Of a stretch of 54,563 bases of DNA, positions 1 through 54,563 are shown in pieces. Origin of the DNA: Pseudomonadota bacterium. GTDB lineage: Bacteria; Pseudomonadota; Gammaproteobacteria; Acidiferrobacterales; Acidiferrobacteraceae. The stretch lies in contig JAJYDT010000010.1 of assembly GCA_021777335.1 (NCBI GenBank), positions 1 through 54,563 on the forward strand, written 5' to 3'. A program made the position numbers and the translations under genes. The number at the start of each line of letters is the position of its first letter. Position 1 is the stretch's first letter. Below the pieces are notes generated by a model that was not told where the DNA came from, did no database searches, and worked only from the letters and a program-made list of their open reading frames with translations.

Positions 1-318
1 CGAGCTATCGTTATAAGTTCCGACGATTGCGCCGTTGTTGTTGATTCCGGAAACATCAATAGAACTGGCCCCCGCGAATGGCACGGTGAACGTCGTGTAG
101 CTGCCGTTATTGTCGAGGAATGCGGAGTAGCCCCCCGAGCTATTCTGATAATCCCCGACGATCGTCCCGTTGTCGTTGATGCCGTGAGCCGTGGTATCGG
201 AGACCCCCGCGAACGGTACCGTGAGCGTCGTGTAGCTGCCGTTATTGTCGAGGAATGCGGAGTAGCCCCCCGAGCTATTCTGATAATCCCCGACGATCGT
301 CCCGTTGTCGTTGATGCC
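1..318 (-). repeat. 135-bp tandem coding repeat
   Basis: Two complete 135-bp units (318-184 and 183-49) and a partial third (48-1) lie in frame in the HAF-type gene. At least 78 consecutive bases (241-318 versus 106-183) are identical between units. Identity at the DNA level, not only in protein, implies recent duplication or gene conversion. It also makes this a likely place for a short-read assembly to break. Confidence 0.85.
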
Positions 319-474
319 AAGAACATAGGTCAGGCTGGCTCCCGGCATACTGACCGTCGTGAAGTTATACGACGTCGCATGAGCGAGTGGACTCAGTAAC
401 ACGGCGCCAAGGCCGAGGCCACTCAACACGTGTTTGGTCCGCCGGACGACGGAACCGGTGTATGGAATGTTCAT
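1..474 (-). CDS. Secreted HAF-type repeat protein (3' end outside window)
   Basis: The visible part is the first 158 codons. It begins with a signal peptide (basic VVRRTK, then a hydrophobic stretch ending LSPLAHA, likely cleaved before TSYN). From residue 53 there are near-identical 45-residue repeats: residues 53-97, 98-142 and the start of a third. Each opens GI-N-D/N-NG-IVG-Y and contains SSGGYSAFLDNNGSYTT. This pattern matches the HAF family of extracellular repeats (named for a His-Ala-Phe motif, here SAF), whose biochemical role is unknown. The start is supported by a G-rich ribosome-binding site (GGGGGGAG) about 7 bases upstream. The gene runs off the left edge, so neither its length nor any C-terminal sorting signal can be seen. 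It diverges from the PEP-CTERM gene at 1143, and its presence near PrsK/PrsR suggests, without proof, membership of the same exported set. Confidence 0.75.
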   Translation of the reverse strand, partial: MNIPYTGSVVRRTKHVLSGLGLGAVLLSPLAHATSYNFTTVSMPGASLTYVLGINDNGTIVGDYQNSSGGYSAFLDNNGSYTTLTVPFAGVSDTTAHGINDNGTIVGDYQNSSGGYSAFLDNNGSYTTFTVPFAGASSIDVSGINNNGAIVGTYNDSS

Positions 475-678
475 GTGTGGACTCCCCCCCAATAAAGCGT
501 TCGAGCCGATGAGTTATTAGAATTGCGTTCCCGCCCTAGCACGCTTCATCTGCACTGTTTCAGCTTTCTCAGCAAAGATCAAGGTTAAGAAAGTCCACCC
601 CCCAAACTCTCCCCCGGTTACCCCAGCCCCCACCGAGGGTAACAAATAACTCCCATTAAACCAAGCACTTAAACGTAT

Positions 679-705
679 GTTGCCCCCGTTACCCCTGTTA
701 CCCTC
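679..705 (-). repeat. Three 9-bp direct repeats (RGGGYAAC-like)
   Basis: On the minus strand three adjacent 9-mers read GAGGGTAAC, AGGGGTAAC and GGGGGCAAC. Two more copies of the core flank them: GGTTACCCC at 616-624 and GAGGGTAAC at about 635-643, in opposite orientation to each other. They could be binding sites for a regulator of the HAF-type gene or a decayed low-complexity coding repeat. The sequence alone does not decide. Confidence 0.5.
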
Positions 706-880
706 GTGCAAAGAAAGGGGGACATTTCTGAATGGCGTTGACATGACCGGGGGCATGACCGGGGACCTGGGCCATCAGGGTCAAGCGCATGCCCGCCAAG
801 GGCCCCGATGATTGGTCGGAATCCCGTCATCCGTTCCGTTTGCGTCCGGCACGACTGACATGATCGTTGATTATCGGCAT

Positions 881-897
881 TGGCAATCAGATTGCCA
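881..897. promoter_or_regulatory. Palindromic sigma-54-like site
   Basis: TGGCAATCAGATTGCCA is a perfect 8-bp inverted repeat around one central base. Read in either direction it has the sigma-54 spacing GG-N10-GC, with TGGCA at -24 and TTGC at -12. It lies between two divergent exported-protein genes, about 245 bp from the PEP-CTERM start at 1143 and about 405 bp from the HAF-type start at 474. These are long leaders, so it may instead be an operator. PrsR, encoded in the window, is the sort of activator such promoters need. Confidence 0.4.
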
Positions 898-1078
898 GGG
901 CACGCGCTGCACCATGCGGCGGAGCCTGCTGGCCCGCAGCCGTATCGATCATCGCGCAGATGGATTTTGCTTCTCAGTCGTTCGCTGACTCCGTCCAACG
1001 GACGATACTTTATCGCAATCCCCTGCACGACACTTGCGATGTCGAGTCAACAGATTCGGTTGCGGAGGCTAGTCGGAC

Positions 1079-1093
1079 AGGGATGTCGCTTGC
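1079..1093 (+). promoter_or_regulatory. Candidate sigma-54 promoter of the PEP-CTERM gene
   Basis: AGGGATGTCGCTTGC keeps the GG and TTGC elements at the right spacing and matches 8 of 11 defined positions of TGGCACG-N4-TTGC. Its predicted start of transcription, about 38 bp before the ATG at 1143, is well placed. The -24 element is imperfect, so this is a candidate only. Confidence 0.35.
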
Positions 1094-1142
1094 TCCTGTT
1101 TGAAGCTTCCCGAATAAAGTGCAATCACTAGGTGGAGGCATT

Positions 1143-1802
1143 ATGCGTAACACGAAATGGATGGCATTGAAGCAGACGGCGCTCGCTGTGGCGCTCATCG
1201 GCACCGCGGTGAGCGCCTACGCCGCGACGGTAACCAATATGACGGTCGGCGGTGGCACGTTCTCCATGGGGGTCTTCGACTCTGGCCAAAACTGGACCAA
1301 CACAGGCAATCCATCGGCAAACCTGGTCGGTGGATACACGAATCTAGGGACGCTTTTCCAGTTCAACGGCAGCGGCGGCGCCGTGAACGCATTTACGGGC
1401 GACGGAACGACAGCTCCGTACGGCGGCGGCATGGTCAATGGGGGACCGGTACCTACCTTTGACACCTCCGGCAGCACGATTTCGGGCAATCTATCCTCAT
1501 GGACGGTGTTCTGGAACGGGACCAACTTCAACCAGGGCGCCGATCCCGTGAGCGGCACCTGGAACTCCAGCACAGGGGCTTATAGCATCGCCTGGACGTC
1601 AACAATCCACGGCGGGCCTTTCAACGGGCAGACCGGCAGCTGGTCGTTTAATGGTGTCGCAATCGCCGGAACCACGATCACGCCTCCGACCACGAATCCG
1701 ACCGGAGGGACATCACCCGTGCCAGAGGCGTCTATGACCGCAATGATGCTGACCGGCCTGGCGTTACTCCGTGTACTGACCCGGAAAAATCGTTTCTCCT
1801 GA
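1143..1802 (+). CDS. PEP-CTERM sorting-domain protein
   Basis: This exported 219-residue protein has a signal peptide (residues 1-28, ending VSAYAA) and a Thr/Ser/Gly/Asn-rich, beta-type body with no Cys and almost no Lys. Its last 28 residues form an exosortase sorting signal: PVPEAS, a hydrophobic segment (MTAMMLTGLALL) and a basic tail (TRKNRFS). In such systems the exosortase recognises this tail and processes the protein during export. The motif is PEA rather than the usual PEP. The ATG at 1143 is preferred over an upstream in-frame start because AGGTGGAGG lies 4 bases before it. The body shares blocks (NLVGGYT, WNGTNFNQG, GGPFNGQTGSWSFNG) with the gene at 9234-9959, so the two are paralogues. 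The role of the body is unknown. Confidence 0.85.
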   Translation: MRNTKWMALKQTALAVALIGTAVSAYAATVTNMTVGGGTFSMGVFDSGQNWTNTGNPSANLVGGYTNLGTLFQFNGSGGAVNAFTGDGTTAPYGGGMVNGGPVPTFDTSGSTISGNLSSWTVFWNGTNFNQGADPVSGTWNSSTGAYSIAWTSTIHGGPFNGQTGSWSFNGVAIAGTTITPPTTNPTGGTSPVPEASMTAMMLTGLALLRVLTRKNRFS

Positions 1803-2183
1803 CACCGGTGGCTTACGGAAAACCGGAAAATCCGGCGCGCCAGCTTCAGGCGCCCCGGATTTTTCTTTCTGTGACTCGATGAATCAACGATTCAGCGCCC
1901 CGCGAAGGGATTGCCCTGCCCGCATTCTTCCTGCTCGTTGCGACTGCACACGATCTCGTCTGATTCGGCCTGCCCCGGTCACAGCGGCGCGGCCGGCAGG
2001 CACACCTCCTTCGACGCAGCGTCTTTTCATCACATCAAATCCTGATAAATCCTTCCCCGCGAAATCCTCCGGGCCAGAACTCTCCATCGTGGTCCTTGTC
2101 CGGCAGTACACTTCAGCCTCCCATTTACGGTACTATCGGCCGATAAAGGTCGCGCGCATGGACTTTAGACTTCGGGGAATACT
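1803..2183. other. Intergenic region with terminator
   Basis: These 381 bases hold the terminator of the upstream gene (1827-1864) and, near the end, a 12-bp palindrome TATCGGCCGATA (2134-2145) about 40 bp before the EpsD-like start, which may be an operator. I see no gene in the remainder and no clear promoter. Confidence 0.5.
1827..1864 (+). terminator. Intrinsic terminator after the PEP-CTERM gene
   Basis: AAAATCCGG and CCGGATTTT pair perfectly, extended inwards by GCGCC/GGCGC with one mismatch, around a 7-base loop, and are followed by TTTTCTTTCT. It lies 25 bp past the stop. The symmetric A/T ends mean it could also stop minus-strand transcripts. Confidence 0.85.
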
Positions 2184-3125
2184 ATGAAAAAACGATTGAT
2201 CCTGGCAGGGCTCCTGGCTCTGGCGGTGGCGAGTTGCGGAAAGCATGGGGCGGAACATCATGACGGTCAGGTGGTCGCCGACGTGAACGGTCACAAAATC
2301 ACGGTACTCGAAGTGAATTCGATACTGGGCCACATGGGCACGATGAGCAAGGCCCAATCGCAGCAGGTCGCGGATGGTGTCTTAAAGAACCTGGTGAATC
2401 AGGAACTGCTGGCGCAACAGGCAGTCAAGCAGAAGCTCGACCGTAATCCGCAGGTCCTGCAGGCGATCCTGGAATCACGCAAGCAGATCCTGGCGCAGGC
2501 CTACATGGGACGACGCTTTGCCAGCCTGGCGCCCCCGACGAATGGCGCCATTGCCACATTCTATAACAACCATCCTGATCTCTTTGCGCACCGGCAGATA
2601 TACCGCGTCGAGACCATCCTGATCCAGGATGGCCAGAGCAAGATGGCCGCCATCAAGCGAGGGCTGGCCGCCAGCAAGACGCCGCAGGCGTTTCTTGCGT
2701 GGCTTAAGACACAGGGCCTGCCGTTTCACGCCGGCGTGGTGGTCCGGACAGCCGAACAGGTACCCTTCGCCATGCTGCACCAGCTCAGCCAGATGAAGGC
2801 GGGGCAGACGATCGTCGGCAATAGCGGCGCAAATCTCGTGGTGCTTGTACTGCTGGGCAAACAGGACCAACCCGAGACGCTCGTGCAGGCGAAACAAGCC
2901 ATCAAGCATTTTCTCATCAATCGAAGCCGGCAAAAGATGTTGCAAAGCACACTGCAAACACTGCGGTCGTCGGCAAAAATCAAGTACTACGGGCGCTACG
3001 CCAGCGCGGGCAAAACAACCTCTTTGACACCATCTTCGGTAAAAGCCCTGACCGCAGGAGCAGCCAAGACCAAAGGTTCTGCTACCGATCAGGCGCTGAA
3101 AAAAGGGATTTCCGGACTGCAGTAG
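2184..3125 (+). CDS. EpsD-family peptidyl-prolyl cis-trans isomerase, lipoprotein
   Basis: This 313-residue protein resembles the SurA/PpiC-like EpsD family, which accompanies exopolysaccharide/exosortase (EpsH) loci and is thought to assist folding of exported proteins. The N-terminus is a lipoprotein signal with lipobox AVASC, so it should be anchored in a periplasm-facing membrane. After residue 30 come VADVNGHKITVLEVNSIL, typical of the SurA N-terminal domain, a helical region with LVNQELLAQQA, and then a PPIase-like part. The C-terminus (about 265-313) is Ala/Ser/Thr/Lys-rich and low in complexity. GGGGAA lies 5 bases before the ATG. The usual neighbours (polysaccharide genes, exosortase) are not here, but PrsK/PrsR follow on the same strand. 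Isomerase activity is inferred from the family. Confidence 0.75.
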   Translation: MKKRLILAGLLALAVASCGKHGAEHHDGQVVADVNGHKITVLEVNSILGHMGTMSKAQSQQVADGVLKNLVNQELLAQQAVKQKLDRNPQVLQAILESRKQILAQAYMGRRFASLAPPTNGAIATFYNNHPDLFAHRQIYRVETILIQDGQSKMAAIKRGLAASKTPQAFLAWLKTQGLPFHAGVVVRTAEQVPFAMLHQLSQMKAGQTIVGNSGANLVVLVLLGKQDQPETLVQAKQAIKHFLINRSRQKMLQSTLQTLRSSAKIKYYGRYASAGKTTSLTPSSVKALTAGAAKTKGSATDQALKKGISGLQ

Positions 3126-3147
3126 CCCGGTCTGGATAATCTTCCGG

Positions 3148-3170
3148 GGCCCCTCTCTGGGGGAGGGGCC
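3148..3170 (+). terminator. Hairpin downstream of the EpsD-like gene
   Basis: GGCCCCTC and GAGGGGCC form a perfect 8-bp GC-rich stem with a 7-base loop, 22 bp after the stop codon. There is no real U-run behind it (ATGCTTCTC), so termination would be weak or factor-assisted. Confidence 0.45.
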
Positions 3171-3586
3171 ATGCTTCTCAAAGATGAGATCTAGCGACGG
3201 CAGCAGAGCCTGCAGTGCGGGGGTATGGTCGGCGCCGGGGGAGCCCCTGGGGATGTTCAGCCCTCCACGGACAAAGCGTCTCCCGCATGCAGTCATCCGG
3301 GATCCGGCGTGCCCTCCTGAACTGCGTGCCTTGCTTTGGGCGATTCGATGGTGCCGGACATGCCGCCCGGATGTGGCCGGAATCGGGCGCCCATGGGTAT
3401 TGAATCCCGTGGTCCGCCTCGATCAGCACAGTCACTTATTTAATTGTTAAATCAATAGGTTACATATATTCAACGGGCGGTGATCAACACCACACCGCGA
3501 CATCCGCGTGAGCCTCCCTTTCTTTTCGTTAAGGTATGGCAACCCCTGGCGGGTTCACCTATAATCTGGCAGTAGCAATATCCACC

Positions 3587-3620
3587 CATTACCGAATGCC
3601 GTGCAGATATTCGGGTAATG
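3587..3620 (+). other. Bulged inverted repeat near the putative prsK transcription start
   Basis: CATTACCGAAT (3587-3597) pairs with ATTCGGGTAATG (3609-3620), giving an 11-bp stem with one bulged base and an 11-base loop. It begins about 20 bp after a TATAAT at 3560-3565. It could be an operator or an RNA hairpin at the 5' end of the prsK message. Confidence 0.4.
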
Positions 3621-3760
3621 TTCGTGTTCCCCCAGCAGCATCCGTAATGGTGAGAGATCCAAGGCAGGGTCGACGGGATCGAGGATTCGGTCTGTCGTCA
3701 CTATTCAGCAACAAGCAGCGGGGAAAATCGAGGGGGCAACGCGAGTTCGGGTTGCGGTAG

Positions 3761-3802
3761 CTCTGCCAGTGCTCCGGAGTGTGTGAGAGATGTTTGGCAG
3801 AG
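3761..3802 (+). other. Inverted repeat in the prsK leader
   Basis: CTCTGCCA (3761-3768) and TGGCAGAG (3795-3802) are perfect complements. The 26-base loop contains the palindrome CTCCGGAG. It ends about 115 bp before the prsK start and may be a regulatory RNA structure or a protein-binding site. Confidence 0.35.
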
Positions 3803-3916
3803 GTTCGGGGTGGAAATCCACTTCGAGTGAACTAGATGCTCACAGGGAAGTAGGAAAACGGAGTTTTCTCGTGAACGTCATTTTGCTCGAAACGAGTTGG
3901 CGAACTTAACGCAACG

Positions 3917-6031
3917 ATGGAAAAAATCGGTTCGATCAGCTATGGCATCAGCGCGGCATCTTATCTGATCCTGTGCCTGATGTTGTTGATGGGTTGGCGT
4001 GACCGTCCGCAGAAGACCGCCTTTGTGCTGGCTGCTGCCGTCAGCGCTGTCTGGGCCGCGGTCATGGCCTACAACACGCACCAGGCGCTGCCAACCCTTG
4101 TGATCGATCTGGCCGAGCTGGCCCGGGATGTGACCTGGCTCGTCTTCCTGTTGCGCCTGTTGGAGAACGCGCGCGACGAAAACGACCGGCGTGCCGGATG
4201 GTGGCGATTTGCCGCCATCAGCACGTGCGGATTCTCCCTGCTGCTCCTCACCACCGGCGTTTGGGATCAGTACGCCCGCAAACCGTGGCTGCTCCCGGGG
4301 CATGTCGACCCCGTCACCATTGCCTTTTTGTCGCTCGCCGTCACCGGGCTCGTCCTGACCGAACAAGTCTTTCGCAACGCGCGTTCTGACGCCCTACGAT
4401 CGATCAAATACCTGTGCCTCGGGATCGGCGGGGTCTTCGCGTACGATTTTTATCTGTATGCGAACGCCCTCATGTTGCATGGCGTCAGTGTGTCGCTATG
4501 GCTCGCCCGTGGCGCGATCGATGCCCTCATTGTGCCAATCCTGGCGGTAGCGATCATCCGTGACTCCGAGTGGTCGCGTGACATCTTCATCTCGCGCCGC
4601 GTCGTATTCCGCACCAGCGCCCTGCTGGGAGCCGCCATCTATCTCTTTGCCATGGGTGCCGGAGGATACTATGTGCGCCATGATGGCGGTACCTGGGGTG
4701 TCATCGCGCAGACCATCTTCCTGTTTGGCGCCGGATTGTTGCTGTTGATCCTGTTGTTCTCGACGCCGTTGCGCGCGCAGCTGCGCGTTCTGATCAACAA
4801 GCACTTTTTCCGCTACAAGTACGACTATCGCGAGGAATGGCTTCGATTTATCCGCACCCTGTCTTCCAACGGCTCCGGGGCACAGCTGCATGAGCGGGCG
4901 ATCCTGGCGCTTGCCCAGATCGTGGGCAGTCCTGGCGGCGTGCTGTTCATGCGGGCCGACAGCGGCAACTTTGAAGCCGTGTCGCACTCGAACATGACGT
5001 ATCAGGCCACTGCCAGGGAACCGGTAAACGGCGCGTTCAGCAGTTTTCTCGAGAAGCACGAGTGGGTGGTGAATCTGGACGAACACGAAGGCAGAGACGA
5101 ATCCGGGTCCCAGCAGCTTGCCGTCAGTCTTGTGCTTCCGGGCTGGCTGCGCGAGTTTCCACAGGCGTGGCTCGTGGTGCCGCTGATCATCGAGGACCGG
5201 CTCCTCGGGTTCACCGTGCTGACACAACCCCGGGCGCGGTACCGGGATTTCAACTGGGAAGACTGTGATCTCCTCAAGACCGTGGGCCGTCAGGTGGCCA
5301 GTCATTTGCTTCAATGTGAAACCGCACGGGCGTTGGCCGATGCGCGCCAGTTCGAGACCCTCAACCGGCTGTCCGCGTTTGTCGTGCACGATCTCAAGAA
5401 TCTGGTGGCACAACTCTCTCTGGCCGTATCGAACGCCAACCGGCACTCGCACAATCCGCTGTTCGTTCAGGATGTGATACGGACGGTGGATAATTCGGTC
5501 GCCAAGATGAATCGGCTGTTGTCGCACTTGCGGGCGGGCGGCACTCCCGTCGAACAAAAGGTCCAGGTGGACCTTGCGCAGCTCCTCAAGGAGACGGTCA
5601 AGGCCTATGCAGCGAATCACCCGATGCCGCGACTCGAGGGGCAGATCGAAGGCACAATCGTCATGGCCGATCGTGATCGCCTGTCGGCCGTCGTCGGCCA
5701 TATCATCCAGAATGCACAGGATGCGACATCACCGGAAGGGCGTATTGTGGTACGCGCCGAACGGAACGGAAAATACGTCTCCGTGGACGTGGAGGACACG
5801 GGCAGCGGGATGGACGAATCCTTTATCAGGGAGCGGCTGTTCCGCCCCTTCGATACGACCAAGGGGAACTCCGGCATGGGCGTCGGCGCCTACGAGACCC
5901 GGGAGTTCGTGCGGGCACTGGGGGGCGACGTGCAGGTCTACAGTCAACCGGGCCAGGGAACCACGTTCCGGATCCAGATCCCCTATCTGGATGTCCCCCA
6001 GGGAAACGTGAGGTATCTGAGTGCGCGCTGA
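3917..6031 (+). CDS. prsK: PEP-CTERM system histidine kinase PrsK
   Basis: This 704-residue sensor kinase is the partner of PrsR in exosortase/PEP-CTERM systems. Roughly the first 290 residues form a multi-span membrane domain starting GISAASYLILCLMLL, followed by a GAF-like region (about 300-460). The kinase core has the phosphoacceptor in VVHDLKNL (H491), an N-box (HIIQNAQDAT, N599), G1 (DTGSGMD), an F-box (LFRPFDTTK) and G2 (GMGVGAYETREF). The motif HDLKN with this membrane domain is diagnostic for PrsK. The gene starts at an ATG with only a weak ribosome-binding site. Its end overlaps the prsR start by 11 bases, so the two are translationally coupled. The signal it senses is unknown. Confidence 0.93.
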   Translation: MEKIGSISYGISAASYLILCLMLLMGWRDRPQKTAFVLAAAVSAVWAAVMAYNTHQALPTLVIDLAELARDVTWLVFLLRLLENARDENDRRAGWWRFAAISTCGFSLLLLTTGVWDQYARKPWLLPGHVDPVTIAFLSLAVTGLVLTEQVFRNARSDALRSIKYLCLGIGGVFAYDFYLYANALMLHGVSVSLWLARGAIDALIVPILAVAIIRDSEWSRDIFISRRVVFRTSALLGAAIYLFAMGAGGYYVRHDGGTWGVIAQTIFLFGAGLLLLILLFSTPLRAQLRVLINKHFFRYKYDYREEWLRFIRTLSSNGSGAQLHERAILALAQIVGSPGGVLFMRADSGNFEAVSHSNMTYQATAREPVNGAFSSFLEKHEWVVNLDEHEGRDESGSQQLAVSLVLPGWLREFPQAWLVVPLIIEDRLLGFTVLTQPRARYRDFNWEDCDLLKTVGRQVASHLLQCETARALADARQFETLNRLSAFVVHDLKNLVAQLSLAVSNANRHSHNPLFVQDVIRTVDNSVAKMNRLLSHLRAGGTPVEQKVQVDLAQLLKETVKAYAANHPMPRLEGQIEGTIVMADRDRLSAVVGHIIQNAQDATSPEGRIVVRAERNGKYVSVDVEDTGSGMDESFIRERLFRPFDTTKGNSGMGVGAYETREFVRALGGDVQVYSQPGQGTTFRIQIPYLDVPQGNVRYLSAR

Positions 6032-7409
6032 GGACGCGGTGCGACGCGCTTTGGCGGAAAAATCAAAACCCAAGTTATTGGTCGTGGAAGACGACCCGGG
6101 GCTGCAGAGCCAGCTCCGGTGGTGCTTTGACCAGTATGATGTGCTGATCGCCGGCGACCGGGAAAGCGCCCTTGAGCAGATCAAGCGCCACTCACCTCCG
6201 GTCGTCACGCTGGACCTGGGGCTGCCGCCCGATGCCGATGGAAGCCGCGAAGGGTTCGCCGCCCTGGGGCAGATCCTGGCGATGGCACCTGACACGAAGA
6301 TCATCGTCGTCACAGGCAACAACGAACGGGATAACGCAGTGCGCGCCGTCGGGATGGGCGCTTACGACTTTTATTATAAGCCGATTGATGCCGCCATCCT
6401 GGGCATCATCGTGAATCGTGTCCAGCGTGTTCACGAACTCGAAACGGAAAACCGCCGGCTTTCGCGGAACCGGCTGGAGACACCGCTGGCGGGGGTTCAG
6501 GCCAACAGTCCGGAGATGCTCAAGGTCTGCCGGATGATTGAAAAGGTCGCGCCGTCCGATGCCTCCGTCCTGCTGCTGGGGGACAGCGGCACGGGCAAGG
6601 AGCTGCTGGGCCGTTCCCTGCATACGCTCAGCCCGCGCGCGGGCGAGCGCTTCTGCGCGATCAACTGCGCGGCCATCCCCGAAAATCTGCTGGAAAGCGA
6701 GCTGTTCGGCTACGAGAAAGGCGCGTTCACCGGCGCCGGCAAACAGACACCCGGCAAGATCGAGCACGCGGACGGCGGTACGCTGTTTCTGGACGAGATT
6801 GGAGATCTGCCGATGGCGCTTCAGGCCAAAATGCTCCGGTTTCTGGAACAGCGTGTGGTGGAGCGCATTGGCGGGCGCGAGGAGATCCCGGTGAACGTCC
6901 GGGTCGTCTGCGCGACCCATCAGGATCTTCCGGCCAAGATCCAGGATGGCACATTCCGCGAGGATCTCTATTATCGGATCAGTGAGGTCACGGTCAATAT
7001 CCCGCCGCTGCGGACCCGTAGCGGTGATGTGCTGCTGTTAGCGCGCTCGTTTCTCGAACAGTACTGCAGCCAGGAAAACCGGCGCCGCCTCAGTTTTGGG
7101 CCCAGCGCGCTTGCGGCGTTAGAAGGGCACTCGTGGCCAGGTAATGTGCGCGAACTCAAGAACCGGATCACGCGGGCCGTGATCATGGCCGAGGGGAAAC
7201 AGATTACGGCAAAGGATCTCGAGCTCGAGGTACCGGGTCAGGAAGGGACATCATTCAGCCTTCGTGAGGTCCGGGAACAGGCGGAACGTCAGGCCATCAC
7301 GCGTGCGCTGGGACATACCGGAGGCAAGATCAGTGACGCGGCGGATCTGCTGGGAATCAGCCGTCCCACGCTGTACGATCTGATACGCAAGCTGCATCTG
7401 CGGATTTAG
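6021..7409 (+). CDS. prsR: PEP-CTERM-box response regulator PrsR (sigma-54 activator)
   Basis: This is a 462-residue NtrC-type activator. The receiver domain (about 16-135) has the acidic pair ED-D (23-25), phosphoacceptor D65 and KP (about 119). The AAA+ domain carries Walker A GDSGTGKE (187-194), the sigma-54 contact loop GAFTGA (234-239) and the Walker B-like LFLDEIGD. The C-terminal Fis-type helix-turn-helix reads GGKISDAADLLGISRPTLYDL. Translation starts at a GTG inside the end of prsK. PrsR homologues activate PEP-CTERM and polysaccharide genes with RpoN. The near-consensus sigma-54 promoter of the PEP-CTERM gene at 9959 fits this role and is a plausible direct target. Confidence 0.93.
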   Translation: MRAEDAVRRALAEKSKPKLLVVEDDPGLQSQLRWCFDQYDVLIAGDRESALEQIKRHSPPVVTLDLGLPPDADGSREGFAALGQILAMAPDTKIIVVTGNNERDNAVRAVGMGAYDFYYKPIDAAILGIIVNRVQRVHELETENRRLSRNRLETPLAGVQANSPEMLKVCRMIEKVAPSDASVLLLGDSGTGKELLGRSLHTLSPRAGERFCAINCAAIPENLLESELFGYEKGAFTGAGKQTPGKIEHADGGTLFLDEIGDLPMALQAKMLRFLEQRVVERIGGREEIPVNVRVVCATHQDLPAKIQDGTFREDLYYRISEVTVNIPPLRTRSGDVLLLARSFLEQYCSQENRRRLSFGPSALAALEGHSWPGNVRELKNRITRAVIMAEGKQITAKDLELEVPGQEGTSFSLREVREQAERQAITRALGHTGGKISDAADLLGISRPTLYDLIRKLHLRI

Positions 7410-7431
7410 CAAGTCGCGATACGGCGTCAAA

Positions 7432-7447
7432 TGGCCATCCCTGGCCA
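7432..7447. terminator. Small hairpin between convergent genes
   Basis: TGGCCA-TCCC-TGGCCA forms a 6-bp stem in the 51-bp gap between the ends of prsR and the FadL-type gene. It lacks a U-run in either direction, so it is a weak candidate for a shared terminator. Confidence 0.3.
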
Positions 7448-7460
7448 CGAAATAATCCCG

Positions 7461-8747
7461 TCAGAACTTTATACCCCAGTTCAGGTTAAGCTCGTATTCA
7501 TGCAGATAAACATAGGTGGGACCTCTTCCGAATTGGAGGAATGATGGGTTCGCACCTTGGTATACCTTCTGGGGCATCCCCCACATCGCCGCCACGGTCA
7601 GATCCTGGGTATGCGTGATATGTCTCGTGAATCCCGCAGTGATGTCGCGTTGAATCACGCCCGGTGCCAAGGTATTGAACATCAGCTGGTCACCAGGAAC
7701 AGGCTGGGTGTTATAGGCAAAACCAGCACGCCAAGTCCATTGCCGGCTGGTCGCGATCTGATAGCCGAGCTTATAGACCGTAATGTCCTGCCAGCCAAAC
7801 CCTGGACCACTTTCACCCCCCAAACAATAGGGAGAGTTTGGCTGGGTCGGGCTCGAAAAGCATTGGTTCATATAACTCCCCGAATGGCCAATGGACGGGA
7901 TCGCGCCATACATGATGCGCTGGACGTCAAACGCGACCACCTGGTGCCGGAGGGGTTTGAATGCGAGACCCCCAGTCCAAGTCTCCGGAATATTGAAATT
8001 GCCACCGTCGGCAAACAGACCCGAGTAACTGGCAAAGCGCGACATGTGGATCTCTGGCGTCCAGGAAAGACCTAAATTGAGGTTCCGCATCAGCCGTATC
8101 TGCGTCCCCAGCCGTATACCGAAGCCGGTGCCCATATCGACCCCGTTGTTAGTGAGCGCAGCGGCATTGGTGCTGTTTCCACTGAATGCACCCAAGCCAG
8201 AATCGCTGAAGTACTGGCGGACATAGAGCAGGCCCACACCGACTGAATCGTGACGCGTGAATTTGTAGGCATAGCTTGCCTGCATGAACAGCTGCTTGAA
8301 ATTGACGCCTGTCTGCCCGGCAAAGAATGTATTCGCTATCTTGTAATTGGTCGACATGCCGCCGTTGCCATACATGGCCAAACCGACCGTGTTGCTTCCG
8401 TCAAGCGCATAGGTCACGCCCACGTGCGGAATCACGAAGAAGTCCGAGCTGCTCCCGCAATAGACGCAGTGTGCAGGGGCCAAAGAGTTGGCACTATACC
8501 CCCTGAACGCCCAGAATGCCGCCGCACCGAGATCGACCCGGCTACCGACAAAGGCGATACCTGCAGGGTTGACTGCCTGCGCCATACTGTCCTCCGGCAG
8601 AGCGACCCCGGCTCCCGCAAGCCCATCATTCTTGGAGCTGTAACCCAACTCAAAATACCCTGCCGTCGTGGCGAGCGCCGCGACTGGCATGGCTGCCAGA
8701 ACGGCAGCCAGCGCGGCGGTAACCGCCAATCTCTTCGTGCGTACCAT
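7461..8747 (-). CDS. FadL/OmpP1/TodX-family outer-membrane protein
   Basis: This 428-residue beta-barrel protein belongs to the family that carries long-chain fatty acids and other hydrophobic compounds across the outer membrane. A signal peptide (residues 1-27, ending VAALA) precedes a mature start near TTAGYFELGYSSKNDGLAGAGVALPEDSMAQAVNPAG, the family's N-terminal hatch region (AGAG and NPAG motifs). Alternating beta-strand sequence follows, and the protein ends in Phe (NWGIKF), as expected for recognition by BamA. The ATG at 8747 is chosen because AGGAGG lies 6 bases upstream; an earlier in-frame start has no such site. It is convergent with prsR. A TATAAT on the minus strand at 8855-8850 may belong to its promoter. 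Two Cys in HCVYCG near residue 85 could form a disulfide. The substrate is unknown. Confidence 0.88.
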   Translation of the reverse strand: MVRTKRLAVTAALAAVLAAMPVAALATTAGYFELGYSSKNDGLAGAGVALPEDSMAQAVNPAGIAFVGSRVDLGAAAFWAFRGYSANSLAPAHCVYCGSSSDFFVIPHVGVTYALDGSNTVGLAMYGNGGMSTNYKIANTFFAGQTGVNFKQLFMQASYAYKFTRHDSVGVGLLYVRQYFSDSGLGAFSGNSTNAAALTNNGVDMGTGFGIRLGTQIRLMRNLNLGLSWTPEIHMSRFASYSGLFADGGNFNIPETWTGGLAFKPLRHQVVAFDVQRIMYGAIPSIGHSGSYMNQCFSSPTQPNSPYCLGGESGPGFGWQDITVYKLGYQIATSRQWTWRAGFAYNTQPVPGDQLMFNTLAPGVIQRDITAGFTRHITHTQDLTVAAMWGMPQKVYQGANPSFLQFGRGPTYVYLHEYELNLNWGIKF

Positions 8748-9082
8748 GTAAGTCCTCCTAAACGGGATCAAATTTTATTCTTGATTGACAGACCCACCGG
8801 AACCGGCGCCTCTGTGCCACTGCAAATCATGTGTGTTTATGATTTCTTTATTATATGAAATCTTCATGACACCTCTACCGCCCGTAATATTCCCTAACAA
8901 TTCACAGGTGTCAATACCAATGACTTACTGGATCGCAAAACAGGAAGGGTATTCACGGATGCTTTTGCTCTGGAAGTCTGGGAGATGTGCTTGACCGTCC
9001 ACCGTGGTGCTCTCAATCGTCTACGCGCCTGCCCCGGGATTTTGTCAAAATATGGAGCTACCGTGATCTCAGGAGGCGCCAC
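8748..9082. other. Intergenic region upstream of the FadL-type gene
   Basis: I see no gene in this 335-base stretch. On the minus strand TATAAT (8855-8850) would place a start about 95 bp before the FadL-type ATG, but no good -35 accompanies it. A TGGCAC at about 8820-8815 resembles a -24 element but has no TTGC at the right spacing. Confidence 0.4.
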
Positions 9083-9110
9083 AAAAAAACAGGGGCCGCT
9101 TGGCCCCTGT
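9083..9110 (-). terminator. Intrinsic terminator of the second PEP-CTERM gene
   Basis: On the minus strand ACAGGGGCC and GGCCCCTGT form a perfect 9-bp stem with a 4-base loop, followed directly by TTTTTTT. It lies about 120 bp past the stop of the gene at 9234-9959. Confidence 0.9.
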
Positions 9111-9233
9111 CAGGTTCAGGCGCGACGGCCTTGTGGGCCGCCGCCTCCTGCGATTGTCTGCTACTTTTAAGTCTCTATTCCGTGCGAGATCCGGGGTCAC
9201 GGGAATTTCCCATGGTTCCCGAACCATGCCCGG

Positions 9234-9959
9234 TCAGGCGCCCTGGTTAGACTTCTTCTTGCGGCGCGCCACGGCCACCAAGCCCACCAAGCCCGTGCCG
9301 AACAGCCACGCCGCGGCCGGAGCCGGTACCGGAGTGACCGCCGTGGTCGACCCTGTGCCGTTAAATACCCAGGTGCCGGTCTGGTTGTTGAACGGGCCGC
9401 CCGAAATCAGCGACGTCCAGGTCAAGGTGTAGTCGAAGCTGGTGCCGGAGACGTTCGAGATGGTACCTGTCGCCGCAGAATTGCCCTGGGCGAAGTTGGT
9501 TCCGTTCCAGTTGGCGAAGAACGAGCTCAGGTTCGCCGTGATCGTGGCGCCATTGGTGAGACTCGAGATCGTGGCACTCGGAACCGGGCCACCACCCGCC
9601 ACATTGGAGGACGCTGCGGTGAAGGTATTCACCCAGGTGCCGCTGCCGTTGAAGTTAAAAGACGCGATTGAACCTGATGCGGCGCTGTTCTGGGCTACCG
9701 CCTCGTTCCATCCCGGCGTGCTGTAACCGCCGACCAGGTTGAAGGAGCTATTGGTCGCTACAAGGGGTTGCCCGGTGTCGAAACCTTTCATCCCGAAGCA
9801 GCTACCTGCACCAGACGTACATGTGCTTGCTCCGAGTACGCTGCTGTTGGTTACGTTCAGCATGGTCACTACCGTCGACGCACTGGCCGTCGCGATTCCA
9901 CCTACCGTGCCAATGGCGGTCGCCATTGCTGCTGCTAACATCTTTCTTTTAAAGGTCAT
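9234..9959 (-). CDS. PEP-CTERM-like exported protein (VPAPA-type tail)
   Basis: This 241-residue exported protein has a signal peptide (about 1-28, MTFKRKMLAAAM to TASAS). Its C-terminal sorting signal consists of TPVPAPAAAWLFGTG, a hydrophobic run and the basic cluster ARRKKK. This is the VPxPA variant of exosortase-type signals rather than canonical PEP. The body is Ser/Thr/Asn/Gly-rich and shares NLVGGYS, WNGTNFAQG and GGPFNNQTGTWVFNG with the protein at 1143-1802, so they are paralogues. Two Cys near residue 45 (TCTSGAGSC) may form a loop. The ATG at 9959 has GGAGG 9 bases upstream; a longer start lacks support. A strong sigma-54 promoter lies 104 bp upstream and a terminator downstream, so it is a single-gene unit. 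Confidence 0.85.
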   Translation of the reverse strand: MTFKRKMLAAAMATAIGTVGGIATASASTVVTMLNVTNSSVLGASTCTSGAGSCFGMKGFDTGQPLVATNSSFNLVGGYSTPGWNEAVAQNSAASGSIASFNFNGSGTWVNTFTAASSNVAGGGPVPSATISSLTNGATITANLSSFFANWNGTNFAQGNSAATGTISNVSGTSFDYTLTWTSLISGGPFNNQTGTWVFNGTGSTTAVTPVPAPAAAWLFGTGLVGLVAVARRKKKSNQGA

Positions 9960-10548
9960 TTCCTGATTCCTCCAAAAAGCTCCTCTAGAGCGAAAAACTA
10001 TTTCGTGTCGGTTCGCCATACGAGATCAGCGAGCGTCGGCCGAAATAGACGCAGGGATCATAGCAAGACCTGTGCCATCCGTATAGTTATTTGATTATAA
10101 ATCACTATTTTCGATAAGCGCAGTGAGATCGTAAAGATATCCGACAGGTCTCCCAACCCAGATCGCGGCCAGCAGCCACGGCATTTCCTCTCGAATACAG
10201 GGTGTTGGACATCGGTCCTCAAAGATCCCTCAGGAACACCGGGACCCTGGGTACCCGGCGCCGCAATCTTCCCTGATCGGTGAGTTTTCCCAAAAAGCAA
10301 GTAAATAAAGTATTTATAAACAATGGTGTACTGCTCAATTCTGTTGTAAAGAACTTCGACATCTCCGCGTTACCCATCCGCGAGATCCTCGTTCGACCCC
10401 TGTGGAGCTTGCTTGGCCTTGCGCCACAAGATAGGGGAAGATTCTACGCATGCCCACAAGGCGCGGTCGCCCCGTTGCGGGATTTGCAGGGGCTGGATTC
10501 TGCAAAACGCGAGGATGATCAGGCAGCGTATGGTGACGTCGGGCACCA
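9960..10548. other. Intergenic region before the insertion sequence
   Basis: These 589 bases contain the sigma-54 promoter at 10063-10077. The rest holds only short frames in several registers. On the minus strand 10548-10330 reads like eroded coding sequence in more than one frame, without a domain I recognise. It may be the residue of an older element or gene. Confidence 0.4.
10063..10077 (-). promoter_or_regulatory. Sigma-54 promoter of the second PEP-CTERM gene
   Basis: The minus strand reads TGGCACAGGTCTTGC. Against TGGCACG-N4-TTGC only one defined base differs (A for G). The -12 element is 104 bp from the ATG at 9959, predicting a leader of about 90 bases. Sigma-54 promoters require an AAA+ activator, and PrsR is encoded 2.6 kb away. 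Confidence 0.75.
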
Positions 10549-10572
10549 CTAACCCATCTTTCGCTATTCGCC
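10549..10572 (+). repeat. Left terminal inverted repeat of the IS
   Basis: CTAACCCATCTTTCGCTATT plus four more bases match the right end in 23 of 24 positions. Confidence 0.88.
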
Positions 10573-10713
10573 TCCCTATGGACACCATTCGTTGATTTTG
10601 GCAGGGCATAACGTTCTGAAGTGATGAGCATTTGACGATTCCGAGGGTGGAAAAACGCGTGTAGTGAAGACTTGGGTGCTTGCCAACGCCGCCAGAGTTT
10701 TTACACTGCGCAC

Positions 10714-12492
10714 ATGTTTTTGAAATGTACCGAACGCCACAAGGACGGCAAGACGCATCGCTACTGGAGCGTCGTCGAGAACCGGCGGCTGGCCAAAGGC
10801 CGCATCGCTCAGCGCCACGTCCTGTATCTGGGCGAGATCAACGACAGTCAACAACAGGCATGGCGCCACACCGTCGAGGTCTTTGACGAGGGTCGTGCGC
10901 GCCAGCTCGCGCTCGTGGCGCACGAGGCGGTCGCGTTGAATGAGACGGATATCGTGAGTCTGCGGATCAATGAACTCAGCCTGCATCGCCCGCGGGAGTT
11001 CGGCGCCTGCTGGCTCGCCGGTGTGCTGTGGAACCAGCTGGCGTTATCCGAGTTCTGGGAAGCGCGGCTGCCCGCCTCGCGCAAAGGCACCCGGTGGGCG
11101 GCCGTCCTGCAAACGCTGGTCACGTATCGACTGCTCGATCCGGGCAGTGAGTGGCGCCTGCATCGCCACTGGTTTACCTCGAGCGCGATGGGAGACTTGC
11201 TCGATGCCGATTTTACCTTGGCCGAGAAGGACACCTTGTATCGCTGTCTGGATAAACTCCTGCCGCACAAGGACGAGCTCATTCAGTTCCTGACCCGGCG
11301 CTGGGGCGAGCTCTTCGCGGTCCGCTTCGATGTGCTGCTCTACGATCTCACCTCCACGTACGTGGAGTCCGACACACCCCGTGAGGCAGAGGATCTCCGT
11401 CAGTACGGGTACAGCCGCGATAAACGCGGCGACTGCCGGCAGGTGGTCATTGGCCTGATCGTGACCCCGGAGGGCTTCCCGTTGAGTTACGAGGTCCTCG
11501 CCGGCAACACGGCCGACTGCACCACGCTCGGAGATTTCTTAAAGCGCATCGAGGCGCGTTACGGCAAGGCGAATCGAATTTGGGTCATGGACAGGGGGGT
11601 GCCGACGGAAGCCACGTTGGCCCACATGCGGGCGATGGGCGCCTCCTATCTGGTCGGCACGCCGAAAGGACGGCTCACGCAACTGGAGGGTGATTTACTC
11701 GCCAAACCGTGGCAGCAGGTGCGTGCGGGATTACAGGTGAAGCAACTGCCGCGCGCCGGGGAAACCTATGTCCTGGCCGCGAGTGAGAAGCGCGTCAGCA
11801 AGGAGCGCGCCATGCGCAAGCGCCGTCTCAAAAAATACCTGGCCACCTTGAAGCAATTGCATGCGAAGCCCCCGGCACGAGATCAATTGTTGATGCGCAT
11901 CGGGGCCGCCAGGAAAGCGGCCGGGCGCGCCGGGGGCCTGGTCACCCTGACGCTGCCCAGGGCCACGGACGGGGTCACAGCCGAGACCTTCCGCTTCGTG
12001 CTTGATCGCAAGAAGTTGCGACGACAGCGGCGTCGCGAAGGCCGCTATCTGCTGCGCACCAACTTAACCGGTGATGACCCCGCGCCACTGTGGACCTTCT
12101 ACGTGCAGCTGACCGAGGTCGAGCAGGCCTTCAAGGAACTCAAGCACGATCTCGCGATCCGCCCGCTTTACCATCAGCTCGAACATCGCATCGAGGCGCA
12201 CATCTTCGTGGCCTTCCTCGCCTATTGCCTGCACGTCACGCTCAAACATCAATTGAGACAGCGGGCCCCGGGGCTAACGCCACGGGCGGTGCTCGAGAAA
12301 TTCAAAACGATCCAGATGATCGATGTGCGCATACCCACGAGTGATGGGCGAACGCTCACGCTCTGCCGTTACACGCAACCCGAGCCCGAGCATCGTATGT
12401 TGCTTGATGTGTTGCGGCTGCAATTGCCCGCGCAACCTCCGCCCAAAATTACCGCCGATCAGCTCCACGCCGCCGACACCGGTGTGGCGTAG
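10714..12492 (+). CDS. IS1634-family transposase
   Basis: This 592-residue DDE transposase (IS4-like superfamily) catalyses excision and insertion of the surrounding element. The N-terminus MFLKCTERHKDGKTHRYWSV is typical of IS1634 transposases and decides the start; a start 42 bases upstream is less likely. Catalytic candidates are the first Asp in LLYDLTSTYVES, the second in IWVMDRGVP and the Glu in LTEVEQAFKELK, which continues into LAIRPLYHQLEHRIEAH. The frame is full length and uninterrupted. Long Arg/Lys-rich stretches near 380-470 fit DNA binding. Confidence 0.93.
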   Translation: MFLKCTERHKDGKTHRYWSVVENRRLAKGRIAQRHVLYLGEINDSQQQAWRHTVEVFDEGRARQLALVAHEAVALNETDIVSLRINELSLHRPREFGACWLAGVLWNQLALSEFWEARLPASRKGTRWAAVLQTLVTYRLLDPGSEWRLHRHWFTSSAMGDLLDADFTLAEKDTLYRCLDKLLPHKDELIQFLTRRWGELFAVRFDVLLYDLTSTYVESDTPREAEDLRQYGYSRDKRGDCRQVVIGLIVTPEGFPLSYEVLAGNTADCTTLGDFLKRIEARYGKANRIWVMDRGVPTEATLAHMRAMGASYLVGTPKGRLTQLEGDLLAKPWQQVRAGLQVKQLPRAGETYVLAASEKRVSKERAMRKRRLKKYLATLKQLHAKPPARDQLLMRIGAARKAAGRAGGLVTLTLPRATDGVTAETFRFVLDRKKLRRQRRREGRYLLRTNLTGDDPAPLWTFYVQLTEVEQAFKELKHDLAIRPLYHQLEHRIEAHIFVAFLAYCLHVTLKHQLRQRAPGLTPRAVLEKFKTIQMIDVRIPTSDGRTLTLCRYTQPEPEHRMLLDVLRLQLPAQPPPKITADQLHAADTGVA

Positions 12493-12547
12493 TGCAGACT
12501 TTTAAGACCGCTACTCGATGAATCAAAGGGTTAGGATCATCAGTACG

Positions 12548-12571
12548 GGCGAATAGCGAAAGATGGGCTAG
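12548..12571 (-). repeat. Right terminal inverted repeat of the IS
   Basis: The reverse complement starts CTAGCCCATCTTTCGCTATT and mirrors the left end with one difference at the fourth base. Confidence 0.88.
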
Positions 12572-12601
12572 ACCAGGCAAGGGGGCACAGCGCCGGAACT
12601 C

Positions 12602-13396
12602 ATGACCATTCTTCTCTATCTCGCGGTCGGTGCAATGGTCGGCCTGTTTGCCGGCATGTTCGGGATTGGTGGTGGCGGTATCGTCGTGCCCGCCCTGCTT
12701 TTCGCATTCAGCCGACAGCATATTGATCCTGCGGTGCGCATCCATCTCGCTATTGGCACTTCCCTTGCCACCATTGTGTTCACTGCGCTCTCTGCGATCC
12801 GCGCGCAACAGAAACGCCACGCCATTGACTGGCCGATTGCACTTACCATTGCACCGGCAACACTCATTGGCAGCCTCGCAAGCGGCTACCTCGCAGGATT
12901 CATCGTACCGTCAACGCTCAAGATGATCTTCGCCGTGTTCCTCGGGCTGATCTCGATCCAGATCCTCTCGAACTGGCACCCGGCGCCCCATTGGAGGTTA
13001 CCGTCACGGCTGGGGCTGCTCGCGACAGGGCTTGGGATCGGCGCCTTGTCGGCCATGATCGGCATCGGCGGCGGCAGCATGACGGTACCATTCCTCAGTG
13101 CCTGTAACGTCGACATGAGACGGGCGATTGCGATCTCGGCGGTCCTCGGCCTGCCAATCGCCCTGTTCGGTACCTTCGGTTTCGTGCTCTCCGGGTGGCG
13201 CCACCCGGGCCTGCCACCGTGGAGCGCGGGCTACGTATACCTGCCGGCGCTGATCGGCATCGTGAGCACGTCCACCCTCACGGCGCCGCTCGGGGTCAGG
13301 TGGTCGCACCACCTTCCGGTTGCCCCACTCAGGCGGATTTTCGGGTTCCTTCTTCTGGGTGTTGCCGTCCAAATCATGTTTGGGATAATGGGGTAG
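12602..13396 (+). CDS. TSUP-family (TauE/SafE) membrane transporter
   Basis: This 264-residue integral membrane protein has about eight hydrophobic segments in two homologous halves. Each half carries the family's glycine-rich loop: GMFGIGGGGIVVPAL (about 19-33) and SAMIGIGGGSMTVPFL (about 150-165). Members export or import small anions and sulfur compounds such as sulfite, sulfoacetate or thiosulfate. The substrate here cannot be read from sequence. It begins 30 bp after the right end of the IS, so an outward-reading IS promoter might affect it. No strong ribosome-binding site is seen in the usual window. A sulfur-oxidising host would make a sulfur role attractive, but that is speculation. 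Confidence 0.88.
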   Translation: MTILLYLAVGAMVGLFAGMFGIGGGGIVVPALLFAFSRQHIDPAVRIHLAIGTSLATIVFTALSAIRAQQKRHAIDWPIALTIAPATLIGSLASGYLAGFIVPSTLKMIFAVFLGLISIQILSNWHPAPHWRLPSRLGLLATGLGIGALSAMIGIGGGSMTVPFLSACNVDMRRAIAISAVLGLPIALFGTFGFVLSGWRHPGLPPWSAGYVYLPALIGIVSTSTLTAPLGVRWSHHLPVAPLRRIFGFLLLGVAVQIMFGIMG

Positions 13397-13589
13397 GCTT
13401 ACATGACCAAAAACTTGGGACTGATCCGCCTCGCGACACCTCGCCGACACATCATTGCGCTTGCGTCCCCAACCCCCAGTGGGTACTTCCGAGAGGAATT
13501 TATTTTTTGAGGTCGTGGCGCGCCATGGCCACGAAAAGCGAGACCCGTCGCAATCTACGGTGCAAGGTCACCTACAACCTGCGGATTGC

Positions 13590-14210
13590 CTACTGCCCTG
13601 AGGTCCCAAAAACATAGGTGATCCCAGCGCCGACCGTAGTTCCATACCACCCGCCATCCGACGACGCGACCATACCGTCCAGACTCAGGCTGCGGGCCAG
13701 ATAGTAGCGTCCTTCCGCGGTCACGCCGGCTGAGCACCCGGCACAACTTGCCAGGTCAACATCACCGTCGAGCTCCAGCCGCGGCGCTACCCAGTAGCGC
13801 ACCCCGCCATGAGCATCGAGCCCACTGCTGGTACTGCTGCCTGCGAACAATCCTAGTCCGGGAATGTAGAAGGTCTGCGATGCGGAATAATGGACAAACT
13901 CGACCCCCGCCAGAAGATCCAAGTTGCGGGCCACCGTCCAATGGTATTCCCCTCCGGCGGCGATATTGCCGAGATGCGCGTCGCTCCCCGAGACATAGGA
14001 GCCCGAACCGATCAGCGCAATATGGGGAGCGATATCGAACGTACCGCTTACCGCCGGACCGAAGAGCGACCCGGGTCCCCCGCTATTTGACACTACCGCC
14101 ACGCTGAGATCCCGGTAGGGAAATGCCGCCGCAGCGGCCAGCCTTGTAACCAAGGTACCGGCAAGCGCCGCGATCACCGCCATTGACACTTTTTTGCGTG
14201 TTGAAACCAT
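13590..14210 (-). CDS. Small outer-membrane beta-barrel protein
   Basis: This 206-residue protein has a signal peptide (MVSTRKKVSMAVIAALAG, cleaved near AAAA-FPYRD). The rest is alternating hydrophobic/polar strands rich in Gly, Ser, Asp and Tyr (LIGSGSYVSGSD, AAGGEYHWTVARNLDLLAG, GVRYWVAPRLELDGDVDLA), ending GAGITYVF plus TSGQ. This is typical of 8-stranded OmpA/OmpW-like barrels, though I cannot assign a named family. It contains CAGC in the second half, possibly a disulfide in a loop. GGAGATAAGG precedes the ATG. It lies downstream of tRNA-Ser on the same strand. Function unknown. Confidence 0.7.
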   Translation of the reverse strand: MVSTRKKVSMAVIAALAGTLVTRLAAAAAFPYRDLSVAVVSNSGGPGSLFGPAVSGTFDIAPHIALIGSGSYVSGSDAHLGNIAAGGEYHWTVARNLDLLAGVEFVHYSASQTFYIPGLGLFAGSSTSSGLDAHGGVRYWVAPRLELDGDVDLASCAGCSAGVTAEGRYYLARSLSLDGMVASSDGGWYGTTVGAGITYVFGTSGQ

Positions 14211-14351
14211 GCCTTATCTCCGGGCAGGAGCTGCATTGTTGTACACAGACAGGGTCCCGTTTCATTGGCGCCTGCCCGCCTCCGACCCAGCGACCCGCCT
14301 AAAAACACCGCCGTCCACGACCACTGCCTTGCCGTAACGCTCTGAATTGAA

Positions 14352-14439
14352 TGGCGGAGAGGGAGGGATTCGAACCCCCGGATCCTTGCGGATCAACGGT
14401 TTTCAAGACCGCCGCAATCGGCCGCTCTGCCACCTCTCC
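14352..14439 (-). tRNA. tRNA-Ser (anticodon UGA)
   Basis: The minus strand folds as a class II tRNA of 88 bases: acceptor GGAGAGG/CCTCTCC, anticodon arm GCGGTCTTGAAAACCG with anticodon TGA, a long variable arm (ATCCGCAAGGAT), T-arm GGGTTCGAATCCC, and an encoded CCA (plus-strand TGG at 14352-14354). The variable arm and anticodon identify serine. It lies near serS (15186-16454), and its 3' end faces the accessory region. Confidence 0.97.
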
Positions 14440-14512
14440 GTAGCACGTGCAACGATGAACCTTACCGGGTTATTATGGTCTCAAGTTGCGGATTTTACAT
14501 AAGGAGCGACGC

Positions 14513-15184
14513 ATGGATCAAAATCCCCAAGTGGTGCAGTACGGCCGGCCCTCGGAGCTTACTACCAACACGGTGCTGCGCAAAACCTATGTGCTGCTCG
14601 CAGCCACGCTGCTTTTCAGCGCCGGCACCGCCTGGTATTCGATGGCTACGCACGTGTCATTCATCAACCCGTGGATGATGCTACTCATCTACTTCGGTCT
14701 GCTCTTTGCGACCAATGCGCTGCGGAACAGTCCGGCGGGCGTGGTCGCCGTGTTCGCGCTCACGGGTTTTCTGGGATACACACTTGGACCCCTGCTCAGT
14801 TTCTATCTCAAGGCACTCCCGAACGGCCGCGAGATCATCTTCTATGCGCTTGGGACCACAGGTCTCGTGTTTCTGACGCTGTCGGCGTACGCAATCACAA
14901 CACGCAAGAACTTCAGCTATATGGGCGGCTTCCTGGTCACCGGCATGATCATCGCGTTCGTCGCGAGTATCGCCAATCTGTTTCTCCACATGCCGGTGCT
15001 AATGCTGGTCACGTCGTCGATCTTTGTCCTTGTGATGTCCGGCTGGATCCTGTACCAGACCAGCGCCATCATCAACGGCGGCGAGACGAACTATATCGTG
15101 GCCACGGTCAATCTCTATGTGGCGCTCTACGATATCTTCGTCAGTCTCCTGCAGATCTTCGGCGTAATGGGTGGCCGCGACTGA
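14513..15184 (+). CDS. Bax inhibitor-1/YccA-family membrane protein
   Basis: This 223-residue protein has seven hydrophobic segments after a short polar N-terminus (MDQNPQVVQYGR), as in bacterial BI-1/YccA proteins. YccA itself modulates the membrane protease FtsH; wider roles in ion leakage are proposed for the family. The C-terminal hallmark ETNYIVATVNLYVALYDIF is present, with the Asp in the last membrane segment that is typical of the family. AAGGAG lies 7 bases before the ATG at 14513, which decides against an upstream in-frame start. It is convergent with serS, with a single base between the stops. Confidence 0.9.
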   Translation: MDQNPQVVQYGRPSELTTNTVLRKTYVLLAATLLFSAGTAWYSMATHVSFINPWMMLLIYFGLLFATNALRNSPAGVVAVFALTGFLGYTLGPLLSFYLKALPNGREIIFYALGTTGLVFLTLSAYAITTRKNFSYMGGFLVTGMIIAFVASIANLFLHMPVLMLVTSSIFVLVMSGWILYQTSAIINGGETNYIVATVNLYVALYDIFVSLLQIFGVMGGRD

Positions 15185-15185
15185 T

Positions 15186-16454
15186 TCAGACGAAGTCTGC
15201 ACCACCCATATAGGGACGCAGAGGCTCAGGGATGCGGATTCGCCCGGTAGCGTCCTGTCCATTCTCCATCACGGCAACCAGCGTCCGTCCGACGGCAAGC
15301 CCGGAACCATTAAGCGTATGGATGAACTCGGGCTTTGTGCCTTCCTTGGCGCGGTAGCGTGCGCGCAGCCTGCGTGCCTGAAACTCGCCGAAATTGCTGC
15401 ATGACGAGATTTCCCGGTAACAACCCGAGCCCGGCAACCATACCTCAAGATCGTAAGTCTTGGCAGATGAGAATCCAAGATCGCCCGCACACAGGCTCAT
15501 CACGCGGTACGGTAAGCCAAGGCGCTTGAGGATAACCTCCGCGTGGGCCGTTAACGCCTCATGCGCCGCTGCGGACGCATCCGGCGAGGTCATCTGCACA
15601 AGCTCGACTTTCTCGAACTGATGCTGGCGGATCATGCCGCGCGTATCCCGCCCTGCCGCACCGGCCTCGCTTCGGAAGCATGGGGTGTGGCACACGAACC
15701 GCGCAGGCAGCTCGCTGGCCTCGAACACACGATCGCGCGCGAGGTTGGTCACGGGCACCTCGGCAGTCGGAATGAGGTAAAGATCCTGTCCCCGCACCGC
15801 ATAAAGGTCGTCCCCGAATTTGGGTAACTGTCCTGTGCCGACCAAGCTCTCGGCCTGGACGAGATACGGGACATAGACCTCACGATACCCATGCTCGCGC
15901 GTATGAATATCCAACATGAACTGCGTGAGCCCCCGGTGCAGCCGTGCGAGACGGTCATGCAGCACCACAAAGCGGGCACCGCTGATTCGCGCCGCAGCCT
16001 CGAAGTCCATCTGCCCAAGATTCACCCCAAGCGCGACATGGTCGAGCGGTTTGAAGGTAAATGGTGTCGGTTCTCCCCAGCGCCGGATCTCGCGGTTGTC
16101 ATCCTCGCCGCGACCGTCCGGGACCGAATCGTCTGGCAGGTTAGGCAGGTTGAGCGCCAGCTCGGTAAGTCGAGCCTGAAGGACCTCAAGGTCCTGCTCG
16201 GAGGCCGCAAGTTCCTTGCCGATATCACTGACGCGCGCCAGCAGGTCGGTGGAATCCTCGCCAGCTGCCTTGCGCCGGCCTACCTCCTTCGACAACCGAT
16301 TGCGGTCACTCTGCAACTCCTGCGTCCGTACCTGAACGGCCTTTCGGCGGGTTTCAAGTTCGGTGAACGCCCCTGTGTCGACAGAAAAACCGCGGCGCGC
16401 AAGGCCGCGCACCACGGTGTCGAGTTGCATGCGCAGTATCTTCGGATCGAGCAT
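15186..16454 (-). CDS. serS: Seryl-tRNA synthetase
   Basis: This 422-residue class II synthetase charges tRNA-Ser (and tRNA-Sec where present) with serine in the cytoplasm. The N-terminus [14 protein letters not shown] leads into the long antiparallel coiled-coil arm (about 30-110) that binds the long variable arm of tRNA-Ser. The catalytic core has motif 2 around [19 protein letters not shown], followed by [11 protein letters not shown], and motif 3 as [18 protein letters not shown] near the C-terminus. Length is normal. The start has no strong ribosome-binding site, but the 111-bp gap before it contains nested inverted repeats. It is downstream of sdhE on the same strand and may be read from the sdh promoter or its own. 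Confidence 0.97.
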
Positions 16455-16459
16455 GGCGT

Positions 16460-16556
16460 TTAAAGGTTCTTATTTAGGTAAGACGGCCGCAGGCGTGCTG
16501 TTCCGCGGGCCATCTTACTGCCTTCGGCCCGATAGCGGCAATAATGCAACCTTTAA
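16460..16556 (-). promoter_or_regulatory. Nested inverted repeats in the serS leader
   Basis: An outer pair TTAAAGGTT/AACCTTTAA (16460-16468 and 16548-16556) encloses an inner pair GTAAGACGGCC/GGCCATCTTAC (16478-16488 and 16508-16518), the latter with one G-U pair in RNA. They fill the sdhE-serS gap and could fold the serS leader into a multi-stem RNA. No U-run follows, so it is not a simple terminator. Confidence 0.45.
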
Positions 16557-16565
16557 GCAGAACCA

Positions 16566-16784
16566 TCACAGGGACACCGCCCGCAGACGGGCAATAAGCG
16601 CCTGCAGTGCCGGCTCCGCTGGTGCGCCTTCCCCACGCAACCAGTGCTGTAAATCATGGTCCGAATGCTCAAGAAGCCGTTCAATATCCGCGATCATTGC
16701 ATGCTCGTCCGGCGACACACCGGCGACGAGACGCGCAAGCAGCAGATCGAGCTCGAGCAATCCACGCCGACAACGCCAGCGCAC
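16566..16784 (-). CDS. sdhE: FAD assembly factor SdhE (succinate dehydrogenase flavinylation)
   Basis: This small protein promotes covalent attachment of FAD to SdhA. The family signature RWRCRRGLLELDLLL is present, followed by the acidic helical bundle (IADIERLLEHSDHDLQHWL), which fits the SdhE/YgfY/CptB fold. The start is uncertain. The GTG at 16784 yields 72 residues and begins just before the signature, 11 bases after the sdhB stop. An ATG at 16868 would give 100 residues but overlap sdhB by 73 bases. Neither has a good ribosome-binding site. It is the last gene of sdhCDAB-E, directly linking the factor to its client; ygfZ lies divergently at the other end. Confidence 0.88.
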   Translation of the reverse strand: MRWRCRRGLLELDLLLARLVAGVSPDEHAMIADIERLLEHSDHDLQHWLRGEGAPAEPALQALIARLRAVSL

Positions 16785-16795
16785 GCGCGCGAGTG

Positions 16796-17491
16796 CTAGA
16801 TCCGCCGTTTTGCGAGCATCTGCCGGATCACAGCGATCGAGCGGGATGGATTCAGTCCTTTTGGGCATACCTCGGCACAGTTCATGATGGTGTGGCAACG
16901 GTACAGACGATACGGGTCTTCGAGCGCGTCAAGGCGCTCTCCTGTTCTCTGGTCGCGCGTATCGGCAAGAAACCGGTGCGCCTGCAGGAGCGCCGCCGGT
17001 CCGAGGAAACGTTCCGGGTTCCACCAGAACGATGGACACGCTGTAGAGCAGGCGCCACACAAGATGCACTCGTACAGCCCGTTGAGCGTAGCGCGATTTT
17101 CTGGCGACTGAAATCGCTCGATTTCTGGCTCCGGGTCATCATTGATAAGCCATGGCCGGATGGTCCTGTACTGGCGGTAGAACGGTGTCATGTCTACCAC
17201 GAGATCGCGGATAACCGGCAGGCCGGGGAGTGGGCGGATCTCGATCGGATCTGAGAGATCAGAAAGCGGAGTGATGCAAGCGAGCCGGTTACGTCCGTTC
17301 ACATTCAACGCGTCCGAACCACATACCCCTTCGCGGCAGGAGGCACGGAACGCGAGGGACTCGTCGCGCGCCTTGATGAGGAGAAGCGCCTCAAGCAGCA
17401 TCACGGGGTGCTCGTCCGCGTCAATGTGAAACTCCTGCAGCCAAGGAGGGGCGCCGGTCTCCGGGTCATATCGATAGATTCGAAAACGCAT
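16796..17491 (-). CDS. sdhB: Succinate dehydrogenase iron-sulfur subunit
   Basis: This 231-residue subunit of complex II passes electrons from SdhA to ubiquinone through three Fe-S clusters. The 2Fe-2S ligand region is SCREGVCGSDALNVNGRNRLAC (third ligand replaced by Asp, as in E. coli). The C-terminal ferredoxin part has CILCGACSTACP and CHTIMNCAEVCPKGL for the 4Fe-4S and 3Fe-4S clusters, at about residues 143-154 and 200-214. Length is normal. It begins 2 bases after the sdhA stop and its end is followed by sdhE. Confidence 0.97.
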   Translation of the reverse strand: MRFRIYRYDPETGAPPWLQEFHIDADEHPVMLLEALLLIKARDESLAFRASCREGVCGSDALNVNGRNRLACITPLSDLSDPIEIRPLPGLPVIRDLVVDMTPFYRQYRTIRPWLINDDPEPEIERFQSPENRATLNGLYECILCGACSTACPSFWWNPERFLGPAALLQAHRFLADTRDQRTGERLDALEDPYRLYRCHTIMNCAEVCPKGLNPSRSIAVIRQMLAKRRI

Positions 17492-17493
17492 AG

Positions 17494-19257
17494 TCAGTAG
17501 CTGCGTTCCTTCGGCGGGAAAGGATCAACGGTGAGGGGACGCGTGCGCACGGGTTTATAATCGACCTGCTGTCGGTCACGGTAGAATAGGCTGTGCTTCA
17601 GCCATCGCGTGTCATCACGCACCGGGTAGTCAACACGCGAGTGGGCACCACGGCTCTCCGTGCGCGCCGCCGCCGAGGCCACCGTCGCATACGCCACCTC
17701 TATCAGGTTCTCAAGCTCAAGGGCCTCGATACGTGCGGTATTGAACACCCTGCTGCGGTCGCTAAGCCGGGCATGCGCGAGGCGCTCGCGCAGTGTGGTT
17801 ACCCGCGCCTTCCCCTCATCAAGCACCTCTTGCGTCCTGAAAACACCGCAATAACGCTCCATCACGACCCTCAGCTCGTCACCGATCGCCGACACTGGTT
17901 CGCCCTCGTCCGTGCGGTCCCATCGCTCGAGCCTCGCGATACCGGGCTCCGCGATCTCCGGTCTAAACGGACGATGATACGGATTGTCGCGTAGGTACTC
18001 GATCACGTGCTCACCCGCGGCGTGCCCAAAGACGATGATGTCAAGTAGCGAATTTCCTCCAAGCCGGTTTGCCCCGTGGATCGATACGCACGCGCATTCA
18101 CCAATGGCATAGAGCCCAAGCTGGGGTTCCTCCGGTCCGTGCCCCACAGGCACCACCACCTGGCCGTGTCGGTTCGTCGGAATGCCGCCCATGAAATAAT
18201 GTGCGGTCGGGTATACCGGTATCGGGTCCTTTGCCGGGTCTACATGGGCGAAACGGATTGCGGTCTCGCGTATACCCGGGAGGCGCTCCCGGATAAGCGC
18301 ATCACCCAGTTGATCAAGCTTCAGCAACACATGATCCTTGTTCTTCCCGCATCCACGGCCTTCCTGTACCTCAACGTGGATGGCGCGGCTGACCACATCG
18401 CGGCTCGCGAGATCCTTCGCCTTCGGCGCGTACCGTTCCATGAACCGCTCGCCGCGATCATTGATCAGATAACCCCCCTCCCCCCGCGCGCCTTCCGTGA
18501 TCAGGATACCGATGCCGGCGATTCCGGTAGGATGGAACTGCACGAATTCCATGTCCTGCAGCGGGATACCCGCACGCAGCGCCATCGCCATACCATCCCC
18601 GGTATTGACGAGTGCGTTGGTCGATGTGCGGAACATCCTCCCGGCGCCGCCGGTCGCAAGCAAGGTCGTCTTTGCCTCGATGATCAGGGGTTCTCCGGTC
18701 TCAATCTCGAGCACGAGCGCACCGAGCGTATAGCCTTCCCGGTCCCTGAGCAGTTCAATTGCGAAATACTCGTTGAAGAAGTGCGTCTTTGCCTTCAGAT
18801 TCTGCTGATACAGGGCATGCAGGATGGCGTGGCCCGTGCGGTCCGCCGCGGCGCAGGTGCGTGCAGCCTGCTCGCCACCGAAGTTCTGGCTCTGGCCGCC
18901 GAAGCGTCTCTGGTAGATCCGCCCGTTATCGAGCCTCGAAAAGGGCACGCCATAGTGCTCAAGCTCGATAACGAGGCGCCCGGCCGCACGGCACATGTAC
19001 TCGATCGCGTCCTGGTCCCCAAGGTAGTCCCCGCCCTTGACCGTATCGTACATGTGCCAGTGCCAGTGATCTGGAAGCACATTGCCAAGCGCCGCGTTGA
19101 CACCCCCCTGGGCGGCAACCGTATGCGAGCGTGTTGGAAACACCTTGGAGACTACTGCCACCTGAATGTCCGCGCTTGACACCTGCAGCGCAGCGCGCAA
19201 TCCGGCCCCGCCGGCACCAATCACGAGACAGTCGAATTGTCTTTTCGGGATCATCAT
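17494..19257 (-). CDS. sdhA: Succinate dehydrogenase flavoprotein subunit
   Basis: This 587-residue catalytic subunit oxidises succinate to fumarate on the cytoplasmic side of the membrane. The Rossmann motif is CLVIGAGGAGLRAALQ (10-25), and the covalent-FAD histidine is H45 in RSHTVAAQGGVNAALG. Substrate-binding segments include QFHPTGI, TEGARGEGGYL, AHYFMGGIPTN and GANRLGGNSLLDI. The C-terminal helical domain ends with SRGAHSRVDYPVRDDTRWLKH and the Tyr-rich tail. The start is ATG at 19257 (a second ATG follows at 19254), 2 bases after the sdhD stop; a longer reading frame would overlap sdhD and is rejected. Confidence 0.98.
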   Translation of the reverse strand: MMIPKRQFDCLVIGAGGAGLRAALQVSSADIQVAVVSKVFPTRSHTVAAQGGVNAALGNVLPDHWHWHMYDTVKGGDYLGDQDAIEYMCRAAGRLVIELEHYGVPFSRLDNGRIYQRRFGGQSQNFGGEQAARTCAAADRTGHAILHALYQQNLKAKTHFFNEYFAIELLRDREGYTLGALVLEIETGEPLIIEAKTTLLATGGAGRMFRTSTNALVNTGDGMAMALRAGIPLQDMEFVQFHPTGIAGIGILITEGARGEGGYLINDRGERFMERYAPKAKDLASRDVVSRAIHVEVQEGRGCGKNKDHVLLKLDQLGDALIRERLPGIRETAIRFAHVDPAKDPIPVYPTAHYFMGGIPTNRHGQVVVPVGHGPEEPQLGLYAIGECACVSIHGANRLGGNSLLDIIVFGHAAGEHVIEYLRDNPYHRPFRPEIAEPGIARLERWDRTDEGEPVSAIGDELRVVMERYCGVFRTQEVLDEGKARVTTLRERLAHARLSDRSRVFNTARIEALELENLIEVAYATVASAAARTESRGAHSRVDYPVRDDTRWLKHSLFYRDRQQVDYKPVRTRPLTVDPFPPKERSY

Positions 19258-19259
19258 GC

Positions 19260-19607
19260 TCAGCGCCAGAGGATCCTGAACGCCCAGAGCGCCTGAGCCA
19301 TGAGGACGCACCCTACCGTGAGCTCAACCAAGAGTCGCACCGCCGCCAACCGTATATAGTCGCGGAATACGCTGCGCAGCCCAATCCACGCATGTCCGAG
19401 AAGCCCAAGCGCAAACACGAGCGTCGAGACACGGATCAGGTTTCCCGACCAAAGGGTACGCCATTGCTCGTAGCTTCGGGGAGGAACGAAGGCAAGGCGT
19501 ACACCAAGAAACAGCAGAAACAGGGCGAGATACAGCGCGGTCAGTCTCTGCAGCATCCACTCGACCGTGCCGGAATGGGCCGACCCAAGATTGCGATCGC
19601 TGCTCAT
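19260..19607 (-). CDS. sdhD: Succinate dehydrogenase membrane anchor SdhD
   Basis: This 115-residue hydrophobic subunit has three membrane helices and anchors SdhAB, sharing the haem b and quinone site with SdhC. VEWMLQRLTALYL corresponds to the conserved first-helix region. LLGHAWIGLRSVFRDYI contains the haem-ligand His and the conserved H-x(3)-G-x-R-x(5)-DY pattern. Start and sdhC stop overlap as ATGA, so translation is coupled. Confidence 0.93.
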   Translation of the reverse strand: MSSDRNLGSAHSGTVEWMLQRLTALYLALFLLFLGVRLAFVPPRSYEQWRTLWSGNLIRVSTLVFALGLLGHAWIGLRSVFRDYIRLAAVRLLVELTVGCVLMAQALWAFRILWR

Positions 19608-19972
19608 ACGAAAAGCGCTATGGCGAGCGCGGTGACAGCGGCCAACATGAGGGTGGCATACGCACTCGCGCGCGCGACGCGAAGACCCGCACCGATGTCG
19701 AGATCGAGCAGGATATGCCGTATTCCGGCCAATAGGTGGTGCGCAAGCAGCCATACCGCCACGGCAAGCAGGACGCGGCCACCAGGCGATTCCAGCACCT
19801 GTCGCCATGCATCAAACGAGCGCTCGTCGTGCAACGACCGGGACAATGCGTAAAGCAGGGCCGGGAAAACAATGGCGAGCAGCACGCCGGTTGCGCGGTG
19901 CAGGACTGAAACCACGGCACCCACAGGCAATCGTGAATGCAGCAGACCCTGATCGACCGGGCGCGAACTCAT
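19604..19972 (-). CDS. sdhC: Succinate dehydrogenase cytochrome b556 subunit SdhC
   Basis: This protein of about 122 residues has three membrane helices. RPVDQG, then VGAVVSVLHRATGVLLAI, forms the conserved first helix, which includes the Ser and Arg of the quinone site. AHHLLAGIRHILLD contains the expected haem-ligand His. It is the first gene of sdhCDAB-E. The ATG at 19972 lacks a ribosome-binding site; a TTG 15 bases upstream (19987) has AGGA 7 bases ahead and may be the true start. The 85-bp divergent gap to ygfZ contains the palindrome CTATAGCTATAG (20031-20042). Confidence 0.92.
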   Translation of the reverse strand: MSSRPVDQGLLHSRLPVGAVVSVLHRATGVLLAIVFPALLYALSRSLHDERSFDAWRQVLESPGGRVLLAVAVWLLAHHLLAGIRHILLDLDIGAGLRVARASAYATLMLAAVTALAIALFV

Positions 19973-20030
19973 TTTGATAGACCGCAAATTCTCGTCCTAC
20001 TTGGAATTGGGTTATGATGCAACCTCTAAA

Positions 20031-20042
20031 CTATAGCTATAG
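20031..20042. promoter_or_regulatory. Palindrome in the sdhC-ygfZ divergent promoter region
   Basis: CTATAGCTATAG is a perfect 12-bp palindrome in the only AT-rich part of the 85-bp divergent gap. It may supply -10 elements (TATAGY on both strands) or bind a regulator. No strong -35 pairs with it. Confidence 0.35.
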
Positions 20043-20057
20043 CGTGAAATAATCGCC

Positions 20058-21083
20058 ATGCCCAACGATTCCCACATACCCTCGGCTGAATCCAAGGACG
20101 CTACAGGCGCTTACGTCGAAGGACCGGGTCGGGACGTCGCGCGAATCGCGGAAGGTGACATCGTTGCGGAACTACACCACCTCTCGCTGCTCCGCGTAAC
20201 CGGGGTGGATGCCCCATCCTTTCTTCAGGGACAACTCACAAACGACGTAATCTCGACGCAAGGCACCTGTTATGCCGCCTACTGTACTGCCCAGGGGCGC
20301 ACGCTGGCGCTGTTTCTCGTTGTGCGGGTCGAAAATGGGTTTCTGCTCAAGCTTCGGCATACACTTGCGGCCACCATCGCAAACCGCCTGAGGATGTTTG
20401 TCCTGCGCGCGAAGGTAGAGATTGAAGTCGCAGATACACTCTCTCTTACTGGCCTGTACGGACCAGAAGCGCCGACACTCCTTGCTGCGGCGGGACTGCC
20501 TCTACCGGCGGAATCAGCGGGGGCAACAGCGGTTGCGAATGCGGTAGTGGTCTTGCGCCGGCCCGGGGCGCATCCACGCTTTGAGATCCTTGCGCCACGA
20601 GGTGACGACACCGTGCAGCGGTTGATGGGCTTGGCGCGCCGGGTGGGCTATCGCGCATGGGTATGGCTCGACATCCACAGTGGCCTACCCGATCTTGTGC
20701 CCGCAACCTCCGACCTGTTCGTGCCGCAGATGCTCAATATCGATGCACTCCAGGGCATCAGCTTTTCGAAGGGTTGCTATCCGGGGCAGGAGATCGTCGC
20801 GCGCACGCACTATCTAGGAAAACTCAAGCAGCGGATGTATCGCGCACGGGTGGCATCGCCTGCACCACTCCACCCCGGGGTTCCCCTCTATGCCCCGAAT
20901 TTTCTCGGGCAAGCTGCAGGGCACATCGTTGAGGCGGAACTCGCGCCGGACGGGCGTACCGATCTTTTAGCCGTGATCCAGACCGCGAGCGCGCGCCTAA
21001 ACGCGGTACAGGTCGACACCCCGGACGGACCCCGCCTTCAGTTGGAGTCTTTGCCCTATCCGTTGCCAGCGCCGTCCGGATAG
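20058..21083 (+). CDS. ygfZ: Folate-binding protein YgfZ (Fe-S cluster repair/assembly)
   Basis: This 341-residue member of the GcvT-like YgfZ family binds tetrahydrofolate and supports the activity of certain Fe-S enzymes. The signature KGCYPGQEIVARTHYLGK, with the functional Cys, is at about 236-253. FLQGQLTNDV in the N-terminal half is also typical. The N-terminus has about 35 extra residues before the family core (HHLSLLRVTG). It is divergent from sdhCDAB-E. The link is sensible because complex II needs Fe-S clusters, and ygfZ and sdhE (ygfY) are also near each other in other bacteria. Its 3' end overlaps ftsB by 28 bases in the opposite strand. Confidence 0.93.
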   Translation: MPNDSHIPSAESKDATGAYVEGPGRDVARIAEGDIVAELHHLSLLRVTGVDAPSFLQGQLTNDVISTQGTCYAAYCTAQGRTLALFLVVRVENGFLLKLRHTLAATIANRLRMFVLRAKVEIEVADTLSLTGLYGPEAPTLLAAAGLPLPAESAGATAVANAVVVLRRPGAHPRFEILAPRGDDTVQRLMGLARRVGYRAWVWLDIHSGLPDLVPATSDLFVPQMLNIDALQGISFSKGCYPGQEIVARTHYLGKLKQRMYRARVASPAPLHPGVPLYAPNFLGQAAGHIVEAELAPDGRTDLLAVIQTASARLNAVQVDTPDGPRLQLESLPYPLPAPSG

Positions 21084-21397
21084 GGGACGAATACGGCGGT
21101 AGGGGGATTCCCTGGAACCACCTGGTAGAATATTTCGCCCTTCCGGATCATGCCAAGGGTGGTGCGCGCCTCCGCCTGCGCCGAGGAGAGCCCATGACGC
21201 TTGAGGTCCGCTACCTGCGCCGCAAGCGCCGTGTTGCGCGCCACGCGCCGCACGTTTCGCGCCTCCGCTACGGCGATCCGGCGATGCAGACGCCAGACCG
21301 ACAAGACACTGCCGCGACCGATCCAAAGGTCATACTGTAACACCGCAAGAGCAGTGATGATCGCGTACAGGGCCAACCGTTGTATCCTCGATGTCAT
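21056..21397 (-). CDS. ftsB: Cell division protein FtsB
   Basis: This 113-residue bitopic membrane protein has a short cytoplasmic tail (MTSRIQR), one membrane helix (about 8-22), LWIGRGSVLSVWRL, and a coiled coil (about 35-68: IAVAEARNVRRVARNTALAAQVADL). It ends with the FtsB-type motif EARTTLGMIRKGEIFYQVV. FtsB bridges FtsL and FtsQ at the division septum. The ATG at 21397, 19 bp after the eno stop, fits the family length; the frame extends further upstream only by overlapping eno. The usual ispD/ispF do not follow. Instead the gene converges on and overlaps ygfZ by 28 bp. Confidence 0.93.
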   Translation of the reverse strand: MTSRIQRLALYAIITALAVLQYDLWIGRGSVLSVWRLHRRIAVAEARNVRRVARNTALAAQVADLKRHGLSSAQAEARTTLGMIRKGEIFYQVVPGNPPTAVFVPYPDGAGNG

Positions 21398-21416
21398 GAA
21401 CCCCCGTCGGCAGCTA

Positions 21417-25340
<3,924 letters not shown>

Positions 25341-25379
25341 TCACAACCAATTTCGGTAGGCTTTTGGTCAGCAGAACTT

Positions 25380-26723
25380 CTAGGCAAGCGGCTCGATGTG
25401 AATTACGGTGCCACGCTCGTCGTTGTTTGCGGCGTACGGTGCGCATACCCACAAATCACCCACTGCGGCAAGATCCTCGCCGGCAAAAAGGAGTGGCAGC
25501 CGACCGCGTTCCCATGGCGGAACACCCCGGTCCTGCAGCAGCTTTTTCAATCGCCGGCGGTGGCCGCCAGGCGGAATCCGACAGATCTCCCCGCCTCGCC
25601 TCAGGCGCACCTCCACCTGCGATGCACGTGCGCATGCGACCCCACGCCCGGTCTCCGGGGAAGGAACGAGCATAAGGCCCAAGGCCGGCACTCGAAGCGG
25701 CGCGGACAAATCCCACATTAGCGGGATAAAATGGTCGACTCGCCGGGACGTAACGTGATACAGCAAACCACGGTAGCGACGAAGGTCGGCTCCCGGCCAG
25801 GAGATTCTGGCCGAAGCCGGTTCCTTGCCCACCCAATGCACGAGGCGATCAAGCTGTCGCGTGTCGCACCCTACCCCACCCCGAACAAGCCAACGGCGAA
25901 GCAGGTTGGCGAGCCTCGGTACAGACAGACCGTGCAATGCCTCGAGACGTAGCGCCACAACGCCTGGAACCGCGCAACGCGCAAGATCCTCGTCAGCTAC
26001 CTCTTCAAGCAGCGCGCGCGCGGAAGCGGCATGCCGCGCTCCGCGCGCAAGCGCTGCAGGCGCTGCAGGCCATCGCTCCATAATGAGTGGCATCACCCGA
26101 TGGCGCAAAAAATTGCGGCTGTAACGGCAGTCCTGGTTGCTGGGATCCTCGACCCAGGCAAGCCCGCGCCCGAGCGCGTAACGCGTGAGCTCAGAACCTG
26201 GAACATCGAGCAGGGGGCGCACCAGCTGCCCACGCCCAAACGGAACTGATCGAGGAACAGCGGACATTCCACCGAGCCCGGCACCCCTGAGAAGCTGGAG
26301 CAGCACCGTCTCTGCCTGATCGTTCTCGTGATGCGCCGTCAGCAGAACCTCTTTGTCGGAAAGCATCTCGCGCAACCTGTCATAACGCTCCATGCGTGCC
26401 GCAGCCTCTGGGCCGAGACCGAGGTGGCCTGCAACGGTAACCCTGACGATCGTGCATTCAACACCAAGCTGCGCGCAGACAGCGGCGCAGTGCTGTGCCC
26501 AGTCATCTGCGGATACATGGAGACCATGATGGATATGAATCGCGCGGACGGTCTGCGGCCCAGCGCCCGGGGTGCTTGTCAACGCGTGTAACAACGCGAA
26601 CGAATCCACACCACCGCTGAACGCCACCGCAAAACGACTATCCCGTGGAAGGTTCAATTCGCCAAACAGAACACGCTCTAGCAGCTGCGGAGAAAAAACC
26701 TCACGCCTCTTCAAACTGGCCAT
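25380..26723 (-). CDS. tilS: tRNA(Ile)-lysidine synthase
   Basis: This 447-residue N-type ATP pyrophosphatase turns C34 of tRNA-Ile(CAU) into lysidine so that AUA is read as Ile. The PP-loop SGGVDS is at 36-41, and the conserved [22 protein letters not shown] follows, with GLGGMSAVP and VRPLLDV. The C-terminal substrate-binding domain has [39 protein letters not shown]. Length and order are normal. Its ATG overlaps the end of accA by 23 bases. Confidence 0.96.
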
Positions 26724-27660
26724 ATTCCATCAGCCGCCGATAGCGCCGCTCGACCAGCTCGTCGACCGGGATCGCAAGCAGTGTCGTGAACAAGGTCTCG
26801 ATGGCAACCTTGAGCGCCTGACATGCACCATCGACATCCCGGTGTGCGCCCCCAAGAGGCTCGGGGACGATCCCGTCGATGATTCCGAGTGCCTTCAGGC
26901 TGTCGGCCGTGATTCCCATAGCCTCAGCCGCGAGCGGCGCCTTGTCTGTAGACTTCCATAGAATCGACGCACATCCTTCGGGTGAAATTACGGAATAGGT
27001 CGAATACTGAAGCATCAGCGTCCGGTCAGCGACACCGATCGCGAGCGCTCCCCCCGAACCTCCTTCGCCAATGATGGTCGCAATGATGGGCACACGCAGA
27101 CGTGACATCTCGTAGAGATTGCGCGCGATTGCCTCGCTCTGGCCACGTTCCTCTGCGCCTACTCCGGGATACGCGCCTGGTGTGTCAATAAACGTGAGGA
27201 TTGGCAAATTGAAACGCTCCGCAAGTTTCATGATCCGGAGTGCCTTCCGGTATCCCTCGGGGCGGGGCATGCCGAAATTGCGGCGCACTTTCTCACGCGT
27301 ATCACGGCCCTTCTGGTGACCAATCACTGCCACTGGCCTGTCCATAAACCGCGCGATGCCCGCAACAATTGCGGGGTCATCAGCGAAGCTGCGATCACCA
27401 TGCAGCTCCTCGAAATCCCTGCAGACCCGCCCCACGTAATCAAGCGTATAGGGTCGCAACGGATGACGCGCGAGCTGTGCGACCTGCCAGGGCGTCAACG
27501 AGGAAAAAACAGACTCGGTCAGCTTCCGGCTCTTTGTGCGCAGCCTTGCGATCTCCTCCTTGATATTAAGCTCGCCGTTCGACTCAAGGTAGCGAAGAGA
27601 TTCGATCTTCGACTCAAGATCGGCGATTGATTGCTCAAAATCCAGAAAATTCTGGTTCAT
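26701..27660 (-). CDS. accA: Acetyl-CoA carboxylase carboxyltransferase subunit alpha
   Basis: This 319-residue protein, with AccD, transfers the carboxyl group from biotin to acetyl-CoA to make malonyl-CoA for fatty-acid synthesis. The coiled N-terminus ([18 protein letters not shown]) is followed by [56 protein letters not shown] and [27 protein letters not shown]. The oxyanion glycines appear in [16 protein letters not shown]. Length is normal and the start is clear (MNQNFLDFE). It lies 18 bp after dnaE. Confidence 0.98.
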
Positions 27661-27678
27661 AGAACGAACGATGGCCGA

Positions 27679-30600
27679 TTAATCGGAATAGATCAAGTGC
27701 ACATGGCCGTCCCCAGCGATCTTGGAAAGCCTGCGGATCACGGTATCCGTTGGATCAATGCGCCACTCCTCTCCAAAGGCGATCTCGGCCTCCGCATCCT
27801 GCCGCCGGTAACTCACAACGACCTGACATCGGCCCGGTCTCGGATTGAGCGCGTCCTTGAGCTCCTGCACAATACCGGTCTCTGCGGCGGCGCGCTCGTC
27901 GAGCTCAATCACGAGTCGGCGTGCAAAACGGATACGCGCCTCGGCCATGCTGTAGATCTCCTCCGCCGACATCCGAAACCCTCCGGAGTACTCATCTACG
28001 CTGACCGTACCCTTGACCACCAGCAGGTCATCCTTGACAAGGAGCTCCCGTTTCTCCTGATACATCTCGGAAAATACGGCAAGCTCGATGCGGCCGGTGC
28101 GATCATCCAGAGTAACAAACGCCATGCGGTCACCTCGGCGCGTCACCAGGGTGCGAACCGCAGCCACGAGGCCAGCAATAATGATCACCTCGCTTTCTGA
28201 AGGTCTGATCTCCGCGATCGACGAATCCACGATATTCCGGAGCTCCATCTCATACGGCTCGATCGGATGACCGGTGAGGTACAGACCAAGCGTCTGTTTC
28301 TCGCCCGACAGTCGTTCCTCCTTGCTCCATTCCGGGACGTTCGCCTCGGGTATGCCGGAACCGGACTCAACCCTGCCAAAAAGGTCTTCCTGGCCTGCGC
28401 CTGCATCGCGCGCATGGCGACCCGCAGCTAGCAGTGCGGTATCGAGACCCGCGAGCAGGGCTGCACGATGACTGCCGACAGAATCCATGGCGCCCGCCTT
28501 GATCAGGCATTCTATCGTACGCCGGTTGACCTTCCTCAGATCGACCCGTCGGCAGAAATCTAGCAAGTCGGCGAATGGGGTTACACCGCGCGCAGTCAGT
28601 ATCGCTTCAATCGCGGATGCACCGAGCCCCTTGATCGCCCCGAGACCATAAAGGATCGTATGCTTGTCGAGGGGAGCGAATTCATACGCACAGAGATTGA
28701 CATCCGGAGGGCGTAGATTCAGCTTCATGTCGCGACACTCAGCGATCATTGTGACGATTTTGTCCGTGTTATCCATATCCGCCGACAGCACTGCGGCCAT
28801 GAACGCCGCGGGATAGTGGGCCTTGAGCCAGGCTGTCTGGTACGCAACGAGCGCGTATGCAGCCGAGTGGGAGCGGTTGAAACCGTATCCCGCGAATTTC
28901 TCGATGAGATTGAATATTTGTGCCGCCAATTTCCCGCTGTAGCCGCGGGCGCAGGCGCCGCTGATGAACCCCTCACGCTGTTGTGCCATTTCCTCTGGCT
29001 TCTTCTTGCCCATGGCACGTCGCAACAGGTCCGCACGTCCGAGCGTATAGCCGGCTAGAACCTGCGCAATCTGCATTGCCTGTTCCTGATACAGAATCAC
29101 GCCATACGTCGGCTTCAGAATCGGTTCGAGCACCGGATGCGGATACTCGATCCGTATCCTCTTATGCTTGCGCTCGATGAAATCATCAACCATTCCCGAC
29201 TGCAACGGCCCAGGACGGAACAACGCCACCAGCGCCACGATCTCCTCAAATGTGTCCGGCTGCAGCCTCAGGATAAGATCTTTCATACCGCGCGATTCCA
29301 GCTGGAACATCGCCGTGGTATGACACGATTTAAGCAGGGCAAAGGTAGCTGGGTCGTCGACCGGAAGCTGTTCCATCACAAGTGCCGCTTCGCCCCTATG
29401 GGCGCATTCCGAGTTGATGAACTTGAGCGCCTTGTTGATGATAGTAAGCGTGCGCAAACCCAGAAAGTCGAACTTGACGAGCCCCAGGCTCTCCACATCA
29501 TCCTTGTCAAGCTGGGTCACCATCTGCTTTGCTCCGGGCTCGCAGTACAGTGGCATGAAATCTGTGAGGTCTGTTGGCGCAATCACCACCCCGCCCGCAT
29601 GCTTTCCGGCGTTGCGTGAAAGACCCTCGAGGCGCTTGGCAATGTCGAGCAAGGCGCGCACGTCCTCTTCGGTTTCGTACCGCTCCTTGAGCTGAGGCTC
29701 CTGCTCAATCGCACGATCAAGCGTGATCCCAAGTTCCGCCGGGATGAGCTTGGCAAGTTTATCCACGTATCCATAGGGGTGGCCGAGCACGCGGCCGACG
29801 TCGCGTACAACAGCCTTCGCCATCATGGTGCCATACGTGATGATCTGAGACACCTTGTTCTTGCCATATCGCTGCGTGACATACTCAATGACACGGTCGC
29901 GTCCTTCCATGCAGAAATCCACATCGAAGTCCGGAAGCGACACGCGCTCCGGATTCAGGAACCGCTCGAACAGGAGCGCATGGCGGATAGGGTCAAGTTC
30001 GGTGATCCCGAGCGCGAATGCAACGAGCGACCCGGCCCCAGATCCTCTCCCGGGACCCACCGGAACATCATTGCTCTTGGCCCATGCGATGAAGTCAGCA
30101 ACAATGAGAAAATACCCGGGAAACCCCATCTTGTTGATGACCGAAAGCTCGACGTCAAGCCGGTGCCGATAAGGATCACGCTCAGCAGAGGGAACACTGC
30201 ACGCATCAAGGCGCGCGGCGAGACCGCCCTCGCTCTGTTGCTGGAGCACACGCGCGACATCCATGCCTTCCGGTACCGGGAACTCAGGAAGGTGATACTG
30301 ATCGAACTCCAGACGGAAGTTGCACCGCTTTGCGATTTCGACCGTATTCTCAAGCGCGCTTGGGATATCATGGAAGAGCGCCGTCATCTCTTCGGAAGAG
30401 CGGAAATACTGCTGGTGCGTAAAGCGCTTCGGTCTGCGTGCGTCCGTCAGCACATGACCTTCATGAATGCAGACACGTATCTCGTGGGCATCGAAATCCG
30501 TCTGGTCTAAAAAATGCACATGATTGGTCGCGACGACCGGCACCTGCATCCGGTCCGCGAGCCGCAACGCCTCCTGGTTATACTCCTCCTGGAATGGTTG

Positions 30601-31119
30601 TCCCGTACGCTGGAGCTCGAGATAGTATCGCCCGGGAAACAGGCCCTGATACTGTCTCACGAGCTCTTCGGCGCGTTGCGCACGGGACGAGAGAAGCGCC
30701 ATGCCCACATCCCCCTGATCAGCGCCCGATAATGCGATAAGGCCTCCGGTTGCGCCTTCGAGCCATTCTAGGGCGATGCATGCCCGGCCCCGCACCTGTC
30801 CCTCGACGTATGCCCGCGTGAGCAGCCTGCTCAGGTTTCGGTATCCCGAGAGGTCCTGACAGAGGAGCACCATCCGGAACGTCTTGTCCCCTTCGCCGTC
30901 CGCAACCACGCGGACATCTGCACCGATGATCGGCTTGATCCCGGCAGCCACCGCCGCCCGGTAGAACTTGACCATTGCAAAGAGATTGCCGAGATCAGTG
31001 ACAGCGACGGCAGGCATGCTCAGCTCGCGAGCGCGCGTCATCAATTCGTCGAGGCGGACAATGCCGTCCGCAAGAGAGAACTCCGAATGAACATGCAGAT
31101 GAATGAATGTCTGTTTCAT
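27679..31119 (-). CDS. dnaE: DNA polymerase III subunit alpha
   Basis: This 1146-residue catalytic subunit of the replicative polymerase has an N-terminal PHP domain (FIHLHVHSEFSLADG), then the C-family palm with GPGRGSGAGSLVAFALGI and catalytic Asps in SLPDFDVDFCMEGRD. QIITYGTM, AGKHAGGVVI and GYGFNRSHSAAYALVAYQTAWLKAHYP are typical. A helix-hairpin-helix region and OB domain follow (EVIIIAGLVAAVRTLVTRRGDRMAFVTLDD). The ATG at 31119 is chosen from MKQTFIHLHVH. It follows rnhB by 2 bases. Confidence 0.98.
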   Translation of the reverse strand: MKQTFIHLHVHSEFSLADGIVRLDELMTRARELSMPAVAVTDLGNLFAMVKFYRAAVAAGIKPIIGADVRVVADGEGDKTFRMVLLCQDLSGYRNLSRLLTRAYVEGQVRGRACIALEWLEGATGGLIALSGADQGDVGMALLSSRAQRAEELVRQYQGLFPGRYYLELQRTGQPFQEEYNQEALRLADRMQVPVVATNHVHFLDQTDFDAHEIRVCIHEGHVLTDARRPKRFTHQQYFRSSEEMTALFHDIPSALENTVEIAKRCNFRLEFDQYHLPEFPVPEGMDVARVLQQQSEGGLAARLDACSVPSAERDPYRHRLDVELSVINKMGFPGYFLIVADFIAWAKSNDVPVGPGRGSGAGSLVAFALGITELDPIRHALLFERFLNPERVSLPDFDVDFCMEGRDRVIEYVTQRYGKNKVSQIITYGTMMAKAVVRDVGRVLGHPYGYVDKLAKLIPAELGITLDRAIEQEPQLKERYETEEDVRALLDIAKRLEGLSRNAGKHAGGVVIAPTDLTDFMPLYCEPGAKQMVTQLDKDDVESLGLVKFDFLGLRTLTIINKALKFINSECAHRGEAALVMEQLPVDDPATFALLKSCHTTAMFQLESRGMKDLILRLQPDTFEEIVALVALFRPGPLQSGMVDDFIERKHKRIRIEYPHPVLEPILKPTYGVILYQEQAMQIAQVLAGYTLGRADLLRRAMGKKKPEEMAQQREGFISGACARGYSGKLAAQIFNLIEKFAGYGFNRSHSAAYALVAYQTAWLKAHYPAAFMAAVLSADMDNTDKIVTMIAECRDMKLNLRPPDVNLCAYEFAPLDKHTILYGLGAIKGLGASAIEAILTARGVTPFADLLDFCRRVDLRKVNRRTIECLIKAGAMDSVGSHRAALLAGLDTALLAAGRHARDAGAGQEDLFGRVESGSGIPEANVPEWSKEERLSGEKQTLGLYLTGHPIEPYEMELRNIVDSSIAEIRPSESEVIIIAGLVAAVRTLVTRRGDRMAFVTLDDRTGRIELAVFSEMYQEKRELLVKDDLLVVKGTVSVDEYSGGFRMSAEEIYSMAEARIRFARRLVIELDERAAAETGIVQELKDALNPRPGRCQVVVSYRRQDAEAEIAFGEEWRIDPTDTVIRRLSKIAGDGHVHLIYSD

Positions 31120-31121
31120 AG

Positions 31122-31760
31122 TCAGCGCTCTGGCCCCTTGACCTCTCTCCACTCCGCATCCGTACCATTGTCCCGGAGCTGAAACGATACGCCCATGGCG
31201 CGCCGCACAGGCTCGAAACTGCGACGGTGAATCGGACAGGGTCCGTATTTCCTGAGCGCGTCGACGTGAGACCGGGTTCCGTAACCTTTATGGCTCTGGA
31301 AACCATAGACCGGATAACGCTCGTGCCACTCGCACATTTCGAGGTCCCGCGCGACCTTGGCGAGAATCGAGGCCGCGGAGATCTCGGGTACCAGCGCGTC
31401 ACCGTGGATGATGGCACGCACGGGACAGGTGAGCGCCGGACAGTGCGTCCCATCGACGAGCGCAAGCACGGGCAGCCGTGGCAATGCATCAACCGCGCGC
31501 TTCATGGCAAGCAGCGCCGCCTGCAAAATATTGAGCCGGTCGATTTCCTCGACATCGGCCCGTCCGAGTGCCCAACATACTGCGACCTGCTTGATCTCTG
31601 CCGCGAGCATGGTACGCCGCGGGGCCGACAGGGTCTTCGAGTCGGCGACCCCCGCGACCGGCCGCTTGCAGTGCAGTATAACAGCCGCCGCCAACACCGG
31701 ACCCGCAAGGGGGCCCACGCCGGCTTCATCGATACCAGCGACAAGACGCGCCATACGCAT
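31122..31760 (-). CDS. rnhB: Ribonuclease HII
   Basis: This 212-residue enzyme removes ribonucleotides and RNA from DNA-RNA hybrids. The catalytic motif [14 protein letters not shown] holds the first Asp-Glu pair, with further acidic residues in VADSKTLS and ALVDGTHCP and in [17 protein letters not shown]-terminal [27 protein letters not shown] fits the family. It begins 3 bases after the lpxB stop. A second Met two residues in is an alternative start. Confidence 0.97.
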
Positions 31761-31763
31761 GCC

Positions 31764-32909
31764 CTACCCTCTGTTCTTTAGCAGGCCGGCAATGGCATCG
31801 GCTGCCCGCTGGGTCGCACCACGGCGGAGCCGCTTATGCATCGCGAGATAGGTCCTGAGCAGACTCCGGGCATCGGACGATCCACGCTCAAGCTGTTTTT
31901 CGATCGCGGCCCCCAAAAGTTCTGGACGGGCCTGTTTCTGCATCAGTTCCGGCACGAGCAACCTGCCCGCCAGATGGTTTGGCAACGCATACATCGTGAC
32001 GTGTGACAACAAACGAATCAAGAGCGCGCTAACAGGCGATACCTTGTAGGTAACCACCATCGGACGCTTGAGCAGTGCCGCCTCCAGGGTAGCTGTCCCC
32101 GAGGCAACCAGTACCGCATCGGAGGCAGCCATAACCTCCCGTGAATGCCCCGAAAAGCGCGTGATTGGCACGTCCCACGCATCGGCGCGCTTTATTGCTT
32201 CCTCGAACAGCAGACGCCCCGGGCGGCTCACAAACGGAATCGCGAAGTGCATGTCCGGGTGCCGCACATAGAGCCACTGGGCCGTAAGGACAAACAGATC
32301 GGAATGCGCCTTGAGCTCGCTCTCACGGCTGCCGGGAAGAAGCGCAATGATGGTCCGGTCCTCCGGCAGACGCAACATACGCCGGTATCCGGGCTGATCA
32401 ATCTCGAAATCGATCTCATCGGCCATGGGGTGGCCAACGTAACGAACCGGGACGCCCTTTCCGTGATAGTACTTCGCCTCAAACGGAAACAACGTGAGCA
32501 TCAGATCCACCGCCTGCCGAATCTTTGCAATCCGGTAACCGCGCCACGCCCACACGGTCGGGCTTACATAGTGGACCACCGGAACCCCGATGCGCCGGAG
32601 CACCGTCTCGATGCGGATATTGAAATCCGGGGCATCGATACCAATGAAGAGATCCGGAGGGTGGCTCCGAAAATGGTTTATCAAGTCGCGACGGATCTGA
32701 CTGATCTCCGAATAACGGGCAAGCGCCTCAGAGATCCCTACGACCGATAGCCGTTCCATGGGGAACAGGGATACGCACCCGAGCGCAGCCATGCGCGCTC
32801 CGCAGATGCCCTCGAACCGGCTATCCGGGAACCTCTCGCGGAGCGCCTTGATCAGGTCCGCGCCCAGGATGTCACCAGACACCTCTCCCGCCACCACACC
32901 GATACGCAT
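31764..32909 (-). CDS. lpxB: Lipid-A-disaccharide synthase
   Basis: This 381-residue GT19 glycosyltransferase joins UDP-2,3-diacylglucosamine and lipid X to form the lipid A disaccharide at the inner membrane. Motifs include GEVSGDILGADLIKALRE, SVVGISEAL, GIDAPDFNIRIE, VHYVSPTVWAWRGYRI, YVGHPMADEI, ALLPGSRESELKAH and VASGTATLEAALLKRPMVVTYK. Length is normal. It is the fourth gene of lpxD-fabZ-lpxA-lpxB. Confidence 0.98.
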   Translation of the reverse strand: MRIGVVAGEVSGDILGADLIKALRERFPDSRFEGICGARMAALGCVSLFPMERLSVVGISEALARYSEISQIRRDLINHFRSHPPDLFIGIDAPDFNIRIETVLRRIGVPVVHYVSPTVWAWRGYRIAKIRQAVDLMLTLFPFEAKYYHGKGVPVRYVGHPMADEIDFEIDQPGYRRMLRLPEDRTIIALLPGSRESELKAHSDLFVLTAQWLYVRHPDMHFAIPFVSRPGRLLFEEAIKRADAWDVPITRFSGHSREVMAASDAVLVASGTATLEAALLKRPMVVTYKVSPVSALLIRLLSHVTMYALPNHLAGRLLVPELMQKQARPELLGAAIEKQLERGSSDARSLLRTYLAMHKRLRRGATQRAADAIAGLLKNRG

Positions 32910-32921
32910 GAAAACCCTGTA

Positions 32922-33689
32922 TTAGCGGATGATCCCCCGCTCGGTCGTGCCAATGAAGTCTGCAAATGCCGCGACCTCGCGGCATTCGCGCATTTGCTGC
33001 AGTTGCTCAATCGCCTCCTCAAGACGCAGGCCTGACCGATAGGTGAGCCTATAGGCTTTTCGCAGCGCACTGATGGCTTCCACGGAAAACCCCCGCCGCT
33101 TAAGGCCGGTCAGATTGATCCCATGGGGCTTTGCGGTATTGCCCGAGGCCAGTATGAATGGGGGCACATCCTTGAAACTGACCGTACCGATCGCCGTCAT
33201 GGCATGGGCCCCTAGTCGACAGAACTGATGCATGCCCGTGAAACCGCCGAGCACCGCGTAATCGTCGACCGTCACGTGGCCCGCAAGACTCGCACAGTTT
33301 GCAAATATGGTGTGGTTCCCGACGTGACAATCGTGCGCGATATGGACATAGGCCATGAACAGGTTATCGCAGCCAATGCGTGTTACGGAGCCACCGCCGG
33401 CTGTACCGCGACTCATCGTACAGTATTCACGGATGATGTTCCGGTCACCAATCTCAAGAGAGGAGTGCTCACCCCGATACTTGAGGTCCTGAGGGACCTC
33501 CCCAAGCGACGAGAACTGGTAAATGCGGTTGTCGGAGCCGATGCGTGCAGGCCCGTTGATCACGACGTGTGGGCCGACCCAGGTGCCGGAGCCGATCTCC
33601 ACCTCCGGACCAATTACGGAGAATGCCCCAATATGCACGTCTTCCGCGATCCTGGCCGACGGATCGACGAGCGCGTGCGGATGAATCAT
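32922..33689 (-). CDS. lpxA: UDP-N-acetylglucosamine acyltransferase
   Basis: This 255-residue trimeric left-handed beta-helix enzyme adds the first acyl chain to UDP-GlcNAc. Hexapeptide repeats run from [23 protein letters not shown] onwards. The catalytic His is in [31 protein letters not shown], and [17 protein letters not shown] follows. The C-terminal helical part begins near [15 protein letters not shown]. The start at 33689 overlaps the fabZ stop as ATGA. Confidence 0.98.
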
Positions 33690-34132
33690 GCGAGCTTCCT
33701 GTAGGTGCACATAAGTTCTGCGGAACAACAAAGCTTGTCATCGACGTGCGCGCTTGTACTGAAACGCCATATGCCCTGCATTTTGCGTTCGAGTGTCACG
33801 TTTATCCGCAGCTGGTCCCCGGGCTCCACAGGATGTTTGAATCTGGCCTTGTCTATGCCGACAAAAAAGTACACCGCGTCCTTGCCTGGCAGTTCCCCCA
33901 TCGTCTTGAACGAAAGCACCGCGCACGCCTGTGCCATGGCTTCAACTACCAGCACGCCAGGCATTACTGGAAAATGAGGAAAATGGCCTTGAAAAAATGG
34001 CTCGTTGATCGTGACGTTCTTTATCGCCGTAAGCGACTTCCCGTCTACATAATCCAGGACACGGTCAATCAGCAGAAACGGGTAACGGTGTGGCAGATGC
34101 TGCAAGACCTCGTGGATATCGAGCTTATTCAA
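33686..34132 (-). CDS. fabZ: 3-hydroxyacyl-ACP dehydratase FabZ
   Basis: This 148-residue hot-dog-fold enzyme dehydrates 3-hydroxyacyl-ACP in fatty-acid elongation. [51 protein letters not shown] and [14 protein letters not shown] are family hallmarks, with the active-site His in PHRYPF and Glu in VVEAMAQ. Placement between lpxD and lpxA balances fatty-acid and lipid A synthesis, which compete for the same 3-hydroxyacyl-ACP pool. It overlaps lpxD by 8 bases. Confidence 0.98.
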
Positions 34133-35183
34133 AATGTTCTCCCGGTAACATCTGTTTTATCTTTTCCTCAATCTTCATGAGCCTGCGTACCACCTGATCC
34201 AGCTGGCGGAACCGGACCGCATTCTTCCGCCATTCAGTGACTGGCCGGGCGGACATCGTCGACGAATAGATGCCCGGCTCGGTGATGGAACCGGTAACGG
34301 AGGTCTTACCCATGATGGTGACATCGTCGGCAATTGCGAGATGTCCGCCAATGCCTGCTCCTCCCCCAATCATGCACCGCTTGCCGATATGCGCGCTTCC
34401 AGCAATTCCAACACACCCGGCGACAGCGGAATGTGCGCCGATGTGCACGTTGTGCCCAACCTGAATAAGGTTATCAAGCTTCACACCATCCTCGATGACG
34501 GTGTCACCCAGTGCACCGCGATCGATGCTGGTGTTGGATCCGACTTCCACGTCGTTACCAATGATCACGCGCCCGATCTGTGCGATCTTGACCCAAGCCG
34601 CGCCGTCGCGCGCGTAGCCGAACCCATCGCTGCCGATGACTGCGCCGGGGTGGATGATGCAGCGCTCGCCGATCACGCAGCCTGCGAGGACGGTGACCCG
34701 CGCGACCAGACGGGTGTGGGCACTGATGGTGGTGCCTGAACCCACGTAGCAACCCGGCCCGACCGTCACGTGTTCGCCAATAACAGCGCCTGGATCGAGG
34801 ATCGCCAGAGGCCCAATCCACGCGGTTGGCGCCACGCAGGCACCGGGTGCCACCACGGCCGACGGATGGACGCCGCATCCCGGTAACTGTTCTGGCCGAA
34901 GCGCGTGCGCGGCACGGGCGAACCCAAGCCGCGGGTTATCCATGATCAGGGTGGTCCCTGAAAATGCATCAGCATCCTTCTGTGTCAATATGACCGCGCC
35001 GGCACGCGTCTGCCCCAGCTGCCGAAGGTACTTAGGCTCCGCCACATAGGCGAGATCGTTCGGGCCCGCGGTGTCAAGAGGCGCAAGCCCCTTAATGCGC
35101 AACGCTTCATCGCCGCGCGCGACGGCACCAATGCAACGCGCAAGATCCCCCACAGTCACCGATAATATCGGTTGATCGCTCAT
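34125..35183 (-). CDS. lpxD: UDP-3-O-(3-hydroxyacyl)glucosamine N-acyltransferase
   Basis: This 352-residue enzyme performs the third step of lipid A synthesis. The N-terminal uridine-binding domain ([28 protein letters not shown]) is followed by a left-handed beta-helix of hexapeptide repeats, with catalytic His in [28 protein letters not shown]. The C-terminal helix ([27 protein letters not shown]) binds acyl-ACP. It begins 45 bp after bamA, with no skp between. Confidence 0.98.
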
Positions 35184-35228
35184 CGGGTTGCCATTGGGGC
35201 TCGGACCGCCCCCTCCCTCACAACGTCG

Positions 35229-37517
35229 TCACTGGAAGAGCGTGCCCAGCGTGAATTGTAGAACCCGCGTGCTGTCACCGGGTTGCGCGTTAACGGCGTG
35301 CGCAAGGCTGATGCTAAGCGGTGCAATCGGTGAGAACCAGTTAAACGCTACACCGACGGAGTACCGCACCTGACCCAGAGCAATGGGCTGACCCGGCCCA
35401 TATACTTGACCTGAGTCCACAAACACGCTGAAGCGCATGGAACGATTGTGGGCGGACGTCCCCGGAACGGGAAACAGATATTCCACGCTTGCCAGCACCT
35501 CCTTGTTGCCCCCGATTGGATAATAGGGGGGTAAGACGTCTTTCGGGCCAAGCGTACGCGCCTGGTATCCGCGGACGGAATCGCTGCCACCCGCAAAAAA
35601 GTTTTCGAAGAACGGCAGCCCATTCGTCCCTCCGTAGCCGTTTCCGTACGCGAGCTGCCCATCCACCTTCACCGTCGTGCGCCGACTTACAGGATAATAC
35701 AGGTCTGCGAGATAGGCGAGCTTGTAGTATCGGAGGCCACCCGGCAGCGCGACCTCACCGGAAATACTCTGGTAAGTGCCCTTGGTCGGGAAAATCGCAT
35801 TGTTGAGGGTATCCCGAGTCCACCCCACGTTTGCCTTGATAACCCGGTTCGACGACCCGTACTGGTTAACAAAGAGCTGAGCCACCTCGGGGCTCGCGTT
35901 CGTGACTGAGATCTGAACCAGCTCATACGCCAGACCAACGCTGAGGGTGCGGTTCTCGCTGATCGGGATCCCGTAATTGACACCGGCGCCCTCGGTTCCC
36001 GAGCTATAAGCACCGATGTTCGCTGCAATCCCATTGAACGTGCTCGAAAACACGTTGAAAGTGCGGCTGATCCCACTCCGGGTATAGTATGGGTTCGTGT
36101 AACTCAGGTTGTAGTATCGGTCGACAAAGCTGTTGTTGGCACTGAGCGAGATCGATTTTCCAGTCCCGAACAGGTTCTGGTAGCTGATGCTGCCGTTAAG
36201 CAGCGGACCGTAAAGATCCGAGTAGCCGACCCCGATCAGAAAACTCCCGGTCGGGCGCTCCTTCACGTGGACATGAACATCCACCTCATCGGGATGACCG
36301 GGCACACGGCGCGTGTTCACCGTGACGCGATTGAAAAACCCGAGCCGCTTCAGACGCTCCACCGAACGCCGGATCTGCTTGCTCGAAAACACACCGCCCT
36401 CGAACTGCCGCATCTCACGGCGCAACACGTAATCGCGCGTGCTCGTGTTTCCAATGAACTTGATCTTGCGGACATAAACCCTTGGGCCCGGGTTGATCAC
36501 GATGCGAAAAGACACTTCGTGCGTCGCGCGATCGACCTTCGGCACCGCGCTTGCCTTCGCAAAGGCGTATCCTTTGTCGCCGAGCAGATCCATGATGCGC
36601 TTCGTGCTGTCTGTAACCTGCTGCCTCGAGAAATAGGCCCCAGGCTTGATTGAAACCAGCTTATCGAGCGTTGCCTGCGGTATCGGGAACTTCCCGACAA
36701 GACTATACGACGAAACGCGGTAGCGGTGGCCTTGGGTAACGTTGATGGTGATGTAGATCGACTCTTTGTCAGGCGTGATCGACACCTGGGTGGAATCGAT
36801 CGCGAACTCAAGGTACCCGCGATCCTCGTAATAGCTGCGAAGCTTTTCAAGATCTCCTCGCAGCTTCTGCTTCGAATACTGGTCATTTTTCGTGAAGAAA
36901 CTGAAGATGTCTGGTGTCCCCAGCGTGAAACGTTTCAGAAGCTTCTTCTGTTTGAACGCGCTATTACCCACGATGGTAATCTGCTGGATCTTCGCGACCT
37001 TGCCTTCTGCTACCACGATGTTTACGGAAACACGGTTTCTCGGAAGCTTGGTGATGGTGGGGGTGATCCGGACCCCGTAATACCCTCTCGCAAAATATTG
37101 GTTTCTCATCTGATGTTGCATCAGATCGAACATTGAGCGTTTGAATACTCGCCCTCTAGACAATCCGATCTGGGCAAGCGCCTTTTTCAGCACTTTTTTT
37201 CCGATCTCCTTTGCGCCCGTGATTTTTATACTGGCGATCGATGGCCGCTCGCGGACAACAACGATGAGATCATTGCCCTGACGTTCGAGCCGCACATCCT
37301 GGAAAAACCCTGTCTTAAAAAGTGCCTTGATCGCCTTCTGCATGCGCGCCGGCGTCAGCTTTTCGCCTATGCTGACAGGTAGATCATTGAATACCGTTCC
37401 CTTCGATATCCTCTGTAGTCCTTCGACACGGATCTTTTGAACGACAAATGACTGTGTTGCGTGGGCCGCAGGCAACAACAAAAGACAAACGACCAGCGCT
37501 GCAAGGAATTTCCGCAT
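35229..37517 (-). CDS. bamA: Outer-membrane protein assembly factor BamA
   Basis: This 762-residue core of the BAM machine inserts beta-barrels into the outer membrane. The signal peptide is MRKFLAALVVCLLLLPAAHA. Five POTRA domains follow (about 24-420), and the barrel contains the lid motif GSDSVRGYQARTLGP with the essential VRGY loop. The last residues are TLGTLFQ. A terminal Gln after the Phe is slightly unusual, since BamA proteins mostly end in an aromatic residue. It lies between rseP and lpxD, as normal. Confidence 0.98.
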   Translation of the reverse strand: MRKFLAALVVCLLLLPAAHATQSFVVQKIRVEGLQRISKGTVFNDLPVSIGEKLTPARMQKAIKALFKTGFFQDVRLERQGNDLIVVVRERPSIASIKITGAKEIGKKVLKKALAQIGLSRGRVFKRSMFDLMQHQMRNQYFARGYYGVRITPTITKLPRNRVSVNIVVAEGKVAKIQQITIVGNSAFKQKKLLKRFTLGTPDIFSFFTKNDQYSKQKLRGDLEKLRSYYEDRGYLEFAIDSTQVSITPDKESIYITINVTQGHRYRVSSYSLVGKFPIPQATLDKLVSIKPGAYFSRQQVTDSTKRIMDLLGDKGYAFAKASAVPKVDRATHEVSFRIVINPGPRVYVRKIKFIGNTSTRDYVLRREMRQFEGGVFSSKQIRRSVERLKRLGFFNRVTVNTRRVPGHPDEVDVHVHVKERPTGSFLIGVGYSDLYGPLLNGSISYQNLFGTGKSISLSANNSFVDRYYNLSYTNPYYTRSGISRTFNVFSSTFNGIAANIGAYSSGTEGAGVNYGIPISENRTLSVGLAYELVQISVTNASPEVAQLFVNQYGSSNRVIKANVGWTRDTLNNAIFPTKGTYQSISGEVALPGGLRYYKLAYLADLYYPVSRRTTVKVDGQLAYGNGYGGTNGLPFFENFFAGGSDSVRGYQARTLGPKDVLPPYYPIGGNKEVLASVEYLFPVPGTSAHNRSMRFSVFVDSGQVYGPGQPIALGQVRYSVGVAFNWFSPIAPLSISLAHAVNAQPGDSTRVLQFTLGTLFQ

Positions 37518-37534
37518 TAAGAGTGTGGCCGTAG

Positions 37535-38899
37535 TTATTGGAGAATTCTCACAAAATCATTGTAAAACGCCAACACCATGAGCCCCAGTAACAGGAGGAT
37601 GCCCACCCTCTGCCCCCATCCCACGATGCGTTCTGAAACCGGCCCCCCCTTCAGTGCCTCAATGAAATAGAACAGGAGATGGCCCCCGTCGAGTACAGGC
37701 ACCGGCATCAGATTCAGCACGCCAAGGCTCACGCTGACTACCGCGAGGAATGTCAGGAAGCTCGCAAGCCCAAGCTGCACTGAGTAACCGGCGTACTGCG
37801 CGATAGTGATTGGCCCACTGATGTTCTTGGGTGACACCCGCAGCAGTACCATCTTGTAAAGCATCTCGACAGTCAAGGCCGACATTGCCCACGTGTTTTC
37901 CCAGGCGCCGCCGAGCGCCGCGATAGGTCCAAGCCGAACCGTGGTCCGCAGCGAGTTGGGTATGTGTGGAAAGCGCACCATCGCGTCGATGCGTCCGATC
38001 AACCGGTTTCGCACATGCACCGACTTGGGCGTCACAATGATCATCAGCGTCTTTCCATCGCGGTCCACCTGAAGGTGAAGCGTGCGATTCGGCATCGCGC
38101 TGATATCGTGTACGAGTTCCTGCCAGGTGTGAATGGGCTGTCCCTGAACTGCGACCACACGGTCCCCGGGGCGCAATCCCGCCCTGGCCGCCGGCCCGTT
38201 CTTGATCACGGCGCCGATGACCGGTTGTATCTTCGGAAGGTAGCCATAAAGCCCGATCGTCCGCTCAAACCGTCCGCTGCTGATGTCCCGCGCTGACACA
38301 CCACGGAAGCTTAAGCGTCTTACCCGGATTTGCCCTTGGGGGTTACGCACCTTAATGCGGACTGTATCGTGCTGGAGCGCCTCCTGGAGCAACATCAGCC
38401 GGGGCTGATCCCAGCTCAGGACACGCTTGCCGTCAATCCTCAGCATCACGTCGCCCACGCGGAACCCAGCTTTGGCCGCGGGCGACCCGGGAACCACCCT
38501 GCCCACCACAGGCACGATGCCGGGTACTCCGAGCACCAGGACAAACCAGTAGGCAAGGAATGCGAACAGAAAATTGAACATCGGGCCCGCAGCGACAATG
38601 GCTGCCCGCTTTGGAAGGGGCTGGCGGTTGAAGGCACGATGAAGCTCACCGGGAGGTACCTCACCCTCGGTTTCGTCCAGCATCTTCACGTAGCCGCCAA
38701 GCGGTACGGCGGCGATCGCGTACTCGGTCCCGTCGGGACCGGCGCGGCGGGACCAGAGAACCTTGCCGAAACCCACCGAAAAGCGCAGCACCTTGACACC
38801 AAGGAGGCGGGCGACCCAATAATGCCCGAATTCGTGCACAATCACGAGGATCGCAATGGCAAGCACAAACCCCGCGACACTGTACATGATTCCGGTCAT
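37535..38899 (-). CDS. rseP: Site-2 protease RseP
   Basis: This 454-residue intramembrane metalloprotease cuts anti-sigma factors (RseA-type) and leader peptides. The zinc motif HEFGH is at 22-26 in the first membrane segment. Two PDZ domains follow (GFRVGDVMLRIDGKRVLSW and GLRPGDRVVAVQGQPIHTW). The third metal ligand lies in NLMPVPVLDGGHLLFY. Membrane segments close the C-terminus. Start and dxr stop overlap as ATGA. Confidence 0.97.
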   Translation of the reverse strand: MTGIMYSVAGFVLAIAILVIVHEFGHYWVARLLGVKVLRFSVGFGKVLWSRRAGPDGTEYAIAAVPLGGYVKMLDETEGEVPPGELHRAFNRQPLPKRAAIVAAGPMFNFLFAFLAYWFVLVLGVPGIVPVVGRVVPGSPAAKAGFRVGDVMLRIDGKRVLSWDQPRLMLLQEALQHDTVRIKVRNPQGQIRVRRLSFRGVSARDISSGRFERTIGLYGYLPKIQPVIGAVIKNGPAARAGLRPGDRVVAVQGQPIHTWQELVHDISAMPNRTLHLQVDRDGKTLMIIVTPKSVHVRNRLIGRIDAMVRFPHIPNSLRTTVRLGPIAALGGAWENTWAMSALTVEMLYKMVLLRVSPKNISGPITIAQYAGYSVQLGLASFLTFLAVVSVSLGVLNLMPVPVLDGGHLLFYFIEALKGGPVSERIVGWGQRVGILLLLGLMVLAFYNDFVRILQ

Positions 38900-40137
38900 G
38901 AAACCCGCTTTCCCTTATGCGCGACGAGTTCCCGCGCCTCCGTGCGCGCCATTGCGTCATATTGCAACACGGTCTCGACACTGATGCTGTCCTCAACCGG
39001 CACAGACGACAGCACCGACTCAATCACTCGGGCAATGGTCGTAAACCCGATCTGGCCAGCCAGGAATGCCTCCACCGCGATCTCGTTGGCTGCGTTCAGC
39101 ACAGCTGGCGCCGTGCCTCCGCGCCGGCATGCGCCATAGGCAAGCGCAAGGCACGGAAACCGATCACTGTCGGGCTGTTCAAAATCAAAGCGACCGATCG
39201 CCGCGAGATCCAGACCCGCCACACCGGAATCGATGCGTTCTGGCCACCCCAGCGCGTGCGCGATTGGCGTGCGCATATCCGGGTTCCCGAGCTGAGCGAG
39301 CATCGAACCATCCCGATACTCCACAAGCGAGTGGACAACACTCTGCGGATGAATGACCACATCGACCATATCCGCAGTGGCGCGAAACAGATGGCACGCC
39401 TCGATGACCTCGAGACCCTTGTTCATCAAGGTCGCCGAATCCACGGAAATCTTGCGTCCCATCCGCCAATTGGGATGAGCGCAGGCCTCGTCTGGGGTGG
39501 CGCCTTCGATCTGCGGCAAAGTCCAGGTTCGAAACGGGCCGCCGGAGCATGTCAGAAGGATGCGTCGTACACCGCAGGACTCGAGCAGGCGTGTTCCTGT
39601 GGGAAGACACTGAAAAACGGCGTTGTGTTCGCTGTCGATCGGTAAAATCTCGGCCGAAAACTTCGCGGCCTCGTCCATCATGAGTGTCCCCAGCATCACC
39701 AGCGATTCCTTGTTCGCAAGCAGCACGCGGCGCCCCGCACGGACAGCCCCGAGCGTCGGTGCGAGCCCTGCGGCTCCGACGATCGCCGCCATGACAATCT
39801 GCGCAGAAGGCAGGAGGGCTGCTTCGCATAGACCGGGAATACCTGCAACGACACGAACGCCTGAGCCAGCCGCTCGGAGTTTGCGCTCAAGCTCTTCGGC
39901 GGCCCGCTCGTCCATCATGGCAGCGAGCTCAGGTTGAAATTGCTGACATTGTTCGTACAGGCGTTCGACCTGGGTATTGCCAGTCAGCGCCACCACGCGG
40001 AAGCGTCCCGGGTGCAACGCAACCACCTTCAGGGTATTGACGCCGATGGAACCCGTCGAGCCGAGAATGACAAGGCCCCGAGCAAGGCTGGGTTGTGGTG
40101 GGCGCGCAGCGCCGGGCCTTACGGTCGCGACAGCCAT
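38896..40137 (-). CDS. dxr: 1-deoxy-D-xylulose 5-phosphate reductoisomerase
   Basis: This 413-residue enzyme makes MEP from DXP, the committed step of non-mevalonate isoprenoid synthesis; its product ultimately feeds undecaprenyl phosphate made by UppS nearby. NADPH-binding GSTGSIGVNTLKV, LLANKESLVMLG, and metal/substrate motifs PIDSEHNAVFQCL, LTCSGGPFRT and MNKGLEVIEACHLF are present. The N-terminus has about 20 extra Pro/Arg-rich residues before the fold. It overlaps cdsA by 19 bases. Confidence 0.98.
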   Translation of the reverse strand: MAVATVRPGAARPPQPSLARGLVILGSTGSIGVNTLKVVALHPGRFRVVALTGNTQVERLYEQCQQFQPELAAMMDERAAEELERKLRAAGSGVRVVAGIPGLCEAALLPSAQIVMAAIVGAAGLAPTLGAVRAGRRVLLANKESLVMLGTLMMDEAAKFSAEILPIDSEHNAVFQCLPTGTRLLESCGVRRILLTCSGGPFRTWTLPQIEGATPDEACAHPNWRMGRKISVDSATLMNKGLEVIEACHLFRATADMVDVVIHPQSVVHSLVEYRDGSMLAQLGNPDMRTPIAHALGWPERIDSGVAGLDLAAIGRFDFEQPDSDRFPCLALAYGACRRGGTAPAVLNAANEIAVEAFLAGQIGFTTIARVIESVLSSVPVEDSISVETVLQYDAMARTEARELVAHKGKRVS

Positions 40138-40910
40138 AGCGATGCCAGCGCATATACAGGGGCGGCCGCGGTAAAACCATCGATCCGGTCAAACACCCCG
40201 CCGTGGCCCGGCAGAAGATGTCCGCTGTCCTTAACGCCAGCGATGCGCTTTGCGCGACTCTCAGTAAGATCGCCGATAAGCGAGAACAGGGCCAGCGCCA
40301 CTGCGACGAGCGTCCATAACCCGAGATCCCGGCCCGCAAGGTGCAGAACAGTTCTTCCGGTCACATAGCCCAGCAGGCTTACACCCGCCACGGCGCCGGC
40401 CAGTCCCTCCGCGCTCTTGCCAGGACTCACATGCGATGCGATCTTTGTTCTCCCTAACGGTTTGCCAATAAGGTAAGCGGCGATATCGCAAAAGGAGACC
40501 AGCACGAGAAGCAGCGCGCTGCGCAAATGACCAGCAGGCGATAACGCCACCAAAGCAAAGGCGCGCCACGCTGGCACGAGAATTGCGATTCCGGTGGCCA
40601 TTCTACCCCAGCGACTTGAGAAAAGCCCCCAGTCGAGCCGGTCGCGGATCAATAAGAGTTCCCCGGACAACCACAGCCACAATCCGACTGCAGCGATCAT
40701 GAGCAATACCGGTGGAACAAGAAGCGACAAACCCCCCGTGGCCGCGGTTGCGAACACATAGGCCATCTTTCCCCGGGATCCCAGCTTGTTCAAACCCGCC
40801 CATTCAAAGGACGCAACCAGCGCGATGGCGCCCATGAATGCCGCAAAGGCCTGGGGCGGAAACTTAAGAACCGCGAAGATCATGAGCGTGATCAACGCTA
40901 ACGCGGTCAT
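40119..40910 (-). CDS. cdsA: Phosphatidate cytidylyltransferase
   Basis: This 263-residue multi-span membrane enzyme makes CDP-diacylglycerol for phospholipids. The family signature near the C-terminus reads SLIGDLTESRAKRIAGVKDSGHLLPGHGGVFDRIDG, with the DRxD metal motif. About seven hydrophobic segments precede it. The ATG at 40910 has AAGGAG 6 bases upstream, so it is preferred to a GTG at 40928. The catalytic domain is complete and the protein is a little shorter than in E. coli. Confidence 0.96.
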   Translation of the reverse strand: MTALALITLMIFAVLKFPPQAFAAFMGAIALVASFEWAGLNKLGSRGKMAYVFATAATGGLSLLVPPVLLMIAAVGLWLWLSGELLLIRDRLDWGLFSSRWGRMATGIAILVPAWRAFALVALSPAGHLRSALLLVLVSFCDIAAYLIGKPLGRTKIASHVSPGKSAEGLAGAVAGVSLLGYVTGRTVLHLAGRDLGLWTLVAVALALFSLIGDLTESRAKRIAGVKDSGHLLPGHGGVFDRIDGFTAAAPVYALASLWLSRP

Positions 40911-40920
40911 GAACCGCTCC

Positions 40921-41688
40921 TTAAACACGACGCGCGGCCTCGATCTGCTCCCCGGTATGGCCAAATCGCCTTTGGCGTCCCACGTACGACTTCAAGGCCG
41001 CGTCGAACTCGGTCCGCCCGAAATCCGGCCACAGAGCCGTGGTAAAATAAAGCTCGGTGTACGCAAGCTGCCACAACAGAAAATTGCTGATGCGCTGTTC
41101 GCCGCCTGTACGGATGAAGAGATCCGGTTCAGGGAGGTCGGACAACGACAAAAACTGCTGCAGAACTTCGGGGCTGATATCTTCTGGCCGGATCTCTCCC
41201 GCGACTGCCCGTCGTGCAAGCTCAATACAGGCACGTGCAATATCCCACCGCCCCCCGTAATTCACCGCGATTGTCACCTGGAGCCGCGTATTGTTCGCAG
41301 TAAGCAGCTCCGCTTCACGGACCTTCCGCGCCACTGTATTCCCGAATCGCGCAATGTCCCCAATGGTGCGGAACCGGATGTTGTTCGTGTGCAGTTTCGC
41401 CACTTCGTTGTCCAGCGCGAATCCAAACAGGTCCATCAGCAACTGGACCTCTCGCTCTGGACGTCGCCAATTTTCGCTGCTGAAGGCAAACAGTGTCAGG
41501 TGGCGAACCCCGGTCTCGGCACACGCCTTGACCATCTCACGCACCATCTCGAGCCCCTTCCGATGCCCGGCGATGCGCGGCAGCCCACGCGCCTTTGCCC
41601 ACCGACCGTTGCCGTCCATGATGACGGCAATGTGTTCCGGAATGGACCTGTCTGCGGGGATCTTGGGGGCGGAATCGGTGGTTGTCAT
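40921..41688 (-). CDS. uppS: Undecaprenyl diphosphate synthase
   Basis: This 255-residue cis-prenyltransferase makes the C55 lipid carrier for peptidoglycan and O-antigen. The signature IAVIMDGNGRWAKARGLPR has the catalytic Asp at 25. GHRKG, TLFAFSSENWRRPE and DLFIRTGGEQRISNFLLWQLAYTELYF are present. It is 60 bp downstream of frr. Confidence 0.98.
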   Translation of the reverse strand: MTTTDSAPKIPADRSIPEHIAVIMDGNGRWAKARGLPRIAGHRKGLEMVREMVKACAETGVRHLTLFAFSSENWRRPEREVQLLMDLFGFALDNEVAKLHTNNIRFRTIGDIARFGNTVARKVREAELLTANNTRLQVTIAVNYGGRWDIARACIELARRAVAGEIRPEDISPEVLQQFLSLSDLPEPDLFIRTGGEQRISNFLLWQLAYTELYFTTALWPDFGRTEFDAALKSYVGRQRRFGHTGEQIEAARRV

Positions 41689-41748
41689 ACTTTAAATAGT
41701 ATAAACCGGCAGGGTGGCTAGTGGCCGCCGTTCGCCGCCGAGGACCGG

Positions 41749-42306
41749 TTAAATCGCCAGGATCTCGTGCTCTTTTGCGGCCACAAGTCTGTCCACTTCC
41801 GCGATGAAATGGTCGGTGATCTTCTGGACAATATCCTGTGCATGCTTCTCGTCGTCCTCCGATATCTCCTTCTTTTTCAGCAGTTCCTTAAGGTGGTTGT
41901 TGCTGTCCCGGCGGACATTGCGGACAGAGACCTTCGCGCTCTCACCCTCGTGCCGTGCGAGGCGCCCAAGTTCCTTGCGCCGTTCCTCCGTCAGCGGGGG
42001 CAACGGCACCCGGATGGTTTGACCGGCGGTCACGGGATTCAATCCCAGCCCGCATTCCAGTATCGCCTTTTCTACTGCGGGGACAACCCCCTTCTCCCAT
42101 GGGGTGATGGTGAGATTGCGTGCATCCCCCACCGCAATCGTCGCTACCTGGCTCAATGGCACCCTAGCCCCGTAGTACTCTACCTGAACGTGCTCGATCA
42201 ACCCGGTGCTCGCCCGGCCTGTGCGGATTTTTCCAAGATCGGCTTTGAGGACCTCGATCGTCTTCTGCATGCGAAGCTCGGTATCCTTCTTGATTCTTTC
42301 GAGCAT
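41749..42306 (-). CDS. frr: Ribosome recycling factor
   Basis: This 185-residue tRNA-shaped protein frees ribosomes after termination together with [36 protein letters not shown] is the typical N-terminal helix, and [35 protein letters not shown] the conserved C-terminal part. The ATG at 42306 is used, as the base triplet before it is a TTG. It is 12 bp after pyrH. Confidence 0.98.
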
Positions 42307-42318
42307 CAACGGTCTCCG

Positions 42319-43041
42319 TTAACTGACCAGCGTACCTTCCGGTTCCCCGCGGATCACGCGTACAAGACTGCCTGGTTTCTGGATGCTGAAGACCCGCACG
42401 GGCAGCTTTTGTTCCCGGCAGAGGGCTACCGCTGTCAGATCCATCACCTCGAGTCGCTGTTCAAGAACCTGGTCATAGGTCAGCACGTCATACCGGACCG
42501 CGTCCTTGTATCTCACCGGGTCTTTCGAATACACACCATCCACCTTTGTTGCCTTTAGCACCACATCAGCCCCGATCTCGGCACCGCGAAGGCTGGCCGC
42601 TGTGTCGGTTGTGAAGAACGGGCTGCCGGTCCCCGCGCCGAAGATCACGACCTGCCCGTTTTCGAGGCACGCGAGCGCCTCGCGCCGGGAATATGGTTTT
42701 GCTATTCGCTCCACAGCAAGCGCGGAAAGCAGTGCTGCCGGAACACCATTCCCCTCGAGTGCCTCCTGCAGCGCAAGTGCGTTCATCAGCGTAGCCAGCA
42801 TACCCATGTAGTCCGCAGTTGCGCGCGCCATGACCCCGCCCGCGTCCATACCCCGGAAGATATTCCCGCCACCCACGACGATACCGATCTCGACGCCGAG
42901 GTCCCGGACCTGTCTGATATCAGCGACCACCGACGCAAGCACTTCCTGGTTGATGCCATACGCATCCGATCCCATGAGCGACTCACCACTCAGCTTGAGC
43001 AAGATCCGCCGGTAGGCCGCCTCACGATGGTTATCGTCCAA
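42319..43041 (-). CDS. pyrH: UMP kinase
   Basis: This 240-residue hexameric kinase phosphorylates UMP to [74 protein letters not shown] and [14 protein letters not shown] are family motifs. The start is a TTG (43041-43039) right after the tsf stop with AGGGG ahead. No ATG lies nearer that keeps the conserved N-terminus. Confidence 0.97.
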
Positions 43042-43923
43042 TCAAACCCCTTTTACCTGCGCCATTACCTCGGACGCAAAATCTGTTGCGGAACGCTCAA
43101 TGCCCTCGCCAACCTCGTAGCGCACAAAACGCACCACCTTGGCGCCTGTGCGCTCCAGTAATTTCTCGATCGTCGTATCTGGATCCTTGACGAAAACCTG
43201 CCCAAGCAGGGTGATCTCGTTGACAAATTTTGCGACCTTACCCGTCACCATCCTTTCCAAGATATCGCGGGGCTTCCCTGACTCGGCGCCCTGTGCAAGG
43301 AAAATCTCGCGCTCCTTTGCAAGCACGTCCGCCGGGACATCCTGTCTCGCGATGTAAGCCGGGCGACTCGCGGCAATATGCATCGCAAGATCACGCGCAA
43401 GGGTCTCGTCTGCGTTCGTGAGCTCAACCAATACACCGATCCTGCGTCCATGCAGATAGCGACCAATCCGTCCCGTCGTCACATACCGACTGAAGCGACG
43501 GATATTGATATTTTCGCCGAACTTTGACACCAAATCGTTACGCCCCTGGCCCACCGAGACATTCCCGCCATCGATCGCAAGCGCCGACAGGGCTGCTACG
43601 TCGCGCGGATCGTGAGCCACCACCGTCCTCGCAACCGCAAGTGCGTACTGCATGAAGTGTTCATCCTTCGCGACGAAATCCGTCTCCGAATTGACTTCGA
43701 CGAGTGCAGCCACGTGACCAGATGCGTCAACATGTATCGCGACGGCACCCTCGGCCGCAGTGCGATGCGCCTTCTTCTCAACCTTGGCGCCCACTTTCTT
43801 CCGTAGAAGGTCGATGGCTCCTTCGATGTCACCTCCAGTTTCGGTGAGCGCCGCCTTGCATTCCATCATCCCAAGACCGGTGCGTTCGCGCAGATCTTTT
43901 ACCTGACTCGCCGTAATCGTCAT
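43042..43923 (-). CDS. tsf: Translation elongation factor Ts
   Basis: This 293-residue nucleotide exchange factor for EF-Tu has MTITASQVKDLRERTGLGMMECKAALTETGGD as its N-terminal UBA-like domain, then the TDFVA motif in EVNSETDFVAKDEHF. A C-terminal coiled coil and ERTGAKVVRFVRYEVGEG end it. The ATG at 43923 is set by homology. An intrinsic terminator in front separates it from rpsB and would lower its expression relative to rpsB. Confidence 0.98.
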   Translation of the reverse strand: MTITASQVKDLRERTGLGMMECKAALTETGGDIEGAIDLLRKKVGAKVEKKAHRTAAEGAVAIHVDASGHVAALVEVNSETDFVAKDEHFMQYALAVARTVVAHDPRDVAALSALAIDGGNVSVGQGRNDLVSKFGENINIRRFSRYVTTGRIGRYLHGRRIGVLVELTNADETLARDLAMHIAASRPAYIARQDVPADVLAKEREIFLAQGAESGKPRDILERMVTGKVAKFVNEITLLGQVFVKDPDTTIEKLLERTGAKVVRFVRYEVGEGIERSATDFASEVMAQVKGV

Positions 43924-43956
43924 CTTGTGCTCCTGAAATACCCCAAGGAAAATGTG

Positions 43957-43982
43957 AGAAAAGGGGCCCACGGCCCCTTTTT
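43957..43982 (-). terminator. Intrinsic terminator/attenuator between rpsB and tsf
   Basis: On the minus strand AAAAGGGGCC and GGCCCCTTTT form a perfect 10-bp stem with a 3-base loop and end in a short U tract. It lies 12 bp after the rpsB stop and before tsf, where such an attenuator is known in other proteobacteria. Confidence 0.85.
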
Positions 43983-43994
43983 CTGTCTTCTTCC

Positions 43995-44894
43995 TTATTC
44001 TTTCCTCGCCCGGGCCCGCGGATGTGCGCCCTCCTTCGCTTTCGCCTCCGTCGGGCGGCCTCTTGCACTCGCCACCGCCGGCTCGTTCTTTACATCGGTA
44101 TCCGCTGGCTCCACGACTCGAGCCGCAGGTTTTTTGCGCGTAGCAGCCCTGGGTGCGGCCTCACTCTCCGGCACCTCGACAAACTCTTCGTCCCCTGTGA
44201 CCGGGGATGCGACCCGCTGACGCCCATCGATAATGGCGTCGCCCGCAGCGGACAGGTACAACCGAATGGCACGGATGGCATCATCATTCCCAGGGATAAT
44301 GTAGTCGACACCATCGGTCTTGCAGTTCGTGTCGACTACTGCCACGACCGGGATGTTCAGCTTGTTGGCCTCACTGACCGCGATGTACTCATGACCAACG
44401 TCGATGACAAAAACCGCATCCGGGAGCCCGGGCATATCCTTGATGCCGGAGAGACTCCGATCAAGCTTCTGCCGCTCACGGTCCAGCGTCAGCACCTCTT
44501 TCTTGTTGAGTTTTCCAGTCGCGCCCTCGGCCAGTATGGCTTCGAGACCTTTGAGACGCTCGATCGACTTGCGCACCGTCTTGTAGTTGGTCAACATGCC
44601 GCCAAGCCAGCGGTGATCCACGTAAGGCGATTCGCAGCGCGTCGCCTCCTCCCGGATCGCCTCGGCCGCCTGCCGCTTCGTGCCGACAAACAGCACAGTA
44701 CCTTTGTTCGCGGCAAGATTGCCAAGAAAGTTCATGGCCTCGTTGAAGAGCGGAAGCGTCTTTTCGAGATTGATGATGTGGATCTTGTTGCGGTGGCCAA
44801 ATATGAACGGCCGCATTTTGGGATGCCAGAACCGGGTTTGATGTCCAAAATGAACCCCCGCCTCCAGCATCTGACGCATTGTCACATTACTCAT
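43995..44894 (-). CDS. rpsB: Ribosomal protein S2
   Basis: This 299-residue small-subunit protein starts [27 protein letters not shown], with [14 protein letters not shown] and [34 protein letters not shown] as hallmarks. E. coli S2 has 241 residues. Here the core ends near residue 230 (AIIDGRQ) and about 70 extra residues follow: acidic first ([11 protein letters not shown]), then Ala/Arg/Lys-rich ([18 protein letters not shown]). The start is supported by GAGAGGA 8 bases upstream. It leads the 21-gene block. Confidence 0.97.
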
Positions 44895-44930
44895 AAGCTT
44901 ATCCTCTCGGGTTTTCCCGCCATGAACCCC

Positions 44931-44977
44931 GCTGGTCAACCCCGTCTGATAAGATCAGAGAGGGCACCCGGACCAGC
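44931..44977 (-). promoter_or_regulatory. Two-stem rpsB leader, possible S2 autoregulatory site
   Basis: GCTGGTC/GACCAGC (7 bp, 44931-44937 and 44971-44977) encloses TCTGAT/ATCAGA (6 bp, 44945-44950 and 44954-44959). It ends about 36 bases before the rpsB ATG. Gammaproteobacterial rpsB leaders are known to be repressed by S2 through a structured 5' region, and this structure fits. Confidence 0.6.
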
Positions 44978-45070
44978 GTGACGGCCCATGTGTGATTTTG
45001 GTTGATGAAATATCCCGGCCAAGCCGGATTTACATGCGAAATGCGCGCCAAGGGGCGCACGCCGCGCGCG

Positions 45071-45100
45071 CACTATAACGCAAGAATAGCGTTTTTTCCA
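45071..45100 (-). promoter_or_regulatory. Promoter of the rpsB block
   Basis: On the minus strand TTGGAA (45100-45095) and TATAGT (45076-45071) are separated by 18 bases. A start near 45064 would give a leader of about 170 bases that includes the two-stem structure. GC-rich sequence right after the -10 is consistent with a stringent-control-type discriminator. Confidence 0.65.
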
Positions 45101-45224
45101 ATGGATTCTACGCCATGCCGCACTTTTGCGCCCGTTTCGACCACAGCTGCGGCGACTGGTTGAATTTCCACCCGATAAAGACAGACAATATCTCCGCAAC
45201 CAACCCATTTACGGCAGAACCTGC

Positions 45225-46025
45225 ATGGCCGTTACCATAAAAACGCCTGAAGAGATTGAAAAGATGCGCGTGGCCGGGCGTCTCGCGGCTGAGGTGCTTG
45301 AGATGATTGGCCCCCACGTCCAACCGGGCATCGATACTGCCGAGCTTGACCGGATCTGCCATGACCATATCGTCAATGTCCAGAAAGCAATCCCTGCGCC
45401 ACTCAATTACAAGGGCTTCCCGAAATCGATCTGCACATCGATCAATCATCAGGTCTGCCACGGAATTCCGGGGGACCGCAGACTCAAGAAGGGCGACATT
45501 ATCAACATTGATGTCACGGTGATCAAAGATGGTTATCACGGCGACACGAGCAAAATGTTCTTCGTGGGGGAACCCTCGATACAGGCCAGGAGACTGGTTC
45601 GGGTCACATACGAATGCATGTGGAAAGGCATCCACTGCGTGCGGCCAGGAGCCCGTCTCGGGGACATCGGGAACGCCATTCAGCGCCACGCAGAAGCCAA
45701 CCAGTTTTCGGTCGTGCGCGAATATTGTGGGCATGGCATCGGACGCGAATTTCACGAAGATCCGCAGGTACTGCACTATGGGCATCCAGGCGGCGGAATG
45801 ACGCTAGAACCTGGCATAATCTTCACGGTGGAGCCGATGATCAATGCGGGGCGGAAAGACATCAGACTGCTGCCAGACCGCTGGACCGTTGTCACGCGCG
45901 ACCACAGTCTTTCTGCCCAATGGGAGCATACGGTTCTTGTGACAGAGACCGGCTATGAGGTGCTTACCTTACGGCCCGACGAAAAACCTTTCCTTGATGC
46001 GCGGCTCGAACAAATCGCCTCCTGA
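45225..46025 (+). CDS. map: Methionine aminopeptidase, type I
   Basis: This 266-residue metalloprotease removes the initiator Met from new proteins. Metal ligands are found in INIDVTVIKDGYHGDTSKMF (two Asp), EYCGHGIGREFHEDP (His), FTVEPMINAG (Glu) and SAQWEHTVLVTETG (Glu). The N-terminus MAVTIKTPEEIEKMRVAGRLAAEVLEMI is typical, and its ATG at 45225 is preferred to an upstream TTG. It is divergent from rpsB and followed by glnD, the usual gammaproteobacterial order. Confidence 0.97.
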   Translation: MAVTIKTPEEIEKMRVAGRLAAEVLEMIGPHVQPGIDTAELDRICHDHIVNVQKAIPAPLNYKGFPKSICTSINHQVCHGIPGDRRLKKGDIINIDVTVIKDGYHGDTSKMFFVGEPSIQARRLVRVTYECMWKGIHCVRPGARLGDIGNAIQRHAEANQFSVVREYCGHGIGREFHEDPQVLHYGHPGGGMTLEPGIIFTVEPMINAGRKDIRLLPDRWTVVTRDHSLSAQWEHTVLVTETGYEVLTLRPDEKPFLDARLEQIAS

Positions 46026-46173
46026 TACGTTCACCTCGCCAATTGCGGCGCCGGGCGGAACCTGTCCTCGGCCGCATAGCAACACCGTCGCGTACCCGGC
46101 CAATGATCCGCACCAGACATGTTCCCTGAGTCAGCATGCTTTCTGGCCCTACCGATGATCGAAAACCGCACCA

Positions 46174-48876
46174 GTGTCATCTGAGCATCATTCTCCGCCG
46201 CCGTCACACACCCTTAAGGGATTCGAGCAGTTCGCCGAGCACCCTGATACAGTGTCGTTCCGCGCCCTGCTGCGCGAAGGCAGTGCCGCCCTGAAGGCCC
46301 AGTTCTACGAAATCGCGCCCCAGCGACTCTATGCACAAGCGGCGCATATCGTTCATCAACAGACAGTGCTCGTGGATCGGCTGCTGATCAGCGCATGGAA
46401 TAAATACCAGCAACGCTTTGCCACCTCTTCCCCTATGGCCTTGGTGGCAGTTGGAGGATATGGCCGGGGCGAACTCCATCCCCATTCGGACGTCGACCTC
46501 ATGCTCCTCTATGAGGGACGTGCCGCCTCAATCAAGGATTTCAGCACCGCCTATCTGGCGCTCCTATGGGATACAGGACTGAGCCTTGGCCACAGCGTGC
46601 GCACCCCCCGGGACTGTCTTGCGCAGAGCCGCAGGGATGTCACCGTGGCCACAAACATCATGGAGGCGCGGCTGCTTGCCGGGGATCCCGCACTTTTCTC
46701 AAAAGCCATTGAGGGCTCCCTAGCATCCGGGGCGTGGCGCCCTGACCGTTTCCTCAAGGCCAAACTTGAGGAACAGCGGGCGCGCTATCGCCGCTACGAC
46801 GACACCGGATACAACCTCGAGCCGAACATCAAGGAGGGTCCCGGCGGCCTGCGAGACATCCAAATGATCGCGTGGCTGGCACAACGCTGCCACGGGAACC
46901 GCAACCTGCATGATCTTGTCGACATGGGCTTCCTCCGCGCCCAGGAGTACCGGTATCTGATCCGCGCCCGGAACTTTCTGTGGTTCGTGCGCATCGGGCT
47001 GCACTATCTCGCCGGACGTCGGGAGGACCGTCTTCTATTTGACCATCAGCGTGCGCTCGCGGCCGCCTTTGGCTTTCGCGACCAGCGCGGTCGCCATCTC
47101 GCCGTCGAGCAGCTGATGAAACAATATTACCGGACGGTCAAGAACGTCGAATTGCTGAACGAAATCCTGCTCCAGGAGTTAAGCGAGAAGACCCTCGTTC
47201 GGGGCCGTATAAAGATCTCGTCTATCAACCGGCGGTTCCGCACCGTGAACAGCGCACTCGAAGCACGCGACGAGAATGTTTTCCGACGCTTCCCATTCGC
47301 CATCCTAGAACTGTTCCTGATCCTGCAGCAACATCCGGAAATCAGGGGTGTCCGCGCGGCGACTATCCGGCTCCTTCAGGAAAATCTACATCGCATCGAC
47401 AGCACCTTCCGACGGGATCTCGCCTGCCGGGCCCTATTCATGGAAATCCTGCGTCAGCCCCGCGGCATCACCCATGAACTCCGGCGCATGAACGCCTATG
47501 GCGTACTCGGCCGTTACATACCCGCGTTCGGACGCATCGTCGGCCAAATGCAGCACGACCTGTTTCATGTTTACACGGTCGACGAACACATCCTGTTCGT
47601 CGTGCGCAATCTCCGGCGCTTCATGCTTCCCGAATGCGTCCACGAATTCCCAATGGCAAGCCGGCTTATGCAACACCTGTTTAAACCAGAGCGGCTGTAT
47701 CTTGCAGCGCTTTTTCACGACATCGCCAAGGGCCGCGGCGGGGACCATTCGACGCTTGGGGAACGTGACGCCAGAACGTTCTGCCTGCTGCATGGCCTGA
47801 GCGAATACGATGCCCGGTTCGTGTGCTGGCTCGTGCGCAATCACCTCGCCATGTCCCGTACCGCCCAGAAGGAGGACATCACCGAGCCCTCAGTAGTTCT
47901 GGATTTTGCGAAAACCGTGGGGGACCAGGAACATCTCGACAATCTTTATCTCCTAACGGTTGCCGACATGCGCGGCACAAGCCCGGCGGTCTGGAACACA
48001 TGGAAGGACCGTCTGCTCGCGCAATTGCATGACGAGACCACGCGGGCGCTGAGACGTGGTTTTGGGAATCCGCTGGACCAAAAGGCCCGCGTCCGCGATC
48101 TTAAGATTGAGGCACGCCAGCTGCTGCAGGACAGCCATCTCTCTGGAACCGAAATCGAACGCCACTGGGAACGCCTGGATGACGGCTATTTTTTGCGCTA
48201 CCATCCGGACAGCATCGCATGGCACACACAAACTATCCTGTCATCTCGCAAACCCCTACCGATCGTCGCAGCGCGCTACCGCCCCGCGCTCGGGGCCACT
48301 GAGGTCCTCGTGTTTTCGCCCGACTCGGCCGGCCTGTTCGCGGTGTTGACCGCGGGGCTTGGCCGCCTGAACCTGTCTATCGTAGATGCGCGCATACACA
48401 CTTCGCACGAGTTCGCGCTCGACACGTTCGTCATTCTCAACCGTGACGAAAAACCGGTGAGCGATGAAAACGAACTTCGGCACATTGAGACTGCGATGCG
48501 CACGCAGATAGCAAGGCGGAGCCCGGGCCGCCCGCTCGGCGACTACCGCATGCGCGCCATACGCCACTTTCCGATTGCCACCGAGGTCAGTTTCAGCACA
48601 CCTCCTGCGGGTGGCATACTGATGGAAGTCGTGACCCAGGATCGCCCTGGTCTGCTCTACCAGGTCGCGCTGGCACTTGAACAATGCCAGCTGCACTTGA
48701 CCAACGCACGCGTCGCCACATACGGCGAGCGCGTCGAAGACATGTTCTTCATCTCAGGAGGTCCCTGCCATGGTGATTCTATTCCAGAAAACACGCTCAT
48801 CCGGTTACGCGAAGACATCCTGAGGCGTCTTACCATCAGCGCGGCGCAAAACATCCCCGCTCAGCTGTCGGTCTGA
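46174..48876 (+). CDS. glnD: PII uridylyltransferase / uridylyl-removing enzyme
   Basis: This 900-residue nitrogen sensor adds or removes UMP on the PII proteins according to glutamine. The nucleotidyltransferase site is GGYGRGELHPHSDVDLMLL with D106 and D108. The HD domain has LAALFHDIAKGRGGDHS (H515, D516) for removal. Two C-terminal ACT domains (LVFSPDSAGLFAVLTAGLG and VVTQDRPGLLYQVALALE regions) bind glutamine. The frame begins at a GTG with no evident ribosome-binding site. Its end overlaps the convergent permease gene by 16 bases. Confidence 0.97.
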   Translation: MSSEHHSPPPSHTLKGFEQFAEHPDTVSFRALLREGSAALKAQFYEIAPQRLYAQAAHIVHQQTVLVDRLLISAWNKYQQRFATSSPMALVAVGGYGRGELHPHSDVDLMLLYEGRAASIKDFSTAYLALLWDTGLSLGHSVRTPRDCLAQSRRDVTVATNIMEARLLAGDPALFSKAIEGSLASGAWRPDRFLKAKLEEQRARYRRYDDTGYNLEPNIKEGPGGLRDIQMIAWLAQRCHGNRNLHDLVDMGFLRAQEYRYLIRARNFLWFVRIGLHYLAGRREDRLLFDHQRALAAAFGFRDQRGRHLAVEQLMKQYYRTVKNVELLNEILLQELSEKTLVRGRIKISSINRRFRTVNSALEARDENVFRRFPFAILELFLILQQHPEIRGVRAATIRLLQENLHRIDSTFRRDLACRALFMEILRQPRGITHELRRMNAYGVLGRYIPAFGRIVGQMQHDLFHVYTVDEHILFVVRNLRRFMLPECVHEFPMASRLMQHLFKPERLYLAALFHDIAKGRGGDHSTLGERDARTFCLLHGLSEYDARFVCWLVRNHLAMSRTAQKEDITEPSVVLDFAKTVGDQEHLDNLYLLTVADMRGTSPAVWNTWKDRLLAQLHDETTRALRRGFGNPLDQKARVRDLKIEARQLLQDSHLSGTEIERHWERLDDGYFLRYHPDSIAWHTQTILSSRKPLPIVAARYRPALGATEVLVFSPDSAGLFAVLTAGLGRLNLSIVDARIHTSHEFALDTFVILNRDEKPVSDENELRHIETAMRTQIARRSPGRPLGDYRMRAIRHFPIATEVSFSTPPAGGILMEVVTQDRPGLLYQVALALEQCQLHLTNARVATYGERVEDMFFISGGPCHGDSIPENTLIRLREDILRRLTISAAQNIPAQLSV

Positions 48877-50306
48877 ATCATGCTCCGGCGGCGTGAATAG
48901 GAGAAATACACGACAAGCCCGATCGTAAGCCAGACCCCGAAGCGCACCCATGTGACCATGGGCAGACTGAACATCAGATAGAGACAGAATCCGATTCCAA
49001 GCAGCGGCACAAGCGGACTCCATGGCACACGGAACGGGCGCGGGAGATCAGGACGGGTGCGCCGGAGCACGATGACTCCGGCGCAGACGAGCACAAATGC
49101 CGCAAGGGTGCCGATGTTCACGAGCTCGACAACGTCGCTGATGGGGGTAAACCCGGAGATGAGCGCGATGATGATTCCGCACAGCAGGATCACACGCACC
49201 GGTGTCTGCGTCTTGGGATGCACAGCCGAGAAGAACGGCGGCAGCAACTGGTCACGGGCCATGGCAAGGAAGACCCTGGTCAGGCCGTAATACAGTACCA
49301 GCATAACCGTGGTGAGGCCGGCGATAGCACCGGCCGCGATAAGCCCCGCAGCCCATGGATGTCCAAGCTGCAACATCGACTGCGCGACCGGCGACGGCAC
49401 ATTCAGCGTCTTGTAAGGTACTATCCCGGTCAACAGGCCCGCCACAACAATATACAGAACCGAGCAGATCACCAGCGATGCAATGATCCCGATCGGCACA
49501 TCACGCTGAGGTACCCGCGCCTCCTCCGCAGCCGTAGAAACTGCATCGAATCCGATATAAGCGAAGAAGATCAGTGCAGCACCTCCCATGATGCCATGCC
49601 ATCCGAAGGGCGCGAATGGGTGCCAGTACATCGGCTGGACGCTGAAAACCGCAACACCGATGAAGATCGCGATCGCGATGAGCTTTATCATGACCATCGC
49701 CGCATTGAAGCGCGCACTCTGCCGCATGCCGGTTACCAAAAGTGCGCTCAACACCAGGATCACAAGCACCGCAGGCAGGTTGATGAAGCCACCAGAAGCC
49801 GCCCGGGACACGATCCACGACGGAACCCCGGCATGGACCAGGCCTAGACACGTGCTCGCCACTGCGAAGATGTTGGCCACCCGTAGAGAATGCGGAAGCC
49901 CCAGGCCCATCGCGCTGAGCGCATTATCCACATAGCCGGACCAGCCGATCGCGACTGTCGCCGTTGCAACACCGTACTCAAGGATCAAATCCCAGCCAAT
50001 GATCCACGCAACGATCTCTCCCAGCCCGGCGTACGCGTACCCATAGGCGCTCCCGCAACCTCCGATCGCTGCGGAGAGCTCGGCATACGAAAGCGCAGTG
50101 AACGCGCAGGCAAGGCCAGCAACGACATAGGACAATACGATCGCAGGCCCCGCACGCGTAGCGGCCGCAATACCTGTGAGCACGAATATGCCGGCACCTA
50201 TGATCGCGCCGATACCGAGCATAGTGAGGTCAGTGGCTGTGAGGCAGCGATTGAGCGGGGTCTCGCGATAGTCCGCGTTCACCGGCTTGGTCCGAAACAG
50301 GCGCAT
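48861..50306 (-). CDS. APC-family amino acid permease (cationic amino acid type)
   Basis: This 481-residue transporter has about 12-14 membrane segments. The N-terminal motif LTMLGIGAIIGAGIFVLTGIAA is the substrate-binding helix 1 of the APC family. ALSYAELSAAIGGCGSAYGYAYAGLGEIVAWIIGWDLILEY is typical of the CAT/YfnA subgroup, as is FFAYIGFDAVSTAAEEARVPQRDVPIGI. Substrate is probably a basic or neutral amino acid but cannot be read out. It lies 14 bp after amiC on the same strand, so it may be the last gene of the orn operon; functional linkage is not evident. Confidence 0.9.
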   Translation of the reverse strand: MRLFRTKPVNADYRETPLNRCLTATDLTMLGIGAIIGAGIFVLTGIAAATRAGPAIVLSYVVAGLACAFTALSYAELSAAIGGCGSAYGYAYAGLGEIVAWIIGWDLILEYGVATATVAIGWSGYVDNALSAMGLGLPHSLRVANIFAVASTCLGLVHAGVPSWIVSRAASGGFINLPAVLVILVLSALLVTGMRQSARFNAAMVMIKLIAIAIFIGVAVFSVQPMYWHPFAPFGWHGIMGGAALIFFAYIGFDAVSTAAEEARVPQRDVPIGIIASLVICSVLYIVVAGLLTGIVPYKTLNVPSPVAQSMLQLGHPWAAGLIAAGAIAGLTTVMLVLYYGLTRVFLAMARDQLLPPFFSAVHPKTQTPVRVILLCGIIIALISGFTPISDVVELVNIGTLAAFVLVCAGVIVLRRTRPDLPRPFRVPWSPLVPLLGIGFCLYLMFSLPMVTWVRFGVWLTIGLVVYFSYSRRRSMIQTDS

Positions 50307-50320
50307 GCGGTCTCCGGTCT

Positions 50321-51664
50321 TCAGGACTGTGCTCCGTATATCGGGATCAGCAGCCGCTGACCGGCTGCGATGCGATTGCCGTGGATCCCGTTGGTCGCAC
50401 GCAAGACCTGCACGGTCACGTGATAACGCACGGCGATGCCGCTCAATGTCTCACCCGGCTTCACAGTATATTCCGCGTTGTGTACCCGCGGCGGCATTGG
50501 TCCAGGGGCGCGGCGCGCGCGCAGATTCTTGGCATCGCGCATGATCCCTTTCCAGATCCGATACGCGAGCACATGCTGGAACCAGGGAGTCGCGAGCTTA
50601 TGTGCCTCGACCGGATTCGAGATGAACTCGGTCTCTATCAGCACCGATGGAATCTCTGGCGAACTGAGTACCATGAAGGGCGCACGATCAACGTAGTCCG
50701 TGTGCAGTGGACCGAGCTTGCTGAGCTGTCCGAGGATGTCCTGGGCGAGTTGATGGCTCGCCTGGATTGTTCCGGTCTGAGACATATTGACCAGTACATG
50801 ATTGAGCAGCGTGTTATTGCGTCCAAGATCAAGGCTTGCGCCGCCGATGAAGTCCGATGCGTTTTCCGTGTGCGCTAGATAGGCCGCCTCCCGGGACGCA
50901 CCACGCCGCGACAAAATGTAGATTGAGGACCCTGTCGCGCTTCGCCCCACGGGGCCCGGGAACGAGTCAGCATGGATTGACACGAACGCGTCAGCGTTGT
51001 GCTCGGTCGCGATCTCAAAGCGTCTCCGCAACGGGACATAATAGTCCCCGGTGCGCGTCAGGAACGAACTCATTCCTGGCGTCGCGTTGAGTAGCCGGTT
51101 GAGATCACGACCGATCGCGAGCACGACGTTCTTCTCTTCAATTCCATCGACACCGATTGCTCCCGGATCATCGCCACCGTGCCCGGGATCTATCGCGATG
51201 ACCAGTCGCCGATGCGCGTGCGGCGGTCTTGTGGCAATGTGCTGAACGGCCGGATGCGCGGTTCTTAAATCGACCACGAGCCGGTATCCATAGGGAGGGT
51301 AAGGCCGCAGCAGGAATGTGTGCGATCGCACTGCCGTCTTGAGATCGACGACGATGCGCTCACTGCCGTCGGGCTGCAATCCGACACGCAGGTCCCGCAC
51401 GATCGGGCTATGCGCTACCGGCGCGAGCGACGTTGCGAGTACTGCGTGGCGCACATCAATGACGAACCGGTCTGGATCCGGAAGCGAGAACGTCCGGTCC
51501 GAGGTCGCGCCTGAAAGGTCAAAAACAAGGCGGATATAGCGGGGACCCTGCCATGCGCGGAACCCGCGAATCATCACGCGCGGGCCGGCTGAGGCAGTAC
51601 CAGCGACCATCAATGCCACAAGGCAGGCCGCGAGCGCAAGAAAGCGACGTAGCACACCCGTCAT
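50321..51664 (-). CDS. N-acetylmuramoyl-L-alanine amidase (AmiC/AmiB type) with AMIN and LysM domains
   Basis: This 447-residue periplasmic enzyme cleaves the peptide from peptidoglycan glycan, used in daughter-cell separation. A signal peptide (MTGVLRRFLALAACLVALM to TASA) precedes an AMIN domain (about 30-140). The Amidase_3 domain has IAIDPGHGGDDPGAIG, EEKNVVLAI, VSIHADSF and IPSVLIETEFISNP, giving the zinc His/Glu/His set and the catalytic Glu. A C-terminal LysM (about 400-445: EYTVKPGETLSGIAVRYHV) binds glycan. The start overlaps the tsaE stop by 4 bases. Confidence 0.95.
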   Translation of the reverse strand: MTGVLRRFLALAACLVALMVAGTASAGPRVMIRGFRAWQGPRYIRLVFDLSGATSDRTFSLPDPDRFVIDVRHAVLATSLAPVAHSPIVRDLRVGLQPDGSERIVVDLKTAVRSHTFLLRPYPPYGYRLVVDLRTAHPAVQHIATRPPHAHRRLVIAIDPGHGGDDPGAIGVDGIEEKNVVLAIGRDLNRLLNATPGMSSFLTRTGDYYVPLRRRFEIATEHNADAFVSIHADSFPGPVGRSATGSSIYILSRRGASREAAYLAHTENASDFIGGASLDLGRNNTLLNHVLVNMSQTGTIQASHQLAQDILGQLSKLGPLHTDYVDRAPFMVLSSPEIPSVLIETEFISNPVEAHKLATPWFQHVLAYRIWKGIMRDAKNLRARRAPGPMPPRVHNAEYTVKPGETLSGIAVRYHVTVQVLRATNGIHGNRIAAGQRLLIPIYGAQS

Positions 51665-52140
51665 AGCCGCCCCTCGTGCATGAGCCGCCCCAGTCTCTTC
51701 AACACTTCCTCGCCCTGATTGCTTTGGGATGACATGTCGATGATCCTTATATCATCGGCAGCATTGATGGTGACGTCAATATCCGCAGGAGGAAGCTCTT
51801 TGCCCCCACGCTCCGGCCACTCGACAAAACATATCCCCTCGCCCTCAAGATAGTCGCGCACCCCAAGCACTTCTAACTCTTCTGGCTGTTTGAGCCGATA
51901 CAGGTCCAGATGATAGACAGCAAACACCGGCAGCGGATAAATCTCAATGAACGTAAATGTGGGACTCTTGACGACACCTGGGTAGCCCAGCGCCCCCAGG
52001 ACCGACGCGGTCAGCGCGGTCTTGCCGGCGCCTATATGACCACTCAAATAGACACGCAGGGGATTGCGCAACGCCCTGGCAAAGTCACGTGCAATGTGAT
52101 CAAGTTCGACAAGGGATCCAATGGTGAAGGATTGTGTCAC
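51661..52140 (-). CDS. tsaE: tRNA threonylcarbamoyladenosine synthesis ATPase TsaE
   Basis: This 159-residue P-loop protein works with TsaB/TsaD in making t6A37 of tRNAs that read ANN codons. Walker A is SGHIGAGKTALTASVLGALG. Further motifs are VKSPTFTFIEIYPLPVFAVYHLDLYRL and the C-terminal GICFVEWPERGG. It sits between nnr and amiC, overlapping each by 4 bases, which is the common order (yjeF-tsaE-amiB) in Gammaproteobacteria. Confidence 0.96.
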   Translation of the reverse strand: MTQSFTIGSLVELDHIARDFARALRNPLRVYLSGHIGAGKTALTASVLGALGYPGVVKSPTFTFIEIYPLPVFAVYHLDLYRLKQPEELEVLGVRDYLEGEGICFVEWPERGGKELPPADIDVTINAADDIRIIDMSSQSNQGEEVLKRLGRLMHEGRL

Positions 52141-53555
52141 GACATATCTGGATCGTGCCAGATCCAGGGAAGCAGGCCGGAAGCGCGCAAGCCCGGACCC
52201 GGAGCGTGCTCTCCGGCACGCCCGTGTAACATCACTGCGAGCCTTGCGGCATCAGGCGCGCCAAGACCGCGCCCAAGGAACGCTGCGACGAGTCCCGTCA
52301 GTACATCTCCAGTGCCAGCCGTGGCAAGGGCTGCGCTTCCACAATCGCACACATAACAGCGTCGCCCATCGGCCACAATCGTACCGGCCCCTTTGAGCAC
52401 GCAAACACCCCCGAAGCGTCCGACGATTTCGGCGGCGGCAGCGCGACGATCGGCCTGGATCACAGCCGACGAGCAACCGAGCAGCAAGGCCGCCTCGCCG
52501 GGATGAGGGGTCAGTACAAAATTGGAGCAGTGCGTGGGCGCGCGCGCAAGCAGGCGTAACGCATCGCCGTCCACAACCAGCGGCCCTGGAAACGCGCATG
52601 CCGCGGCCCACATCGCCTCTGCCCAGGCATCCTGGCCAAGACCGCAACCCACGGCAAGCGCATCAAAGTGGCGCTCTTTCAGGATCGAAAGATTATCAAC
52701 TCCATATACGATCAGCTCGGGAACCGCCACATTAAGGCAAGCGGCATGGCCGGGGTGGGTGGCGACCACAACAAGGCCGGCACCTCCCACGTAGGCTGCC
52801 TCGCCTGCGAGCCGCGCGGCCCCTGGCATTCCCGGTCCTCCACCGACAACAAGCACCCTGCCCATTTCCCCCTTGTGCGTGTTGGGACGCGGGACCGGCA
52901 GGCGGATCTCACGTGGGTCGCGCATGCGCCACGCCACCGGAACAACCCGATCGTATGCATCCGAAGGAACATCGAGGGAATCAAACAGCAGTGCCCCACG
53001 ATAATCGAGCGCGTTGCCTGTGAAGAGACCCGCCTTGAGGGTCACAAGGCATAGCGTGGCATCGGCCCTTATGGCGACCCCGGGCGTATTTCCGGTGCTT
53101 GCGTCAATGCCGCTTGGGACATCAAGCGCAAACACCGGACGAGCGGCATGGTTCACGGCGACAATCGTTTCGCGCCAGCATCCTTCTGGGGGACGCTGAA
53201 GGCCAGTGCCAAACATCGCATCGACCACGACGTCGCAACCAGCCAAACGCCGCGCAATCTCTTCAGCAGCCATCAGGCCAGGCTCGATGAGATCAACCGC
53301 CATAGGCAAACCTGTCTGAGCAGCAAGAAGCCGCCCGTCCCCGCCATTGCGGCCCGGTCCAGCCAGTATGGCGACACGTTGCGCGGAGGGGTACCGGCAG
53401 CGCAATTCAGTAAGCGCGGCCTGCGCAGCACGCTCCATGAAGGCCTTGGCGGTGAAACCGCCGAGGTGCATCGCTTCCTGGTCTACCCTCCGCGATCCAC
53501 CGGCGTCATAGAGTGCCTGTGGGAGGTTCACCGAGCGGGCCGGCGCGCCCGTCAT
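52137..53555 (-). CDS. nnr: Bifunctional NAD(P)H-hydrate epimerase/dehydratase
   Basis: This 472-residue fusion repairs damaged, hydrated NAD(P)H. The N-terminal epimerase (about 1-210) has [17 protein letters not shown] and [16 protein letters not shown]. The C-terminal ADP-dependent dehydratase has [48 protein letters not shown] and [16 protein letters not shown] lone GTG or ATG start 1-15 residues in cannot be ruled out. It overlaps orn and tsaE by 4 bases each. Confidence 0.95.
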
Positions 53556-54094
53556 TTGATCAGGTGCTCTCGGTAATATCTGAGCTCATCAATGGATTCT
53601 ATAATATCGTCGAGCGCACGGTGCGTGTTCCGCTTCGTGAAACCCGCGCAAATCTCTGGTCGCCAGCGACGGGCCAGCTCTTTCAACGTGCTGACATCAA
53701 GATTCCTGTAATGAAGCCAGCCTTCGAGCTCCGGCATCAGGCGTGCCAGAAAGCGCCGGTCCTGACAGATACTGCTGCCACACAGCGGCGACTTGTGCTT
53801 GGGCACGAAGCGTTTGATAAACATTAATGTCTCCACCTCGGCCTGCCTGGCGGTAAGACCAGACGCCCGGATCCGATCGACGAGACCCGAGTTGCTGTGC
53901 GTACGGCGATTCCAATCATCCATTGCCTCCAGAACCTCATCAGGCTGATGGATTGCGAGCACCGGGCCCTGCTCGATGATGTTGAGATCAGAGTCAGTGA
54001 CAATTGTGGCGATCTCGATGATCACATCCTCGAACGGATTCAGCCCGGTCATCTCCAGGTCGATCCAGACCAGCGCGTTCTGGTGGGGTGACAT
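53552..54094 (-). CDS. orn: Oligoribonuclease
   Basis: This 180-residue 3'-5' exonuclease of the DEDDh family degrades short RNAs, including the linear product pGpG of c-di-GMP breakdown. [27 protein letters not shown] holds the first Asp-Glu pair, [41 protein letters not shown] the Asp, and [23 protein letters not shown] the His and final Asp. It heads the orn-nnr-tsaE-amiC operon and is divergent from the M48 gene. Confidence 0.97.
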
Positions 54095-54154
54095 GCATTT
54101 TCCTCTTTATTGACCTATCATGTCATAGCTTCGATGGGTCGAAATGTATCACGA

Positions 54155-54562
54155 ATGCCAATGCTATCGAGCCGAATCCGGTTGCTGTTCGTGCTGACGG
54201 TCGTGGCCGGGACGGCCTTGCGGCTGTGGCTTGCGCACCGACAGCGGCACCACGTGCTCGCGCACGGCACGTGCGTCCCGGACACCTTTGATAAACAGGT
54301 CAGCCTAGCCGAGCATCAGCGCGCGACGTACTATACCGCCGCCAAGGCGCGTGTGGAGCAGGTGGAAACGGTGTGGAACACGGCCTGGATCCTGCTTGCA
54401 ACCGTGGGTGGCGGACTGAACCTTCTGGATCGATGGTGGCGCGCCACCGGTATTGCTGATCCTGCCCGCGGTGTGCTCTTCCTGCTCAGCCTTGCAGCGC
54501 TGACAGCCCTCATCTCCGTACCATTTGATCTTTACCGCATGTTTGTACTTGAGACCCGCTAG
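54155..54562 (+). CDS. M48/Ste24-type membrane peptidase, N-terminal part only
   Basis: The frame encodes about 135 residues of the CAAX prenyl protease N-terminal domain of M48 metallopeptidases. It has membrane segments at the start (SSRIRLLFVLTVVAGTALRL), near the middle (WNTAWILLATVGGGLNLLDRWW) and at the end (GVLFLLSLAALTALISVPFDLYRMFVLETR). Full-length members have about 400 residues, and the text FVLETR should run on to the family's RFGFN segment and the HExxH zinc site. Instead a TAG follows at 54560-54562, one base before the window ends. It may be a truncation, a real nonsense mutation, or a contig-end error. Starts at 54155, 54161 or 54134 are possible. Confidence 0.7.
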   Translation: MPMLSSRIRLLFVLTVVAGTALRLWLAHRQRHHVLAHGTCVPDTFDKQVSLAEHQRATYYTAAKARVEQVETVWNTAWILLATVGGGLNLLDRWWRATGIADPARGVLFLLSLAALTALISVPFDLYRMFVLETR

Positions 54563-54563
54563 A

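Follow-up and report, generated by a model that had tools for sequence, protein, structure and literature searches.

A predicted sigma-54 promoter with putative PrsR-type enhancer sites precedes an exosortase-tailed protein gene in an uncultured gammaproteobacterium

Upstream of a minus-strand gene that encodes a secreted surface protein with an exosortase-type tail, we identified a site that, on the strength of its sequence, is very probably a sigma-54 promoter equipped with two PrsR-type enhancer sites and placing the gene under tight control. As an explanation of the whole, a single-gene promoter driven by PrsK/PrsR and sigma-54 is strongly favored, with a probability of roughly 0.9. The features that make up this arrangement are listed in Table 1, with positions given in the window, i.e. 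the whole 54,563-nucleotide stretch of DNA that was analyzed. The regulatory principle is already known, and the site adds a further example to an arrangement that was set out in 2006 and has since been confirmed in part by experiment.

Table 1. Features of the predicted promoter, its target gene and the associated regulators.
Feature	Position	Strand	Remarks
First tailed gene (gene 1), PVPEASMTAMMLTGLALL tail	1143..1802	plus	36% identical paralogue of target
prsK, membrane histidine kinase	3917..6031	plus	TIGR02916, 766.9 bits
prsR, sigma-54 activator response regulator	6021..7409	plus	TIGR02915, 695.8 bits; GAFTGA; Fis-type HTH
Intrinsic terminator, strong hairpin and T run	9088..9111	minus	3' of target gene
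Target gene, 241-aa protein, tail VPAPAAAWLFGTGLVGLVAVARRKKK	9234..9959	minus	N-terminal secretion signal and TIGR03370
Sigma-54 -24/-12 promoter (predicted) TGGCACAGGTCTTGC	10063..10077	minus	pattern match
Proximal PrsR-type enhancer (motif 1, putative) TGTCGGATATCTTTACG	10130..10146	minus	52 nt upstream of -24 element
Distal exact motif 1 copy (putative) TGTCGAAGTTCTTTACA	10345..10361	minus	215 nt further upstream

The target gene, whose ATG at 9959 is preceded by a GGAGGA ribosome site, codes for a protein that ends in an exosortase-type tail and scores above the cut-offs of both TIGR03370 (VPLPA-CTERM; 27.0 bits, cut-off 25.35) and TIGR02595 (20.9, cut-off 16). Its score against NF033554 (PepA) is 28.1 bits, under the equivalog cut-off of 80, which places it outside the PepA family; any likeness to PepA is one of function only. 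By analogy with PepA, its role is probably to hold exopolysaccharide to cells. The gene is followed by a terminator hairpin and is therefore a single-gene unit.

The protein parts of the proposed system are all present in the genome. There is one copy of rpoN, with an intact ORF that retains both the N-terminal glutamine-rich region and the RpoN box ARRTIAKYRE, and absence of rpoN, which the initial annotation had named as counter-evidence, is thereby excluded. PrsK (704 aa) and PrsR (462 aa) are complete family members; the intact GAFTGA loop claimed earlier for the PrsR of this window is found in a full-length protein, the C-terminal helix-turn-helix segment of which (LLGISRPTLYDLI) is common to homologues. 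PrsR exceeded the family cut-off in 0/17 same-family genomes examined, so that no close orthologous promoters were at hand for comparison, and this lineage may have acquired the PrsK/PrsR cluster, or the others may have lost it. A dnaE comparison placed the contig not clearly within its family; the contig carries the only full-identity dnaE of the genome, the other match being 32% identical. A second PrsR (L130; G000:C43:1-965), 320 aa long, cut by the contig end and 70% identical in protein to that of the window, was set aside as a probable binning contaminant, its DNA being 96.8% identical to the genome of another family.

Read from 10077 to 10063 on the minus strand, TGGCACAGGTCTTGC carries the -24 GG and -12 GC of a sigma-54 site and departs from TGGCACGNNNNTTGC by a single mismatch, an A for G after TGGCAC, while the last C of the -12 GC lies 104 nt from the ATG. 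Both the one-base departure and the distance agree with the initial annotation. From the usual 12-nt spacing, transcription is predicted to start at about 10051. Exact matches to TGGCACN5TTGC number three in the window (10063, 12754 and 40572) vs an average of 0.25 in 40 Markov-1 windows. Genome-wide there are 20, the majority within coding frames, and with up to one mismatch the count is 264 vs 205 for the reversed pattern. Because exact matches are this numerous and mostly intragenic, and because the reversed control comes close, the sigma-54 match taken alone is weak evidence and stands little beyond chance. The match at 12754 and the perfect consensus at 40572 are both intragenic and without motif 1, and were rejected as promoters; so was a near match on contig C131 (GGGCACAGGTCTTGC), where the DNA encodes a PEP-CTERM tail.

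The decisive feature, which is absent from the initial annotation, is the presence of motif 1 upstream of the sigma-54 site. The 17-nt box TGTCGGATATCTTTACG lies 52 nt upstream of the -24 element, a spacing inside the published range of 32-92 nt between motif 1 and motif 2; it ends in G, rarer there than A, whereas the distal copy ends in TTTACA. The full 17-mer was rebuilt from the sequences of relatives, and comparison with the published motif concerns the TTTACA ending and the spacing. A Markov test based on a matrix of six sequences discriminated weakly (random maxima up to 23.0 vs 26.1), and exact-pattern counts therefore took its place. Motif 1 combined with the sigma-54 site is the sole strict two-block match in the window, against none across 40 Markov-1 copies of it, and nowhere else in the genome is the exact two-block pattern seen. 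A sigma-54 site with a motif 1 box 52 nt upstream is thus well beyond chance. Exact motif 1 by itself occurs in five places in the 2.57 Mb genome, and this promoter region accounts for two. Two further copies, at 24539-24555 and 37855-37871, lie inside pyrG and rseP with no sigma-54 site nearby, for which reason motif 1 alone is not specific; with no promoter near, they were rejected as promoters and taken as chance, though fewer would be expected. Four of the five exact copies fall in the window, above the composition-based expectation.

With the sites, their spacing, the protein parts and, as set out below, the linkage to PrsR across genomes in hand, we infer the following course of binding and activation. 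Sigma-54 RNA polymerase would form a closed complex on 10077-10063, and the membrane kinase PrsK would activate PrsR. Phosphorylated PrsR would bind the TGTCG-N6-TTTACR boxes at 10146-10130 and 10361-10345 and loop to the promoter, where its AAA+ GAFTGA domain would open the complex; the transcript would begin near 10051 and end at the hairpin at 9111-9088. The earlier suggestion that the site is a concrete target for PrsK/PrsR gains support as a prediction from the intact rpoN, PrsK and PrsR and from the cognate motif at its published spacing.

A once-active promoter that is now silent or useless, the sorting system having been lost or an IS1634-family element having landed upstream, is improbable in our estimation, though it fares best among the alternatives. 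The first variant draws on a search for exosortase (PF09721), which gave no match in the 97.8% complete draft assembly despite the tailed proteins and PrsK/PrsR; however, the left end of the contig falls inside the cluster, adjoining epsD and tailed genes, so that an exosortase merely left unassembled is the simplest reading. The second draws on 24-bp inverted repeats of the IS1634 family at 10549-10572 and 12548-12571, but the enhancer boxes and promoter are intact on the gene side of the insertion, and the reading frames of PrsK, PrsR and the target are uninterrupted. The element itself spans 10549-12571, with a transposase at 10672-12492 (plus strand), and lies 188 bp upstream of the distal motif 1, leaving the promoter region intact. 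Among the other neighbors, a minus-strand gene for a predicted outer-membrane FadL/PorV-like protein (7461-8747) separates prsR from the target gene, and the contig starts within a minus-strand gene built of GINDNGTIVG-like repeats (1-474), a family whose other members in the genome, on contigs C76, C97 and C131, end in PEP-CTERM tails.

The two-block arrangement was also traced across genomes by searching 60 of them for the exact pattern TGTCGN6TTTACRN{38,68}TGGCAYN5TTGC, with a reversed control. Matches were confined to this site and one each in G023, G028 and G039, and the reversed pattern gave 0 matches in the 60 genomes. PrsR exceeds the family cut-off in this genome and in G021, G023, G026, G028, G030, G032, G034 and G039; the pattern is therefore found in 3/8 PrsR-positive relatives and in no PrsR-negative genome. 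With a looser seed, the same TGTCG box was found before tailed genes in G021, G026 and G032. At the tailed genes of relatives, TGTCGR-N5-TTTACR sits 53-75 nt before TGGCAY-N5-TTGC, and tailed genes with the 17-mer ahead of their sigma-54 site occur both in PrsR-bearing relatives and in distant gammaproteobacteria. A set chosen independently of the promoter comprised 48 loci encoding PrsR homologues from named genomes, at which tailed genes were found by a simple pattern (n=11) and the two-block promoter was scored by a loose criterion. The promoter precedes 6/11 of these tailed genes, positives including Rhodanobacter glycinis (L164) and two MAGs (L139 and L158), vs a background by the same criterion of 48/5120 arbitrary stretches from the same loci and the regions of relatives (~1%, true sites included) and 2/326 stretches in the window. 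Outside this genome, the link of the two-block promoter with tailed genes near PrsR is clear.

These results bear on a second alternative, that the sigma-54 promoter is genuine and is driven by some other sigma-54 activator of the genome. PrsR binding is a prediction, and the genome holds about 20 NtrC-type matches (21 to the PrsR model); the upstream box, however, tracks PrsR across genomes and precedes tailed genes near PrsR, and we consider this reading unlikely, slightly more so than a silenced promoter. A chance resemblance, in which case an ordinary sigma-70 promoter of this intergenic region would drive the target gene, is very improbable: sigma-54-like matches are common and a TATAAT-like stretch is located between the boxes, but no sigma-70-type promoter pair passes a scan of 9960 to 10700 and the joint architecture is missing from all the randomized windows.

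The predicted control by PrsK/PrsR through sigma-54 agrees with known systems. In Haft et al. 2006 (PMC1569441), most proteobacterial PEP-CTERM genes are described as having a 17-nt motif 1 ending in TTTACA, about 63 nt (range 32-92) from the sigma-54 motif 2, with 23-221 nt from motif to ATG and with repeated motif 1 copies; PrsR is there proposed as the motif 1 binder. The present site shares with that system the 17-nt TTTAC(A)-ending motif, here repeated, the sigma-54 -24/-12 site across a 52-nt spacer, a distance of 103-104 nt to the ATG, the single-gene unit, the long upstream intergenic region and a genome with PrsK/PrsR. It differs in that the tail of the target is VPxPA rather than PEP and that the proximal motif 1 ends in G. 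In Aquincola tertiaricarbonis RN12 (2023; PMC9850573), which also carries prsK/prsR, pepA is RpoN1-dependent and has a mapped start behind TGGCAC/CTGCTT. Both have a TGGCAC -24 element ahead of the gene for a secreted protein with a tail, whereas in Aquincola the start was mapped, rpoN dependence was shown, the -12 element is CTGC and the product is a PEP-type PepA, a family whose equivalog cut-off the present target falls far below. In Zoogloea resiniphila, as summarized in PMC9012009, the PEP-CTERM gene pepA is reported to be regulated by RpoN and PrsK-PrsR, i.e. the same regulator pair acting on a tailed gene; there the regulation was shown genetically, whereas here it is predicted.

The extent of the regulon differs as well. 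The enrichment before tailed genes within the genome, which the initial annotation proposed as a test, did not materialize: of the eight tailed genes scored, this one alone carries the two-block promoter, vs 99/167 in Haft et al. (PMC1569441). Upstream of gene 1 there is no convincing sigma-54/motif 1 promoter, and CTGCACGACACTTGC at 1023-1037, without the GG and without motif 1, was rejected as a candidate. The picture in relatives is similar, with the two-block promoter at just one or two of the many tailed genes of a genome (7/34, an upper guide, since the presence of the site was the reason for retrieving some of the regions). Not all of the regulated genes are orthologues. The ones in G021 (L205), G026, G028 and G039 form one family with 52-77% identity, with which the target protein has mainly the tail in common; its closest relative is gene 1, at 36% over the length. 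A tailed-gene start with doubled motif 1 and the sigma-54 site CGGCACGGCATTTGC was also seen on another contig of the assembly (L129; G000:C66:5338-5977). This gene was set aside as a probable binning contaminant, with 81% DNA identity to G021:C6, and is an independent instance of the same promoter design.

Since the cassette marks only one or two tailed genes of each genome within this taxonomic order, not all of them orthologous, a tentative and somewhat doubtful reading is that the PrsR cassette moves between cargo genes, and that PrsK/PrsR may control one VPxPA-tailed matrix protein and not the whole cargo. The site provides a concrete candidate PrsK/PrsR target in an uncultured gammaproteobacterium, together with an explicit PrsR box, TGTCGR-N5-TTTACR, which was rebuilt from the sequences of several families and is usable for listing regulons.
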